A stretch of 64,000 bases of DNA from Verrucomicrobiota bacterium (GTDB lineage: Bacteria; Verrucomicrobiota; Verrucomicrobiia; Verrucomicrobiales; DEV007): contig JAHDID010000002.1 in assembly GCA_020630975.1 (NCBI GenBank), positions 186,001-250,000 of the forward strand, written 5' to 3'. Both the position numbers and the translations under genes were made by a program. This document shows, piece after piece, positions 1 through 64,000 of this stretch; the stretch's first letter is position 1, and each line of letters opens with the position of its first letter. The notes beneath the pieces are model-generated. The model was not told where the DNA came from. It made no database searches and saw only the letters and a list, made by a program, of their open reading frames with translations.

Positions 1-10
1 TGGATCGCCT

Positions 11-469
11 ATGCGCAATGTGACTGTGGAGATCTGGCAGGTCGATCATCAGGGCATCTACCTGCACTCAGGGGATAAGGAGCAGGAGCGTCGCGATGCT
101 AATTTCCAAAGCTACGGCCGCTTCCTGACTGATACGCAGGGTCGCTACTACTTTCGCACCATCAAGCCGGTCGCCTATGGCGATGGCCGGATTCGCCGCA
201 CGCCGCACATTCATATAGCTGTCAGTCGTGGTGACAAGCGACTGCTTACCACTCAGCTCCTAGTCAATGGAGTCGAGCAAAATCAGACGGACATGCTTTT
301 CAAAAGGATCAAAGATCCCAAAGCTCAAGCTACGGTGCTAGGTGACTTCTCGCCTCTGCCAGGGTCCAAGCTAGGCGAGCTGCAGGTGAATCACGATCTG
401 ATCATCGGTCAAACTGTGGCTGAGATGGATGATGGATCGTTGAGAGCTCTAGGCGTGAGTATAGCCTAA
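11..469 (+). CDS. Intradiol ring-cleavage dioxygenase-like protein (probably the 3' part of a gene starting before the window)
   Basis: Translation resembles the protocatechuate 3,4-dioxygenase core (VEIWQVDHQGIY, RTPHIHIAVS); ORF lies at the window edge. Confidence 0.7.
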   Translation: MRNVTVEIWQVDHQGIYLHSGDKEQERRDANFQSYGRFLTDTQGRYYFRTIKPVAYGDGRIRRTPHIHIAVSRGDKRLLTTQLLVNGVEQNQTDMLFKRIKDPKAQATVLGDFSPLPGSKLGELQVNHDLIIGQTVAEMDDGSLRALGVSIA

Positions 470-482
470 GCCCTTCCGGGAC

Positions 483-508
483 AGCCGACGTCCTCGTCGG
501 CTATTTTT
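483..508 (+). terminator. Rho-independent terminator
   Basis: AGCCGACG-tcct-CGTCGGCT perfect 8-bp hairpin followed by ATTTTTC, just after the dioxygenase stop. Confidence 0.8.
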
Positions 509-663
509 CTTTGTTCAGTCTTTTTCTTTGCGCCCTTTTCACTATGTCCACAATATTGAGTGGCCACTACAGGCTGCGATGAACACCTTAGCTAGCAAAG
601 ATTCGTTTCATTAGATCCTGTAATGCGTATTTTACTGAGTGTAAACTTAACCGAAGTCGAACT

Positions 664-1545
664 CTAGCGGATAAAATGCTGAAGCCCTTGTGCTATGGCG
701 TGAGGATCTGCCTCGTAAATCCCTGCTGAGTTTAGGTTGTTTAGTTCAATGATTCTAATCTCTCCTTGATGAAGAGTGACGTCAACTGTGCCTGTAATTT
801 CTCGATGAAATGAATTGATTACATCTTGGGTGAGCCCCCAAAGGAAATGGTCTGCGAGAATCCGCTGGTAAACTTTTTTATCTTTCCCATAGCTAGAGCC
901 AGTGGCGATTCGATTATTGAACACAAAAAACCGGAACTCATCTTGAATCGAAATAGGATCGCTCACAAATACGATCTCTTCACCTAGCTCATCGACGCCC
1001 GTCGTTGAACACTGTACGAGGCTGTCGAATGCTTTACTCTGAAGGCCATCTATATCTAAGACTAAACCGGTGAAAAGCTTTTCCCGCATGGGTTTTACAA
1101 AAACCGTACGACTTTGGAGATCGGAGAGTTCTTTGATCGTGGTTTGAGTAGGATTACCATTAAGTAAATACTTAGCGTCAACGATATCGTCCAGTCTGGG
1201 CGTGAAACTTTCGAAAGTAGGCCAACCTCTTTTTTTGGCGATCTCAACCAGTCTGCCGGATCCCAAGACGATATCTGGAGCTTCATTGCACTCGGGCTCA
1301 ATAACATCGGTAAAAGGGATGATCTGTACTTCTGTCACTTTTCCGTACTGCCTCAAAACGGATAAGAAATGCTCGTAATTTAGCTCTTGCCAAATTCTTG
1401 ACTGCGCAATGACATGCATACTGTGGATTTGATTTAGCTTAGTGTTTAAAGAATTTAGGGGATAATGAAAAGTCGATAAGTAACGCCAGATTCTTAATGT
1501 CGGTATGATTTCGGCTTGTCGGACAGTGGGTGTAAAGGTTAACAA
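664..1545 (-). CDS. ATP-grasp domain-containing protein
   Basis: 293 aa ORF; C-terminal VDVTLHQGEIRIIELNNLNSAGIYEADP is ATP-grasp-like. Confidence 0.6.
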   Translation of the reverse strand: MLTFTPTVRQAEIIPTLRIWRYLSTFHYPLNSLNTKLNQIHSMHVIAQSRIWQELNYEHFLSVLRQYGKVTEVQIIPFTDVIEPECNEAPDIVLGSGRLVEIAKKRGWPTFESFTPRLDDIVDAKYLLNGNPTQTTIKELSDLQSRTVFVKPMREKLFTGLVLDIDGLQSKAFDSLVQCSTTGVDELGEEIVFVSDPISIQDEFRFFVFNNRIATGSSYGKDKKVYQRILADHFLWGLTQDVINSFHREITGTVDVTLHQGEIRIIELNNLNSAGIYEADPHAIAQGLQHFIR

Positions 1546-1551
1546 AGGGTT

Positions 1552-1678
1552 TTTCTAGCACCCCGCCGGGGTGCGGCTTCACATCTGCCGCATTCGGTGG
1601 CTGCGCTTTGCTTGCCACCGGCTACCATCTTTGAGTCCCTCAGGGACTGCCCCCTGGAAGATTGGTAGAAACTAGAAA
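1552..1678. repeat. Intergenic multi-hairpin element bounded by TTTCTAG/CTAGAAA
   Basis: Outer inverted repeat 1552-1558/1672-1678 encloses hairpins GCACCCC-gcc-GGGGTGC (1558-1574), CGGTGGC...GCCACCG (1595-1620) and AGTCCCT-c-AGGGACT (1634-1648). Confidence 0.6.
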
Positions 1679-1812
1679 CGCTCTACCAAATTCACCGATT
1701 CCACTTGGCTTCAGCTGCGGAAAGCCCCAAAAACATCGTTTGGGAAGTGCTTCGCGAGATGCTTGGGGATGAAACCATCCAAAGCCCAGCATTAGTTGAG
1801 TATGATTTAGAG

Positions 1813-4425
1813 CTACCGACGCTTGCCAAAGATCCGCTGGAACAGCGAATTCCGTCTAGGGCTGCTGTTGGTAGGTGCCCGTGGGCGGGTGTTTTGCGAT
1901 GGAGTCTGCGGGGTCGACCTCGGGCTGGCATCGCGGAAGATGGGTTTGGCTACGGCGGGGGCGGCGGCTGGCTTTGGTGCCGATGGCGGTAGGAAGTCTT
2001 CTTCGTTTACGCTGGTCAGGCTGTAGTCGCCGCGCAAGGCTTTGGAGCGTTTGGTGATCTCGCTATAGCGCTCCCAAGTCAGGTATTCGTTGAGAAAGGC
2101 GCTCAGGATAGGGGCAGCTTTCTTGCCGCCGCTGACGTTTTCGCCAGGATTACCCTCGTAGAGGATGGCAAAGGAGTAGATCGGATCTTTGGCAGGGAAG
2201 TAGCCTGCGAACCAAGCGACGTTTCTATTCTCCGAGGTAATCCACTGGCCCGTACCTGTCTTGGCTGCTACCACGATCTTGTGATAGCCGGACTTACCTG
2301 TTCCCCAGGAAGAGTTGACCACATCGTACATCCCTTTGCGGACTGGGGCGAGCGAGCGTGAGCTTACATTCAGAGAGTTGCGCACGTCTGGCGGAATGAC
2401 ATCGACGATGTTGTGATTGTAGTCTTGGACTTGAGTGACGGTCCGCGGATTCATGACGCGGCGCTGATCGCCGACAGCCGCCATCATCCTGGCGACCTGA
2501 ATCGGGGTGCACTTCACCTGAAACTGTCCGATCGACATGTTTGCCTCGTCACCATCGGAGAGTCTGGCACGGTATTTCTCGATCCACTTTTTGTTATCGG
2601 GGATGAATCCGGCATTCTCAGGCAGTGGTAGTCCTGTCTTTTCTCCGAGGCCGAGTCGGTATGACATGGAGGCCATCTCATCGCCACCTACGCTGATGGC
2701 GATCTCGTAGAACCAGGTGTTACAAGAGCGGGCGATCGCGGAGATCACATTCATATCGCCCTCGTCAGAGGAGTTCCAATTACGCATGGTCAGGCTGCCG
2801 ATCGTCCAGGAGCCAGGGCAGGGGTAGTAGTCGCCAGCATCGATGAAACCGCTCTCTAGGAAAGCCAAGGCAGAGGCGATCTTGTAGGTAGACGCTGGCG
2901 GGTAGGCACCCTGGTAGGCGCGCGGGAAGAGCGGCTTTTCAGGGTCGTTCATCAGCATCTGGTAGCGATCTTTGGAGATAGCAGGGATGAAATCGTTGGG
3001 ATTGAAGCTGGGGTAGCTTGCCATGGCGAGGACATCGCCATTGGTCACGTCCATCATCACAAAGGCACCTCGATTGGAGCGCTCGCGCAGGAGGCGCTCG
3101 GCTAGCCGCTGGGCATTCAGGTCAAATGAGGTGACGATATTATTGCCCGGGATGGGATCGGATATTTTGTCTTTGCGGAGGAGCTTACCACCCTCGTCGT
3201 AGAGCTCACTAAACTGGCCAGGTGTGCCGGTGAGCATTTCGTCGTAGGCTTTCTCTAGGCCCTGTACGCCGAGACCCTGCCCCCAGATGGGTTCTGCATT
3301 GGTGATGGGACCGGTCGCGCGCGGAGGGCGCTTGCCGACGTAGCCGATTACGTGGCCGAGCAATTTCTCGTTGGGGTAGTGGCGCAGGTAGATGGGGACT
3401 AGCTCGATTCCCTCTACCATGTATTTTTCGACGCGTTGGCTCTCGGACTTGGTGAGAGCTCCGCTGAAGAGAAGTGGCATCCAGCGGCGATTTTCATAAT
3501 GCTTGCGGATGACTTTGGGCTGCATGTCCCAGCTGGTGCCGAGGATACCGTTGATATAGTTGATCCGGTCGGCTGCATATTTCAGCAGAAAGGTCTCGTC
3601 TGGCTTGTCGCCGAGCTGAGGAAACTTGATGGCTGCGTAGTTTACCACCTTGTTTTGGGCTAGGGGTAGGCCATTGCGATCGAGGATCTGGCCGCGCGGC
3701 GCAGGGATGGAAAAGGTGAAGGTGCGCGCATCGAGCGCGGTCATGATATTGGACTGCAACTTTTCGTTCAGCGGGTCATCTTTTTTCTCCTCTTCGCTGT
3801 CCTTTTTCTCGGCGTCCTCTGCAGGCGGCACCTGTGCATCGGTGGGCTGGCCAGCCTCGGCTAGCAGTCGAGCATTGGAAGAGCCTGCGAGAGGGTTCGA
3901 GGGCGGTGTGATCGGTGTCTGGTTGATGGGCTCTAGCTTGCCCAGCTGGCCGACATTGCGCATCAGGGCCACTACGCCTGGTGTGCTGCGGTTGGCTGAG
4001 GCATCTCGAGCGCGGTTGAGCACTTCTTCCTCGTTGGTAGCGGGCGCAGGCTCATTGGTTGGGACGGCCTGGATGCCTTCGCCATCGGCGTCTTCGCCCT
4101 CCACAGGCTCGGCTACGATACCGTCTTCGGTCTCTGCATTGGGATCCACTTCACCCTCGGTGCCTTCCTCGACAGGGCCGCCAGCAGGCATAGATGAAGG
4201 ATCTGGAGGTAGCTCCTCACCTGGGCCGACAGGGGCTACGATATTGGGTATGATCGGCTCACGATCGCGCCGATCCCGGAAGATGCTCTGTGCGGGAGAG
4301 CTATCTGGGATGACAATAAGAATGGCGAGCAGCACTGGCAGGCAGCGCAGCAATCGCTGTAGAGAAGGCGTATCCATGGAACGTGTAACCGACCGTAACA
4401 TAATTTTATGTGGGGGCATCCGCAA
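1813..4425 (-). CDS. mrdA: Penicillin-binding protein 2 (peptidoglycan transpeptidase)
   Basis: RGQILDRNGLPLAQN, ASTYKIASALAFLESG (SxxK), SCNTWFYEIA (SxN), AAKTGTGQW (KTG). Confidence 0.9.
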   Translation of the reverse strand: MRMPPHKIMLRSVTRSMDTPSLQRLLRCLPVLLAILIVIPDSSPAQSIFRDRRDREPIIPNIVAPVGPGEELPPDPSSMPAGGPVEEGTEGEVDPNAETEDGIVAEPVEGEDADGEGIQAVPTNEPAPATNEEEVLNRARDASANRSTPGVVALMRNVGQLGKLEPINQTPITPPSNPLAGSSNARLLAEAGQPTDAQVPPAEDAEKKDSEEEKKDDPLNEKLQSNIMTALDARTFTFSIPAPRGQILDRNGLPLAQNKVVNYAAIKFPQLGDKPDETFLLKYAADRINYINGILGTSWDMQPKVIRKHYENRRWMPLLFSGALTKSESQRVEKYMVEGIELVPIYLRHYPNEKLLGHVIGYVGKRPPRATGPITNAEPIWGQGLGVQGLEKAYDEMLTGTPGQFSELYDEGGKLLRKDKISDPIPGNNIVTSFDLNAQRLAERLLRERSNRGAFVMMDVTNGDVLAMASYPSFNPNDFIPAISKDRYQMLMNDPEKPLFPRAYQGAYPPASTYKIASALAFLESGFIDAGDYYPCPGSWTIGSLTMRNWNSSDEGDMNVISAIARSCNTWFYEIAISVGGDEMASMSYRLGLGEKTGLPLPENAGFIPDNKKWIEKYRARLSDGDEANMSIGQFQVKCTPIQVARMMAAVGDQRRVMNPRTVTQVQDYNHNIVDVIPPDVRNSLNVSSRSLAPVRKGMYDVVNSSWGTGKSGYHKIVVAAKTGTGQWITSENRNVAWFAGYFPAKDPIYSFAILYEGNPGENVSGGKKAAPILSAFLNEYLTWERYSEITKRSKALRGDYSLTSVNEEDFLPPSAPKPAAAPAVAKPIFRDASPRSTPQTPSQNTRPRAPTNSSPRRNSLFQRIFGKRR

Positions 4426-4436
4426 ATACGGGTCGT

Positions 4437-6062
4437 TCAGGAGTGAGTTTTCAAAAAATGTGCAATTTCTCCAGCTAATCTGGAATTTATGCCAGAAACT
4501 TCCGCAATCTCCTCAGGTTCAGCCTTTCGCAGACGAGAGACAGAGCCAAATTTTTCCAAAAGCCTCTCCTTTCGGCCGCGGCTGATGCCGGGGCAGTCGT
4601 CGAGGATGCTTTCTTCGATGCGTTTTTTCATGAGGAGTTGGTGGTAGCCGTTGGCGAAGCGGTGAGCTTCGTCGCGCAGCCGCTGTAGCAGCTTTAGAGC
4701 GCCGGTGTCGTGAGGTATCACGATTGGATCGCTCTCTCCATATTGAAAAATTTCTTCGCGCTGCTTGGCCAGGCCAAAAATGGGCAGGTCGTGCAGGCCT
4801 AGCCGCTGCAGCTCCTTCACCGCTGATGAGAGCTGGCCTTTGCCGCCGTCGACGATGACCACATCGGGCAGTCGGACGAAGGGCTTCTTCTTTTTCTTCG
4901 GCTTTTCGCCGCCATTTTCATCTGCGACATCGGCTTTTTCTTCTTCCTCAGCCTCGATGCGGCGCATGGCATCGATCGGATGCTCCTGGGAGGCGTCAGC
5001 AGCTTCATCGCCCACCCGCTCGCGTGCCTCCAGTAGGATGCGCGAGTAGCGGCGTCGGACCACCTCGGCCATACTGGCGAAGTCATCCTGACCCGTCACG
5101 GTCTTGATCCGGTAGCGGCGGTAGTTGCTGTTGTCAGGTAGGCCGTTTTTGAAGCGCACCATCGAAGCGACGATGTGGTTGTCGGAGATATTTGAGATGT
5201 CGAAGCACTCCATCACCTCCGGGACGCGGTCGAGATGCAGGTAGTCTTTTAGCTCGAGGATGTCTTCCTCTGGCTTGATGGCTTTGCCAGGCACGCCTTT
5301 TTTGCGGAATTGGCGGGTTGGTTTGAGGGTTTTCTTGAGGTTGTCGATCATGTCGCGCAGCTCAGCGGCGCGCTCGAAGTCGAGCTGAGCAGCGGCCTCG
5401 GCCATTTCCTCCTCGACCGAGCGGATCAGGTCTTTGGAATGGCCTTTGAGGAATTCCGAGGCTTCGGCGACTTTGGCTAGGTATTCCTCGCGTGTGATTT
5501 TGCCGATGCAGGGGGCGGCACAGTTTTTGATGACATCATCGTGACAGTGCTGGTAGTCCCGCTCGGTGGGTTTCATCGGCCGGCAGCTGCGCAGGCCGAA
5601 CTCTCGATTGATCCACGATACGGTGCGCCGCAGCGCCCCCGAGTGGGCAAATGGGCCGAAGTACTGCGCACCATCGTCCTTTTTTAGTCGTGTCAGCTGG
5701 AACTTCGGCCACGGCTCCTCAAGGTGGATTTTCACTAGCAGGAAGCGCTTATCATCGCGAAAGGCGACATTGTACTTGGGGCGATATTCTTTGATCAGCT
5801 TGCCCTCCAGCAGCAGAGCTTCCTGCTCATTGCGCACCTCGTGGATCTCAAAGTCCCAGATACTTTGGATCAATGCTCGAGTCTTGTGCTCGGCCAGCCG
5901 CTGTCGCGAGGGATTGAAATACGAAGCCAGTCGCTTGCGTAGGTCCTTTGCCTTGCCCACATAGATGACCGTGCCGAGGCGGTCCTTGTGCAGGTACACA
6001 CCAGGTTTGTGCGGCACCTCCTGGAGCTGCTTGTTAAGTTTGGCTTTTACGTCGGTAGACAC
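4437..6062 (-). CDS. uvrC: Excinuclease ABC subunit C
   Basis: GIY-YIG domain (PGVYLHKDRLGTVIYVGKAKDLRKRLASYF), UVR motif, VVIVDGGKGQLSSAV, HhH C-terminus. Confidence 0.95.
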   Translation of the reverse strand: MSTDVKAKLNKQLQEVPHKPGVYLHKDRLGTVIYVGKAKDLRKRLASYFNPSRQRLAEHKTRALIQSIWDFEIHEVRNEQEALLLEGKLIKEYRPKYNVAFRDDKRFLLVKIHLEEPWPKFQLTRLKKDDGAQYFGPFAHSGALRRTVSWINREFGLRSCRPMKPTERDYQHCHDDVIKNCAAPCIGKITREEYLAKVAEASEFLKGHSKDLIRSVEEEMAEAAAQLDFERAAELRDMIDNLKKTLKPTRQFRKKGVPGKAIKPEEDILELKDYLHLDRVPEVMECFDISNISDNHIVASMVRFKNGLPDNSNYRRYRIKTVTGQDDFASMAEVVRRRYSRILLEARERVGDEAADASQEHPIDAMRRIEAEEEEKADVADENGGEKPKKKKKPFVRLPDVVIVDGGKGQLSSAVKELQRLGLHDLPIFGLAKQREEIFQYGESDPIVIPHDTGALKLLQRLRDEAHRFANGYHQLLMKKRIEESILDDCPGISRGRKERLLEKFGSVSRLRKAEPEEIAEVSGINSRLAGEIAHFLKTHS

Positions 6063-6155
6063 GGCAGGGTACTGTTACGTCTGAGGGGCGGATTATCCAC
6101 AGAGTCTTTGCACTGTTGTTTCGCGTAGACATCGCGCCGGCTATGGGTATCATCG

Positions 6156-7688
6156 GTGCCAATGTCTTCCTCATGTCGTTTCATTGCGCGATTTTTGCTC
6201 TGCAGTGCCTTTGTCTCAGGAGCTCTAGGTTTTGAGCGGTTCGACTACCAGAATGTTCCTTTCGACACGGACTATGCAGACACCTTTTCGCGTCTAGAGG
6301 GGATAGTCCCGATTTTATGTGGTATAGCAGCAAATCCAGATTATCCCTCAGCGGTGCGAGGTCAGTTAGTAGCAGCTGCTAGGCGGGTAGACCCTCTTGG
6401 TAGAGAGGCGTTCTACACCGAGTACCAGTTGGCAAATGATCTCCCGGTGACAAAGGCGCTCAGCTTATCAAAAGCCGAAGGTGAAATCCTGTTGAAAGAT
6501 GAAATCGCGGATCTCAGGCGAGACTCTAGGTTGTCTACTTATCTGGATTTCATTGAGGATACTTTGTTTCCAGGTGTACAGATGTCGGAGGATAGCTTTT
6601 TCCCATTGAGTAATGATCCCTTCGAGCCAGAACCGGAAGCAGAGCCAGAGAAGAAAGAGACGCCCCTGGTTATTGCTAGGATGAAGTATCTCTCTACTCA
6701 GGGCGCTTACCTGATCGGAGGGGCCAGTCGACCGAGTGGTGATGAGTATTTCCACTACGCTCCGAGGGCATTAGACTCGAAAACGTTTCGCTCTGGCTAT
6801 CGAGAGGCGGTGAAATATCTAGGGCTCTCACATGCTGGAGCACTATCGGGCATGAAGGTGGATTTCGATATCGAGGCAGACTTGGATAGCGCTGAAGGTC
6901 CTGGAGCGAATCTATCGTGCGCTATCATCACGGATGCTCTTTTGAATGGCTATCAAGTGGATTCTATCGTCGCTAGCTGTGGCGATGTGAATGCCGACGG
7001 CACCGTACAGCCTGTATGGGATCTCTACACGCGGCTAAAAGCTACTGAAGATGAGTTGCCGCCAGTTATTCTGATTGCGCCTGGCGATGACTATGTGGTG
7101 GATGATGTATTACTACTGGATGGACCGAAGCTGTTTTTGGATACCCAGATCATCAAAGTCGAAAAACTCTCTGATGCGGTGTCGATCGCTAGCCAAAAGC
7201 GTGCCGAAAAAATTCGTGATGCATTGAATCTATATGCCAGTATCCAAAAGGTGCTGGCATCTGGCGATAGCAAGATGCTAACCAATTCTCATGTGCAGAA
7301 TCGTCTCAATCAAGTTTTGGAGATTCTGCCCGGTCATCTCTCCGCTACCCAGTTGAAGCGGGTGTCGGAGAAGAAGTACCCGAGACGCCTCAGTAGCTAC
7401 TATTCTTTTGATCTCGTTTTTGGAGCATTGAGACCTTTGATAGAGGACGGGTATGAGGTGAATGCTCTAGGCTCGGTGAGTGAGTCAGATCTCGCAGCCT
7501 TAAAGAAATATCAGCCCCGTCTTGATCCAAGTTTAGCTGAATTGGCAAAAGCTGTGATCGCTTTTGAGCAAGGCGGTAATCTGGGGAGCGATCGTATGAT
7601 CGAGAAGAAGCGTCTGGCTCAGCGAATCAAAGAAGAGTTAAACCAAGTATCCAGCGATCCAGTGATTCGTGAAAAGATTATGCGATGA
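6156..7688 (+). CDS. Secreted Lon-like S16-fold protein, predicted catalytically inactive
   Basis: Signal peptide; aligns without gaps to the downstream paralog, but GPSAG is GPGAN and the catalytic Lys position is Arg. Confidence 0.7.
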   Translation: MPMSSSCRFIARFLLCSAFVSGALGFERFDYQNVPFDTDYADTFSRLEGIVPILCGIAANPDYPSAVRGQLVAAARRVDPLGREAFYTEYQLANDLPVTKALSLSKAEGEILLKDEIADLRRDSRLSTYLDFIEDTLFPGVQMSEDSFFPLSNDPFEPEPEAEPEKKETPLVIARMKYLSTQGAYLIGGASRPSGDEYFHYAPRALDSKTFRSGYREAVKYLGLSHAGALSGMKVDFDIEADLDSAEGPGANLSCAIITDALLNGYQVDSIVASCGDVNADGTVQPVWDLYTRLKATEDELPPVILIAPGDDYVVDDVLLLDGPKLFLDTQIIKVEKLSDAVSIASQKRAEKIRDALNLYASIQKVLASGDSKMLTNSHVQNRLNQVLEILPGHLSATQLKRVSEKKYPRRLSSYYSFDLVFGALRPLIEDGYEVNALGSVSESDLAALKKYQPRLDPSLAELAKAVIAFEQGGNLGSDRMIEKKRLAQRIKEELNQVSSDPVIREKIMR

Positions 7689-9415
7689 ATAGCTTTAGAA
7701 GTTTGAGTTTAGTTTTGATTACTTTGTTTTCTGTCTCATTCAGTCAGGGACAGGATCGAGTTCTGTCTCATTCCGTGCTAGATGAATTAGACACGATACC
7801 TCGGCAGTATTTGATGCGTGCCGTCATTTATTTCAAAGATCATGTCGAGCATTCGGATGAGGCGGCTGCAGAGAAACTAGAGCAGCTGTTCGCCATAGTG
7901 GGGGATGAACTGCGCCGCGACCAACTGAGCTCAGGTCAGGTGCCTCATGTGACGCTGACTCCGGATTTAGTTGATTCCTTCACGGCGAATAAAGATCGAG
8001 TAAGAGGTTACATGGGGAGTGCGGCTAGAACCCTGAAAAGTGATGAGGGCAAAGCTCTGGCTGCGCATATTTTCGATGCTTTAGTCGCCATTGATAAGAA
8101 AGATGTGGCGGCTGCCTATTATCGAGAGGTGCTTCATATCGAAGAGGGGATTCACTTGAACTGGGGTGGGGATTTGCTGAACCCAGAGCGTTCGAAAATC
8201 ACTGCCGCCGCTCCTGCCGGGGGATATTACACAATCGATTTCCCTGGGCTTGGCGCTCCCGGTGGTGGTGATACGATCGCAGGAGTTGCCAAATCCCAAG
8301 CACTCATCAAAGGGCTGCTGGTGCAGAGTTTATCGGGTGCTCAGTTCGCCGGTAGCGCCTCGCAGATGAATGCGACAGTCATTGGATCTGCTGATCGGCT
8401 GAAAGTCGCTTTTAATCAAAAAGTAGGTCCTAGTATGATGCAGGCAGTGGAGGATATGACTACCTTTCTGCGGACGCGGCATCCCGATGCTGATATGGGA
8501 ATCGAAGTGGAAATTAGCTTTGAGGAGCAATATATCGCAAAAGACGGCCCTTCAGCAGGTGTGGCCTGCACGCTGATGCTGGAGTCGCTGTTAAAAGGGA
8601 ATCTCTACTCCGATACCTTTGCGGTGACGGGTGCTCTAGATGCTAGTGGGCAAGTGGGCTCAGTGGGAGGTATCGATGGTAAGGTGCGTGGAGCCATCGC
8701 GAGAGGCTGTGATGTCGTAGCGATACCGGCGGATAATGAGTCGGTCGTTCAGGATCTCCTGATCACAAATGGCATCGATATACTGAGTAAAATCCAAATT
8801 GTAAAGATCGCGACGTTTGACGAGGCACTAGCCATTGCTAGCCACCCCTCCGAGAGGCCAGTCGGCCTGCAGCAGGCAGTCGAGACGTTTAGCGAGGTGC
8901 AGAAAGTATTGGCATCGGGCGAAGAGAGTTATCTCAAGAACGCTAAGGTTCAGGGCAAATTACGAGAAGTGGTTCAGGCGTACCCGAATCACTTGTCGGC
9001 GAAATATTTACTCCTCAAAGGCTTAGGTCGAGAGCCTAAAGTTCTCACCTTGCTAGGTTCAGTGCAGGCGATCGATCGAAAAGCGGCACCGTTTATCAAT
9101 GAATTGAATGAAGGGAATTTTGATATCAAAGACGCCTTTGGTAAGGATGGTTTTGCAGACACCATCGTCGCGATGAATCGACTGCGACCTTTTCTCGATG
9201 AGCGGACCCGAGCCTGTGCGGATGCGATAGTGGACTATTCAGGAGTGATCCGCATCGCTATCAACAGCCCGCCGCGATCTCCGGCGGGTATATCAGAGCT
9301 TCGATCCAAGCTAAGTCGCACCGGTAGAGCAGTGAGCCGTGAGTACGAAGAGCTCTTTTCACGTCCTGATGTGAAAGAAGAGCTCATGATCCTAGATGAA
9401 GACGAGGATGGTTAG
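7685..9415 (+). CDS. Secreted Lon-like S16 family serine protease
   Basis: Signal peptide; KDGPSAGVACTLMLESLL and GGIDGKVRGAIARGCDVVAIP keep the Ser-Lys dyad at the 43-residue spacing of Lon; start overlaps upstream stop (ATGA). Confidence 0.8.
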   Translation: MNSFRSLSLVLITLFSVSFSQGQDRVLSHSVLDELDTIPRQYLMRAVIYFKDHVEHSDEAAAEKLEQLFAIVGDELRRDQLSSGQVPHVTLTPDLVDSFTANKDRVRGYMGSAARTLKSDEGKALAAHIFDALVAIDKKDVAAAYYREVLHIEEGIHLNWGGDLLNPERSKITAAAPAGGYYTIDFPGLGAPGGGDTIAGVAKSQALIKGLLVQSLSGAQFAGSASQMNATVIGSADRLKVAFNQKVGPSMMQAVEDMTTFLRTRHPDADMGIEVEISFEEQYIAKDGPSAGVACTLMLESLLKGNLYSDTFAVTGALDASGQVGSVGGIDGKVRGAIARGCDVVAIPADNESVVQDLLITNGIDILSKIQIVKIATFDEALAIASHPSERPVGLQQAVETFSEVQKVLASGEESYLKNAKVQGKLREVVQAYPNHLSAKYLLLKGLGREPKVLTLLGSVQAIDRKAAPFINELNEGNFDIKDAFGKDGFADTIVAMNRLRPFLDERTRACADAIVDYSGVIRIAINSPPRSPAGISELRSKLSRTGRAVSREYEELFSRPDVKEELMILDEDEDG

Positions 9416-9494
9416 CCGCCAATAGCCGCAAAGCGTCACGTTGAAAGTCGGGCCATATCCGTATACTCTTGGGCTTTTTCTCGGCCAGCCTATC

Positions 9495-10274
9495 ATGGAC
9501 CTCACCTTTCTAGCCTTATCGACAGCGATGTTCGTCGCCGGAGTGGTTTACTCTGTGCTGATGCTGCGCCGTGGTGGGGATAGCACGCCCGGTTGGGGGA
9601 ATTTGATCATCATTGGCATTGGATTTCTCTTCCAGTGCGGCTTCCTGAGCGAGAGAGGCCAGTTGCATGGGCGCTGCCCGATCATGAATGGGGCTGAGGT
9701 GCTGGTCTTTGTGGCGTGGAGTCTGGCGATCATGTACTTCGTGCTGGGCCGAGCGTTTCGACTGTCGCTGGTGGGGGCCTTCACAGCGCCGATCCTAGCC
9801 ACTCTCAGCCTAGGGGCGCTGGCTTTGAGTCTGATGATCCCTGCGCAGGCAAAGGTGGCCGACGCGATCGATCCTTGGCTGGAGATGCACGCGGCTATGT
9901 CGCTATTGGCCTATGGAGCGTTTGGTTTCGCCGCGATCGCAGCCATCATGTATCTGGTGCAGAATCATTTGCTGAAAAGTGGCAAGCCTGGCTCGCTCGC
10001 CTTTAAGCTGCCGCCGATCCGCTATCTGACCGATGCCCTAGTTCGGCTCCTCGCCATCGGGCTGCTGCTGCTCACTGTTGGCGTGGTATCGGCCTTATTT
10101 AGGGAAAAGATGCCTGATGTCTATCATCTGATTATCTTCGGTATGGTGTGGATTGCCTACGCCGTGCTGCTCGTTTATTTCTTCTGGCGCCGCCCGTCGG
10201 TGCGCTGGCTAGCGTTAGGTGCACTTATCGCTTTCGCACTGGCTTTGATCACTCTCACTGCTATACAGAACTAG
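9495..10274 (+). CDS. CcsA/HemX-like cytochrome c assembly membrane protein
   Basis: Multi-pass protein with DPWLEMHAAMSLLAYGAFGFAAIAAIMYL; directly upstream of hemA. Start set to the internal Met at MDLTF. Confidence 0.75.
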   Translation: MDLTFLALSTAMFVAGVVYSVLMLRRGGDSTPGWGNLIIIGIGFLFQCGFLSERGQLHGRCPIMNGAEVLVFVAWSLAIMYFVLGRAFRLSLVGAFTAPILATLSLGALALSLMIPAQAKVADAIDPWLEMHAAMSLLAYGAFGFAAIAAIMYLVQNHLLKSGKPGSLAFKLPPIRYLTDALVRLLAIGLLLLTVGVVSALFREKMPDVYHLIIFGMVWIAYAVLLVYFFWRRPSVRWLALGALIAFALALITLTAIQN

Positions 10275-10312
10275 GAAAATTCCGTTTTCTACTTTCTCTT
10301 CTTCCTTATTTG

Positions 10313-11401
10313 ATGTCGATATTCTGCATAGGCCTAAATCATAAAACTGCCCCGGTGGAGATCCGGGAGCGGTTGGCTTTTGCCGAGTCGCAGCTGCCTG
10401 AGCAGCTCGAGCAGATCGGTGAGCTGCCCGCAGTGGCTGAGGTGGTCATCCTATCCACCTGCAATCGGGTGGAGATCTACGGCGCTGCGGTAGAGTCGCC
10501 TGCTGCAGCATTGAGCGAGGTGCAGGCTTACTTGGTCGATCACTTCGATATCGCGGATGAGGCGGTGGAGTTTTATCAGCAGGAGGGCGAGGCAGCGGCT
10601 CACCATTTGTTCGAGGTGGCCAGTGGGCTCGACTCGATGGTGCTAGGCGAGACCGAGATCTTTGGTCAGGTGAAAAAGGCCTATTCCACAGCCCACCAGA
10701 GCGGCGCGACAGGGCGTGCTACGAATAAGCTGTTTCAGCAGAGTTTCACCATCGGCAAGCTGGTCCGGTCGAATTCCGCGATCCAGCATGGCTCGACCTC
10801 TATCGGCTCGGTAGCGGTAGATCTGGCAGAAAAGATCTTTGGCGACCTAAAGGGCAGCAGCGTGATGATCGTCGGCGCAGGCGAGATGAGCCGCACCACC
10901 GCGCAGAGCATGGTGTCGCGCGGAGCTAGCAGCATCATCGTGTCGAACCGGAGCTACGACAAGGCTGTCGAGCTGGCAGAGGAACTAGACGGTGAGGCGC
11001 TGAGATTCGATGATTGGGAAAAGGCCCTGCGCAAAGTCGACATCCTCATCAGCTCCACCTCGGCCCCGCATCCGATCATCACCCGAGAGAATCTCGAGCC
11101 CCACATGCGTCGCCGTCGCGGCAGACCGCTTTTCCTGATCGATATCGCCGTACCGCGCGACATCGCCGACGACGTGCGCCAGCTAGACGATGCCTTTCCC
11201 TACAATATCGACCAACTCTCCGAGATCGCCGAAGCCGGTAAATCCAAGCGGCTCGAGCAGATCGCCGTGTGCCGTGAGTTGATCGCTGGGCACGTGGGCG
11301 AGAAGGGGATCGATGCGCTGGCGCAGTCGAGCTGTAGCCACCAGTCTCCACGGCAGAATTCATCAACATCGTCTCGTCAATTACCTAGCAAGTCATCATG
11401 A
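10313..11401 (+). CDS. hemA: Glutamyl-tRNA reductase
   Basis: MSIFCIGLNHKTAPVEIRERLAF, VVILSTCNRVEIYG, MVLGETEIFGQVKKAY. Start refined within ORF 10148-11401. Confidence 0.9.
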   Translation: MSIFCIGLNHKTAPVEIRERLAFAESQLPEQLEQIGELPAVAEVVILSTCNRVEIYGAAVESPAAALSEVQAYLVDHFDIADEAVEFYQQEGEAAAHHLFEVASGLDSMVLGETEIFGQVKKAYSTAHQSGATGRATNKLFQQSFTIGKLVRSNSAIQHGSTSIGSVAVDLAEKIFGDLKGSSVMIVGAGEMSRTTAQSMVSRGASSIIVSNRSYDKAVELAEELDGEALRFDDWEKALRKVDILISSTSAPHPIITRENLEPHMRRRRGRPLFLIDIAVPRDIADDVRQLDDAFPYNIDQLSEIAEAGKSKRLEQIAVCRELIAGHVGEKGIDALAQSSCSHQSPRQNSSTSSRQLPSKSS

Positions 11402-12432
11402 GCAGCACCACCACACCACTCATCCTAGGCACACGAGGTAGCGACCTCGCTATGATGCAGGCCCACATGACTCGCGACGCTCTGCTCGAGCGGGGTATCG
11501 CCTGCGAGATACAGGTCATCCAGACGATCGGCGACAAGCGGCCGGATCTGAAGCTCAGCGAGTTTAGCCAGCAGCTGGATGGCGTGCATGACAAAGGGGT
11601 TTTCACCAAAGAGCTCGAGGAGGCGCTACTGGCCGGTGATATCGACTTCGCCGTCCATAGTCTGAAAGATGTGCCCACCGAGCTGGGAGACTCATTCGAG
11701 ATCTGTGCCACGCTGCCGCGCGCGCCGATCTCCGACATCCTGCTGATGAGCGATCAGCAGCTAGCAGCCGATCTCGCGACGGAATTCAATAGGGTACAGT
11801 CTGGACTCAACAGGGTACAAAAAAAATTCAATAGGGTACAATGCCCCATCCTCGATGGGAAAACGGTAGCGACCAGCTCCGTGCGCCGAGCGGCACAGCT
11901 GCAGTGGGTTTTCCCCGGTGTCATCACCACCGATATCCGCGGCAATGTGCCGACCCGCATCCGCAAGCTCATCGAAAACGACGAGTGGGATGGCACCATC
12001 CTCGCCCGCGCAGGTCTACAGCGGCTCGGCATCTACGAGCCGGGCGAGCCAGTGATCGAGCTGGAGGGCCAGATCGTCTACGTGCAGGAGTTGCCAGCTC
12101 ATGTCTTTCATCCCGCCGCATCGCAGGGTGCAGTGGCCATGGAGGTGCTGACCAGTAATGACTGGGCCAAAGAAGCCCTCGCTCAGATCAACCACTCCGA
12201 GACCTTTGCTCAAGCCACAGCCGAGCGCTCCTTTCTGGCAGCGCTACAGGCCGGCTGTCAGACACCAGTCGGCGTGTGCACCGAGCTATCCGACGATGGC
12301 CAGCGGCTAGAGATCGATGCTGTCGTTTTCTCAGAAGAGGATCTGTCAGCCGCCCCGAGATTCGCCAAAGCGACGGTGGATATCGAGGAGGCCGAGACCG
12401 CTGGACAGCTATTGCTGGAGGCTTTGGATTAA
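11398..12432 (+). CDS. hemC: Hydroxymethylbilane synthase (porphobilinogen deaminase) carrying a repeat-encoded insertion
   Basis: LGTRGSDLAMMQA, HSLKDVPTEL, TSSVRRAAQL, DIRGNVPTRIRKL, LQAGCQTPVGV; overlaps the hemA stop. Confidence 0.92.
   Translation: MSSTTTPLILGTRGSDLAMMQAHMTRDALLERGIACEIQVIQTIGDKRPDLKLSEFSQQLDGVHDKGVFTKELEEALLAGDIDFAVHSLKDVPTELGDSFEICATLPRAPISDILLMSDQQLAADLATEFNRVQSGLNRVQKKFNRVQCPILDGKTVATSSVRRAAQLQWVFPGVITTDIRGNVPTRIRKLIENDEWDGTILARAGLQRLGIYEPGEPVIELEGQIVYVQELPAHVFHPAASQGAVAMEVLTSNDWAKEALAQINHSETFAQATAERSFLAALQAGCQTPVGVCTELSDDGQRLEIDAVVFSEEDLSAAPRFAKATVDIEEAETAGQLLLEALD
11785..11842 (+). repeat. Three copies of the 21-bp-period repeat (core TTCAATAGGGTACAAT) inside hemC
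   Basis: Units start at 11785, 11806 and 11827; encode FNRVQSG-LNRVQKK-FNRVQ. Confidence 0.9.
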
Positions 12433-12450
12433 GATTAAGAAGATAATACT

Positions 12451-12479
12451 ATAGGTCGCATAGGTCCTATGCGACCTAT
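12451..12479. repeat. Palindrome ATAGGTCGCATAGG-T-CCTATGCGACCTAT between convergent genes
   Basis: Perfect 14-bp arms with a 1-nt centre. Confidence 0.85.
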
Positions 12480-12503
12480 CACGAAGGCCAAGCCGGAATC
12501 CAC

Positions 12504-13928
12504 TCAATCCAATCCCGGTATCTCCTTACCATGAGGATCCAGCCCGGTCTCGACTAGGGATGCCTCCATCTCCTTGACGATCTCGTCACCTAGGATGTGC
12601 TCGATCTTTTCAGCGTCGTCGTGCACGTGGTCCGGGGCGATGTTGGCTTTATTAGTCAAGTAGAGCTCCCACAGGCGGTGATTGCGCACGATCTCTTTGG
12701 CACGGGTCAGGCCGGCTTCTTCGAACTTCAGTCGGCTGCCTTCTCGATCCCAGCGGATGAGTTGGCTTTTGTCGAGGAGCGAGATCTCGCGTAGCACTTC
12801 TTCCTGGCGTTTTTTGCGCTGCCCGATCAGCTCGCCCACACCAACCCACTCCTGCTGAAAGTCGCCGCCCTCCTGCAGGTGGTAGATGGCCTTCAGTACA
12901 TTCTCGCGGCGGATTTGTTGCGCCTGTTTGCGGCGGGCCCACCACCTAGCGATGCGCCCGTGACGCGGAGCTGCGACAAAGGCGATGGAAAAGACCGTCG
13001 CTGCGGTGAGCACGATGAATGGCCCAGTCGGCAGGCGTGGTCCGAGAAACGAGATAAACACCCCCACAGTCGATACCACCATGCCGATGATGACCGATAG
13101 CCACACCAGTATGTGCAGCCGGTCGGTCAACAGGTAGGCCGTAGCCGCTGGGATGACGAGCATGGCCGATACCAGCACCACACCCACTGCCTGCAACGCC
13201 GCGACTACCGCCCAGGATAGTAGTAGCATGAGCAGATAGTGGAAAGTGCGCTCGGGAATGCCAATCGATTTGGCAAATGTGGCATCAAAGCTGATCACCT
13301 TTAGCTGGCCAAAAAACAGCACAAAGATCACAATGGATAGGCCAGTGATCGAAGTGATCAGGTAGAGATCGATCTCGGTCATAGCGGCGGCTTTGCCGAA
13401 TAGAAAAGATTTGAGTCCTGCCGCGTCGCCCGGTAGTCGATTTTGCACCACAGACACCAAGACGATACCGACAGCGTAAAAACCGCCCAGCACAATACCG
13501 AGAGCGGTGTCTCGCTTCAGATGAGTCGTCTGCTGGATCAGGCTCACAACGAAAGAGCCGATGACTCCGGCGATGACTGCGCCGATGAAAAGGTGGATCG
13601 GCGATTTCTCCATCGCCCACAGGTAGCCCAGAGCGATACCCGGCAGTACCGCATGAGCCAGAGTATCCCCAGCCAGCGCAAACTGCCGCACCACGATGAT
13701 CGAGCCCAGTAGCCCACAGCACACACCCAGTAGCAGGCAGCCCAGCAGCGCGATCCGCACTGTCTGATCGCGCAGCGATAGGATGCGCTGCGCCTGCTCC
13801 AGCAGCGACTGATCGACCACATCGGAAATGTGAGCCGCCAGTGCAGCAGCTGGAAGATTCAGCACCGCAAAAATGGCGATGATCAACCAAGGGAAATAGC
13901 GGCTGATAGGACTGGAGATAGCGGGCAT
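12504..13928 (-). CDS. Metal (Mn/Zn/Fe) ABC transporter permease fused to a DtxR-like regulator domain
   Basis: ABC-3 permease (LLGCLLLGVCCGLLGSIIVVRQFALAGDTLAHAVLPGIALGY), then a C-terminal winged helix and dimerization segment (ENVLKAIYHL...RNHRLWELYLTNKANIAPDHVHDDAEKIEHIL). Confidence 0.9.
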   Translation of the reverse strand: MPAISSPISRYFPWLIIAIFAVLNLPAAALAAHISDVVDQSLLEQAQRILSLRDQTVRIALLGCLLLGVCCGLLGSIIVVRQFALAGDTLAHAVLPGIALGYLWAMEKSPIHLFIGAVIAGVIGSFVVSLIQQTTHLKRDTALGIVLGGFYAVGIVLVSVVQNRLPGDAAGLKSFLFGKAAAMTEIDLYLITSITGLSIVIFVLFFGQLKVISFDATFAKSIGIPERTFHYLLMLLLSWAVVAALQAVGVVLVSAMLVIPAATAYLLTDRLHILVWLSVIIGMVVSTVGVFISFLGPRLPTGPFIVLTAATVFSIAFVAAPRHGRIARWWARRKQAQQIRRENVLKAIYHLQEGGDFQQEWVGVGELIGQRKKRQEEVLREISLLDKSQLIRWDREGSRLKFEEAGLTRAKEIVRNHRLWELYLTNKANIAPDHVHDDAEKIEHILGDEIVKEMEASLVETGLDPHGKEIPGLD

Positions 13929-14008
13929 GGAGTTGTCAGGATTTAGATAGAGGCGTGAGATGCTAAACTCAACCTCCCAATTTTAGAACAAATTACCATG
14001 CTATAATA

Positions 14009-15022
14009 TCAAGCTTGCAGGCCGAGCAGATTGTGGCGATGGCGAAAGGTCTGGATGGCGATGAATAGGAGTAGCGCGCACCAGATGGGCGGGAGGATGA
14101 GTAGATCTATGCTGATGTTGCCGCCGGCTGGGAGGTTGAGGTAGATGAACAGACTGAAGACGGAGATGCCAGCGATGGTACACATCCACTTTCGTTTGAA
14201 TAGGAATGCGGTAGCGACAAACCCGACCACTAGAAAGCCTATCTGCAGGTAAAAAGCTATCATGTAGGCGGTATCGGATAGCGGCTCACTGCCGTAGGCT
14301 TCGCCGAGCTGGGCATACTGCAGCACCTGCCAGCCGATCCACATGATGCCTAGATCGATGATGAGGTGGCTCACCCAGGCACCCCACAGACTGCGGCTAC
14401 CGTGGTAGATCAGGCTCCAGACAGCTCCGCCAATGCCGACACAGGCACCTAGGAATACCGCTGTGCTCAGAGGGACGAACTGGCTGAGGACTACGATATG
14501 GTGCAGCGAAAAGCCAATGGCTGCAAAGAGGTGGGCCAGTCGGGGCGAGCAGATTTTGCGTAGCTGACCAAAGCCAAACCAGCGCCAGTAGAATTCCTCA
14601 AAGGCTGCATTGAAGAACGAGATAAAGATCGCGAGTAGCCAGAAGTAGCGGACCACTCCAAAGGACTCCAGGTGGCTGAAGATATTGTCAGCATTATCCC
14701 GTAGTATCACTCCCAAGACAGTCAGGTCGTAGAGCGCATACATCACCGTGATGGTGATCAGTCCAAAGAGGATGCCGCCCTGGATGGAGGCGAAGTGCTG
14801 CTTCATCGGGCGATCGGGGTCGGTATCTCGGAACCGCTCGCGCAGGCACAGACGGATGGCGATGACCGGCCAGACTAGCATGAAGACTTTGGTGAAGCTG
14901 TAGATACCTTTGGCCAGCGGTGTGCCGGGCAGCCAGACAAAATAGATCACCGATGCGATGGCTGGTAGTAGCAGCGCGATCAGCACCACCAGTAGTCGAG
15001 TCTTAGTCTTCTTTTCTTGCAT
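14009..15022 (-). CDS. CPBP family intramembrane metalloprotease-like protein
   Basis: Multi-pass; FNAAFEEFYWRWFGFG (EExxxR motif) and later GFSLHHIVV. Confidence 0.75.
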   Translation of the reverse strand: MQEKKTKTRLLVVLIALLLPAIASVIYFVWLPGTPLAKGIYSFTKVFMLVWPVIAIRLCLRERFRDTDPDRPMKQHFASIQGGILFGLITITVMYALYDLTVLGVILRDNADNIFSHLESFGVVRYFWLLAIFISFFNAAFEEFYWRWFGFGQLRKICSPRLAHLFAAIGFSLHHIVVLSQFVPLSTAVFLGACVGIGGAVWSLIYHGSRSLWGAWVSHLIIDLGIMWIGWQVLQYAQLGEAYGSEPLSDTAYMIAFYLQIGFLVVGFVATAFLFKRKWMCTIAGISVFSLFIYLNLPAGGNISIDLLILPPIWCALLLFIAIQTFRHRHNLLGLQA

Positions 15023-15210
15023 GCTGTAGTCTGCGGCATATCACAGGATCGGAGAAATCCATAAAATCGATGTGAGCATCGATATGGTCGATGGTAGGCT
15101 CATAATTCTGCTATAGGGCTTATATGTCATATAGGGCCTATAAGGCTGACCTTACGTAGGATCAGCTTTTAGCTGATCGACTTCCCTCCTGCAAGGCCGC
15201 GACGACTCTG

Positions 15211-16299
15211 CTAAAGCTTGGCCACCAGCTCTGCTACCACTTCGGGATACATCACTAGCTCGGCATCGTTGATGCGGGCTTTCACAGCGGCCACGGTATC
15301 GTCTGGGTGGATTGGCACTTTCGATTGGCGGATGATCTCGCCGGTATCGATACCGGAGTCGACGTAGTGGACGGTGCAGCCGGTCTCGGTAGCGCCGGCG
15401 TCTACAGCCTGCTGCCAGGCATCTACGCCTGGAAAAAGAGGTAGTAGCGAAGGGTGGATATTCAGGATGCGGCCCTCGAAGGTACTCAAAATAGGGCCGC
15501 GCACGATGCGCATGAAGCCGCACAGGCAGATCAGGTCGACGCGGGCAGCCTTTAGCTTGTCGGTGTATTCTTTGCAGGCGGCATCGGTCAGGCGACCGCG
15601 CTTCTCGGTGCCGGGCTCGATGTGGATAGCGGGTAGGCCCTGCTCTTTGGCATAGGTCAGCACGCCGCAGTCGGCGACATCCGAGGCAACTAGGGCGATC
15701 TCGGCATCGATCTGGCCGCTCTGCACAGCCTCGATGATGGCGCGGCTATTCGAGCCGGTGCCGGATCCGAGTAGGGCGATGCGGGGTTTGTTTCCGCTGG
15801 CGGTGGAATCGTCGCTCATGGCTTGTCGAGAGAGAGTGGCGCTGGTCGAGCGACCGGCGACTAGAGAGAGGATGCGGATCTCGGTGCCGAGCCGTTCCAT
15901 CAGCTCGCGCTCCTCGTCGATCAGGCTATCGGCGGTGTAGTCGCCGCCTTTGGTGTAAATATGGGGCTGGATGGCCTCGATGGTGGCGGTGGCGCGTTTT
16001 TCGCCAAAAACCACCACTCGATCGACAGCCTCCAGAGCGCAGAGGATCTCGGCGCGATCTTGCTCGGTGTAGACGGGGCGGCCCGGGCCTTTCAGCTCGG
16101 TGACCGACTCGTCGGAATTGATGGCTACCACCAGGGCATCGCCCAGAGCACGGGCTTCCTTTAGGTAGCGCACATGCCCAGCATGCAGCAGGTCGAAGAC
16201 GCCATTGGTCAGGACCAGTTTTTGGCCCTGCGCCTCTAGCTGCTCACGCCACTCAGCGACCTCGGCGAGGCTGCTGCGGTAGTCGACCTCTGCGGACAT
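15211..16299 (-). CDS. Fused RfaE2-like heptose-1-phosphate adenylyltransferase and PurN phosphoribosylglycinamide formyltransferase
   Basis: N-terminus LVLTNGVFDLLHAGHVRYLKEA; C-terminus RIALLGSGTGSNSRAII...CGFMRIV...ILNIHPSLLPLFPG. Confidence 0.88.
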   Translation of the reverse strand: MSAEVDYRSSLAEVAEWREQLEAQGQKLVLTNGVFDLLHAGHVRYLKEARALGDALVVAINSDESVTELKGPGRPVYTEQDRAEILCALEAVDRVVVFGEKRATATIEAIQPHIYTKGGDYTADSLIDEERELMERLGTEIRILSLVAGRSTSATLSRQAMSDDSTASGNKPRIALLGSGTGSNSRAIIEAVQSGQIDAEIALVASDVADCGVLTYAKEQGLPAIHIEPGTEKRGRLTDAACKEYTDKLKAARVDLICLCGFMRIVRGPILSTFEGRILNIHPSLLPLFPGVDAWQQAVDAGATETGCTVHYVDSGIDTGEIIRQSKVPIHPDDTVAAVKARINDAELVMYPEVVAELVAKL

Positions 16300-16308
16300 T
16301 GCTGGGAT

Positions 16309-16803
16309 TTACTTGAGCTCGCCGAGCTTGGCTTTGATCGCCTCGAAGTTTGGCAGATCGTGTGGATCATCACTGCTCTCGGAGTACTGGATGACGCCCT
16401 CGCTATCGACGATGAAAGCTGAGCGCTTTGGCACCCCGCCCATGGTCAGGTTTTTCTCGGGTAGAAAGCTGTCGTATGCCACGTCGTAGGCCTTGGCCAC
16501 GTCGTGCTCGTAGTCGCTGAGTAGAGACAGTTTGATGCCCTCTTTCTCCGCCCACTGTGCCTGAGCAAATGGGCTATCGCCAGAGATGCCGTAGACCTTA
16601 GCATTGAGTCCCTCATAGTCGCTCAGCTCACTAGTGATCGAGCAAAACTCCTCGGTGCAGACGCCAGTGAAGGCCATCGGCACGAACAGTAGCAGGATGC
16701 TACCGCTGCCAGTTTGCTCGCTCAGGGTTACTAGCTCTGGGCCTTCTGCGCCGAGAGTCGTGAGTGTGAAGTCAGGTGCTTTGTCGCCTACGGATAGTGC
16801 CAT
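16309..16803 (-). CDS. Peroxiredoxin (AhpC/TSA family)
   Basis: VGDKAPDFTLTTLG, FVPMAFTGVCTEEFCSI. Confidence 0.9.
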   Translation of the reverse strand: MALSVGDKAPDFTLTTLGAEGPELVTLSEQTGSGSILLLFVPMAFTGVCTEEFCSITSELSDYEGLNAKVYGISGDSPFAQAQWAEKEGIKLSLLSDYEHDVAKAYDVAYDSFLPEKNLTMGGVPKRSAFIVDSEGVIQYSESSDDPHDLPNFEAIKAKLGELK

Positions 16804-16874
16804 GGTATTCTTTACGGTTAGTTGAAATTTAACGGACGCGGCAGTATAGGAGCGGACGGTACGCGGTCAAGACC

Positions 16875-17540
16875 GTGTTTGCCTTCAGACATCACCTCAA
16901 ACTCATCAGATCCATGTCCGACGACGCTGTGCCCAATCTCGATCCTCTCTCCCTGCGACTGGCCGCTGCCAATGCGCTGATCCGCCGCCGTCGCTCGATC
17001 AAGCCCAAGGACATGTCCGACAAGCAAGTGGAGAAAGAGCACCTCGCCGCGATCCTAGAGAATGCCAACTGGGCACCGACGCATGGCATGACTCAGCCCT
17101 GGCGGTTCACTGTATTTGCCGAGGATGGCCGCCAGCGCTTGGCCGACTTTTTGCAAAAGCTCTACAAAGATCAGATGCCGGAGGACAAGTTTCGCCAAGA
17201 CAAATACGACAAATTTGGTACCCAGCCATTGCTCTCGCCCATCGTCATCGCCATCGGTATGTCGCGCCAGAAAAACGAGGCCATCCCCGAGATCGAAGAG
17301 ATCGAGGCCGTCGCCTGCGCCGTGCAGAATATCCACCTAACCGCATCCGCCCTCGGCATGGCCGGCTACTGGTCCAGCCCGCCGATCTGCTACACCGACG
17401 AGATGCGCGTGTGGCTAGGCATGCCTGATGAAAGGGATAAGTGCCTAGGCTTTTTCTACCTCGGCTGGCCGAAAGGTGAGGAATGGCCAGAGGGGAATAG
17501 AGGCGATATGGCGGAGAAAGTGACTTGGGTGGCTTCTTGA
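16875..17540 (+). CDS. Nitroreductase family protein
   Basis: RRRSIKPKDM...ENANWAPTHGMTQPWRFTVF; GYWSSPPICY. Confidence 0.88.
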   Translation: MFAFRHHLKLIRSMSDDAVPNLDPLSLRLAAANALIRRRRSIKPKDMSDKQVEKEHLAAILENANWAPTHGMTQPWRFTVFAEDGRQRLADFLQKLYKDQMPEDKFRQDKYDKFGTQPLLSPIVIAIGMSRQKNEAIPEIEEIEAVACAVQNIHLTASALGMAGYWSSPPICYTDEMRVWLGMPDERDKCLGFFYLGWPKGEEWPEGNRGDMAEKVTWVAS

Positions 17541-17725
17541 GGGTTGTTTGGAGCAATTATACAGACCATGGTAGTTAGTTGCCATTGTTTTATTATCTGC
17601 AGAAAGATTTGAAGTTTCGGAATCGAGAGAACTTCCATCGCAGAATGAATACTTAAAACTAAAGTTTTGCCGGAAACAATTGTCAAAGTGGTTGTATTTT
17701 GATTTTCTAGACCTCTTCCACGTCA

Positions 17726-18646
17726 ATGTCTTCGTCAGAAAAAGAATCTGGTCTACAAAACTTAATCCAATCACAATGGGGAGCACTATCTATTGAAAAT
17801 CGGCGCTTATTCTTGGGGCGAACAACACTTCGAGTGCTACCCACACTAGTTGACTTCCTTATTAAATTAGAGAGAGGAGAGGACGCGATAGGGCCTTGGG
17901 AGGAACCATCTGGAGCAGTTTTCCAACTTGCAGAGGTTGGGTTGCAACTTACTGAATTCCATGGTGATCGATTGATAAGAGGTGATGCGACTAGTGTTGC
18001 TATGTCTACCTTTTACGCAAACATACCTACCTCCGCTTCTGCCGATATTGCTTATGCTACCGCTACTGCTACTGCCAAAGCAGTTGGTGCAACTTCAGCC
18101 AAAGACGCCATAGAAATCGCCCGAGACACCGCAGCAGCTGCTGCTCGAAGCCTAGGTTGGAAACGAACTGAAATTGAAGAAATTATTCGAAACGATTTGA
18201 CTAAAATCCTTCAGCTGTCTAATGCAAAAGCATACAAAGAGCCTCTTATTGACCTTAATGACATCGGCCTCAGAAAATTCGATCAGTGGCTGAGTATTTC
18301 TGATCGATTCTTTGATTGGTGTGAAAGGAATCAATTAGCTAGTCTTGTGCAAATTTATGATGCGGCATTGTATGGGCGGCTAAGTCGGAGAGATGTGATT
18401 GCCTTTCTTGAACATCGCCCGCTTCCTAGTGTGATCTCGTTACCAAGCCTTCCATTGTTGCTCCATCGCGACGTCTTTGCGGGTAGTGCAGAACTGGATA
18501 TTCTTAGTCGATTGACTGATAGGATCGACAGCGTGCTGCCATTAGCTGAAGAAGAGTTGAGTCTCAGCCCTAATCCCTTGTGGCAGGCGTGGTATACTGC
18601 CCGACGAAAAGAGTCCAAGCCTAGAGGTGAAGCATGGCTGAGATAG
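17726..18646 (+). CDS. Uncharacterized protein, first gene of the SIR2/ATPase operon
   Basis: 306 aa ORF overlapping the start of the SIR2 gene by 13 nt; Ala-rich helical middle; no family recognised. Confidence 0.75.
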   Translation: MSSSEKESGLQNLIQSQWGALSIENRRLFLGRTTLRVLPTLVDFLIKLERGEDAIGPWEEPSGAVFQLAEVGLQLTEFHGDRLIRGDATSVAMSTFYANIPTSASADIAYATATATAKAVGATSAKDAIEIARDTAAAAARSLGWKRTEIEEIIRNDLTKILQLSNAKAYKEPLIDLNDIGLRKFDQWLSISDRFFDWCERNQLASLVQIYDAALYGRLSRRDVIAFLEHRPLPSVISLPSLPLLLHRDVFAGSAELDILSRLTDRIDSVLPLAEEELSLSPNPLWQAWYTARRKESKPRGEAWLR

Positions 18647-20814
18647 AGGGAATCGAATCGGTCAGCCGTTCGATTGTAGCGGGTCGGGTGATGTTTCTGG
18701 TCGGATCGGGCTTCTCCATCGATAGCGAGGATCTGCGGTCAAACCGACTTATGGCTAGATTACTATTGCGGTTTGAGGGCTTAGTCGAGATGTGGCGACG
18801 ACGTGCGGTGGGGCCCATGGTCGAAATCGAGCGGCTAGAGACAGAGCTGAAAACGATCTTCTGGCTGCGCGGAGACGATCGGTTTATCCAATACAAAACC
18901 AATGTCGACAAATTAACGGATAATTATTACCAAGCCAACTCGTGGTTTTGCTCAGCCTATGGTGATCTGCTGCACCAGCTCTATGTGCTCTACCCAAAAG
19001 TTGAGGTAGCAGCTATGCTGAGCGATCTGCTGGCCTACGAGGAGCAGCTACGAGTCACGCAGCCTCTGGACTGGGATCCTAACAAGACCTGGCAGCCAGA
19101 TGAGGCCCCATTTCGTAGGCTCGACGAAGAACTCCTGTCTTGGGCGGGGCAGTTGGGCGATAGCTGGCAGCTACCGAAGCTCGGCAAGGTACTGTTCCTC
19201 GATACCCAGGGGTTCGCCGACTCTCGTCTGATGGCAGGTGAGCCCACTGCCAGATCACTAGCGGTGGCCAAAGGCTCGTACCGCATAGCAGGCAGAGGCC
19301 GCGGCTCTCGGCTGCGACCTAGGCACCACCTACTAGCCAGATGGGCGCGCGAGGGTTACCTGCCTGCGGTGCAGACGACAAACTTCGACCAGCTCATCGA
19401 TGGGGCATATCGGCTAGCAGGTATGCCGCATGCCGTGCAAGGCGACAGCGAGGTGGCAGCCCGTATCGGAGACTACACCAGCATCTCTCGGGCCGACGAA
19501 TTCTTTCACGACGGTAGTGGTGGCAGGCGAGTACGAGTAATGAAGTTCCACGGCTGCGCTGGGACTTACCGCAAACTGCGCCACGCTCAGGGACTCTATA
19601 GCGATACGGATAAGCAACGTGCGCTGCTAGACTATGTATCGGGTCTGGTCTTCACCTTTAGCGATATCCTCCATTGGCGCGACGATGGCTGGGCGCGCGA
19701 TCAGATACGCTCCGAGATGCGTAGTAAACGAGCCGTGCTGGCTGGGTTTAGTGGTAGCGACCCGGTGATATTCGATACCTTTCGCTCATGCTATGCGGAG
19801 GTGGAGCGGTGCCGAACGATGGGGGCGGGAAGTCAAACAGAGCTGCCATTTGTCTTTTGTAAAAATCGAGATAGCGAGGAATTCGCCGCTCGGGAGCTAA
19901 TCAGCTACGCGGAGAGTGCGGTGGGTAGATCGCGCACTCCATTTGGCAGTGGCGACGGGTATCTGCCATTTGTCTACAGCCAATCGGGCAAGTTTCCTGA
20001 CTATGATCAATTGTTTCAGGTGCTCAACCATTTCGCCTACCGGCAGCGCCAGCGTGAGCTGCTGAATAGTCATCTGGAGCTGGCGGCCGACTCGATCGAG
20101 GCTCCTGGTCAGAATGCCATATCTATGGTTGCGGATTGCAAAAAGATCATTACAGAATTTGAGCATATCGTCGAGTGTGAACGGGCGTGGATCGAGAAAT
20201 GCCTGGATGATGAGGGGCAGCCTTACTCGGCCGAGGTATTCGAGCGCGAGATCGTAGGGTGGACCTATACCTTCCATCCAGCTCTGCTTCGCGAGTGGGC
20301 CATACACTACCAGCGCAGAGCGACCGGCTCGTCTAGACGCGTGCCAGCTCTATCCCTACGCCAGACCCTCTACTACCCGATGGAGGATGAGCCGCTCTGG
20401 ACAGTCGGTGCCATACTCTGTGAGCTAGCTCTCCGGCAGATGATCGCCTATCGCCTGACGGGAAATGCTGACGAAGGATTGAGCATCAATGCAAAGCGAC
20501 TCGTCCTGGTCGCGAATGGACTGGCTGAACCGGTGCTGCACTATGCCACAAATCAGCCAGGCTACCGCACTCGCAGAGAGCTACGCCTATCGTGGGATAT
20601 GAGCGGGACGATGGCGCGGCACCGGCTGCACCTAGCGCCGCCGCACTCCTCGAGAGTCTGGCAGCAGCTACACAGCCGAAATGGCAGTGTCAATAGACCC
20701 ATCGGCAAGACTCCAGAGCCAATCGAGATCTGGAAATATGCATCGATGGACTGGAAAGCACCTGGAGCCTCCAATAAGAAATTGGTCGCGAAACTAAACA
20801 CCTTTATACCGTAG
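18634..20814 (+). CDS. SIR2-like domain protein (predicted NADase effector)
   Basis: FLVGSGFSIDSE, QTTNFDQLIDGAYRLAG, VMKFHGCAGTYRKL, AGFSGSDPVIFDTF. Confidence 0.85.
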   Translation: MAEIEGIESVSRSIVAGRVMFLVGSGFSIDSEDLRSNRLMARLLLRFEGLVEMWRRRAVGPMVEIERLETELKTIFWLRGDDRFIQYKTNVDKLTDNYYQANSWFCSAYGDLLHQLYVLYPKVEVAAMLSDLLAYEEQLRVTQPLDWDPNKTWQPDEAPFRRLDEELLSWAGQLGDSWQLPKLGKVLFLDTQGFADSRLMAGEPTARSLAVAKGSYRIAGRGRGSRLRPRHHLLARWAREGYLPAVQTTNFDQLIDGAYRLAGMPHAVQGDSEVAARIGDYTSISRADEFFHDGSGGRRVRVMKFHGCAGTYRKLRHAQGLYSDTDKQRALLDYVSGLVFTFSDILHWRDDGWARDQIRSEMRSKRAVLAGFSGSDPVIFDTFRSCYAEVERCRTMGAGSQTELPFVFCKNRDSEEFAARELISYAESAVGRSRTPFGSGDGYLPFVYSQSGKFPDYDQLFQVLNHFAYRQRQRELLNSHLELAADSIEAPGQNAISMVADCKKIITEFEHIVECERAWIEKCLDDEGQPYSAEVFEREIVGWTYTFHPALLREWAIHYQRRATGSSRRVPALSLRQTLYYPMEDEPLWTVGAILCELALRQMIAYRLTGNADEGLSINAKRLVLVANGLAEPVLHYATNQPGYRTRRELRLSWDMSGTMARHRLHLAPPHSSRVWQQLHSRNGSVNRPIGKTPEPIEIWKYASMDWKAPGASNKKLVAKLNTFIP

Positions 20815-20818
20815 AATC

Positions 20819-23398
20819 ATGCTGCAAGAGCCACTCCAACAGCTAGCCAAAGCCTATCGTCTATCTTGCCGCAGTACAACAGCGAAGGGACTCTTCAGTG
20901 AGCGGGGGCTGACCGATCCACCAAGGATGCTTTTGCCGAGAGAAGGTCGCGACACGGTAAGACTCCGAGTGGATGGCTATCATGACTTCAAATCGGCGAG
21001 GGCTGTGATATGGGAGCATCGGCTAGGCGTAGTCGGGCTGATCTATCACTATCGGGGTGCGAAGAAAGAGGGCAAATCACTGTCGGAATGGCTGCGCTAC
21101 TGTGCTGATGAGGGAGCCTTTCTCCAAGATCTGCTGCGCCAATATCGAGTGCAGAATGGTGCGCACGAGGCGCCGATAGGAGTGGAGGTGGTGCTGGCGG
21201 TGGATAAGAACTCGCCCGAGCTAGGCAGTGAGCTGACATCACTACTGCGCGAGACCGATCAGCTGGCGGGTATAGGGCTGCACCTGTGGGCCTACAATGA
21301 TGGCACACCCAGTATGCGAAAAGCCTTCTGCTGGCTACTACATCATACTCAGCAATGGCTGAAAACGGCCGACCTGCATGGGCATTCGGATGATATGAGC
21401 TTTCCTCTGAAACATCTGGCACTGCGCGATTTCCGTCGATCGGGTAATCGAGTGTGGCAGCCCAAGCCAGATACTCGATTACAAATCGTCCAAGGGCACA
21501 ATGGCTCGGGAAAATCGTCGCTCACGGAAGCCGCAGAACTGCTGATGACCGGCGACATCGAGCGGGTGACAGGTGATCTCCGGGAAACGGTGAGTTATCG
21601 CCCACTGCTAAATGAGACGAAAACCGCCCCGAAAAAAGCACAGGTCACTTATCAGCGTCAAAGTGATAAAAATACGCAGACCTATGCTTGGGATGAAAGC
21701 CATCTAGCGTCCGGTCCACTGGTAGGTGATGGCTTTCGGTTCAATGAGCAATTTAGCCATCGACTGATTCACCGAGGGGCCGAAGAGCGGGCCAAGCTGA
21801 TACTAGAGGCATTCTTTCCCGATGAAAGAGAAGCGGTCGAGAATGCGCAGCGTGCCGCAAAGGCAGAGACAGAGGCGCTAAAAGAGATTCCTGAAGAACT
21901 GCGCGACTGGGTAAACGTCGCACACAAGGAGTCTGTAGCACGTTTACTCCCTGCTGTGAGTGATGGGGGAGATACTCTCTTTCTGCTCAGATTTTCGGAG
22001 ATAGGCTATGAGAAAAAAGACCATATGGCAACTCGGTCAGGGCTGGATGGTGATAATCTCCCCGAATGGCAGGCGTTGGAAACCAAACTAGAGCAATTGG
22101 TCGAGCTGAAAAGTGTATTGGGTGAGAAATCTATCATCGCTGCTAGCGCCCTAGAGAGTCTACAGAGCTGGAATGCCCAATCTGAGTCGGCAGTGCGCGG
22201 GGACGATAAAGAAAAAATACTGCAAGACTACGAAGAGTTAGTTGCTGTGGAAGACTTGCTGAAGAATCTGTCCATCCTATCTCAAGTAAAACCTGCTCTG
22301 GTCGACACAGACTACTCCTATCGGTTCACTGAGGCGATCGATTTGATTCGCGTTGCGGCAGAGAAAATGCCGCAAACGGAAGAGATAGAGAGCATACGAG
22401 CAAGCCTAGACGGGAAGCGAGAGAGCATAGAGAATGATTTTAAGCGGGCTAGCCAGGTGGAAGGCAAATCTGGAGAAAAGATCGATCAGCTCGACCCCAT
22501 CCAAGTAGAAGCCCTAGATACAATTGGTGAGTGGGTCGCCCTGCCTCAGCTAGGCAAACAAATCGCTCAAGCGATGGCTAGTGATGAGCCCGTAGACTTC
22601 CTGCCCAATCCCTCTCAACACTGGGAAAGCGAGAAAAAGGAGCGATTCATAACGATTGGTATCGGTAATTGGGCCGCGGCGATCATAACGGCGGTGAATG
22701 AATTTTCTGAATACCTCAGGAGTCTGCAGGTAAACAAGGCGAGGGTATCGCTGCGTGTTCATGGAGAGGCCATTGTCGACTACTACAGTGCACGTAGCAG
22801 AGCCGAAGAATCGGACCGCGCTGCACTGGAAAAGTTTGCCACACGAGTAGCAGGGGACCCTACTCTGCGTCTCGCTTTTAACGAAATGCTCGATACGCTG
22901 AACCCTGCTCGGTGGGCCTATTGCGAGGTCGTCCCTGAGTTATCCCGAAATCAGAGCGAAGTGGACTTTAAGATCAGTGACCGTGATGCAGAGCAGATAT
23001 TCAATACCGCTGAGTTGAATCTCTTAGCCCTGAGCTTATTCGCTCTACTCGGCCCTACGCTCAAGCAGAACAGCCTGCGGACGCTGTGGCTGGACGATCC
23101 CTTCCAAAATATGGATGAGCTAACGATCCAGTCAGTGATTCGGGTGATTGGGCGTATTCTAAGACTCTGGCATGCCATGGGAATTGACTGGTATATGGTC
23201 GTACTGCTACACAGTGAAGTAGCGGCACGGACACTGCATGCAGAGGTTCACTCACATCTCTACCAGATCCCTTGGCTGACGCCTCGAGGAGCAGAACCAG
23301 TAAGGGGGGATCAGATCGAGTTAGATGGGTGTGCTTATGGAGCTGGGGAAAACTTCCAAGATTTGAGTAAGCTAATTGTCTCGATCACTGATTCCTAG
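20819..23398 (+). CDS. SMC/RecF-like ABC ATPase with a ~200 aa N-terminal extension
   Basis: Walker A QGHNGSGKSSLTEAAELL, degenerate signature AELNLLALSLFALLGP, Walker B LRTLWLDDPFQNMDEL; 4 nt after the SIR2 gene. Confidence 0.88.
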   Translation: MLQEPLQQLAKAYRLSCRSTTAKGLFSERGLTDPPRMLLPREGRDTVRLRVDGYHDFKSARAVIWEHRLGVVGLIYHYRGAKKEGKSLSEWLRYCADEGAFLQDLLRQYRVQNGAHEAPIGVEVVLAVDKNSPELGSELTSLLRETDQLAGIGLHLWAYNDGTPSMRKAFCWLLHHTQQWLKTADLHGHSDDMSFPLKHLALRDFRRSGNRVWQPKPDTRLQIVQGHNGSGKSSLTEAAELLMTGDIERVTGDLRETVSYRPLLNETKTAPKKAQVTYQRQSDKNTQTYAWDESHLASGPLVGDGFRFNEQFSHRLIHRGAEERAKLILEAFFPDEREAVENAQRAAKAETEALKEIPEELRDWVNVAHKESVARLLPAVSDGGDTLFLLRFSEIGYEKKDHMATRSGLDGDNLPEWQALETKLEQLVELKSVLGEKSIIAASALESLQSWNAQSESAVRGDDKEKILQDYEELVAVEDLLKNLSILSQVKPALVDTDYSYRFTEAIDLIRVAAEKMPQTEEIESIRASLDGKRESIENDFKRASQVEGKSGEKIDQLDPIQVEALDTIGEWVALPQLGKQIAQAMASDEPVDFLPNPSQHWESEKKERFITIGIGNWAAAIITAVNEFSEYLRSLQVNKARVSLRVHGEAIVDYYSARSRAEESDRAALEKFATRVAGDPTLRLAFNEMLDTLNPARWAYCEVVPELSRNQSEVDFKISDRDAEQIFNTAELNLLALSLFALLGPTLKQNSLRTLWLDDPFQNMDELTIQSVIRVIGRILRLWHAMGIDWYMVVLLHSEVAARTLHAEVHSHLYQIPWLTPRGAEPVRGDQIELDGCAYGAGENFQDLSKLIVSITDS

Positions 23399-23418
23399 AT
23401 GAAGGGGTGAGGCATTAA

Positions 23419-23453
23419 CCTTGAAAATCGGGAATCGATTCCAGATTTTCAGG
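23419..23453. repeat. Long palindrome after the defense-like operon
   Basis: ccttgaaaatcgggaatc|gattccagattttcagg, about 17 pairs with one mismatch and one G-T; no clear T-run. Confidence 0.65.
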
Positions 23454-23501
23454 GTTATTTGTGATTAGAGCCAGTTCTTTGCGGCAAGGCTTGTGTTGAT
23501 T

Positions 23502-23537
23502 GATGATTGTCGAACAGGCTATTGTTGATTTTTGAGG
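23502..23537 (+). repeat. Left inverted repeat flanking the four-helix-bundle gene
   Basis: GATGATTGTCGAACAGGCTATTGTTGATTTTTGAGG; inverted counterpart at 23961-24000. Confidence 0.7.
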
Positions 23538-23574
23538 GTTGAGTGGAGGACGATTTTTGGTGTTGGATGTTTTT

Positions 23575-23931
23575 ATGGCAACACCGGCTGAGCTTGAAGA
23601 TAGGTTGATCGACTTTTCGGTTCGAATTATCAATGTGGTGGAAAATCTGCCTAACTCCAGAGCAGGCAATCATGTGGCGGGGCAGATCATTCGATCCGGC
23701 ACTTCGCCTGCTCCGAACTACGGGGAGGCTCAAAGCGCGGAATCGCGAAAAGACTTTCTCCACAAAATGAAGGTGGCTCTCAAAGAGCTGCGAGAAACCT
23801 TGGTGTGGCTGAAAGTGATCGAGCGAAAGCCGCTCTGCTCGCCCGAGCTCATGGGTCCGATTTTGACCGAGTGCGACGAGCTAATCGCGATCTTTGTGGC
23901 AAGTGTAAAAACCGCCGAAGGAAGGAAATAG
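23575..23931 (+). CDS. Four helix bundle (S23/IVS) family protein
   Basis: LEDRLIDFSVRIINVVENLPNSRAGNHVAGQIIRSGTSPAPNYGEAQSAESRKDFLHKMKVALKELRET is typical; start set to MATPAELE within ORF 23539-23931. Confidence 0.85.
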   Translation: MATPAELEDRLIDFSVRIINVVENLPNSRAGNHVAGQIIRSGTSPAPNYGEAQSAESRKDFLHKMKVALKELRETLVWLKVIERKPLCSPELMGPILTECDELIAIFVASVKTAEGRK

Positions 23932-23932
23932 T

Positions 23933-24252
23933 TCAAGCTACCAAGCGGCTCGTAAACAGGCACCTCAACAATCGAAAATAGCCTGTTCGCCAATCGCCAT
24001 TCCACTCTACCTCCGCCGCGCTACCCTAGCCGCCCCAAAGCCTGAGCGGATTGTCGATTGCTGATCGACTAGTGTTGATTGTTGAATGATCCGAGGCTCA
24101 AGCAACCAAGCAGCTCATAGACAGGCACCTCAACAATCGAAATTAGCCTGTTCGCCAATCGTCATTCCACTCTACCTTCGCCGCGCTACCCTAGCCGCCC
24201 CCAAAGCCTGAGCAGATTGTCGATTGCCTATCGACTAGTGTTGATTGTTGAA
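23933..24252. repeat. Two tandem copies of a 165-bp intergenic repeat
   Basis: Copy 1 from 23933 and copy 2 from 24098 share nearly all sequence (TCAAGC[T/A]ACCAAGC[G/A]GCTC... to ...GACTAGTGTTGATTGTTGAA). Confidence 0.9.
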
Positions 24253-24262
24253 ATCGTAAGAG

Positions 24263-24347
24263 CAGAGGGGGTGGGATTCGAACCCACGATACGTTGCCGT
24301 ATGCCGGTTTTCAAGACCGGTGCGTTCAACCACTCCGCCACCCCTCC
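24263..24347 (-). tRNA. tRNA-Ser (TGA anticodon)
   Basis: Minus strand GGAGGGGTGGCGGAGTGGTTGAACGCACCGGTCTTGAAAACCGGC...GTGGGTTCGAATCCCACCCCCTCTG; long variable arm, acceptor stem pairs. Confidence 0.95.
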
Positions 24348-24545
24348 GTAGGGTTGTTAGCTGATAACTAACAAAGTCAAAATGATCGGCGGATAATGTG
24401 GCTTGTCTTTGGAGCGATGCAAGGAGGAACATGCGAAAACCTGCATTGCTGGCTGTGAGCTGTTTTGACGGGGCGATTTTTCGCCGTTACCTTGTCCCTA
24501 CCCTCTGTTTTGAAACCCAATTCTTACTAAAACAACCTGACCTGT

Positions 24546-25511
24546 ATGACCTCGGAATCTCCCGCTACTATCCACTTTCAGCCCATCTATCAGACCCGTG
24601 TGTGGGGTGGGCGGACGCTCGAGTCACGATTTGGCAGGGAGCTGCCAGATGGGGAGAATCCCTATGGTGAATCATGGGAAATCTCGGCGCGTGAAGAGGC
24701 AGATAGCCCCGTGGTAGGCGGGTGCTACGATGGTCGCACGCTCACCGAGCTGTGGGCGGACCCTGCCTCGAGGGCAGCCATCTTTGGGCCAGAGGCTCCC
24801 GCAGATGAGCGATTCCCTCTGCTGGCCAAGATACTCGACGCGCGCGATCGCCTATCGATCCAGGTGCACCCGCCGCAGCCAGTGGCCGATGAGCTGGGCG
24901 GTGAGCCCAAGACCGAGGTCTGGTACATCGCCGATGCCGAGGAGGGGGCCGAGCTGTATGTCGGGGTAAAAGGTGGTGTGACAGCGGATGGCTTTCGCCA
25001 AGCGCTAGAGGATGGCTCGGCCGAGCAGGCAGTGCATGTGCTGCGTCCGCAGGCGGGTGATTACATCTTTATCGAAAGTGGGCGGCTGCACGCCATCGGG
25101 GCCGGCCTTCTGATCTATGAGATCCAGCAAAACTCCGACACCACCTACCGTGTCTACGACTGGGGCCGCCTAGGCCTAGATGGTCAGCCGCGCCAGTTGC
25201 ACGTCGAGGAGAGCATGCGCTGTATCGATTTCTCTGATATCGAGCCAGATCTGGACGCCAGCGATACCGAGGTGATCTGCACCTGCGAGCATTTCCGCCT
25301 GGAGCGCCATGAGATCGGCGATGAGGATAGCCTAGCCGATGCGGTGGCTGGGCGCTTTGCGATTATCACCGTGGTCGAGGGCAGTCTGGCTCTGGAGGGT
25401 GGAGCGGCGGCTCAGGAGGGCGACTTTTTCATCGTGCCACACGGTGCCGACACCAGCGCGATCGGGACCGGTAGCGACTCTGCCCGCGTCCTGCTGACGA
25501 CGTGGCCCTAA
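24546..25511 (+). CDS. manA: Mannose-6-phosphate isomerase, class I
   Basis: YQTRVWGGRTLESRFGRELP, LSIQVHPP, KTEVWYIADAEEGAELYVG, SGRLHAIGAGLLIYEIQQNSDTTYRVYDWGR. Confidence 0.92.
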   Translation: MTSESPATIHFQPIYQTRVWGGRTLESRFGRELPDGENPYGESWEISAREEADSPVVGGCYDGRTLTELWADPASRAAIFGPEAPADERFPLLAKILDARDRLSIQVHPPQPVADELGGEPKTEVWYIADAEEGAELYVGVKGGVTADGFRQALEDGSAEQAVHVLRPQAGDYIFIESGRLHAIGAGLLIYEIQQNSDTTYRVYDWGRLGLDGQPRQLHVEESMRCIDFSDIEPDLDASDTEVICTCEHFRLERHEIGDEDSLADAVAGRFAIITVVEGSLALEGGAAAQEGDFFIVPHGADTSAIGTGSDSARVLLTTWP

Positions 25512-25514
25512 GCA

Positions 25515-26693
25515 ATGAGCATGATCTATCTGGATAATAATGCCACGACTCAGGTCGATCCGGCCGTGCGCGAGGCGATGCTGCCGTGGCTCGGTGAGCA
25601 GTATGGAAATCCCTCGGCGGGCTACCGTATCGGCAAGCAATCGCGCAAAGCATTAGAGACAGCGCGCGAGCAGGTGGCGGCATTGATCGATGCCGAGCCG
25701 GGGGAGATCATCTTCACCAGTGGTGGGACCGAGAGCAATACTCTGGCCATCCTATCCGCCACGCGGCTCTGGCCCGAGCGGCGTGGGCTGGTATCCAGCT
25801 CGGTCGAGCACAGTGCGATCCATGAGGGGCTCGGCTATTTCGCCGATTCAATAGGGTACAGCCCTGACTCAATAGGTTACAATCACCACGAGATCGCTGT
25901 GGATGCCGATGGAGTCCTCGATCTCGATGCCTGGCGCGCAGCTCTCGAGACTGGCGATGTGGCGATGGCCACGCTGATCTGGGCCAACAATGAGACAGGC
26001 GTGCTCAGCCCCGTGGTGGAGGCCGCCGAGGCCGCGCGCGATGCCAAGGTCTACTTTCATACCGATGCCGTGCAGGTCGTCGGCAAAGTCCCGGTATCGG
26101 TGGATGCTGCGCCGCTGCACTCGCTGGCGATGTCGGCGCACAAGTTTCACGGGCCCAAGGGCATCGGTGCGCTTTATGTCAATAAGCACGCGCGCTTTCA
26201 GCCATCGATCTTCGGTGGTGGGCAGGAGAGCGAGCGCCGCTCTGGCACGGAGAATGTAGCGGCCATCGTCGGTATGGGTGTGGCAGCGGATCTGGCTCGC
26301 CAGCGTCTCGATGAGATGCAGTCGGTAGAGGAGCTGCGCGATCGATTCGAGCGCGGTGTGGTAGCGGCGATCGAGGGTGTCGAGATCAATGGCACCACAG
26401 ACAGTCGTCTGCCCAATACGACCAATCTCTACTTCCCCGGAGTGGATGGCGAGGGGCTGCTCATCCTGCTAGACGAGGCTGGCGTCTGCTGCTCGCCGGG
26501 ATCGGCCTGCAGCACGGGAGCAATACAGCCCAGTCGCATCCTAAAGGCCATGGGCCAGAGCTCCAAGCGGGCGCGCAGCAGTGTGCGCTTTTCGCTATCC
26601 CATCTCAGCACCAAGGCCGAGATCGACGAGGCGATCGCTCAGATCGAAAAAGCGGTGGGCAAGCTGCGCATCGTACTACCGAGTCGGAGGTGA
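25515..26693 (+). CDS. Cysteine desulfurase (NifS/IscS type) carrying a repeat-encoded insertion
   Basis: MIYLDNNATTQVDPAV, FTSGGTESNTLAIL, SAHKFHGPKGIGALY, CCSPGSACSTG. Confidence 0.93.
   Translation: MSMIYLDNNATTQVDPAVREAMLPWLGEQYGNPSAGYRIGKQSRKALETAREQVAALIDAEPGEIIFTSGGTESNTLAILSATRLWPERRGLVSSSVEHSAIHEGLGYFADSIGYSPDSIGYNHHEIAVDADGVLDLDAWRAALETGDVAMATLIWANNETGVLSPVVEAAEAARDAKVYFHTDAVQVVGKVPVSVDAAPLHSLAMSAHKFHGPKGIGALYVNKHARFQPSIFGGGQESERRSGTENVAAIVGMGVAADLARQRLDEMQSVEELRDRFERGVVAAIEGVEINGTTDSRLPNTTNLYFPGVDGEGLLILLDEAGVCCSPGSACSTGAIQPSRILKAMGQSSKRARSSVRFSLSHLSTKAEIDEAIAQIEKAVGKLRIVLPSRR
25847..25882 (+). repeat. Two copies of the 21-bp-period repeat inside the cysteine desulfurase gene
   Basis: Units start at 25847 and 25868 (TTCAATAGGGTACAGCCCTGA / CTCAATAGGTTACAAT); encode DSIGYSPDSIGYN. 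Confidence 0.9.
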
Positions 26694-26746
26694 TCCAAAA
26701 CTGTTTTGTTGACCGCTGCTGATAGATTTGAGATCCTCGCTCACGA

Positions 26747-27556
26747 GTGGACATGAGCGAGAAAAAGAACTTTAGCCTATTGAGAGAGGGGGAACCCAAT
26801 GTCTGGGTGTTTCGATTGTTAATCTGCGTCCTGCTGGCGGGGCTGTGTGGGACATTGTATGCCACCTACCTGACATGGCCTAAAGCGATCCGCGGGGAAG
26901 ATCCTGATACGATCGAAGAGCTGGCTGCTGAAATCCGTGGGCAAGAGGCCGCTCTGAAAGTGGTGAATGATAAGTTCGACCTTCTGTTCAGTCAGGTACA
27001 AGAGGGCAAGACTGAAGTCCTCGGGGAGCTTGATGAGGCAAAGCAAAAGCAGAGTCTATTGCAAAGCGACCTAGAGCTAGCGCGGGGAAATCTGGAGGCT
27101 ATGCAGCAGCGTGGCCCCAAGGAGCTGGACGTATTGCTCATGGTTTTTCTACTCGGTGCTTTGGGAGGTTTTCTACGAGCCGGAGCTTCTCTGGTGAAGT
27201 ATGTGGGCAATGGCAAGCTCAGTCAGCGCTGGTTCCTGTATTACTACGTCCTGCCGATCGCGGGTGCTCTGACAGCACCGATCATCTATCTGTTGTTTCG
27301 CTCGGGCATGCTGGCGTCCAATCAATCAGGCAGCTCCGGTACCGAGCATCTCAATCTGATCAGCATTTACGGGTTCGCAGCTCTGACAGGCCTGTACAGC
27401 AAAAATGCGACCGACAAACTAGAGGAAGTTTTTAACACGTTTCTTGTGGTGAAAGATAAAGATGGGGATCATTTGGGAAACGGTGAATCAACTCCTGGGG
27501 GTGAGGGTGTTGCGGATGAGGGCGGTAAAAATCCTGAAGGTAAAGGAAAGTCATAA
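26747..27556 (+). CDS. Uncharacterized membrane protein with a coiled-coil segment
   Basis: 269 aa ORF; several predicted TM segments. Confidence 0.6.
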   Translation: MDMSEKKNFSLLREGEPNVWVFRLLICVLLAGLCGTLYATYLTWPKAIRGEDPDTIEELAAEIRGQEAALKVVNDKFDLLFSQVQEGKTEVLGELDEAKQKQSLLQSDLELARGNLEAMQQRGPKELDVLLMVFLLGALGGFLRAGASLVKYVGNGKLSQRWFLYYYVLPIAGALTAPIIYLLFRSGMLASNQSGSSGTEHLNLISIYGFAALTGLYSKNATDKLEEVFNTFLVVKDKDGDHLGNGESTPGGEGVADEGGKNPEGKGKS

Positions 27557-27636
27557 CTGGCTTTAGCTAGGCACGAGGTCCTGAGTGCGCCCCCTGATTT
27601 TACTTTGCAGAAGTAAGATTTTCGGTTACCTCAACC

Positions 27637-28473
27637 TTGGACCGTGCTTTTATGACAGAAATTTATATCGTGCTCGGGGTGTTAGTCCTGTCTTTCGCCC
27701 TACGCACTGTGCGCTGGGCGTTGTGCCGAAAGATCGGCATGATCGGCTTTTTCGTCGCGACATTTTTGTCGGGCTACCTTCTTTTTGGTCATTGGTGGCA
27801 AGGTGCAGGGCTGCTGGCCCTCTGGTTCATCCTCCCGTGGATCGATTTGCTCACCCGGGCGCGGCAGATGCGACTGCCCCTCGAGCGCAAACTGGCTCAG
27901 AAGCCGCCTCCGAATAGTAGTAAATTTCCCGAACTCACCAAACTGACCGAAGATCTTGAGGCTGAGGGTTTTGAGTGGGTAGCCGATCGCGGCTGGGACT
28001 GGCATGAGCTACATCAGTTTTTCCGTATCCTGTATCACCCAGAAAAGAAGGTAGAAGCCACTATCTGCTTCAGTGAGCAAAATCACCTCAGCTGGGCCGA
28101 TGTGAAGTTTACCTCGAAATCAGCACTAGGGCATATCTACCGGACGGTGAATGTACCTTTCAGTACGCCGATGCGAGCGATGCCACATGTCCATATCCGC
28201 AGAGACGTCGACTCCGAGAGTATGACAGCCTATCTGGTCGGGCATTTGAACTGGATCAAGGAGCTAGGGTATACCGAGGCCACTTTGAAAGATCAATCAG
28301 TGGACTGTCTGGTCGATGAAATTGTTTCCGAGTCGGGGCAGCAGATCTCGCACAATCTCAAAGCGGGCATCCTGACCCTATGCCAGGCCGATGATGAGAC
28401 CTGGCGCTACTCGTGGCGTGGTCTCTGCTACCTCTACTGCCAGCTGATCAAAGACTTCGTGCGTTTTTGCTAA
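27637..28473 (+). CDS. Uncharacterized membrane-anchored protein
   Basis: 278 aa ORF; hydrophobic N-terminus and soluble C-terminus. Confidence 0.6.
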   Translation: MDRAFMTEIYIVLGVLVLSFALRTVRWALCRKIGMIGFFVATFLSGYLLFGHWWQGAGLLALWFILPWIDLLTRARQMRLPLERKLAQKPPPNSSKFPELTKLTEDLEAEGFEWVADRGWDWHELHQFFRILYHPEKKVEATICFSEQNHLSWADVKFTSKSALGHIYRTVNVPFSTPMRAMPHVHIRRDVDSESMTAYLVGHLNWIKELGYTEATLKDQSVDCLVDEIVSESGQQISHNLKAGILTLCQADDETWRYSWRGLCYLYCQLIKDFVRFC

Positions 28474-28478
28474 ACCGT

Positions 28479-28832
28479 TTAGTTGCCGGCTACGGCCGCG
28501 TAGATCCACGAGGCTGCGAGGAGTACGAAGAGAAATAGTGCCACGGTAGAGCCGACGGATTTGTGGCGAAACTCGTGGTCACAGTCCGAGCAGGTCAGTT
28601 TGCTGCTGTGAAAAGCATACCTGACTAGGAGATAGACCCAGCCGATCAGCAGAAAGGTGATGATATTGAACCGAGGGTGCTCAAACATATCGTAGTAAGT
28701 GTCTGAGCTGCCGCATTGGGTACACTTCTTTTGGCGCGATTGGGAGGTGACCTCTTCGTCGTAGACTTCGCTCTGTGGTGGGTTATAGGGATTCTGCATT
28801 GGGGTTTTTGCAGTATGCTCCCAAAACCCCAT
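28479..28832 (-). CDS. Small zinc-ribbon membrane protein
   Basis: CTQCGSSDTYYD...LTCSDCDHEF plus two hydrophobic segments. Confidence 0.65.
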   Translation of the reverse strand: MGFWEHTAKTPMQNPYNPPQSEVYDEEVTSQSRQKKCTQCGSSDTYYDMFEHPRFNIITFLLIGWVYLLVRYAFHSSKLTCSDCDHEFRHKSVGSTVALFLFVLLAASWIYAAVAGN

Positions 28833-28862
28833 ATTTTAGTCAATCATTCCCACGTTAATTTT

Positions 28863-29660
28863 ATGATCTTTGGAGTCTCCGATTTCGCCACCACTGAGTC
28901 TTTCGACAATGCTGAGCTGATCACCAGTCATGGGCTGGACTTCGTCGAGGCAGGCTGCGCCAAGGTAGCCGCTTTGCCGGACGATGTGTTTGCCGCGCGT
29001 GCTGCCGATCTAGCATCGAAGGGGATCAACGTGCAGTCGATGAATTGGTTTCTGCCACCGACTCTGAAAGTAGTCGGCGATGAGGTAGACGATGCTGCCT
29101 CGCGCAGCTTTCTCGAGGGAGCGATCGCGCGGGCGGAGGTACTAGGGGCGCAGGCGATCGTGTTTGGCAGTCCCGGCTCGCGCACGAGACCAGATGGATT
29201 TTCTAGCGACAAGGCTCGCCAGCAGATCGTGCGGTTCTGCCATCTGTTTGCCGATGTGGTCGAGGAGCAGGGCGCTAGCGTGAGACTAGCAGTGGAGCAC
29301 GTGAATCACACCGAGACCAATATGCTGAACACCTTTGCCGATGCCATGTCGGTAGCGACGGAGGTGGCGCGGCCCGAGGTGGGGCTAGCGGCGGATCTAT
29401 ATCACTTCCACATGGAGAGCGAGTCCATGGAGATCCTGCGCGATGCAGGCGATCTGGTGTGTGCTGTGCAGCTAGCCAATCCCGATGGACGCTGTTTTCC
29501 GAAGGAAGGCGCAGACGTGGCAGGGATGGCAGAGTTTTTCCAACTGCTGAAAGAGATCAGCTATAGTGGAGGTGTCTCAGTGGAGGCTACGCCGGGAAAT
29601 GATCTTGCGGCGGATTGTCGTAGTGCAGTTGCGGCGATGCGTGTGGTGTGGGGTGCGTAG
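28863..29660 (+). CDS. Sugar phosphate isomerase/epimerase family TIM-barrel protein
   Basis: LRLAVEHVNHTETNMLNTF, VGLAADLYHFHMESE, GGVSVEATPG; start refined to MIFGVSDF. Confidence 0.75.
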   Translation: MIFGVSDFATTESFDNAELITSHGLDFVEAGCAKVAALPDDVFAARAADLASKGINVQSMNWFLPPTLKVVGDEVDDAASRSFLEGAIARAEVLGAQAIVFGSPGSRTRPDGFSSDKARQQIVRFCHLFADVVEEQGASVRLAVEHVNHTETNMLNTFADAMSVATEVARPEVGLAADLYHFHMESESMEILRDAGDLVCAVQLANPDGRCFPKEGADVAGMAEFFQLLKEISYSGGVSVEATPGNDLAADCRSAVAAMRVVWGA

Positions 29661-29674
29661 TCTATGCTGAGGTT

Positions 29675-29724
29675 GAGTGGAATGGCGATTGTCAAACAGT
29701 CTATTGTTGATTGTTGAGGTGCTT
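29675..29724 (+). repeat. Dispersed copy of the inverted-repeat family seen at 23.5-24.2 kb
   Basis: GAGTGGAATGGCGATTGTCAAACAGTCTATTGTTGATTGTTGAGGTGC, closely matching the reverse complement of 23961-24008. Confidence 0.75.
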
Positions 29725-30076
29725 GGCCAGTGCTCTCAGCACTGAATTCAAAAGCCGATCAGGTAATTAATCCTCTCAGGCTGCGAAAGAAGTAAAGGCA
29801 TTGAATCGATCGACTAGGAGTTCTCAGAGTACTTCACTGGATGTGTGCTTCGGAGAGATAGTCAGAAGTCTCGATAGCATTGGTCTTGGCACACAACCAT
29901 TCCACAAACTGTAGAGTATCAGATTTGTTGTTTAACTTGCCTTGATAATCCTTCAAGTGGTTACTGGCCAGAATTGATATCTGTGGATAAAGGTGACTCG
30001 ACAACTGAGGGTGAAACACGAAATAAAAGTTATCGGCTGGAAGAAATTTTTAGGGTTTAGTAATTAGAAAAATAGC

Positions 30077-30514
30077 ATGAAAATCAGATTAATTGTATTT
30101 ATGGCTTTTTTTATTTTGGTTTCCGATGTGTTTTCGACTGAGCACAAAGTGCTTAGAGGGGTTGGTGGGAACTTTGCGATTTGGGGCCATGAAGAATCTA
30201 ATTTAAGCTACATAATTTTTTTCTCTGGTGATGAAGAGCCTGGAGAGGTCTCATATTCCAAGGATAAAAGAGAAGTTTATTGGAGGGAAGATTTGGTTTG
30301 GAGTAAGTCATGGAAAGGGGAGCAGTACTTTGCGGTAGTGATTGGAGAATCTATTACCGAAGGGAAAACGGGTTTCACACTTGGCGATTTTAAGCGGTGG
30401 TTTTCTGAAAAAAAGCGCGACGATGCCAAGCTAGGTATGTGTGCTAGTTTTATGAAGTGGCATCTATTGCTGAATCGAGAATTAAAATTCGAAACGCAGG
30501 AGAACCTTAATTAA
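30077..30514 (+). CDS. Small predicted secreted protein of unknown function
   Basis: 145 aa ORF with N-terminal signal-like segment; AT-rich locus. Confidence 0.5.
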   Translation: MKIRLIVFMAFFILVSDVFSTEHKVLRGVGGNFAIWGHEESNLSYIIFFSGDEEPGEVSYSKDKREVYWREDLVWSKSWKGEQYFAVVIGESITEGKTGFTLGDFKRWFSEKKRDDAKLGMCASFMKWHLLLNRELKFETQENLN

Positions 30515-30779
30515 CTGAAATCACATTACCCGGACACAACTGAACTATCCGAGTCACGTTTCCTAACAGTCACCCTGTAGCACAAGCGCTGGTGGCGAGG
30601 CTTTAGGGTAAGGTTTGGGTATGCATTTTCGGTGCTAACGCCAGCTACCCTTGGACAGAACGTTCCAACTGATCTGGTTTGTCAGACCCGAACCTGACAG
30701 GCTGGGTCACTTTTCACTAATTCGTATTCTCTGCCAAGACGGCGACCTCTGGCAGAGGGTAGTGTAAATACTGAGAGTG

Positions 30780-30890
30780 AATGGAATCAAGATTGTTGGA
30801 CAGGCTATTATTGAAGTGCTTGTTCTGCGCCGAATAGCACAGACTTCAAAAATCAACACTAGTCGATCAGCAATCGACAATCCGCTCAGA
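30780..30890 (-). repeat. Third locus of the same dispersed repeat family, opposite orientation
   Basis: GATTGTTGGACAGGCTATTATTGAAGTGCTTG ... AATCAACACTAGTCGATCAGCAATCGACAATCCGCTCAG; the second block is the reverse complement of 24042-24086. Confidence 0.75.
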
Positions 30891-30937
30891 CTATGTCCGC
30901 TCACACTGCGAGCGGATTTGTTTGCGCTGCTACCGCT

Positions 30938-32224
30938 CTAGGCAGCTTCACGCTTTTCGCGGGGCTTTTTGTCCTCGACGATTTTGGGCTTGGCATCGCC
31001 GATCACGACTGGGCGGTCGATCTTTACGGTGGATGGAGCTGGGGCGTCGGGTGCTTCGTACATGGTGTCGAGCATGAGCTTCTCAAAGATGGAGCGTAGG
31101 GCTCGGGCACCGGTGCCGCGTTCGATAGCTTCTTCGGCGAGGGCGGTCAGGCCGTCGTCGGTGACTTTTAGGGTCACGCCATCCATGGCGAGCAGTTTGG
31201 AAAATTGTTTGATCAGCGAGTTCTTCGGTTCGGTGAGCACGCGGACCAGTTCGTCGGCAGTCAGCTTGCGCAGCGATGATACGACGGGGAGTCGGCCGAT
31301 GAATTCTGGGATCAGACCAAAACCGGTCAGGTCTTCTGGAGTGACCTTGGTCATGTGGCTGCTCACTTCTTCTTCGCTGGGTACCTTGGTGGTCTCCATG
31401 CCAAAGCCTAGCACTTGCTTGCCGAGGCGCTTGGATACGACCTCTTCGAGACCGACGAATGCGCCACCGCAGATAAAAAGAATCTTCTCAGTATTCACCT
31501 GGATGTACTCCTGGTGTGGGTGCTTGCGGCCGCCTTGTGGTGGCACGTTGCAGACGGTGCCTTCCAGGATTTTTAGCAGAGCCTGCTGCACACCCTCGCC
31601 TGATACGTCGCGAGTGATTGAGACATTCTCTGTCTTGCGGCCGATCTTATCGATCTCGTCGATGTAGATGATGCCCTGCTCGGCGCGAGCCACATCGTAG
31701 TCGGCTGCCTGCAGGAGGCGTAGCACGATATTTTCCACATCGTCGCCGACGTAACCGGCCTCGGTGAGAGTCGTGGCATCGGCGATGCAGAATGGTACAT
31801 TCAGCACGCGAGCCAGCGTCTTCGCCAAAAGTGTTTTACCTGAGCCAGTGGGGCCGATCAGTAGCACGTTACTTTTCTCGATCTCCACATCGGCGAAGTC
31901 ATCATTCCCGCCGAGGCGAGCAGGCGCTGTGTGCTGGTGCAGACGCTTGTAGTGATTGTGCACAGCGACGGAGAGGACCTTCTTGGCGTACTCCTGACCG
32001 ATCACGTGCTGGTTGAGCGTGCGGCATAGCTCGCCGGGACGAGGCACGCTGAAATCGGTAGACATCTCTCCCTCGACCTCGCTGAGTTCCTTATCCAGGA
32101 TACCTCGGCAGACAGTGATACAGCCATCACAAATATAGACACCTGGGCCCGCGATTAGCTTTTTCACTTCGGAGTGACTCTTCCCGCAGAAAGAGCACAT
32201 GGTCAGGTTTGATGGGCGCGCCAT
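30938..32224 (-). CDS. clpX: ATP-dependent Clp protease ATP-binding subunit ClpX
   Basis: [27 protein letters not shown] zinc finger, [28 protein letters not shown]. Confidence 0.97.
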
Positions 32225-32330
32225 AGAGTCAGAAAAGTAGATGAGTGAGGTCGAGTGGGAGAAAGAAGGTCAGGCAAACTAGACTACTCTGTTCCTGCCG
32301 ATTTTCCAGTGATAATTTAAATTTCCAGAA

Positions 32331-33491
32331 TTATAAAAGTTTCCTTAGTAGCTGAGGAAGATATAAAATTTCATCAATAGTATGAGTGGCCGTAGTGTTG
32401 ATAGATTTGTCTCCACGCACCCGGATGGTGCCTCGGACCTCGGCGGCGATGCCCATCTCGATGTCGCGGTCGGCATCGCCGATCATCCAGCTGCGCGATA
32501 GGTCGATCTCGTGCTCGCTTGCAGCGGTCAGGATCATCTCGGGGTCGGGTTTGGCTCGGTGCGGGCAGTCTGGAGTGGCGGTGTAGGAGTAGATCGCATC
32601 GAATGCTAAGCCACCCCCCTTTGCATTCAGCACAGTCTGCAGCTTGTGATGGATCTGGTCGAGATCATCCTGTGTCATCAGTCCTTTGCCCACGCCTTTC
32701 TGACTGGTCACCACTACGGCTAGGTAACCCGCCTCGCGTACCACAGAGAGTGCCTCTGCGATGCCGTCGTGGATATGGAAGTCGGAGTGATGCAAAACGT
32801 AGCCTGGGCCGGGTGAGTGGTTGATCACGCCATCTCTGTCGAAGAAGACGCATGGCCGGGGTGCCAGACGTGGGACGATCGGTGAATATTCATCCATAGT
32901 GTCGATATCGCGTAAGGTCTTTAGTAACTGGTAAGAGAGAGTCGCCCGTTGGGCCTGGTCGAGAGTCGCCTGCAGGGTGTGTGCGGTGCTCCACGGGATG
33001 CCCTGAAACAGGCAATCGTGTGGCTGGCTGAGACCGATCAGGTAGTAGCCGCCATCCTCTGCGGGGCCTAGCACCACATCGCTGTGCTCTAGATTTTGCC
33101 AGGCGGTGTGTAGCAGTGTGGCATCGATGTCGATGCAGTCGGTACCTAGCACGAGTAGATCGGTAGCGGGATCATCGGCATACACGCTGTGCACTGCCGC
33201 AGTGAGGCGCTGGCCCAGATCGCCCGAGGACTGTGCTCGATAGACGATCTCAGCCGAGACACTCGCCAGGTAGGGGTGTAGCCATTGCTCGATGGCTGGG
33301 CGCTGCTCGGGTGGATCGAAAAAAAGGTAGATCACATCGGGGCACGACTGCCGGACGAGTCGGATCACTTCTCGCACCAGTTTCTGGTAGGCGACTGCAG
33401 CTTCCGCTGCGCCCAGGGTTTCGGCTAAGCGAGTTTTTACTCTGCCGGGTTCGGGGTGCTTGAGGAATAACGCGGCACCACGGCGTCTCAT
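32331..33491 (-). CDS. Fused DUF2064/TIGR04282-type glycosyltransferase-like and HAD-IIIA (GmhB-like) phosphatase
   Basis: N-terminus LFLKHPEPGRVKTRLAETLG...LGTDCIDI; C-terminus CVFFDRDGVINHSPGPGYV...VVTSQKGVGKGLM...KPDPEMIL...MIGDADRDIEMG. Confidence 0.85.
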   Translation of the reverse strand: MRRRGAALFLKHPEPGRVKTRLAETLGAAEAAVAYQKLVREVIRLVRQSCPDVIYLFFDPPEQRPAIEQWLHPYLASVSAEIVYRAQSSGDLGQRLTAAVHSVYADDPATDLLVLGTDCIDIDATLLHTAWQNLEHSDVVLGPAEDGGYYLIGLSQPHDCLFQGIPWSTAHTLQATLDQAQRATLSYQLLKTLRDIDTMDEYSPIVPRLAPRPCVFFDRDGVINHSPGPGYVLHHSDFHIHDGIAEALSVVREAGYLAVVVTSQKGVGKGLMTQDDLDQIHHKLQTVLNAKGGGLAFDAIYSYTATPDCPHRAKPDPEMILTAASEHEIDLSRSWMIGDADRDIEMGIAAEVRGTIRVRGDKSINTTATHTIDEILYLPQLLRKLL

Positions 33492-34297
33492 AAGGAGTGC
33501 GGCTCGGCATACTCCTTCACCATCGTAGCTTCAGATGTGAAGGTGATGTGATTGAAGGGGAGCGCGCACTTGGAGATGAAGTCGCAGCCTACCGTCTCCT
33601 CTGGGCCACTGGAGAAATGGCAGACTGGGCTAGAGACTCCCGAGTAGAGGATGCCATCGCGATAGACCTGGATGCCGCGATGAAGATGGCCAAAAAATAC
33701 GCCTGCGACGTGGTCGCGGAATTCGCACAGCAGGTAGTGGACAGCTAGGCCATTTTTCACCAGTAGAAAGTCATCCGTCCACGGCGAACCGATCGGCAGG
33801 ATCGGGTAATGGAGAAAGATCGCCAGTCGTTCGCCTTTGCCGAGAGACTCTAGGGTGCTGCGCAGTTCTCGCAGCTGGGGATCGGATACAAAGCCATGCG
33901 GGCCCTCGGTCTCGGGCACCCAGGCATCGATCACTAGGCCAGTCACGCCGGTACCGATATCGAAGGTGTAGGCCAGCTTATCGCCCACATCATTCAGTCC
34001 AGTGTGTGGAGCTAGGGCCATGTACTTGCGAGTCATCGCCGCGTCGTCGTGATTTCCCGACACATAGTAGACGGGAGCATTCAGCTGGCCGAGCACATCT
34101 CGGGCCAGAGCGTAGGCATCTTCATCTGGATCATTCACGATGTCTCCGGTGTGGATGATCAGATCCGGGGTAAAGGTCATGCCATTGATCAGGTCAACTA
34201 GGGCAGACACTCGCTCGTAGGGTCGGCTGCCCCGTATCTCCATCTCTTTCGATGGACCGAAGTGGGTGTCGCTGATGTGGATGATTTGGGCCATCAC
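33488..34297 (-). CDS. Metallophosphoesterase (3',5'-cyclic-nucleotide phosphodiesterase-like)
   Basis: IIHISDTHFG, IIHTGDIVND, VYYVSGNHDD, FFGHLHRG. Confidence 0.88.
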   Translation of the reverse strand: MMAQIIHISDTHFGPSKEMEIRGSRPYERVSALVDLINGMTFTPDLIIHTGDIVNDPDEDAYALARDVLGQLNAPVYYVSGNHDDAAMTRKYMALAPHTGLNDVGDKLAYTFDIGTGVTGLVIDAWVPETEGPHGFVSDPQLRELRSTLESLGKGERLAIFLHYPILPIGSPWTDDFLLVKNGLAVHYLLCEFRDHVAGVFFGHLHRGIQVYRDGILYSGVSSPVCHFSSGPEETVGCDFISKCALPFNHITFTSEATMVKEYAEPHSL

Positions 34298-34437
34298 GGA
34301 ATGGGGTCACCACACTAACACGGCCCACCAAACTTTCAACGGCCTAACCAATAACTAAAGCCAGAGGTGACGAAACTTGTGGCGAAGATGTCCAAACTCC
34401 ACGACATTAGCGGGACAACAACACCCGAAACCAAGCA

Positions 34438-34932
34438 ATGGACGTTATCAAATCAATACTGAGTAACCAGATTTTCTGGGGATTTATCATCGGCTTTACC
34501 CTCTGCGTGATCGCGATGGTGAGCCTTTTCAAAACTAAGATGGAGCTGCGCCGCCTGAAAGGCCATCTCTCTGACAAGCTCGAGCTCGAGGCGGAAAAGC
34601 TGACTGCCATGAAGGCTGAGATCGAGAATCTCAAAGGCGAAAACGAGAACCTGCGCATGAAGATCAACTCTGGGCGCGTGCAGAACGACAAGGTCGAGCT
34701 CGATCGCAATCTAGAAATTTACGCTCGCGCTGAGAAGACCATGGTCGTCAGCGCTCCGGGCTTTGCTCCTGCATGGGAGACCGCCAAGGAAAAAGCCATC
34801 GCTGAGATGGAGGAAGAAGAGCGCGGCAAGAGTGTGCCCAAGAAGATCTTCAACAAGCTGATCGGTACCAGCGGTCGCGATAGCGCAGTCGTCGAAGCCC
34901 TGCCAGGCGGATCTGACGGATCCTCCGACTAA
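34438..34932 (+). CDS. Uncharacterized single-TM coiled-coil protein
   Basis: 164 aa ORF; N-terminal TM followed by coiled coil. Confidence 0.6.
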   Translation: MDVIKSILSNQIFWGFIIGFTLCVIAMVSLFKTKMELRRLKGHLSDKLELEAEKLTAMKAEIENLKGENENLRMKINSGRVQNDKVELDRNLEIYARAEKTMVVSAPGFAPAWETAKEKAIAEMEEEERGKSVPKKIFNKLIGTSGRDSAVVEALPGGSDGSSD

Positions 34933-34956
34933 GACTCTAGAAGTCACATAAGCTAT

Positions 34957-34982
34957 CCCATCAGCCAATGAAGGCTGATGGG
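34957..34982 (+). promoter_or_regulatory. Perfect hairpin overlapping a start codon
   Basis: CCCATCAGCC-aatgaa-GGCTGATGGG; the ATG at 34978 of the next ORF lies in the 3' arm. Confidence 0.5.
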
Positions 34983-35745
34983 CGTGATTCTTAAATTTTC
35001 TTTCGGCTTGGCCATAAGTGTATGGCTGAGTGTAGAGCATGCCGGAGCGTCATGCTGTGAGGAGTTGTGCATCGTGGAGCTCAATATCAGAGTGAGTTCT
35101 CAAGCGGTTGAGCTATCCTCTGCGGTGAAGCCTATCAGCTCAATACTTGAGGTAGAGGGGGGCAGTGCTAATGCGTTTTTTAAGCGCATGCGGGCCGACT
35201 ATTTGATCGAGGAAAAGGCTCCTGAGCAGATCATTGCCTATCAATCTGAGGGTAAGAAAGATTTGTTGCTTCATTTCTCTGGCCCTGCCCTAGAGCGTGG
35301 GATCGATTGGCTGGTCCTAGCTTATCATGGATCTGGTCGTCTCGTCGTAAACGGTGATGAGACTTCTCAGCAAGCGCTTTATGGGCGCGTTGCGACTTAC
35401 ATGGAGTCGTGCCGGATTTTAAAGGAAGAGCCAACCCTAGCATTGAGCTTTGCCGATTCTGTTCCCCTCGAGGAGGGGCTGGAATTGATTCGGCTGATCA
35501 GCCAACTGGGAGATATTAGATTGGGTCTATTTGTGGATGCATCCCCTTCAGATTGGATTTGCTGTGGCCCGGCACGGAAGATACCCGAGAAAAATCGAGT
35601 CTCGCCAAGGCTCAGTCTAGAGGATGTCGAGCCTGATTTCCCTTATATGGTATCTCCCGTTTCGTTCTCAGACCTGCCATTTGGACAGCTGGATACCGAC
35701 TTTACGACTCTTTGGTGTGTGGACCCGTCGTCACGTTCGCAGTAG
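34978..35745 (+). CDS. Predicted secreted protein of unknown function
   Basis: 255 aa ORF with signal-like N-terminus. Confidence 0.55.
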   Translation: MGVILKFSFGLAISVWLSVEHAGASCCEELCIVELNIRVSSQAVELSSAVKPISSILEVEGGSANAFFKRMRADYLIEEKAPEQIIAYQSEGKKDLLLHFSGPALERGIDWLVLAYHGSGRLVVNGDETSQQALYGRVATYMESCRILKEEPTLALSFADSVPLEEGLELIRLISQLGDIRLGLFVDASPSDWICCGPARKIPEKNRVSPRLSLEDVEPDFPYMVSPVSFSDLPFGQLDTDFTTLWCVDPSSRSQ

Positions 35746-35749
35746 GCAA

Positions 35750-36313
35750 CTATCGCCCACGCTCCAATTGCTGCTGTAGGCTGCCGGTCAGGACAGAGTC
35801 GACATCATCCTCGGTCCACATCTGCTGGTCTGGCCCGGCGGATTTCACTTCTACGATGCCCTCAGAGACTGGGTGCAGAAAGTAGGGCGTTCCCCAGCGG
35901 TCGATGAGTTCGCCTTGGGCGCTGACAGCTGGGTGATCCACTGCGAGGAATGGTTCTTTGAGCCTATTCTGGCCCAGCAGAGCTTGAGTGAACTCTTTGT
36001 TTCCACCGTAGGGCAGGCCTTTCAGGTAGCCATGGTAGTCACGGAGAAGCTGCCCCATCAGCATGACGTCTTCCTGAGCAGAGGCGCCTTCGGCATTGAT
36101 GGCCTGATAGACTTGCCATCGAGGGGAGATCTCTTTTGGCGTGGCAGGGGGTGCGGCTGACACCGGGGGGACGGCTGGTGGAGGTGCCGCTTCCATTTCG
36201 GTTTCAGCTACCTCGGCTGGCGGTACTGGCGGAGGCGGTTCCTTTTCCACAAAAATAAAGAACGCTAACCCGAAGGCTACGATTGCGGCTAGAGCTAGCG
36301 TGGCGTTGCGCAT
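35750..36313 (-). CDS. Uncharacterized TM-anchored protein with Pro-rich linker
   Basis: MRNATLALAAIVAFGLAFFIFVEKEPPPPVPPAEVAE; start refined within ORF 35750-36409. Confidence 0.6.
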   Translation of the reverse strand: MRNATLALAAIVAFGLAFFIFVEKEPPPPVPPAEVAETEMEAAPPPAVPPVSAAPPATPKEISPRWQVYQAINAEGASAQEDVMLMGQLLRDYHGYLKGLPYGGNKEFTQALLGQNRLKEPFLAVDHPAVSAQGELIDRWGTPYFLHPVSEGIVEVKSAGPDQQMWTEDDVDSVLTGSLQQQLERGR

Positions 36314-36321
36314 TTTTGAGG

Positions 36322-37716
36322 TTAGGCCATGAAGCCCAAATCGGGTGTGTTGAAGCGATGCAGATTCGGGAACACTGTCGGCATATCCGTATCGGTGACT
36401 CCCATCCACTTCGCCAGAGTCGCGCCAAATTCATCGACAGCGGTCGTCGGGATCCAGCTGCCACGGATGCTATCATTGGGGCCGCCGAGATCCAGGATCG
36501 GATAGGTACCATAGAGATCGCCGCCCTGCACTCCGCCTCCCATCACCATGTGATCGGCACCCCAGCCATGATCGGAGCCCGCGCCATTCGAGGTGAAAGT
36601 CCGGCCGAAGTCGCTAGCCGTGAAGGTGACCACATCATTGGCGACACCCAACTCCTCAGTCGCCTGATAGAAAGAGCCCATTGCCTGGCTGAGAGTGGTC
36701 AGCAGATCGTGGTGCGCCTCGAGCTGTGGCATGTGCGTGTCGAATCCCCCTAGCCAGCAGAAATAAATCTGACGGCGGACATTCAGTTCTTCGCGAAGCT
36801 TGATCATCCTAGCGACCATCTTGAGCTGATCAGCTAGGTAGTTTTTCTCAGGAAAAACAGTGGCTAGCTCGCCCGACTCGATCAGCTTGGATGATATCTC
36901 GTGGTGGTTGTTAAAGGAGGTGTTGCGGACTTTGGCGAATTCTTGGCTGAAGAGATTGCCATAGTCGGCGCGGAAGTGCTCGGCCATCTTCTCATAGTGT
37001 GGGCCGAAGTCGGGACGACTGGTGTCGAATCGTATGTCGACTGTACCGCCAGTACCGATCGCGAAAGGGATGATCTCTGCACCGGTCTGGAAGTAGTTAG
37101 CGCCACCGAGCGAGATGTTCATCGATATCTGAGTGTTCTCATTCACCGACTGCATGAGATCGCCGACTCGGCCAGCCCAGCCTTGGGTCTCTCGCGAGCG
37201 AGCCAGGCTGGTCATCCATTGTTTGGACTGATCGATGTGGGAGAACAGATAGATCGGCAGATGCTGGGCATTGGAGAGGAAGTCCTGGCGGCTGGTCGGA
37301 GCATAGAGCGATCCCACGTTATTGATAAAAGCCAGATTGCCCGCGTCGAATAGATCCTTCACCTCGGGTAGCGCAGGGTGCAGGCCATAGCTACGGCCAT
37401 TGTCGGTCGCCGGCGAGATGGGTAGGATGTCTTCCTTGGGTATTGCCAGATGCTGGCGGCCTTCCTGGTAGAGCGCGTAGTCGTGCTCGCCGGTGGGGAT
37501 CAGTGTATTGCTGGAGTCATTACCCCCGAAAAGGAAGATGCAGACCATCGCTTTGTAGTCGCCACTACCCGATAGGGCGCTATTCATACCAGCGGCGGCC
37601 TGCAGTGTGCGCATCTGCTGGATCGAGCCTGCAGCTCCGACGGCTCCGCCAAATCCGTATAGTGATTTCTTGAGAAACTCTCTGCGTAGGTATTCCGGGT
37701 TCATATTACGTAGCAT
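36322..37716 (-). CDS. DUF1501 domain-containing protein
   Basis: RREFLKKSLYGFGGAVGA, MVCIFLFGGNDSSNTLIP, VVTFTASDFGRTFTSNGAGSDHGWGADHMVMGG. Confidence 0.92.
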   Translation of the reverse strand: MLRNMNPEYLRREFLKKSLYGFGGAVGAAGSIQQMRTLQAAAGMNSALSGSGDYKAMVCIFLFGGNDSSNTLIPTGEHDYALYQEGRQHLAIPKEDILPISPATDNGRSYGLHPALPEVKDLFDAGNLAFINNVGSLYAPTSRQDFLSNAQHLPIYLFSHIDQSKQWMTSLARSRETQGWAGRVGDLMQSVNENTQISMNISLGGANYFQTGAEIIPFAIGTGGTVDIRFDTSRPDFGPHYEKMAEHFRADYGNLFSQEFAKVRNTSFNNHHEISSKLIESGELATVFPEKNYLADQLKMVARMIKLREELNVRRQIYFCWLGGFDTHMPQLEAHHDLLTTLSQAMGSFYQATEELGVANDVVTFTASDFGRTFTSNGAGSDHGWGADHMVMGGGVQGGDLYGTYPILDLGGPNDSIRGSWIPTTAVDEFGATLAKWMGVTDTDMPTVFPNLHRFNTPDLGFMA

Positions 37717-37807
37717 GGGGTTAAGATAAGCTTTAGTTAGTTAAAGGGCGCACCGTGGGCAGGATAGCTGTGATATGGAGCTGACACTGGTGATTTAGCA
37801 AAACTTC

Positions 37808-38329
37808 CTACTCCCCTATCATTTTCTTAGATTTAAGCTGCTCAGCTGACGGTTGTTGTATCCCAAAATATACTGCTTCTCTGTTGTCATTAATAGCCAC
37901 CCACCTTTGCTCCATCGTTTTCTTGTTTACCTTTTTAGTGTCTAAATTTAATTGAAATCGATAAACTAAAACCAACCAACAACCATTAGCTCTTCTGATA
38001 ATAGCCCGTTTAATATGGCTACCATCTTCTTTCGACCATTGATACCTTACCAGAAGCACCTCGTACACCTTGCCTAGGATATTTAGCTCTTTCGCTACAG
38101 CTGAATAAAACTGATCAGGGTCATCGTAATCAGAAATAGGCTTCACCTCAAGAAAGTCCATATTGTAGCGCTGCCGGAAAAAGAACAAATCTTCCGTAGC
38201 GTTGAAATAATTTAAGTCTTCAGACGCGACAATTTTACAGGTTGTGATCGATGAAAAACATACAATAATCACTAAGAGTAAGTGATACCTTTCGGTGGTT
38301 GAAGAAATGCGCCTCAATTTAAATTTCAT
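37808..38329 (-). CDS. Uncharacterized protein with signal-like N-terminus
   Basis: 173 aa ORF; end abuts the start of the DUF1501-side neighbourhood, AT-rich. Confidence 0.5.
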   Translation of the reverse strand: MKFKLRRISSTTERYHLLLVIIVCFSSITTCKIVASEDLNYFNATEDLFFFRQRYNMDFLEVKPISDYDDPDQFYSAVAKELNILGKVYEVLLVRYQWSKEDGSHIKRAIIRRANGCWLVLVYRFQLNLDTKKVNKKTMEQRWVAINDNREAVYFGIQQPSAEQLKSKKMIGE

Positions 38330-41300
38330 TACTTCGATACGGCGAATTCTGGCTGAAGGGTGAAAAGGTGCAGAGCGATCCAGGCGCGCTCCTCGTATAG
38401 CTCGGCCTCCGTTCGAGTCGAGCCATTCCAGGCACTGGTGGTGAGAGATTCGAGGAAGGCGACCATATCATCGCGCAGCTCAGTGCTGAGTTGATTGGCT
38501 AGCAGTTGCTCATTGAGGAAGTCGACTAGCTCGGCCGGTGTGTCGGCCAGTGGGATCAGTTCGGAGAAGTCCATTCGCCCTAGTGAGTAGTAGTAAAGAT
38601 TGGCCATCTGCGCTGTCGAGGTGGCGTTTTGCAGCTGAAACTCTGGCGATACATAGTTGCCATCTTTGATCGGGCCAGGGTGGGCGTAGTCTGGACGATA
38701 GAAATTAAACACCGATGGCGATTGGTAGGGGAACTGGTGAGTATCGAGCATCCAGATCTGCACATTCAGATCGAGGAAGTGCTCGTAGTTAAAGTTTGCC
38801 GCATCCGCCATGTTGATCCCAAATCGGCGGAAAACTTGGGTCGATTTCAGGATAGGTTCCTTCAAGTGGCCAAACGCTCGGACCGAGGTCATCTCCGGGG
38901 CGCGCGCTTCATAGTCGAGTAGGATGGCTTTCACCACGGCACCCATGTCGCCTCGCACACCACTGCCGTTGTCATTGAAAATCGAAGCAACTCGATAGAC
39001 ATAGCCTGGGCTGGGATTCGATGTGACTAGTCGCTGGATCAGCTGCTTGCTGATGAATGGACCGACATTGGGGTGGTTATATAAAGTATCGAGTGCTAGA
39101 CCCGTATCCCCCAGGGTGGTGCCTCCTGCCGGTATCACCACACCGCCGATGATGGTTTTCTCACCTAGATCATGCTGGGTGTCATCGCCGATCAGTGGGT
39201 CCATGCGATTTCGCCAGTAGTAGAGGTTTTGCTGCTGGTCCTCAGGGAACTCGTAGTCTGCAGGGATCGGGGCAAATGCCCAGCCAGTCAGGGTGCGAGC
39301 TAGTTCAGAGACATCTTCCGGTGTGTAGGTCGGGATGCGTTCGCCATTGGCATCGAGTTTGGGGGTGCCATCGAGGTGCAGCATGTCCAGCCCCACGGTG
39401 AACAGTTGCATCACCTCACGGGCAAAGTTTTCGTCGGGGAATACATCATTCTCCAAGTCGGGCTTTTTCGCATGATACATGCTGAGGTAGAGCGCCATCG
39501 CTGGGTTGCGAGTGACGGCCTCTAGTAGGTCTCGGAAGTTGCCAAAAGCATTGGTGGCTAGCACGTCTTTGTATTTGCTCAGACCGTAGAGCATGCCGCT
39601 GGTGTCGGTGCCGATCTCGGATACCACGAATATCTGCGATAGTGCCCAAGCGACGCGGAGCCGGAGCTGATCATCGCCAGTCATGACGGTTTTGAAGAAA
39701 GCTGGTTTGCGAAGATGTAGATGGTTGGGGAAGCCGGGATTCTGATCGAGAGTCAGATTGTAGTGATCCTGCACAAAGTCAGAGGTGTGTAGGCTCATCT
39801 GGTGGTCGATCCAGCCCTCGTAGCCGCGAGCCTGGATATCGGCAATCTGCGCTGGGGTCGCACCAAAGCTGACCTGCTCGGAAAAGCGCACGGCATCCGC
39901 AGCAGTGATCGAGCCCGATGGCAGAGCGGGTGGGGTATCCGGTGTCGGGATCGTATCGGTCTGGCCGTTTACCAAAATGGTGCCACGGATTTCGCCGGTG
40001 GGGTAATTTTCGCTGTAGACGATCAGCTCGGCCTGCTCCGCTCTCACTGCGGCGACGATCTCGGCAGCGGTCAGGCCGCCGCTATCGGCCACTACCCACT
40101 CGTGCTCCTGTAGATCTCCTATGGGCAGGGACAGCACCGCTACGGTGCCGCCGAGGCCGTCGGGTATCAGTAGCGCTGCCCCCGTCTGCGGCGAGGTCAG
40201 ATTGTCGATATCGGTGCTGATTTTTATCGTCAGCCCATTGCCGGCTATCTCGACTGTGGCGAGTCCGTAGCCAGCAGAGTAAGGGACGCCGCTGGCTCGT
40301 AGCGATGCTCGGGAGACAGTCGCAGCCGAGTCCTCTATGATACCCTGTGCGCTGGCATCGCCGATCGTGTAGTCGGCGGAGGGCTGCAGCGTCACCACTA
40401 GTGTCTCGGCAAATTCGTCTGCTCCATCGGCTGTCGGGACGATGCTGAATGTCTTGCTGCGCTCACCAAAGGCAAAAGCGATCTGCTGAGTGCCGGGTGA
40501 AAAATCGGCACCAGATGTCGCTGTACCAGAGTAGCTATAGCTAGCAGTCGTAGCCTCTAGGCTACCGCCTCGTGTCACTTCAAATATCAGCCCTGTGGTA
40601 TCGCCCTCGGTACAGTAGTCGCGCACTGTGCTGATGGAGAAGTCTGGCTGGCTGCCGAGGCGTGCCATCATATCCTCGTAGTCGCCGATCGAGTAGGTGA
40701 CTGGTGAGTAGCGATCGTAGCCATAGGCGACCTCATCGAGGTCAGATAGATTGTCCCCATCGCTATCTAGGGCTCGGCCTTGCAGGCGGAAAAATTGTTT
40801 GTCTGGCAGCGCCGCATCGATGAGGAAAGAAGCCGCGGGCTGGGAGTGGGCCACGATGCCACCTGTGCCGACGACATCGACTCCGGTATCAGTCCAGACG
40901 GCATCTTCGGCAGTGCTATCGCTCTGCCACAGCCGATAGACCGCATAGGGCGAGCTGTGGATGCCGAACTCGAAGGTTTCTCCATCCTCGCTCAACTGGA
41001 AGTGGGTGAAACCGCTGTATGATGCTGCGTCGAATGGGTCGGTGCCGTGCTGGCTTTCGACTAGATTCGTCTCGCCATCGCCATCGGTATCCACAGCGGG
41101 ATCGAGGGCTGACGCGCCTGGGTAGAGTATGGTCCAGGCTGCGGGATACGTTCCTCCCTCGGTGCTGATCGGCGCTACCGAGGGTCTGGTGTCGGGAGCC
41201 AGACTGTAGTGCAGAATCAGCTTATCATTGCCACTCGGGTCGTCGATAAATTGGATCCAATACCTATTTTCGCTGAAAGGGCTCCAGTTCGAGCGGGCCT

Positions 41301-43158
41301 GGGCCTCATTGTAGCTGATCAGTTGAGCGTGAGTGGGTGTAGAGATCGTCAGCTGATCGAATGGCACATCCGGCCGGTCGACTAGGCCTACCAGATCGGG
41401 TGCCTCCATGAGGGTCATCTTTCCAGAGACGATGCCGCTGCTCGTATCCCCTGTGATTTCATAGATCTCCAGTGTGCCGCCAGCGGATAGATCGACCCCT
41501 CCACCAAAGTGAAAGCTCTGCCCTGCAGCCTCGATCGCATAGGTACAATCTGCGGAGGACGTATGATGGGTGGGGATGATCAGTGTCTGGTCATCAGGCA
41601 CGACGCGTCCGCCATTCCAGATAAACTGGCCGCTCGTGTAGGTCTCTATAAAACCTACTTTGAGCGTGCCTTCATCCAAAACAAAGCGGCCAGTATCGCC
41701 GATCTGAATGATCGGGGTATGCAGAGAGCCGCCATTTTGGTGATATTCGCCATCGGCGCCAGCGTAGACGCCGATCCAGATCCGGTCGGCGATCGCTACC
41801 TCGCCGCCGAGCTGCTCGAAGCGGCCCTTCGACCCTGGCTGCTCGCCTACCCAGAGGTGTGCCTGTGGCATATTCAGAGTGCCCTCGGTCAGGGAGACAT
41901 AGCCATCGCCGCCATTCTGCGCACCGACGATAAAGCCTGCGGTGCCGGTATCGATCTGAGCGCCATCAGAGATATGCAGCTCGCCTCGGGCGCTGTGGCC
42001 CAGTATGATCTGATGGCCGACTGTGAGATTGGCTGTGGAGCCGCTTAGCTCGTAGATGCCGTGCACGCTCAGATCGGTGCCCAGAGTGATGTCGCCATCG
42101 GTCTGGGTGATGGTGGTGGCATCTGCCTCATTGTAGACGATCAGCGAGCTGGTGGTCGTGAGCGATGTGGTGTCTCCTGTCAGCGATAGAGTCCCTATAC
42201 CATCGCCTGCGGCTGGTCCGCCGATGTGAAGTACTCCGGCATTGATCGTCGAGCCATTGCGAAAGATCAGATCGCAGCGGTTGGTCGCGACCGAGTGAGC
42301 CGCTAGTATGCTGCCGTTTACCGATAGAGTGGAGGCGTCGACTATGATGGTGCCCTCGAGACCGGCTGTGGCGCCGAATCCCATACCGGCCTCGATACTA
42401 TCAAAAGTAGCCGTTGAGCCATTGAGTAATTCGAATCGCCCCGTCGAGTTGGGGCCCGCCATACCAAAACCGACCCGTAGACCTGCGGAGGCCGATGTGA
42501 TCTGGCTACTGTCGACGATCAGAGTGCCTTCGCTATCGCCACCGGTACTGATGAAGAGAAGGTGGTTTAGGGATAGCTTGCTGTTACCGTTCAGGTTTAG
42601 AAAGCCCTTCGACCCCGCATAATGAGCGACTCGCAGTTCGTTGCCGTGGTATTCACTGCCGCCGAGGAGATTCAGTGTGCCGATGCCGCCCCACGAGCCG
42701 ATGTAGTCGGTATTTTGGAAATCGGGCAAGAAAGCGCCATTCTCATTCGTCACTGTGAATATGGCGCCATTCTGCAGAGTGAGAGTGCCATTGGCAGGTT
42801 CGGTGCCGCCCGCAGCTGCTCCGAGACCTACCTCTACGCGGAAGACCGAGCGAGAGGCACCATCTAGCACGGCTGTCGCTGTGGCGCCATCCACGGCCAC
42901 GCGGATGTGATCGTCCTGATCAGGCACCACGCCGCCGCTCCAGTTGGCAGGGGTTTCGTAGTCTTGCCCATCGGTATTCGAGTAGTTCTCTTGAGCTACA
43001 GCGACCTGGAGGTACGAACAAAGGACCGATGTGATGATGATCAGTCGGCAGTGGAATGAATGCGGATGCATAGTGGTTCTCTGTAGGAACGATTCGGTTG
43101 GCAAAATAACAGGGAGGAACCAGCCAGCCAACAAAGCTGTTTTCCCAAAATAGTTCAA
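38329..43158 (-). CDS. Giant multidomain DUF1800 protein (beta-helix-like passenger repeats, Calx-beta, CHRD, DUF1800)
   Basis: 1609 aa; repeated G(T/E)(L/G)xxxG motifs in the N-terminal half; Calx-beta (SGADFSPGTQQIAFAFGERSKTFSI); CHRD (ENYPTGEIRGTILV); DUF1800 C-terminus (NAFGNFRDLLEAVTRNPAMALYLS). Confidence 0.85.
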   Translation of the reverse strand: MNYFGKTALLAGWFLPVILPTESFLQRTTMHPHSFHCRLIIITSVLCSYLQVAVAQENYSNTDGQDYETPANWSGGVVPDQDDHIRVAVDGATATAVLDGASRSVFRVEVGLGAAAGGTEPANGTLTLQNGAIFTVTNENGAFLPDFQNTDYIGSWGGIGTLNLLGGSEYHGNELRVAHYAGSKGFLNLNGNSKLSLNHLLFISTGGDSEGTLIVDSSQITSASAGLRVGFGMAGPNSTGRFELLNGSTATFDSIEAGMGFGATAGLEGTIIVDASTLSVNGSILAAHSVATNRCDLIFRNGSTINAGVLHIGGPAAGDGIGTLSLTGDTTSLTTTSSLIVYNEADATTITQTDGDITLGTDLSVHGIYELSGSTANLTVGHQIILGHSARGELHISDGAQIDTGTAGFIVGAQNGGDGYVSLTEGTLNMPQAHLWVGEQPGSKGRFEQLGGEVAIADRIWIGVYAGADGEYHQNGGSLHTPIIQIGDTGRFVLDEGTLKVGFIETYTSGQFIWNGGRVVPDDQTLIIPTHHTSSADCTYAIEAAGQSFHFGGGVDLSAGGTLEIYEITGDTSSGIVSGKMTLMEAPDLVGLVDRPDVPFDQLTISTPTHAQLISYNEAQARSNWSPFSENRYWIQFIDDPSGNDKLILHYSLAPDTRPSVAPISTEGGTYPAAWTILYPGASALDPAVDTDGDGETNLVESQHGTDPFDAASYSGFTHFQLSEDGETFEFGIHSSPYAVYRLWQSDSTAEDAVWTDTGVDVVGTGGIVAHSQPAASFLIDAALPDKQFFRLQGRALDSDGDNLSDLDEVAYGYDRYSPVTYSIGDYEDMMARLGSQPDFSISTVRDYCTEGDTTGLIFEVTRGGSLEATTASYSYSGTATSGADFSPGTQQIAFAFGERSKTFSIVPTADGADEFAETLVVTLQPSADYTIGDASAQGIIEDSAATVSRASLRASGVPYSAGYGLATVEIAGNGLTIKISTDIDNLTSPQTGAALLIPDGLGGTVAVLSLPIGDLQEHEWVVADSGGLTAAEIVAAVRAEQAELIVYSENYPTGEIRGTILVNGQTDTIPTPDTPPALPSGSITAADAVRFSEQVSFGATPAQIADIQARGYEGWIDHQMSLHTSDFVQDHYNLTLDQNPGFPNHLHLRKPAFFKTVMTGDDQLRLRVAWALSQIFVVSEIGTDTSGMLYGLSKYKDVLATNAFGNFRDLLEAVTRNPAMALYLSMYHAKKPDLENDVFPDENFAREVMQLFTVGLDMLHLDGTPKLDANGERIPTYTPEDVSELARTLTGWAFAPIPADYEFPEDQQQNLYYWRNRMDPLIGDDTQHDLGEKTIIGGVVIPAGGTTLGDTGLALDTLYNHPNVGPFISKQLIQRLVTSNPSPGYVYRVASIFNDNGSGVRGDMGAVVKAILLDYEARAPEMTSVRAFGHLKEPILKSTQVFRRFGINMADAANFNYEHFLDLNVQIWMLDTHQFPYQSPSVFNFYRPDYAHPGPIKDGNYVSPEFQLQNATSTAQMANLYYYSLGRMDFSELIPLADTPAELVDFLNEQLLANQLSTELRDDMVAFLESLTTSAWNGSTRTEAELYEERAWIALHLFTLQPEFAVSK

Positions 43159-43244
43159 GCCTAATCGGCGGCCTTTCTCTGCTCTAGTTCTAGGTGTTCT
43201 TCCTCGATTGACGCTCCATGTGAGTGCAGTAGACTCTGCGCGTC

Positions 43245-44522
43245 ATGTTGGATATTAGACTGATTCGAGAAGATGCCGCGGCTATCAAGGAGCGGGTCAA
43301 ACAGCGGGGTGGAGACGCCTGGCAGCTGATTGATCAGATCTTGGAGTGCGATGAGGCTCGCCGCCAAGCAGAAACTGAGGAGCAAAAATTACTCAGCGAG
43401 CGCAAGTCGACATCCAAGCAGATCGGCGCGCTGAAAAAAGACGGCAAGGATACCTCCGAGATCGAGGCCCAAGTGCGTGCGCTGGGCGAGCAGATCAAAG
43501 AAGTGAGCGAGCGTGCGACCGCAGCTGGCGAGGAGCAGACTTCTCTGCTGCTGCAGGTGCCGAATGTGCCGCACACCGATTGCCCAGTGGGTGAGGACGA
43601 GGATAGCAATCCCGAGGTGCGCACGTGGGGCGAGCAGCCTAGCTATGACTTTGAGCCGATCGATCACGTCGCTCTCGGCGAGAAAAATGAGCTGTTCAGC
43701 TTTGAGCTGGGTGCCAAAGTGAGCGGCAGCGGATTCATCTGCTACACGGGCGACGGTGCCAAGCTGGAGCGCGCGTTGATCCAGTTCTTGCTCGATCGCC
43801 ACACCGGTGAGAATAGCTACCGCGAGGTGTCTCCGCCATTCATCATCAATCGTGACTCGATGTTTGGCACCGGGCAGCTGCCCAAGTTCGAAGAGGACAT
43901 GTATGGCCTCGAGGAGAATAGCTTTTTCCTGGCACCTACAGCCGAGGTGCCGGTGACCAATCTGTATCGCGATACGATTCTGAAGGAAGCAGACTTTCCC
44001 GTGAAGCTGACGGCCTACACACCGTGCTTTCGCCGCGAGGCTGGCTCGGCTGGACGCGAGAGCCGGGGGATGATCCGTATGCACCAGTTCGACAAGGTGG
44101 AACTGGTCAACATCGTCCATCCCGACGAGTCGATGGCGCAGCTGGAGAAGCTGACCCGCGAGGCCGAGGAGATCCTCGAGCTGCTCGGTCTGCACTACCG
44201 AACCATCGAGCTGTGCACGGGAGATGTGGGTTTCTCTTCCACGAAGACCTATGACATCGAGGTGTGGGCACCTGGGCATGGTAGCTACCTCGAGGTATCT
44301 AGCTGCTCAAACTTCGGCGACTATCAGGCCCGCCGGATGAAGCTCCGCTACAAGGATGCCGAGTCTGGGAAGAATCACTTCTGCCACACGCTGAATGGCT
44401 CTGGCACGGCTCTACCACGTCTGTATGTGGCGCTGGTCGAGACTTATCAGCAGGCCGATGGATCGATCGAGATCCCCGAGGTGCTGCGACCTTACTTTGG
44501 TAAGGATAAGATCGGTGGCTGA
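43245..44522 (+). CDS. serS: Seryl-tRNA synthetase
   Basis: MLDIRLIREDAAAIKERVKQRGGDA, TAEVPVTNLYRDTIL, PCFRREAGSAGRESRGMIRMHQFDKVELV. Confidence 0.97.
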   Translation: MLDIRLIREDAAAIKERVKQRGGDAWQLIDQILECDEARRQAETEEQKLLSERKSTSKQIGALKKDGKDTSEIEAQVRALGEQIKEVSERATAAGEEQTSLLLQVPNVPHTDCPVGEDEDSNPEVRTWGEQPSYDFEPIDHVALGEKNELFSFELGAKVSGSGFICYTGDGAKLERALIQFLLDRHTGENSYREVSPPFIINRDSMFGTGQLPKFEEDMYGLEENSFFLAPTAEVPVTNLYRDTILKEADFPVKLTAYTPCFRREAGSAGRESRGMIRMHQFDKVELVNIVHPDESMAQLEKLTREAEEILELLGLHYRTIELCTGDVGFSSTKTYDIEVWAPGHGSYLEVSSCSNFGDYQARRMKLRYKDAESGKNHFCHTLNGSGTALPRLYVALVETYQQADGSIEIPEVLRPYFGKDKIGG

Positions 44523-44552
44523 TTCGAGACGATAACTTGCTTTTAAAAATGG

Positions 44553-44585
44553 AAAGAGGCGGCTTTTTGAGTCGCCTCTTTTTTT
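44553..44585 (+). terminator. Rho-independent terminator of serS
   Basis: AAAGAGGCGGCTTTTTGAGTCGCCTCTTTTTTT. Confidence 0.85.
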
Positions 44586-44600
44586 GTGGTGATCTGGACC

Positions 44601-44705
44601 AAGGAGGGGCGACGTCTCGTCGCCCGGCAGGCTGAGCCAACAGTTTTAGCACAATGCCAAAGATAACGGCCGAGCATGCTGGGCGACGAGACGTCGCCCC
44701 TCCTT
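44601..44705. repeat. 105-bp REP/BIME-like inverted-repeat element
   Basis: 25-bp perfect inverted repeats AAGGAGGGGCGACGTCTCGTCGCCC (44601-44625) and GGGCGACGAGACGTCGCCCCTCCTT (44681-44705); each arm is itself a hairpin. Confidence 0.85.
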
Positions 44706-44840
44706 GAGCTGGAGTCTCTGGTGGCCTCTGTTCCACCCCCACAAAAAAAATCCGCTGAAAAGAATGCCGGATGGCGATTCCTCAGCGGATTGCAAATGGT
44801 GCCTCCAATGCGAGTTGGAGGCAGCTGGAAAGAAAGTGGA

Positions 44841-45047
44841 TTACTCCGAACCTTCTGGGAACTCAGGGCTGATTTTCTCCTGAATGATCTCGGTGAGCGC
44901 AATGTCTGCAGTGCCCATGCGGTGATCGGTCTGCACGAGAGGTGCGCGGCCCAGATTGAGCTGCTTCACTCGGCGTGAGACGAGATTGATCAGTACGGGT
45001 GGCTCAGTGATTACCTTGCTGGCTTCGTCGACGAGTTCGCTTGTCAT
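44841..45047 (-). CDS. rpoZ: DNA-directed RNA polymerase omega subunit (RpoZ-like)
   Basis: PPVLINLVSRRVKQLNLGRAPLV...DIALTEIIQEKI. Confidence 0.7.
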   Translation of the reverse strand: MTSELVDEASKVITEPPVLINLVSRRVKQLNLGRAPLVQTDHRMGTADIALTEIIQEKISPEFPEGSE

Positions 45048-45130
45048 AAAATCGGCGGCCAGTTTGCCACAAGTCTTAGATTTATCAACTATTCTCTTGA
45101 CCGGCAGGGCAAAGTTACCTTTTCAGGCCC

Positions 45131-45574
45131 TTATTTGGGCATGATCGTCACCCGCTTGAGGCGTGCTGAGTCGCTGGGGCTCCACGTCTTCACTTGGTCG
45201 TGATTTTTGAAGTGATTGTGGATGATCCTGCGGTGGTAGGAGTTCATCGGCTCGAGCTTTTCCGAGTTGCCAGTGTTGATCACTTTGGCGGCTACGTGTT
45301 CGGCCTCTTCGATCAGGCGGTCCTCAGCAGAGGCGCGGTAGAAATCGATATCGACGCGGAATTTCTCAGCACCCCCCACACGATCTTGCACGATGCGGTT
45401 GGCGAGATACTGCAGCTCCTCGAGACGCTCACCTCGGTGACCGATGAGGAGTTTGGGGTCGCCGCTGTTCACATTGATCGTGCGAGTCTCGCGATCGATA
45501 TCGACAGTCACTGCGAATCCCAGATAGCCGAGCATGTTGTCGACCACTTCTTTTGCTACGTCCAAATAATCCAT
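45131..45574 (-). CDS. Jag/KhpB-like KH-R3H RNA-binding protein
   Basis: LLIGHRGERLEELQYLANRIV (KH), then an R3H-like C-terminus; next to yidC. Confidence 0.85.
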   Translation of the reverse strand: MDYLDVAKEVVDNMLGYLGFAVTVDIDRETRTINVNSGDPKLLIGHRGERLEELQYLANRIVQDRVGGAEKFRVDIDFYRASAEDRLIEEAEHVAAKVINTGNSEKLEPMNSYHRRIIHNHFKNHDQVKTWSPSDSARLKRVTIMPK

Positions 45575-45637
45575 CGTGCCTTTATTCTTGGTTGGGTTGT
45601 GCAGGGACTACATTTAGATCCCTTTTCGGAGTTTCGA

Positions 45638-47743
45638 TCAACGCCTTTTTTTCTTTTTCGCCGGTGTGTGGCGCGAGCCTTTCTCGCTGGCGATCTTGGT
45701 GCGGCTTTGGCCGGGCTGTGGATCGGGCGATTGCTGCTTTTTCTTGGAAGGCGCCTTCTTGGTCGGCACAGGCTTACCAGCTGCTTTGGCATCGGCTATG
45801 GCCTGGGCTTCTTCCAGTTTCTCCTGCAGGCGCTCCTGGAAGCCGCTCATCATGCCTTTTTTCTTCGGCTTGTTCGGATCGGGCTTGGTCAGCTCCGGCT
45901 CGGGCAGCTTATTCATCACCCAGGTCTGCACGATGGTGAAGATATTGGAGATCGTCCAGTAAAGCGCCAGTCCAGAGGCAAACTGGTAACAGAAGACGAG
46001 GAACATCCACGGCATCATCATAAAGATCATGCGCTGAGTCTTGTCGGTAGTCGTCATCGGCTGGATCTTCATCTGGATGAAGGAGGCCAAAGCCATGAGG
46101 ATAGGCAGGATATTCAGTGGCAGACCACCTGGCAGCATGGCCAGTTGGTCGGGCATGGTGAGATCCTCGACAAAGCCCATGAAACTCTGGTGGCGCAGCT
46201 CGACAGCCCCCCACAGCATGCGGTAGAAACCGAGGAACACAGGTAGCTGGAGGAACATCGGTAGACAGCCGCCCAGCGGATTGATGCCATACTGGCTGTA
46301 TAGCTTCATGGTCTCCTGGTTCTGCTTCTGCGGATCGTCAGGATACTTCTCGCGGATGTCTTTGAGCATCGGCGAGAGCTTCGACATACGCTTCATGCTG
46401 CGGGCGCTCTTGGCGTACACCGGCCACATGAGCAGACGCACTAGGATGGTGAGGATGATGATCGCCAGACCCCAGCTGTGACACCAGCTCTCGATCCAGA
46501 CCAGAGCTTTGGAGAGGTATTTGGCCAGTGGGCTGATCGCCCAGCCGAAGATCTTGCCAAAGATCGGGATGGCGGAGTAGTTCATCACTTCGCCGCGCTC
46601 GACTTCTTTCGGGTCTTTCAGGATGGCTTCCTCCTTGGGTCCCATGTAGACGGAGTAGCTGATGGTGCGCTGGCCGCCGGGATTCATCGATGCCTCTGGT
46701 AGGCTGACAGCTAGCTCACAGCCACGGATCTTTTTCTGGCGAGATTTGGTCTCGTCGCCGTGGATGGTTGCCTTGTAGTCGGCGGCCCATACTTGGCCAT
46801 CGGCAGGCTCCTTGGCCTCGATGATAGTGGCGAAAAACTGGTTGTTCACACCAGCGTAGATCAGATTATCGGCGACTTCTTTCTTCGGCAGGATAGCGTG
46901 TGGCTTGTAGCTGTGGCCAAAGATGCCCATGACTTTGCCTTTGCCGCCGAAGTAATCGACGGTCTTTTTGAAGTACTGGCTCTTCTGCTCTTTGATAAAG
47001 AGGCCCATCTGCATGGACCACTCATTCCACTCCATGGGCTCGGCACCGCCGGCGTAGACGTACTTGGCAGAGCTCTTGTCGATGTCGATCGGGTTACCGC
47101 TGTCGTTGCGGATGGTGATGTCCATATCCACCTCGTAGGGGCGACCATGATCGGGGATGCTAAAGGTTTTCTCGATGTGTAGACCGTCTGGGGTATCGGC
47201 GGCGAATGTGACGCTAGCGTCGGATTGGCTTTTGATCGACCACAGCGAGGTATCCAGCTTCTCTGGCTCTGAGGAGAGGGCGCCTACGGGAGCAGGGCGG
47301 CTGGCATTGAGAGAGACATACTCGCCCTCTGAGTCCAGGCTGCGCTTGTGCTCGAGTAGCTCAGCCGACTTGATACCACCACCTTGGTTGGTCAGTGTGA
47401 GGCGGAATTTCTCGGTAGAGAGCTGTACTTCCTCGGCTGCTACAGCGGCAGGCTGTGCTGCGGCGGTAGGAGCGGGTGTGGCAGCAGTGTCTCCAGCGGC
47501 TGCCGCGGGGACAGGTGCATCAGAGGCGATAGCGGCTTCTTTTTCTGCTTTTTCCGCGTCGGCTTCAGCCTGCGCTGCTGCTAGGCGCTCAGCTTCGGCG
47601 ATCCGTTGTTTGCCCGAGTATATCGTACCGCCGATGAGCAGTACTATGCAGGCGAGGATACCGAGCCATCCGGTGAGATCTAACTTCTTCAAAATTAAGT
47701 GAGATTTGAGTAAAAAAGTATCAGTGGGGGTGGTCGTGACCAC
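45638..47743 (-). CDS. yidC: Membrane protein insertase YidC
   Basis: WGLAIIILTILVRLLMWPVYAKSARSMKRMSKLSPMLKDIREKYPDDPQKQNQETMKLYSQYGINPLGGCLPMFLQLPVFLGFYRML. Confidence 0.95.
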   Translation of the reverse strand: MVTTTPTDTFLLKSHLILKKLDLTGWLGILACIVLLIGGTIYSGKQRIAEAERLAAAQAEADAEKAEKEAAIASDAPVPAAAAGDTAATPAPTAAAQPAAVAAEEVQLSTEKFRLTLTNQGGGIKSAELLEHKRSLDSEGEYVSLNASRPAPVGALSSEPEKLDTSLWSIKSQSDASVTFAADTPDGLHIEKTFSIPDHGRPYEVDMDITIRNDSGNPIDIDKSSAKYVYAGGAEPMEWNEWSMQMGLFIKEQKSQYFKKTVDYFGGKGKVMGIFGHSYKPHAILPKKEVADNLIYAGVNNQFFATIIEAKEPADGQVWAADYKATIHGDETKSRQKKIRGCELAVSLPEASMNPGGQRTISYSVYMGPKEEAILKDPKEVERGEVMNYSAIPIFGKIFGWAISPLAKYLSKALVWIESWCHSWGLAIIILTILVRLLMWPVYAKSARSMKRMSKLSPMLKDIREKYPDDPQKQNQETMKLYSQYGINPLGGCLPMFLQLPVFLGFYRMLWGAVELRHQSFMGFVEDLTMPDQLAMLPGGLPLNILPILMALASFIQMKIQPMTTTDKTQRMIFMMMPWMFLVFCYQFASGLALYWTISNIFTIVQTWVMNKLPEPELTKPDPNKPKKKGMMSGFQERLQEKLEEAQAIADAKAAGKPVPTKKAPSKKKQQSPDPQPGQSRTKIASEKGSRHTPAKKKKRR

Positions 47744-48071
47744 CTGGCATCGCCCCTCGGTCTATGCCGTGACGATCGCGACGGCCTATATAAGCGGCGG
47801 TTTGGTTTTTTTCCACATATTCTTCCCATCCGGGCACCAAGTCTTCGCCGCAGCCTCCCCATGGATTGCAGCGGCAGACCCGCCATAGTCCCATGCAGGC
47901 CCCCTTGATCGGGCCGTGTACGAGCACTGCCTCGATGAAATACTGCGAGCAGGTGGGGTAAAACCGGCACCCAGCGCCCAGGGGCTTGGTGATGTAGTGG
48001 ATCGGCGTGGAGATACCGATCTGGTAGACCCGCGCGGCAAAGATGAGCAATACGGTGAGAAAGCGTCTCAT
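47721..48071 (-). CDS. yidD: Membrane protein insertion efficiency factor YidD
   Basis: YITKPLGAGCRFYPTCSQYFIEAVLVHGPIKGACMGLWRVCRCNPWGGCGEDLVP. Confidence 0.95.
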   Translation of the reverse strand: MRRFLTVLLIFAARVYQIGISTPIHYITKPLGAGCRFYPTCSQYFIEAVLVHGPIKGACMGLWRVCRCNPWGGCGEDLVPGWEEYVEKNQTAAYIGRRDRHGIDRGAMPGGHDHPH

Positions 48072-48448
48072 GCGGCAGCGGCCTCCTCGCTACTTTTGGT
48101 CTCGAGATGTAGGCCGGACTTGCGCAGCATCCATTTCCACTCTTTCTCCAGCTGGGTGGAGGTGGCATCGCCCGCATTGTGCCGGGCGATCAGCACCATC
48201 CAGTGGCCGGGACGCACTCGGTGCCCCTCGCGCTGTAGGATGGCACGCAGGCGGCGGCGCACTCGATTTCGCACCACAGCATTGCCGATCTTTTTGGTGG
48301 TGATCAGGCCGAGCTTGAAGGGCTCGTCCATGGCATCGTCGGCCAGATAGCCCATCACCAGAAAACGGCCGCTGATCGACTGGCCTTGGTTCCGGACTCG
48401 GGCGAATTCCGAGCGCGTACGGATACGTCTGGTGCGTGGTAGCTTCAT
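48068..48448 (-). CDS. rnpA: Ribonuclease P protein component
   Basis: LPRTRRIRTRSEFARVRNQG, GLITTKKIGNAVVRNRVRRRLRAI; overlaps yidD. Confidence 0.9.
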   Translation of the reverse strand: MKLPRTRRIRTRSEFARVRNQGQSISGRFLVMGYLADDAMDEPFKLGLITTKKIGNAVVRNRVRRRLRAILQREGHRVRPGHWMVLIARHNAGDATSTQLEKEWKWMLRKSGLHLETKSSEEAAAA

Positions 48449-48489
48449 GTACAGTCGATTCGACCAAGTCGAATCTACGATTTCGCGGG

Positions 48490-48526
48490 ATTGTACCCTA
48501 TTGAGTCAAAATTGTACCCTATTGAA
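48490..48526 (-). repeat. Two copies of the 21-bp-period repeat between rnpA and tal
   Basis: ATTGTACCCTATTGAG at 48490 and ATTGTACCCTATTGAA at 48511. Confidence 0.9.
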
Positions 48527-48536
48527 TTTGGCCTTT

Positions 48537-49496
48537 TCAGCCGAGTTTTTCGGCGATCAGCTGCTCGAGTTTTACGATATCGGCTGAGAAAGCGCGTATG
48601 CCCTGAGCCGTCTTCTCGGTGGCCATGGCATCTTCATTCAGCATGAAGCGGAAGGCTTTTTCATCGAGCTCGATTTTGTCGATGTCCATGGCTGCAGCGG
48701 CATCGGCATCCAGCTTTTTCTCGATCGGGGCATCGGCATTCTGCAGCTGCTCGAGGAGCTTGGGCGAGATGGTCAGCAGATCGCAGCCTGCTAGCTCGAT
48801 GATCTGGCCGATATTGCGGAAGGAGGCACCCATCACCTCGGTTTGGTGGCCGTGTTTTTTGTAGTAGTGGTAGATGCCCTGCACCGACTGCACGCCGGGG
48901 TCCTCGGCACCCTGGTAGTCGATGCCGGTGTCTTTCTTATACCAGTCGTAGATGCGGCCGACGAATGGCGAGATCAGTTTCACCTGGGCATCGGCACAGG
49001 CTACGGCTTGGGCCATGGAGAAAAGTAGGGTCAGATTGCAGTGGATGCCTTCTTTCTCGAGCGTCTCAGCGGCTTTGATGCCCTCCCAGGTGGAGGCGAT
49101 CTTGATGAGCACTCGCTGGCGATCGACGCCGTCGGCCTCGTACATAGCGATCAGTTGTTTGGCCTTGGCGATGGTGCCCTCGGTATCGAAGGACAGGCGC
49201 GCATCGACCTCGGTGGAGACGCGACCTGGCACGATGGCGAGGATCTCTTTGCCAAAGATGATCAGCAGTCGGTCGATGATCGCCTCGATAAGCGCAGCGC
49301 CGGTCAGGTCGGAGTCGGCTAGAGCGGTCACAGCCTGGTCGACGAGGTCGGCATACTCTGCCTTATTGGCAGCCTGCAGGATCAGCGAAGGATTGGTCGT
49401 CGCATCTTGCGGCAGGTACTCCTGCATCGACTGAAAGTCCCCTGTGTCGGCGACGACAGTGGTGAACTGCTTGAGTTGATCTAGCTGGTTGCTCAT
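48537..49496 (-). CDS. tal: Transaldolase
   Basis: [73 protein letters not shown]; start refined within ORF 48537-49505. Confidence 0.95.
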
Positions 49497-49595
49497 GGCG
49501 AGCAAGTTAGGCGAGATCTGGGGAAAGGAAAGCAGCCAGTCGATTGCGGTCTTTTTTGAAAGAAAGCTTCAATTGGCGACGAAGACTCGATAAGA

Positions 49596-52500
49596 ATGAT
49601 GAAGATGAAGTATAGCAACCACTCGAGGCAGATGATCATTTTTATCTTTTGCTGGGTGCTAGGGCTGCTGGCGGTATACGTGCCAGATGCGAAAGCGCAG
49701 TCCGATGATGCAATAGCTAAGCCTGTTTCGATATCCCCTTCTTCATCATCATCTAAGCCGACTTTGCCTGCGGCTCTGGAAGACTGGGTCGACTGGGTGC
49801 AGTGGGGCGATGCAAAAGCGCCTAAGGTATTTGATCAGTTGGATCGCAGGCTGCCGTACTGGCCGTCGCAGTTGGATCTCGATATCACAGATACGGGTGG
49901 TGAGTTTTCTATAGCGATCCGGGCCTACGATGAGGCGCGCTTTTCACTACCTGGTAGTGCAGAGAATTGGCCATTGGATGTGTCGATCGATCGTATGCCT
50001 GTACCGGTGATCCATAAAGGGCAGACACCATCGATAGCCTTGCCCGAGGGGGATGTGATCGTGCGCGGGACATTCCGCTGGCAGGAGATGCCGCAGACCC
50101 TATCGATCCCGAGCGAGGTAGGTATACTGCGCCTCTCGGTGAATGGTGAGGCGGTAGCCGATCCCAACTGGGATAGTCGAGGCAAGCTATGGCTAAAGCG
50201 TACTGGCGAGACGGCTAAGAAAAACCTGTGCGATATCAAGATCTATCGCAATCTGATGGATGGCTCGCCCATGTGGCTGATGACGGATGTGGAGCTGACG
50301 GTGAGCGGCAAGAGTCGCGAGGAAGACCTAGGAGCGATCCTGCCAGAGGGCTGGAGTATCGCCTCGCTGAGCGCACCGATACCATGCGCTCTGGATGATG
50401 ATGGGCTGCTGAAAGCTCAGGTGCGTGCGGGTAAATGGGTGGTCTCGGTGGCGGCATTTAGCACCAGTCCGCAGGCCAGCTTTCGGTATGCAGAAGGTAT
50501 GAGCCCGGCTGTCGAGCAGGAGTTGGTCTCGCTGCAGAACAGTGCCAACTTTCGTGTGATCGAGTTTGTCGGCGTACCATCGATCGATGCCGCTCAGACT
50601 ACCTTTCCGGATAAGTGGCGCAAGTTTCCGCTACACGAATGGCGGAACGCTACGCCTTTTCAGATCAATGAAAAGATGCGCGGCATGGGGCAGAAGAAAG
50701 CTGCGGGGATCAATATCAAACGACAGTTCTGGCTGGATGAGGATGGTCGGGAGCTGACCTATCGAGACACGATCACCGGCAATGGCCTGCAAATCTGGCG
50801 ACTCGATGCGGCGGAGGGTCAGCGGCTGGGCGGCTCGAAGATCGGCAGTGAGAGCCAACTCATCACACACAATCCCGAGACGGGCGCTGTGGGGGTAGAG
50901 ATACGCACGCGCAATCTATCGCTCGACTCAGTCGGCCGCATGGATCGACGCGCGGATTTACCGGCTACAGGGTGGCGAAAAGATGCCGAGAATCTATCTG
51001 GCACACTATATCTGCCGCCGGGGTGGCGAGCGTTGGCGATCTGGGGTGCTGACTACAGTCAGGGCGATTGGGTGAGTGCGTGGAGCTTGTTAGATGTCTT
51101 CCTCGTAGTGGTCTTTGTGGTGGCTGTGTTTCGCTGCTGTGGCTGGCAGATGGGCGTGATCGCTATCTTTGCCAGTCTGCTCAACTACCAGGAATCGGGA
51201 TCGCCGAGGGCTGTCCTCGTCTTGCTATTGATCGCCTTCATTCTTTGTCGTGTGGTGCCTGCTGGCAAGGTGAAGCGGGTGCTATACCTATCGACCTATG
51301 CGGCTTTGCTGCTGGCAGTGGTCGTCTTTCTACCCTATGCCCGACAGCAGTTGCAGCAGGCGATTTACCCCCAGTTTGAAACTCACCAATCTATGGGCAC
51401 GCGCAACTGGGTGAGTAACAGCAGCAGCGCTCCGAGGGGGCCTATACAGGCGATACAATCCCGGAAGAAGAAGGTCTACGAAAAATCGAACCTGAAGCAG
51501 AGGAGTGAGGCAAAGATCCAGACAGGGCCTGCTGTGCCAGAGTGGTCGTGGCGTTCGGTTTCATTCAATTGGTCGGGACCAGTGACCGAGAGCGAGACGA
51601 TGACTTTTGCGTTGGTCCCATCCTGGCTGCAGCGGATCCTGACAGTGGTGAAGATCCTGCTACTGGTTGTTTTGTTTTATGGATTTGTGCGGCTGCTACG
51701 GCGTGAGAAGTCCCTAGAAAGCGAAATGCTGCACCCGCTCTTTGCCCAGTCTGCGGCTGCGAAGCTACTCATCGCAACTCTGTTGGTCGGCAGTGTGCTC
51801 GCCGGAGCCGCATCTAGCCTGCATGCTACGACTCCAGATCCGCAGCTGCTCAAGGCGCTAAGGGAACGGCTGAATGATGAGCCGGAGGGGATCGCTCAGT
51901 ATGCGGAGATACCCTCTGTCGATCTATCGATAGACGGGCAAGAGATCACGATCGACTCGGAGATCCACACCGCTGCCCTCACAGCTGTGCCACTGCCGGG
52001 CCGGCTGCCGACTTGGTCGCCGGTATCCGTCTCGAAGGATAATGGCAAGTCGCTGCCCACGATTCGGCACGAGGGATTTTTGTGGGTCGTCCTGGAGCCA
52101 GGGACTCACGATGTATCGGTGAAGGGTCGCATCCCGACTGGGGACTGGGAGTGGTCGTTTCGGCTCAAGCCTCGCTATGTATCGATCGATGCGCCCGGCT
52201 GGACGATCACGGGAGTGAAGCCCAATGGCATGCCCGAAGATCAGGTGTTTTTTGTAGAGAACGACCGGCGCGCCGATTCGGAGGTGGAGTACGATCGCAA
52301 AGACTTTGATCCGATCGTGGAGATCAGCCGCTCGCTAGAGCTGGGGCTAAACTGGGAGTCTCGCACCACAGTCGTCAGGCTATCGCCGCTGGGGAAAGCG
52401 GTGTCGATGACGGTCCCGCTCATGCCGGGTGAGCGGGTGCTGACGCCGGGCTTTTCGGTAGAGGATGGGCAAGTCGAGGTGCGGCTGAGTGCTCAGCAGA

Positions 52501-53720
52501 AAGAGCTAGTCTGGGAGAGCCAGCTCAGCCAGAGCGATCAGATCGAGCTAGTGGCGGGCGATGATCCATCGTGGGTCGAAAGGTGGTCCGTGCTGGCCTC
52601 GCCGAACTGGAATCTATCGATCCAAGGGTTGGCGCCACTGTTCGAGCCGCAGGCATCTGCCATCATGCCGTTTTGGAAGCCGTGGCCAGGCGAGTCGGCG
52701 ACACTGCTGCTGTCTCGCCCCGAGGCTATCGATGGCGATACGCTGACGATCCGCCAGGCTGTCCACCGGATGAATCTGGGCATGCGCCAGCGATCATCAT
52801 CTCTGCGGCTATCGGTGCAGACGAGCCTGGGGGAAGAGGTCGCTATCGGTCTGGGCGAGGAGGCGGCTATCACCTCCTTTCGGCTGAATGGTAAGGAATC
52901 TAATGTCCGGCAGGAGGGTGCCAATGTATTGGTCTCTCTATCGCCCGGGGAGCAGGTGATCGATCTGCAGTGGACCACTCCCGAAGGCTACGCCACCGTT
53001 GCTCGCGCGGATCGAGTCGAGCTGCCGGCCGAGGCGGCCAATGTGAGCACAGTCATGAAACTCTCTACCGCTAGGAGGTGGGTGCTGTGGGCCGATGGAC
53101 CACAGCGAGGGCCCGTGGTCAGGACTTGGGCGCTATTGATTATTGTCTTGGCCTGCGGTTTTGCTTTGGGGAAAGTCTCTTGGTCGCCGCTGCGCTCCTA
53201 CCAGTGGATGCTTCTACTGGCGGGGTTGACTCAGATCCCAGTGATCGCTGCTTTCTGTATCGTCGCCTATCTGTTTTGGGTTTCATTGAAGGGGTTTGAG
53301 TTTATGGAGCGAGTGCCCAATCCGCTCTACAATCTCAATCAGCTCATCACCATCATGGGAGTGTTGCCATTTGCGATCATCCTGATCTGGGCGCTCAATC
53401 AGGGGCTGATGGGATCTCCAGATATGCGAGTGTCTGGCGAGGGATCGTATCGCGAGACCTTTCAGTGGTTCCAAGCTCGCAGCGAGACGAATATCTTGCC
53501 AGATACCAGCATCGTATCGGTATCGATCTGGTATTACCGCGCGATGATGCTGCTATGGGCAGCGTGGCTAGCGGTATCTGTGGTTAGCTGGTCGAAGTGG
53601 GGTTGGAAGCAGCTGCTGTTGGGTGGTTTTTGGCGGACTGCTGGTAATGGCAATCAGCCGCCACCGCTGCAGCCTAGGCAGTCAGATGTTGCGGAGAAAA
53701 AGGACCATAATAATAAATAA
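49596..53720 (+). CDS. Very large membrane protein of unknown function
   Basis: 1374 aa with signal peptide and at least two TM clusters separated by beta-rich soluble regions. Confidence 0.8.
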   Translation: MMKMKYSNHSRQMIIFIFCWVLGLLAVYVPDAKAQSDDAIAKPVSISPSSSSSKPTLPAALEDWVDWVQWGDAKAPKVFDQLDRRLPYWPSQLDLDITDTGGEFSIAIRAYDEARFSLPGSAENWPLDVSIDRMPVPVIHKGQTPSIALPEGDVIVRGTFRWQEMPQTLSIPSEVGILRLSVNGEAVADPNWDSRGKLWLKRTGETAKKNLCDIKIYRNLMDGSPMWLMTDVELTVSGKSREEDLGAILPEGWSIASLSAPIPCALDDDGLLKAQVRAGKWVVSVAAFSTSPQASFRYAEGMSPAVEQELVSLQNSANFRVIEFVGVPSIDAAQTTFPDKWRKFPLHEWRNATPFQINEKMRGMGQKKAAGINIKRQFWLDEDGRELTYRDTITGNGLQIWRLDAAEGQRLGGSKIGSESQLITHNPETGAVGVEIRTRNLSLDSVGRMDRRADLPATGWRKDAENLSGTLYLPPGWRALAIWGADYSQGDWVSAWSLLDVFLVVVFVVAVFRCCGWQMGVIAIFASLLNYQESGSPRAVLVLLLIAFILCRVVPAGKVKRVLYLSTYAALLLAVVVFLPYARQQLQQAIYPQFETHQSMGTRNWVSNSSSAPRGPIQAIQSRKKKVYEKSNLKQRSEAKIQTGPAVPEWSWRSVSFNWSGPVTESETMTFALVPSWLQRILTVVKILLLVVLFYGFVRLLRREKSLESEMLHPLFAQSAAAKLLIATLLVGSVLAGAASSLHATTPDPQLLKALRERLNDEPEGIAQYAEIPSVDLSIDGQEITIDSEIHTAALTAVPLPGRLPTWSPVSVSKDNGKSLPTIRHEGFLWVVLEPGTHDVSVKGRIPTGDWEWSFRLKPRYVSIDAPGWTITGVKPNGMPEDQVFFVENDRRADSEVEYDRKDFDPIVEISRSLELGLNWESRTTVVRLSPLGKAVSMTVPLMPGERVLTPGFSVEDGQVEVRLSAQQKELVWESQLSQSDQIELVAGDDPSWVERWSVLASPNWNLSIQGLAPLFEPQASAIMPFWKPWPGESATLLLSRPEAIDGDTLTIRQAVHRMNLGMRQRSSSLRLSVQTSLGEEVAIGLGEEAAITSFRLNGKESNVRQEGANVLVSLSPGEQVIDLQWTTPEGYATVARADRVELPAEAANVSTVMKLSTARRWVLWADGPQRGPVVRTWALLIIVLACGFALGKVSWSPLRSYQWMLLLAGLTQIPVIAAFCIVAYLFWVSLKGFEFMERVPNPLYNLNQLITIMGVLPFAIILIWALNQGLMGSPDMRVSGEGSYRETFQWFQARSETNILPDTSIVSVSIWYYRAMMLLWAAWLAVSVVSWSKWGWKQLLLGGFWRTAGNGNQPPPLQPRQSDVAEKKDHNNK

Positions 53721-53911
53721 TACGTAATACTCAGGTTTACGATATGCAACAAAGCCACAAAGCCACAAAAGGAGAGGCGTTCCATTGCGCCATGGCTGAA
53801 AGCGATCGTATGGCGTGAGGATCAGGGCGCGAACAGGAATCTCTTGCGAGGCCGTGACGGCGAAAACGTGGTAGGCGAAAACAACAAAAAGTCCTTTTTA
53901 AAAGAAACATT

Positions 53912-54676
53912 GTAAGCGTCAAACCTACCCCGGCTTTCGGTTGTTGCAGGAGGGGTGAGGGTCTCGGGTATGATGATTACACCACTCGATCCGAAAAGTC
54001 CTATTCTGCAGCCACTTGCCCCATTACCTGGGAAAAGGATTCAAAGATCTCGCGAGGAGCGGGATGCCATTCTTGATGCATTTGAGAGCAGCGGTTTGTC
54101 TGCTCCAGATTTTGCAGCTTATCACCATCTCAACTATCAGACATTCGCAGCTTGGCGACGACGGCGTAGACACGAGGCAGCTCAAACTGAAAGCGCCGAG
54201 TTCACCTTTGTTGAGATGACTCATAGTCAGCAGTCAGAGCCGCCACAGGCCGGGGTCTCAATTAGTCTTGCAGGAGGAGCTCAGGCAGTCTTCGACTCAG
54301 AGGACCAAGTGCCACTAGTAGCCGCTCTCATCAAAGCCCTGGTATGATTACTTTCCCCAACTCACTCCGAGTCATGGTAGCTCTGGAGCCATGTGATATG
54401 CGCAAAAGCTTCAACGGACTGGCAGGCATCGTCGCCAGCCAGCTCCCGACCAAGCTAGGAGCGAAAAACTGGTTATTTATCGGCAGTGCGGCTGCAGGCT
54501 GGCGCAGTGCGGTGATCTACTCGATCATCGCCAGCTGTCGATCTCATGGCATCGAGCCTTTTGCCTATATACACGATGTCCTGCAAAGGCTGCCGAGTAT
54601 GACCATCGATCAGATCAAAGAAATACTACCTCGCAACTGGCAGCCAAACGCTGCACGGGGACGATTTGACGCTTAC
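53912..54676 (+). mobile_element. Internally deleted IS66-family insertion sequence (765 bp)
   Basis: Inverted repeats GTAAGCGTCAAAcctaCCCC (53912) and reverse complement GTAAGCGTCAAAtcgtCCCC (ending 54676); perfect 8-bp target duplication GAAACATT at 53904-53911 and 54677-54684. Confidence 0.95.
53955..54347 (+). CDS. tnpA: IS66 family TnpA-like accessory protein
   Basis: SREERDAILDAFESSGLSAPDFAAYHHLNYQTFAAWRRRR; overlaps the next ORF by ATGA. Confidence 0.85.
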   Translation: MRVSGMMITPLDPKSPILQPLAPLPGKRIQRSREERDAILDAFESSGLSAPDFAAYHHLNYQTFAAWRRRRRHEAAQTESAEFTFVEMTHSQQSEPPQAGVSISLAGGAQAVFDSEDQVPLVAALIKALV

Positions 54677-54691
54677 GAAACATTACTCTAA
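54344..54691 (+). pseudogene. In-frame chimera of IS66 TnpB N-terminus and TnpC C-terminus
   Basis: TnpB-like MITFPNSLRVMVALEPCDMRKSFNGLAGIVASQLPTKLG, then TnpC C-terminal-like NWLFIGSAAAGWRSAVIYSIIASCRSHGIEPFAYIHDVLQRLPS...ILPRNWQP; stop codon lies outside the element. Confidence 0.85.
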
Positions 54692-54815
54692 TCTCCAATT
54701 ACATCAAATTGTCAAATGAGTTAACTGTTTGCATGCACCCTGTTTCGGGTTTTACTAACGTTTTGACATTATCAATTAAATTAGTCTGATTTAACATCTA
54801 ACGATGTTATGCTAG

Positions 54816-55016
54816 TTATTTTGGGCTCCAAGTTTCAGGAGGAGCATCGGCATAAAATTCAGGGTTTGATATTGCGTCAAGCAGATCAAGGTAATCATGA
54901 ATTTCAAACAAAACCCCAGTCAGCTCTGATGGAGTATTTTTTTTGAGGGTTTTGTTAATTGTTTTAATACGAGGATCTATATCGTGTTCAAGCTGTCTAT
55001 TGATTTGATTATTCAT
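54816..55016 (-). CDS. Small hypothetical protein
   Basis: 66 aa ORF in an AT-rich segment. Confidence 0.4.
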   Translation of the reverse strand: MNNQINRQLEHDIDPRIKTINKTLKKNTPSELTGVLFEIHDYLDLLDAISNPEFYADAPPETWSPK

Positions 55017-55091
55017 GCCATGTTGTATCCAACTTTAATGAAGACTGTGATACAATACTAGAGAAAGTCATGAAAGCTTGCTTTAGGAATT

Positions 55092-55472
55092 TTAATTACT
55101 GCCTTTAGAATTCTTAATATCACTCATATCACTCACAAAAACGTAGATTGTAAGGCCGAATCTTTCAAACTTGACATCAGAAATTTGAAGGGTTGCAGCG
55201 GTATCGATCGAGTCGTAAGTAGGTATTTCTACACCAAGCCAGTCTCTTATTGCGACTTTCGATCCGGCAACCTTCCACTCTGGTTGGTAATTCACCCATG
55301 TTTGTTTTAGTGGTTCTGCGCCTAGGGCATTGGAAGGAATTCTTATGAGGAAGTCGCGAAGTAAATCTTCATTATTAAAAATACCCTTGATTGAAAAGTT
55401 GGCGCAATCGACGCTGAAGATATAGGATTTATCGCCTGTTCTGCAACACAGTCTAATTGAATTATTGTTCAT
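55092..55472 (-). CDS. Hypothetical protein coupled to the kinase-like gene
   Basis: 126 aa ORF whose start overlaps the upstream gene's stop by 11 nt. Confidence 0.6.
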   Translation of the reverse strand: MNNNSIRLCCRTGDKSYIFSVDCANFSIKGIFNNEDLLRDFLIRIPSNALGAEPLKQTWVNYQPEWKVAGSKVAIRDWLGVEIPTYDSIDTAATLQISDVKFERFGLTIYVFVSDMSDIKNSKGSN

Positions 55473-56592
55473 TAGTCAAAAATTGTTTTAGGCTTGGGAT
55501 TATTGCTCTTCGGGTGTCCTCAATCCCAGCTTGGTACTCAAGGTTTTGCACTCGGATATAATTTTCGTCTAGATTTAAAGATTTAAGATCTTCAAAGTCT
55601 TGTTGAATTGAAGCTACGCGTTGATGTCTTTCTGTGTGAGATATATCAAATCGAATTCGCGCCCGCCGTACTGCGACTTCTTCAGGGACTTCAATAAAGT
55701 AGGATTGAGTTTTTACCTTAAGGCTTTTTAACTGGATTTGGCACTTAGGGACTTCGGTAAAGTGTGTAAAAACTGCAAACAGGTGGCGCCCAAATAAAGC
55801 CGCGTCTTTAAACTCGTCAGCGTCAAACCCATAAAAATAGTCGCGTTTTTCATATGGAAAGATAATTTTTCCTAATTGAACTAATTTCCAGAACTCGTCT
55901 TCATCTATCCCTGCACTACAATAGTTCCATTCTCTGTTTCTTTCAGGTCGTGTTGTGTATTTTTTTAAAATTGTGGCACTAGGTATACTTTCGCAAACGG
56001 AAGCGAGAATTGTATCTTTTCCGGCAGAGCTAACTCCTGAAAAAGTTATAAACCTAAAGCTGTTGCAAAGCCCGGTTAGCTTTAACGGAGGGGGTGGTGT
56101 ATTTCTGGTTCGAATCTCAATTGATGGGCCAAGCCATTTTGCTTTTTTGAGGATTTGGTCGGACAGGTGTATAATGTCTTCGGCAAATTGTTTCCTGCCA
56201 TTCAATGTTATCTGAATGCTAGAGGGGGTAAGTACGTCGTAATTCAGACCTAAAACATAGATATTACTGCCCTTATGTGCCCTGGTTTGGAATGTGAAAA
56301 TCTCGCTTGCAGCATCTCCTAATACATCACGTACCCATCTGTTAGTTTCTTTCTTGAAAGCACCTTCTAAAGAGGAGCGTAACGAGTTGACTGGTCCTTC
56401 GTTAGTTAATTCAAATTGCTGACATGGATCAGTGATAGAGGCGCGGAGTAGAACGTAGCAAAGTGCGCGAACTCCACTTGACCACATGAACGAAAGTTCA
56501 CCTGTCCCTCCTCTTTCTATTACAAGTCCGTCCCTTGTTATTGATTCTAACCGAACCTCTTTGTTCTGGCTGAATTCTAAGTTTAAGTTCAT
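55462..56592 (-). CDS. Guanylate-kinase-like P-loop protein with an uncharacterized N-terminal domain
   Basis: FITFSGVSSAGKDTILASV P-loop, KKYTTRPERNREWNYCSAGIDEDEFWKLVQLGKIIFPYEKRDYFYGFD resembles the GMP-kinase GMP-binding region. Confidence 0.65.
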   Translation of the reverse strand: MNLNLEFSQNKEVRLESITRDGLVIERGGTGELSFMWSSGVRALCYVLLRASITDPCQQFELTNEGPVNSLRSSLEGAFKKETNRWVRDVLGDAASEIFTFQTRAHKGSNIYVLGLNYDVLTPSSIQITLNGRKQFAEDIIHLSDQILKKAKWLGPSIEIRTRNTPPPPLKLTGLCNSFRFITFSGVSSAGKDTILASVCESIPSATILKKYTTRPERNREWNYCSAGIDEDEFWKLVQLGKIIFPYEKRDYFYGFDADEFKDAALFGRHLFAVFTHFTEVPKCQIQLKSLKVKTQSYFIEVPEEVAVRRARIRFDISHTERHQRVASIQQDFEDLKSLNLDENYIRVQNLEYQAGIEDTRRAIIPSLKQFLTNEQ

Positions 56593-56871
56593 TCAAATTG
56601 AAGGGTAGTACGATGATGGCGAAATGTCATTTGGGGGAAATTCTTGACTGCAAAGTGAAAATTCCAAACCTTAAAGGTTGGCATAAAAAATGCTGAAAAA
56701 TGATTTTAGGTGGCGACCGTTGCTTGAATATGATTTTCACTCAAGCAGAAATTAACGGAAACGTGATTTTGGCCAGCTCGTTAGCAGGCATAGTTTTTCT
56801 TAGGTTCCTTCAATGGACTATAGATTATAATAGTAGATTAGGCTCTTAGTGGGGTTAAATTTCGTCTTGAA

Positions 56872-56904
56872 ACGCAAAAAAACCCAGCTCTTGCGAGCTG
56901 GGTT
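56872..56904 (-). terminator. Rho-independent terminator of the sigma factor gene
   Basis: Minus strand AACCCAGCTCGCAAGAGCTGGGTTTTTTTGCG. Confidence 0.9.
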
Positions 56905-56946
56905 TGTGCCTTTTTAAAAAGTTGGTTGCTGAGAAGAGAGCTGGTT

Positions 56947-57849
56947 TTACAGCATGATCTCTTCGCGGTCGGCGAAGAAAGCTTCGTCTTCTTCTTGCTT
57001 GGAGCCGCGTAGTGGGCGTGGGCCGGGGTCCTCTTTCTTCTGGAGGGCGCGGCGTAGTTTCTTCAGTGCGATGTTTTGCAGCTGTCGGATACGCTCGCGA
57101 GTCACGCCAAATTCTTGGCCGACTTCCTCGAGGGTCTTGGGCTTCTGACCGGCTAGGCCAAAGCGGGCATCGATGATCTTGCGCTCACGCTCGTCGAGGA
57201 CCTCGAGGAGGTCATCGAGCTGCATGTGCATGTTCTTGTGGCTGAGTAGCTCCAGAGGGTTCTGAGCACGCTCGTCACCGATGATCTCGCCAAACTCGGT
57301 GTTGTCGTCGTCGCTGATCGGCGCATCGAGAGAGGCCGGGCGCAGCGCTGCGGACTTGAGGTGAGATAGCTTGGCACGATCGATACCGATCTCTTCGGCC
57401 AGCTCCTCGTCGGTAGGCTCGCGGCCTAGCTCCTCGCTGAGCACCATGGCGACACGGCGCATTTTGGAAATCTTGTCGACCATGTGCACCGGTAGGCGGA
57501 TGGTCTTACTCTGGTTGGCCAGAGCTCGCTTGATAGACTGCTTGATCCACCAGGCTGCGTAGGTAGAGAGCTTACCACCCTTGTTGGGATCGAAACGCTC
57601 CACAGCCTTCATCAGGCCGATGTTGCCCTCGGAGATGAGGTCGAGCAGAGGTAGGCCGTAGTTGGCGTAGTCCTGTGCGATCTTCACGACCAGACGCAGA
57701 TTGGCCTTGATCATGTGAGCGCGGGCTTCTTTGTCGCCGTTTTTGATGCGCTCTGCTAGTTCCACTTCTTCCTCGCGAGTGAGGAGAGGAGTCTTACCAA
57801 TTTCGCGGAGGTAGATCTTGATACCTCCATCCATTTCTAAATTTGCCAT
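56947..57849 (-). CDS. RNA polymerase sigma-70 family factor (RpoD/RpoS type)
   Basis: GGIKIYLREIGKTPLLTREEEVELAERI, LLDLISEGNIGLMKAVERFDP, STYAAWWIKQSIKRAL, TLEEVGQEFGVTRERIRQLQNIALKKLR. Confidence 0.95.
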   Translation of the reverse strand: MANLEMDGGIKIYLREIGKTPLLTREEEVELAERIKNGDKEARAHMIKANLRLVVKIAQDYANYGLPLLDLISEGNIGLMKAVERFDPNKGGKLSTYAAWWIKQSIKRALANQSKTIRLPVHMVDKISKMRRVAMVLSEELGREPTDEELAEEIGIDRAKLSHLKSAALRPASLDAPISDDDNTEFGEIIGDERAQNPLELLSHKNMHMQLDDLLEVLDERERKIIDARFGLAGQKPKTLEEVGQEFGVTRERIRQLQNIALKKLRRALQKKEDPGPRPLRGSKQEEDEAFFADREEIML

Positions 57850-58260
57850 CGATTGTTGTTGCTGTAAGGTTGTTGTTTTTTAAGGGTATAACACCAGGCG
57901 GTTCCTCTGTGACAGTTTAGAGCCACAGGTCGTTTGGATCAGTGTGTGTAGCGGATGTTTGAGCGAGGCCAGCCTGGTCGCCTTTGTGCGTTTGTTGGTA
58001 TTAGACGCACGTGAGTGGCTTTGTTTAATTGGAATTTCGATGGCCGGTTTTGGGAGCCTCAGTTACTCGGTAACAGCGCTGTTAGATTTAACGTAGTTTA
58101 ATGTCTTTGGTTTTAAATAAGTTCAAAAATATTTCAAGATAAAAACGAAGTTGTAAAAATACTTAAAATTTATGAAATTTCAAGTTAAATGGAGCAATTT
58201 CGTCTATTTATACGGTAGGAGAGCATGTTTTCTGCCAAATGAAACGTCAAAATCGCCAAT

Positions 58261-59802
58261 ATGTTGGATCAAGATGATTTGATGGAGGCTGGCTGGCCTC
58301 GTGCTGCGGGGTATAAGGAGCTGATCGCAGCTGCCCGCGACTATGAAGAGCGGGGAATTCACGACAAAGCCTACATCCTGAAGCTGCTGGAGCGGGATTT
58401 CGATAAACCGGATCCTCGTATGCAGCTGCGTGCCGAGCCGACGGCGTGGTCGGAGGCGATCGAGGCGACTTGTCCCGAGGATGAGGAAAATATCGCCGGT
58501 GTGCGCCGCTACATGAGGCAGCTGATGCGGGTGCCGATCATCGAGGCGGGAGCCATCATGCCAGACTCATGTCCAGCAGGCACAGCAGAGGCGACGATCC
58601 CTGTGGGTGGCGCGATCTCTGTGGAGCGGGCGATCATCCCATCGGCGCACAGTGCAGATATCTGCTGCTCGATGTATGCGACTGTCTTTGAGTCGGAGCA
58701 GTCGGTCGGTGAGATGCTCGATGCGCTGATGGCATCGACTCGCTTTGGGCCGGGTGGGCGCGAGCGCGAGGATATCGTGCCCGATCCTGTGGTGGAAGAG
58801 GATGTCTGGGACAATCGGTTTCTCTCCGGGCTGCAGCAGCACGCTGCGATCCATATAGCGGACCAGGGCGACGGCAATCACTTTGCTTACGTAGGCAAGC
58901 TGTCGGTGAGTGGCGCATTTATCGATCAGCTGGAGTCGGCTGGGCACGGCGATATCGCGAAAACGATGGAGGCAGGGCGCGACTACTATGTACTGGTGAC
59001 GCACCATGGATCGCGCGGTCTGGGGGCGCATGTGTACAAGCGCGGCCAGAAAGCAGCCATCCGCGAGACCGAAAAGATCGCCGAGGGGGTGCCCGATGCT
59101 GCGGCCTGGCTAGACTACGATACCGAGCTGGGAGCCGAGTACTGGGAGGCTCTGCAGTATGTGAGCCGCTGGACGCTGGCCAATCACCGGGCGATTCATC
59201 GACTGTTTCTGGAGAAATCCGCTAGCCATCGCGTGACGGAGTTTGGCAATGAACACAACTTCGTCTGGAAGCGGGGCGATCGATTTCTACATGGCAAAGG
59301 TGCGACCCCTGCTTGGAAAGATGAGGAGGGGCGCCCAGTGCTGGGGCTGATCCCGCTGAATATGGGCGAGCCGATCTTGCTCACACTGGGGCGGGACAAT
59401 GAGGAGTATCTGAGCTTTGCCCCGCATGGGGCGGGGAGAAATCTATCGCGCCGGGCGCTGAAGCGAAGCTACCTAGGTAGGGACGACTACCATGACCAAA
59501 AGAAGATCGATCAGATCGTGGCGAAGCATACCAAGGGGCTAGATATCCGCTGGTTTCGAGGGCGCGCAGATCTGTCTGAGAGTCCTGTGGCCTACAAGCC
59601 GGCCGAGCAGGTGCGCGCTCAGATCGAGGCATTTGATCTGGCCGATGTGATCGCAGAGATCACGCCGCTAGGCTGTGTGATGGCAGGGGAGTCGGCGCGG
59701 CCCAATGAAAAACCGCTGACGCCCAAGCAAAAGCGCCAGATGCAGCACCGAGCCGATCGCCGGAAAAGCCGCCAGCGTGGTTGGGATGAGTGGGAGGACT
59801 AG
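58261..59802 (+). CDS. RtcB family RNA ligase-like protein
   Basis: IPSAHSADICCSMYA, IADQGDGNHFAYVG, VTHHGSRGLGAHVYKRG, APHGAGRNLSR. Confidence 0.88.
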   Translation: MLDQDDLMEAGWPRAAGYKELIAAARDYEERGIHDKAYILKLLERDFDKPDPRMQLRAEPTAWSEAIEATCPEDEENIAGVRRYMRQLMRVPIIEAGAIMPDSCPAGTAEATIPVGGAISVERAIIPSAHSADICCSMYATVFESEQSVGEMLDALMASTRFGPGGREREDIVPDPVVEEDVWDNRFLSGLQQHAAIHIADQGDGNHFAYVGKLSVSGAFIDQLESAGHGDIAKTMEAGRDYYVLVTHHGSRGLGAHVYKRGQKAAIRETEKIAEGVPDAAAWLDYDTELGAEYWEALQYVSRWTLANHRAIHRLFLEKSASHRVTEFGNEHNFVWKRGDRFLHGKGATPAWKDEEGRPVLGLIPLNMGEPILLTLGRDNEEYLSFAPHGAGRNLSRRALKRSYLGRDDYHDQKKIDQIVAKHTKGLDIRWFRGRADLSESPVAYKPAEQVRAQIEAFDLADVIAEITPLGCVMAGESARPNEKPLTPKQKRQMQHRADRRKSRQRGWDEWED

Positions 59803-59819
59803 CTAGGGCGGATCGGAAT

Positions 59820-59853
59820 AATAGGTCGTATATGACCTATAGGACCTATTGCG
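59820..59853. repeat. ATAGGTC/GACCTAT-type intergenic repeat
   Basis: AATAGGTCGTATATGACCTATAGGACCTATTGCG; same heptamer family as 12451-12479. Confidence 0.7.
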
Positions 59854-59865
59854 CCTCCAGGGGAT

Positions 59866-59900
59866 AAAAAAGGCCCCACACCACAGGGGTGTAGGGCCTA
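59866..59900 (-). terminator. Rho-independent terminator of the aminotransferase gene
   Basis: Minus strand AGGCCCTACACCCCTGTGGTGTGGGGCCTTTTTTATC. Confidence 0.8.
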
Positions 59901-59924
59901 TTGCGGAAAGTTTTTCCTCACTGA

Positions 59925-61091
59925 TTAATGCGCGCGGCAGAAGTCCTCGAAGCGGTCGAGGCCTTTTTTGATGATGTCGAGGCTGGTAGCGTAGCTGAAG
60001 CGCACGGACATATCGTAACCGAAAGCACAACCTGGCACCGCTGCTACTTGGTAGCGAGACAGGAGCTTCTCGGTGAGGTTCATGGAGTTGAGACCCATCT
60101 TGGTGGTGTCGACTAGGAAGTAAAAAGCACCATCTGGCTCGACCACATCGATGTTATTGATCGACTTGAAGCGGCTCAGCATATACTGGCGGCGCATGTC
60201 ATACTCCTCGACCATGTCTTGGATGATACTCTGCTCACCGTGCAGAGCGGCTAGTGCACCATACTGGGCGAAGCTGGTAGGATTCGAAGTGGTGTGGCTC
60301 TGGATCTTGGAGATAGCACCGGCGATCTCCTCTGGAGCTGCGGTGTAGCCGAGACGCCAGCCAGTCATCGAGTAGACTTTGGAAAAGCCATTGATGGTGA
60401 TGGTCAGATTCTTTGCCGCTTCGTTGACGGCTGCTGTGCTGATGTGCTTCTTGCCATTGTAGGTCAGCTTTTCGTAGATCTCGTCGGAGAGGATGATGAT
60501 GTCCTCCTGCTCGGCTACCTCGACTAGGGCTTTGATCTCGTCCTCGGTGTAGACAGCACCAGTTGGGTTGTTCGGCGAGTTGAGGATCAGCATGCGAGTG
60601 CGGCCGCTGATGGACTCTTCGAATTCTTCAGCAGTGATTTTCCAGCCATTCTCGCGCTTGGTCTCCACCACGTATGGCTCAGCACCAGCTAGACGCACCA
60701 TCTCTGGGTAGCTGGTCCAGTAGGGTGCTGGGATGATCACTTCGTCCTCAGGATCGCAGGTGGCGAGGATCGCATTGTAGCAGGAGTGCTTGGCACCACA
60801 GTTGATGGAGATCTGGCTGGTGTCATACTCGATGCCATTCTCGGTGAGTAGCTTAGCCTGGATGGCTTCTTTCAGCTCTGGGATACCAGTAGCAGGTGTG
60901 TACTTGGTGTGGCCCTCCTGCAGAGCCTCGATGGCAGCGTCTTTGATGAACTGTGGGGTGTCGAAATCTGGCTCACCAGCTCCAAAGCTAGTGATATCCT
61001 GGCCCTCAGACCTCATTTTCTTCGCTGCTGCGGTGATGGCTAGCGTCTGCGAAGGTAGAATCGACTCGAATTTACTGGCGATTAAGCTCAT
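59925..61091 (-). CDS. Pyridoxal-phosphate aminotransferase (aspartate aminotransferase-like, class I)
   Basis: ITSFGAGEPDFDTPQFIKDAA, LNSPNNPTGAVYTEDE, ITINGFSKVYSMTGWRLGY. Confidence 0.93.
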   Translation of the reverse strand: MSLIASKFESILPSQTLAITAAAKKMRSEGQDITSFGAGEPDFDTPQFIKDAAIEALQEGHTKYTPATGIPELKEAIQAKLLTENGIEYDTSQISINCGAKHSCYNAILATCDPEDEVIIPAPYWTSYPEMVRLAGAEPYVVETKRENGWKITAEEFEESISGRTRMLILNSPNNPTGAVYTEDEIKALVEVAEQEDIIILSDEIYEKLTYNGKKHISTAAVNEAAKNLTITINGFSKVYSMTGWRLGYTAAPEEIAGAISKIQSHTTSNPTSFAQYGALAALHGEQSIIQDMVEEYDMRRQYMLSRFKSINNIDVVEPDGAFYFLVDTTKMGLNSMNLTEKLLSRYQVAAVPGCAFGYDMSVRFSYATSLDIIKKGLDRFEDFCRAH

Positions 61092-61296
61092 ATCAATCAG
61101 TTGGAAAAGTTACTTACACACTCCCGCACTTACCGGGAGCACTGGTTGATGAGAAGTCTCGACCGAGATCCGAGGAAAATGCGGCCCGTCAGTTACCGGC
61201 ATCTCGGGCCGTATTCAAGCGAAAGCTGACTGGCAAAATGACTTTTTCCCAGTCGCGGGTTGAGTGGTTAGCAGATCTCGATAATCTGCTCTGTCC

Positions 61297-62445
61297 ATGC
61301 CTGCCAAAAAGACCACAAGAAAGAAAAAAACAGCCTCAAAAAAGGCTGCTGCATCGGCGGGTAGTGATCAGCTCTACCTTTTCTACGGCACCGACGAGGC
61401 CAAGGTAAAAGAGGCGGCTCTCAAACTGTCGCAGAAGATCGCGCCTAAGGATGATGAATTCGGTCTGGAAATCGTCAATGGAGCCGCAGAGAATAGCGAC
61501 CACGCCACGCGTATCCTGGCTCAGGCCCACGAGGCGATCCAGACGATCCCTTTCTTTGGTGGGGATAAGGTGGTCTGGCTACAGAGCACCAACATCTTTG
61601 GCACCAACCAAACAGCCAAGTCTGAGACGACTCTAAAGGCGGTCGAAAGTTTTTCCGAGCAACTGCAGACGACCATACCGCCCGATGTGAAGGTGATCAT
61701 CAGTGCGGTGGAGATGGATAAAAGCCGCCGTTTTTTTAAACAGATTTCGAAATTCGCCACCACTCAGGCCTTCGATAAGGTCGACATCTCTAAGGATGGC
61801 TGGGAGGCGCAAGTGATGGCGGTGGTCTCGAAGCGGGCTGAAAAGATGGGGCTCACCTTTGGGTATGGCGTGCTAGATCGATTCGTGATGACGGCGGGGG
61901 CCGATACCTCGGTGCTGAATAGCGAGCTGGAAAAGCTATCGCTGTACTGCGGTAGCCGCGAGGTCACGGAGCAAGATGTCATCGATATGGTCACCGCGAC
62001 TCATGCGGGAGTGATCTTTGAGATCGGCGAGGCGATCACTCGCAAGGATCTGCCGCGCACGCTGGATCTCATCGAGCGACAGTTGCGTCGTGGCGAGGGG
62101 CCTATCGGCATCCTGCGAGCGGCGATCATCCCCAAGATCCGAGGACTGCTACACGCTAAAGATCTAGTGACTCGGCACAATCTATCAGTGGGGCGCAATT
62201 TTCGCTCCTTTGAGGCGGATGTGGCTAGGCTGCCCGAGGCTGAGACGGCACACCTGCCTCGCAAGAAAGATGGCAATCTATCCGTCTATCCGATCTTTCT
62301 CAGCGCTCAGGCGACGCGGAAATTCTCTGTGCCAGAGCTGGTGCAGGCACTCGAGGCCTGCCTCGAGGCAGATTTACGACTGGTGACCACGCAGCTAGAT
62401 CATCGCTTGGTGCTTTGCCAGCTAGTTACTAAAATTTTAGCATAA
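61297..62445 (+). CDS. holA: DNA polymerase III delta subunit
   Basis: QLYLFYGTDEAKVKEAALKLSQ...; GAVFEIGEAITRKDLPRTLDLIERQLRRGEGPIGILRAAI-like segment (read as GVIFEIGEAITRKDL...); typical HolA size and N-terminus. Confidence 0.85.
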   Translation: MPAKKTTRKKKTASKKAAASAGSDQLYLFYGTDEAKVKEAALKLSQKIAPKDDEFGLEIVNGAAENSDHATRILAQAHEAIQTIPFFGGDKVVWLQSTNIFGTNQTAKSETTLKAVESFSEQLQTTIPPDVKVIISAVEMDKSRRFFKQISKFATTQAFDKVDISKDGWEAQVMAVVSKRAEKMGLTFGYGVLDRFVMTAGADTSVLNSELEKLSLYCGSREVTEQDVIDMVTATHAGVIFEIGEAITRKDLPRTLDLIERQLRRGEGPIGILRAAIIPKIRGLLHAKDLVTRHNLSVGRNFRSFEADVARLPEAETAHLPRKKDGNLSVYPIFLSAQATRKFSVPELVQALEACLEADLRLVTTQLDHRLVLCQLVTKILA

Positions 62446-62597
62446 ATATAGTCTGTATATATTTTATCACTTGTCCAATTTGCTTTAGGACAGTTCCCCC
62501 AAAAATCGCCGATAAAATGCAATTTTATTGCAAAAAGGCGTTGCGAGAATTGGAAGCTATGACATCATGAGGTCCCATTATTTGGGGGGGGAATAAC

Positions 62598-62637
62598 AGC
62601 CTCACTTGGTTTCGGCCAGGTGGGGCTCTTTTTTTGC
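62598..62637 (+). terminator. Rho-independent terminator
   Basis: AGCCTCACTTGG-tttcgg-CCAGGTGGGGCT followed by CTTTTTTT. Confidence 0.75.
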
Positions 62638-62650
62638 CCAGTTCCCTGAG

Positions 62651-63829
62651 TTAGCGATTTCGGTAGGCTAGTCGTCGCCAAAGACTTTCCAATGGCCCGC
62701 GATGAAAATGCTTCAGCCACAGGGTGGAGACGACGATCTGTAGCAGCCAGATGGCGGGGCAGATCATCAGCACCTGATGGAAGCTGAGCTGGTCGCGCCA
62801 TCCTAGGCCCGATCCATAGAAGAGTAAGCTAAACAAAATGGTCTGGCTGATGTAGTTGGTAAATGCCATCTTGCCGACCGATGTCAGCCAGCCTTTTAGG
62901 CGATTGAGTATTGAGCTTTGCGACCAGAGGATCATCGCCGTCGCGTAGGCGAGGGTGAGGCAAGGCGTCGCAGGGAATAACCAGACTGAGTTTTTCAGCA
63001 GCGATGTGTTTACCCAGCCGTCTCGATAGGTGAGCCAGACTCCGATCGCCGATAGCGCGATACCCACAGAGGCTGATATCAGCAGTGTGGCTCGGTATCG
63101 TGATGGTGCCCATTGGCCCTGAAAGAAACCGCTCTTAACTAGAGCCATACCGACTAGGAATAGGCTGCCGACTCCAGGCAGGTAGAAGAAAGGCAAAATG
63201 AAGAAGTGGCTGAGCAGTACCATAGTCGAGCGGAGCGGCATCTGATCGAGCCACGAGCCGGCAAAAGCGGCCTCCATATCCCAAAAGGTGCCTTTTTCGC
63301 TGTCCTGGTATGAGGCGAGTGCCTCGGCAGTCTGCTCGCCACCACCTAGTAGAAAAATGAGGCTGATCAAAGCCGCGAAAAATAGCAGAAAGCTCATCTG
63401 GATCGCACCTCCCACCCAGGCCAGAACTTTGGCAGACCAGCGTCGGCAGCAGTAGGCTAGGGCACCGACCAGAGCATAGATCACTAGGATGTCGCCATAC
63501 CATACTAGGTACGCGTGTAGCAGGCCAAATACCCAAAGCCAGCCCAGACGGGGTAGATAGGTCCTGGCCACCGGTAGGCCCTGGCTCTCGATCCGGCTGG
63601 TCTGCAGCCAGATACCTGCGCCGAAGAGTAGCGAGAAAAGCGAGACAAACTTGCTAAAACCAAACACCGACAAGGCTGACCAGAGAGGCCGATCTATGCC
63701 ATCGAGATTGGTGGGCATAAAGAACCAATCAGTGGAAGAGGCAAAGTCGAGAATATTGATCGGGACCAATCCACAGATGGCGACTCCGCGGATGAGGTCC
63801 ATAGAGGCGATTCGATTGGTGGACTCCAT
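62651..63829 (-). CDS. DUF418 domain-containing membrane protein
   Basis: NRIASMDLIRGVAICGLVPINILDFA; KMAFTNYISQTILFSLLFYGSGLG. Confidence 0.88.
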   Translation of the reverse strand: MESTNRIASMDLIRGVAICGLVPINILDFASSTDWFFMPTNLDGIDRPLWSALSVFGFSKFVSLFSLLFGAGIWLQTSRIESQGLPVARTYLPRLGWLWVFGLLHAYLVWYGDILVIYALVGALAYCCRRWSAKVLAWVGGAIQMSFLLFFAALISLIFLLGGGEQTAEALASYQDSEKGTFWDMEAAFAGSWLDQMPLRSTMVLLSHFFILPFFYLPGVGSLFLVGMALVKSGFFQGQWAPSRYRATLLISASVGIALSAIGVWLTYRDGWVNTSLLKNSVWLFPATPCLTLAYATAMILWSQSSILNRLKGWLTSVGKMAFTNYISQTILFSLLFYGSGLGWRDQLSFHQVLMICPAIWLLQIVVSTLWLKHFHRGPLESLWRRLAYRNR

Positions 63830-63900
63830 GCTCCGTGATGTTAGGCTCCGCGCGGGTTGATTGGCGATTACAAAACAATGGGCGTCGTGTAAAGCTAGCT

Positions 63901-63937
63901 ATTGTACCCTATTGAATGAAAATTGTACCCTATTTAA
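63901..63937 (-). repeat. Two copies of the 21-bp-period repeat near the right edge
   Basis: ATTGTACCCTATTGAA at 63901 and ATTGTACCCTATTTAA at 63922. Confidence 0.88.
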
Positions 63938-64000
63938 AATGAGGCTATCTCGATGGCTATAGGTGATATGGATTGGCTACTGCTATCGATACTATCGGCT

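Follow-up and report, generated by a model that had tools for sequence, protein, structure and literature searches.

A near-palindromic repeat in a verrucomicrobial cysteine desulfurase gene as part of a genus-specific, chromosome-wide set of predicted binding sites for a putative dimeric protein

The NifS/IscS-type cysteine desulfurase gene (25515..26693, + strand; 392 aa, assigned by HMM) of the 64,000-nucleotide stretch analysed here, referred to as the window, hosts two adjacent units of a short repeat that also occurs in hemC in another reading frame. This raises the question of whether the repeat is retained as DNA or as peptide and, if as DNA, to what kind of system it belongs. We refer to the window's genome, a 7.14-Mb draft, as G000 and to its sister genome as G025; other G-numbers denote congeners.

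The repeat in the desulfurase gene and elsewhere in the window

HMM analysis placed the desulfurase in Pfam Aminotran_5 (E 2.7e-65); its score against NifS TIGR03402 was 454 bits, under the cut-off of 530.75, and overall it fell below the equivalog cut-offs. Its best relatives carry the labels Verrucomicrobiales, Akkermansiaceae or Verrucomicrobia without exception, which places the window in a Verrucomicrobiales bacterium. The two repeat units, GATTCAATAGGGTACAGCC (25845..25863, +) and GACTCAATAGGTTACAATC (25866..25884, +), are 21 bp apart and encode DSIGYSP-DSIGYN, the first unit and the next two bases specifying DSIGYSP. A sequence-only reading of this DNA had placed the repeat at 25847-25882; the repeat is real, with two units at 21-bp spacing, but those limits trim both units and the correct ones are 25845-25884.

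A 16-base pattern allowing up to 3 mismatches gave 9 matches in the window against 0.74 expected, and three places besides the desulfurase gene contain the same repeat. The hemC gene (hydroxymethylbilane synthase; 11398..12432, +; TIGR00212, 227.8 bits, above the cut-off of 164) contains three units with a 21-bp period (11783..11843, +), which are read FNRVQ/LNRVQ/FNRVQ. Pattern matches also located two units (48489..48528, -) in the interval between a transaldolase gene (48537-49505, -) and an rnpA-like ORF (48068-48448, -), and two more (63900..63939, -) upstream of the adjoining DUF418 gene (62651-63829, -). The reading of the core as SIGY in the desulfurase and as FNRVQ in hemC supports its retention as DNA. 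This bears out the earlier claim that the element is kept as DNA and not as peptide, which also agrees with the codons of desulfurase orthologs, already fitted to a related DNA motif (see below), with the position of most sampled copies outside genes, and with the 7-residue (21-bp) difference between the window's desulfurase and its orthologs.

The window contains other repeated structures as well. A perfect 14-bp inverted repeat with a 1-nt loop, ATAGGTCGCATAGG, lies right after the hemC stop codon (12451-12479). At 23933-24252, two copies of a ~160-nt repeat, 93-94% alike, lie 165 bp apart and directly adjoin a tRNA-Ser gene (24262-24347, -). A long inverted repeat with 52-nt arms, 81% complementary, and a 3-nt loop is located at 44600-44706, where ORF calls overlap.

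Sites in orthologous genes and across the genus

The seven residues DSIGYSP of the window are missing in nearly all of the desulfurases of 29 congeners, and likewise in M. tuberculosis IscS 4isy; the alignment was written with 8 gap columns, one of which is compensated alongside, so that the difference is of 7 residues. The first unit is thus an extra 21-bp unit of G000, and the second overlies the native (D/E)STGY codons, at which GACCAAACAGGGTATGATG and similar sequences are found in congeners. Most congeners carry an inverted pair, spaced at 22 bp, on the native (D/E)STGY....NPVDS codons, e.g., ACAGGGTATGATGTGACACTTAACCCTGTTGACTC, and in G025 there is a direct pair of unchanged total length, with NPVDS replaced by NRVQS. 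Among 19 desulfurase orthologs, the site codons were Thr ACA in 11/13 cases (background 0.07), Gly GGG in 18/19 (0.26), Pro CCT in 12/19 (0.15) and Val GTT in 13/19 (0.16), the background being the rest of the same desulfurase genes; because the ortholog sequences are related, the P values of this codon test overstate the evidence and are indicative only. The presence of a related pair on native codons in the orthologs indicates that the desulfurase site predates the window's species. In the simplest reading of these sequences, the window's lineage would have gained one 21-bp unit (7 codons) upstream and lost the second native unit. A recent mobile insertion into the desulfurase gene was rejected on the basis of the orthologs' related sites on native codons and of a difference of just 21 bp, and the idea of an insert with a precise empty site was not borne out, as the orthologous place is usually occupied by the related inverted pair. 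Similarly, the hemC gene of many congeners contains an inverted pair, e.g., CAAGAGGGTC...GACCCTCTTG, and at this position G025 and the window's species both have three direct units.

The core TCAATAGGGTACA with at most one mismatch gave 729 matches across the 7.14 Mb of the genome, and the reversed control gave 7. These counts, together with those of the window, exclude chance; chance or low complexity was ruled out by shuffles and reversed-pattern controls, and a shuffled control gave zero pairs in 211 kb. The units of G000 occur mostly in pairs or triples. Overall, the clusters, found at hundreds of places, comprise 2-6 units of 13-19 bp with spacers of 2-8 bp; every large G000 contig that was sampled has them, as do most G012 contigs. 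Neighbouring units are 21 bp apart in 46/47 pairs of G000, and 22 or 44 bp apart in all 42 pairs of G025. The 21-bp period had been noted to keep any copy number in frame, which is true of the desulfurase gene; it is not the cause of the period, because G025 uses 22 bp, coding genes included.

The unit typical of most congeners, GAYTCAAC-AGG-GTTGARTC, is a near-palindrome of 19 bp that occurs in twos with a spacing of 22 bp, an arrangement also seen in the near-palindromic pairs of G012; we take this form as ancestral. The inverted pair AACAGGGT-N15-ACCCTGTT, with up to 2 mismatches, occurred 20-209 times in 29/34 genus genomes (reversed control, 0-4). G000 has a single such pair because its pairs are direct; pairs are mostly direct in G025 and inverted in most congeners. 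The spelling differs: TCAATAGGGTACA at 21 bp in G000, TCAACAGGGTACA at 22 or 44 bp in G025, and TCAACAGGGTTGA elsewhere. G027, G016, G003 and G018 have 0-6 inverted pairs. The function of the sites is dispensable in the genus, since G027 (7.0 Mb, 95% complete) has almost no sites. In order-level outgroups, the unit pattern gave no counts above control, and our literature search returned no described Verrucomicrobia repeat of this kind.

The units of G000, and even their spacers (often ATTTT), are much alike, and in G025 the spacers vary from cluster to cluster and some units are flipped in place. Exact unit-plus-spacer copies were found in contig C74 of G000 (GTCCCGATTCAATAGGGTACA, three times) and in contig C153 of G025 (GTCAGAGACTCAACAGGGTACA-type), with a further array of identical copies in contig C196 of the latter; such arrays indicate local tandem duplication. 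No Rfam family was found at the sites, unit orientation showed no clear link with GC skew (19/11 against 7/10), and the neighbours of the largest arrays had no gene in common that could encode a binder. An HU/IHF-like ORF and a response-regulator-like ORF, both identified by eye, are located close to one four-unit array of G025. Two other word families were over-represented: CGTTGGATTCG in the G000 contigs examined, with exact-repeat peaks at 18, 27 and 36 bp, which looks like a tandem repeat of its own, and words around AGGCTTACGTCGATCCGAACC in contig C13 of G012, with peaks at 21 and 42 bp and a sequence unrelated to the present motif.

Position relative to genes and spacing along the chromosome

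Genes were called with a custom program based on codon usage (72% coding in G000), and because this program misses genes the following counts are approximate: 31/47 clusters of the G000 sample are intergenic, often 5-25 bp from the neighbouring gene, and 16/47 lie inside or at the edge of a gene. The intergenic clusters are mostly between codirectional or convergent genes and only 4 between divergent ones, and the functions of the adjoining genes look unrelated. Four G000 genes with an internal site were traced, namely hemC, desulfurase, menD and a 538-aa gene, and in each case G025 carries a site at the matching position. The desulfurase and hemC positions are common to most of the genus, the mutL site is shared by G025, G000 and G012, and the dnaE site is present in G025 and G012 but not in G000; three other traced G025 genes with clear G000 orthologs have no site in G000. 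About nine intergenic sites of G000 were looked for in other genomes: G025 had none of them at the corresponding gene end, and G012 had one (recD2). This absence of most intergenic G000 sites from the same gene end in G025 means that many sites are young or that gene order has changed. Intergenic sites likely turn over, as judged from the limited number of junctions at which gene order was compared.

The spacing test in G000, which covered 0.84 Mb of sequence plus hit lists, considered clusters of at least two units. The 32 gaps had a mean of 19.9 kb, a minimum of 7.5 kb and a CV of 0.46, and not one of 10,000 random placements reached this evenness (random CV ~0.9 in a companion test). On separate G000 contigs, one gap was below 7 kb versus 5.6 expected (P 0.004), and a conditional test on pooled contigs supported even spacing with P 0.0001. 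In G025, the CV was 0.44 versus 0.71 (P 0.017) on contigs picked for carrying sites. Even spacing was not significant in G008 (P 0.33).

A putative dimeric binder, rival explanations and known systems

Near-palindromic units phased at 21-22 bp suggest a dimeric binder on adjacent sites, and the wide distribution of the sites, their tolerance in core genes, their indifference to gene function and their even spacing point to a chromosome-scale role over gene regulation. Based on these sequence features, we propose, with about even confidence, that the repeat is a cluster of predicted binding sites, one of a genus-specific set spread over the chromosome, for a putative dimeric protein acting chromosome-wide, the most likely role of which would be to organise the chromosome. 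Each 19-bp unit would be bound by one dimer of a putative sequence-specific protein, and a distance of 21-22 bp, i.e., two helical turns, would place neighbouring dimers next to each other on the same helix face. The clusters may act on the whole chromosome, through loop anchoring, bridging, SMC loading or blocking, or segregation, and not on neighbouring genes; they could gain and lose units via local tandem duplication and deletion, and the spelling of the motif may have changed together with the putative binding protein. The spacing in G008, the intergenic turnover, the near-absence of sites in G027 and the kinship of the sequences in the codon test speak against this proposal.

The main rival is that the repeats are DNA uptake or self-recognition sequences, which mark self DNA for transformation and spread by biased uptake and recombination, forming species dialects, because such sequences are likewise dispersed, intragenic and dialect-forming. 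The hundreds of copies in and between genes, the species-specific spelling, the inherited positions and the tolerance in core genes fit this explanation, and approximately even spacing would follow if the fragments taken up were of about 20 kb. We nevertheless consider it unlikely, since the known sequences are single 9-12-mers occurring about once per kb (PMC7811141, PMC3630211), against one cluster of near-palindromic 19-mers per ~20 kb here. A short MITE- or REP-like repeat, mobile or selfish and spread by copying, with target immunity setting the minimum distance, would account for the likeness of units and spacers in G000, for the many copies just between genes and for the avoidance of short gaps. 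That the in-gene positions are conserved across species with ~60-70% identical proteins, and that ortholog codons fit the motif already without any insertion, makes this origin doubtful and, in our judgement, decidedly unlikely. The differing spacers of the G025 clusters also argue against dispersal as one mobile element, as do the single units that change orientation in place, and by eye there were no terminal repeats or target duplications.

Two further explanations place the repeats in gene expression. Dimeric near-palindromes at helical spacing would resemble operators, which could belong to one large transcriptional regulon, but with a third of the G000 clusters inside or at the edge of genes, so few between divergent genes, and adjoining functions that look unrelated, we find this improbable; even spacing is not expected of operators either. 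The pairs might otherwise act in the transcript, as stem-loops of terminators or attenuators: they are inverted repeats in most congeners, their composite consensus folds strongly (z -5.95), and their inner arms pair at 46% within against 41% between pairs (P 0.03). The four sites of the window do not fold (z -1.25 to +1.23), pairs are direct in the window's species and mostly so in G025, complementarity is not raised in most pairs of other species, and the hemC, mutL and desulfurase sites are located mid-gene, all of which makes RNA hairpins very improbable.

Under the proposal of chromosome-wide binding sites, we further suggest, more tentatively, that the genus could possess a chromosome-addressing system not described before: pairs of near-palindromic 19-mers spread evenly about every 20 kb and retained even in essential genes to the detriment of the protein, the spelling, symmetry (inverted to direct) and period (22 to 21 bp) of which would have changed throughout the genome from one sister species to the other, along with the putative binder. 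The desulfurase, hemC and mutL sites clearly exemplify selection on DNA that overrides the protein sequence of core genes, and the dispersed motif family exemplifies rewriting across whole genomes between species. If the sites do organise the chromosome, the genus provides a natural experiment in which ~30 species have the same system with different spellings and densities, and at least one species of 7 Mb (G027) almost lacks it.

Several known repeat classes differ from the present sites. A CRISPR array was rejected, as it needs repeats of ~24-40 bp with unique spacers of similar length and the present units are of 13-19 bp with spacers of 2-8 bp. MITE-like insertion into an empty site was also rejected for the desulfurase and hemC loci, where the orthologous sites are occupied and only one 21-bp desulfurase unit differs. 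REP/BIME elements are short palindromes in inverted pairs with many intergenic copies; unlike these extragenic elements, the present sites also lie within hemC, desulfurase, menD and mutL at conserved positions, and their pairs are direct in two species. A GTAG head was not seen in the unit consensus. The Beggiatoaceae TAACTGA repeats, with 169 sets of direct repeats (PMC4679880), are similar in that short direct repeats occur in numerous scattered sets of 2-6, but they are heptamers mostly just upstream of start codons, whereas the present 19-bp units have a 21-22-bp period and no start-codon link.

The DUS/USS uptake sequences, which form species dialects in Neisseriaceae (PMC3630211), share with the present sites a strong over-representation, an occurrence in and between genes and the dialects themselves; they differ in being a single 9-12-bp motif about once per kb, whereas the present near-palindromes are helically spaced and recur about every 20 kb. 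The SegB sites of Sulfolobales, of which there are 46, 83.7% of them intragenic, are likewise a palindromic motif scattered over the chromosome, mostly in genes of unrelated function and with variants across genera (PMC12284271). Unlike the 13-bp SegB motif TCTAGASTCTAGA, present in a few tens of copies concentrated near segAB, the present sites have another motif, number in the hundreds, are paired and more often intergenic, and are evenly spread in G000. The matS sites of Enterobacteria, the 13-bp target of MatP, occur in 23 copies within 800 kb (PMC3330122), which corresponds to distances of tens of kb, and are also short dispersed sites, their binder MatP acting on chromosome structure. 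Unlike matS, which is limited to the Ter region, the present sites are found on contig after contig, with another sequence, of the 19-bp GAYTCAAC-AGG-GTTGARTC type, in clusters of 2-6 units at 21-22 bp. For the proposed chromosome-scale role, matS/MatP and the SegB sites are the known analogues.
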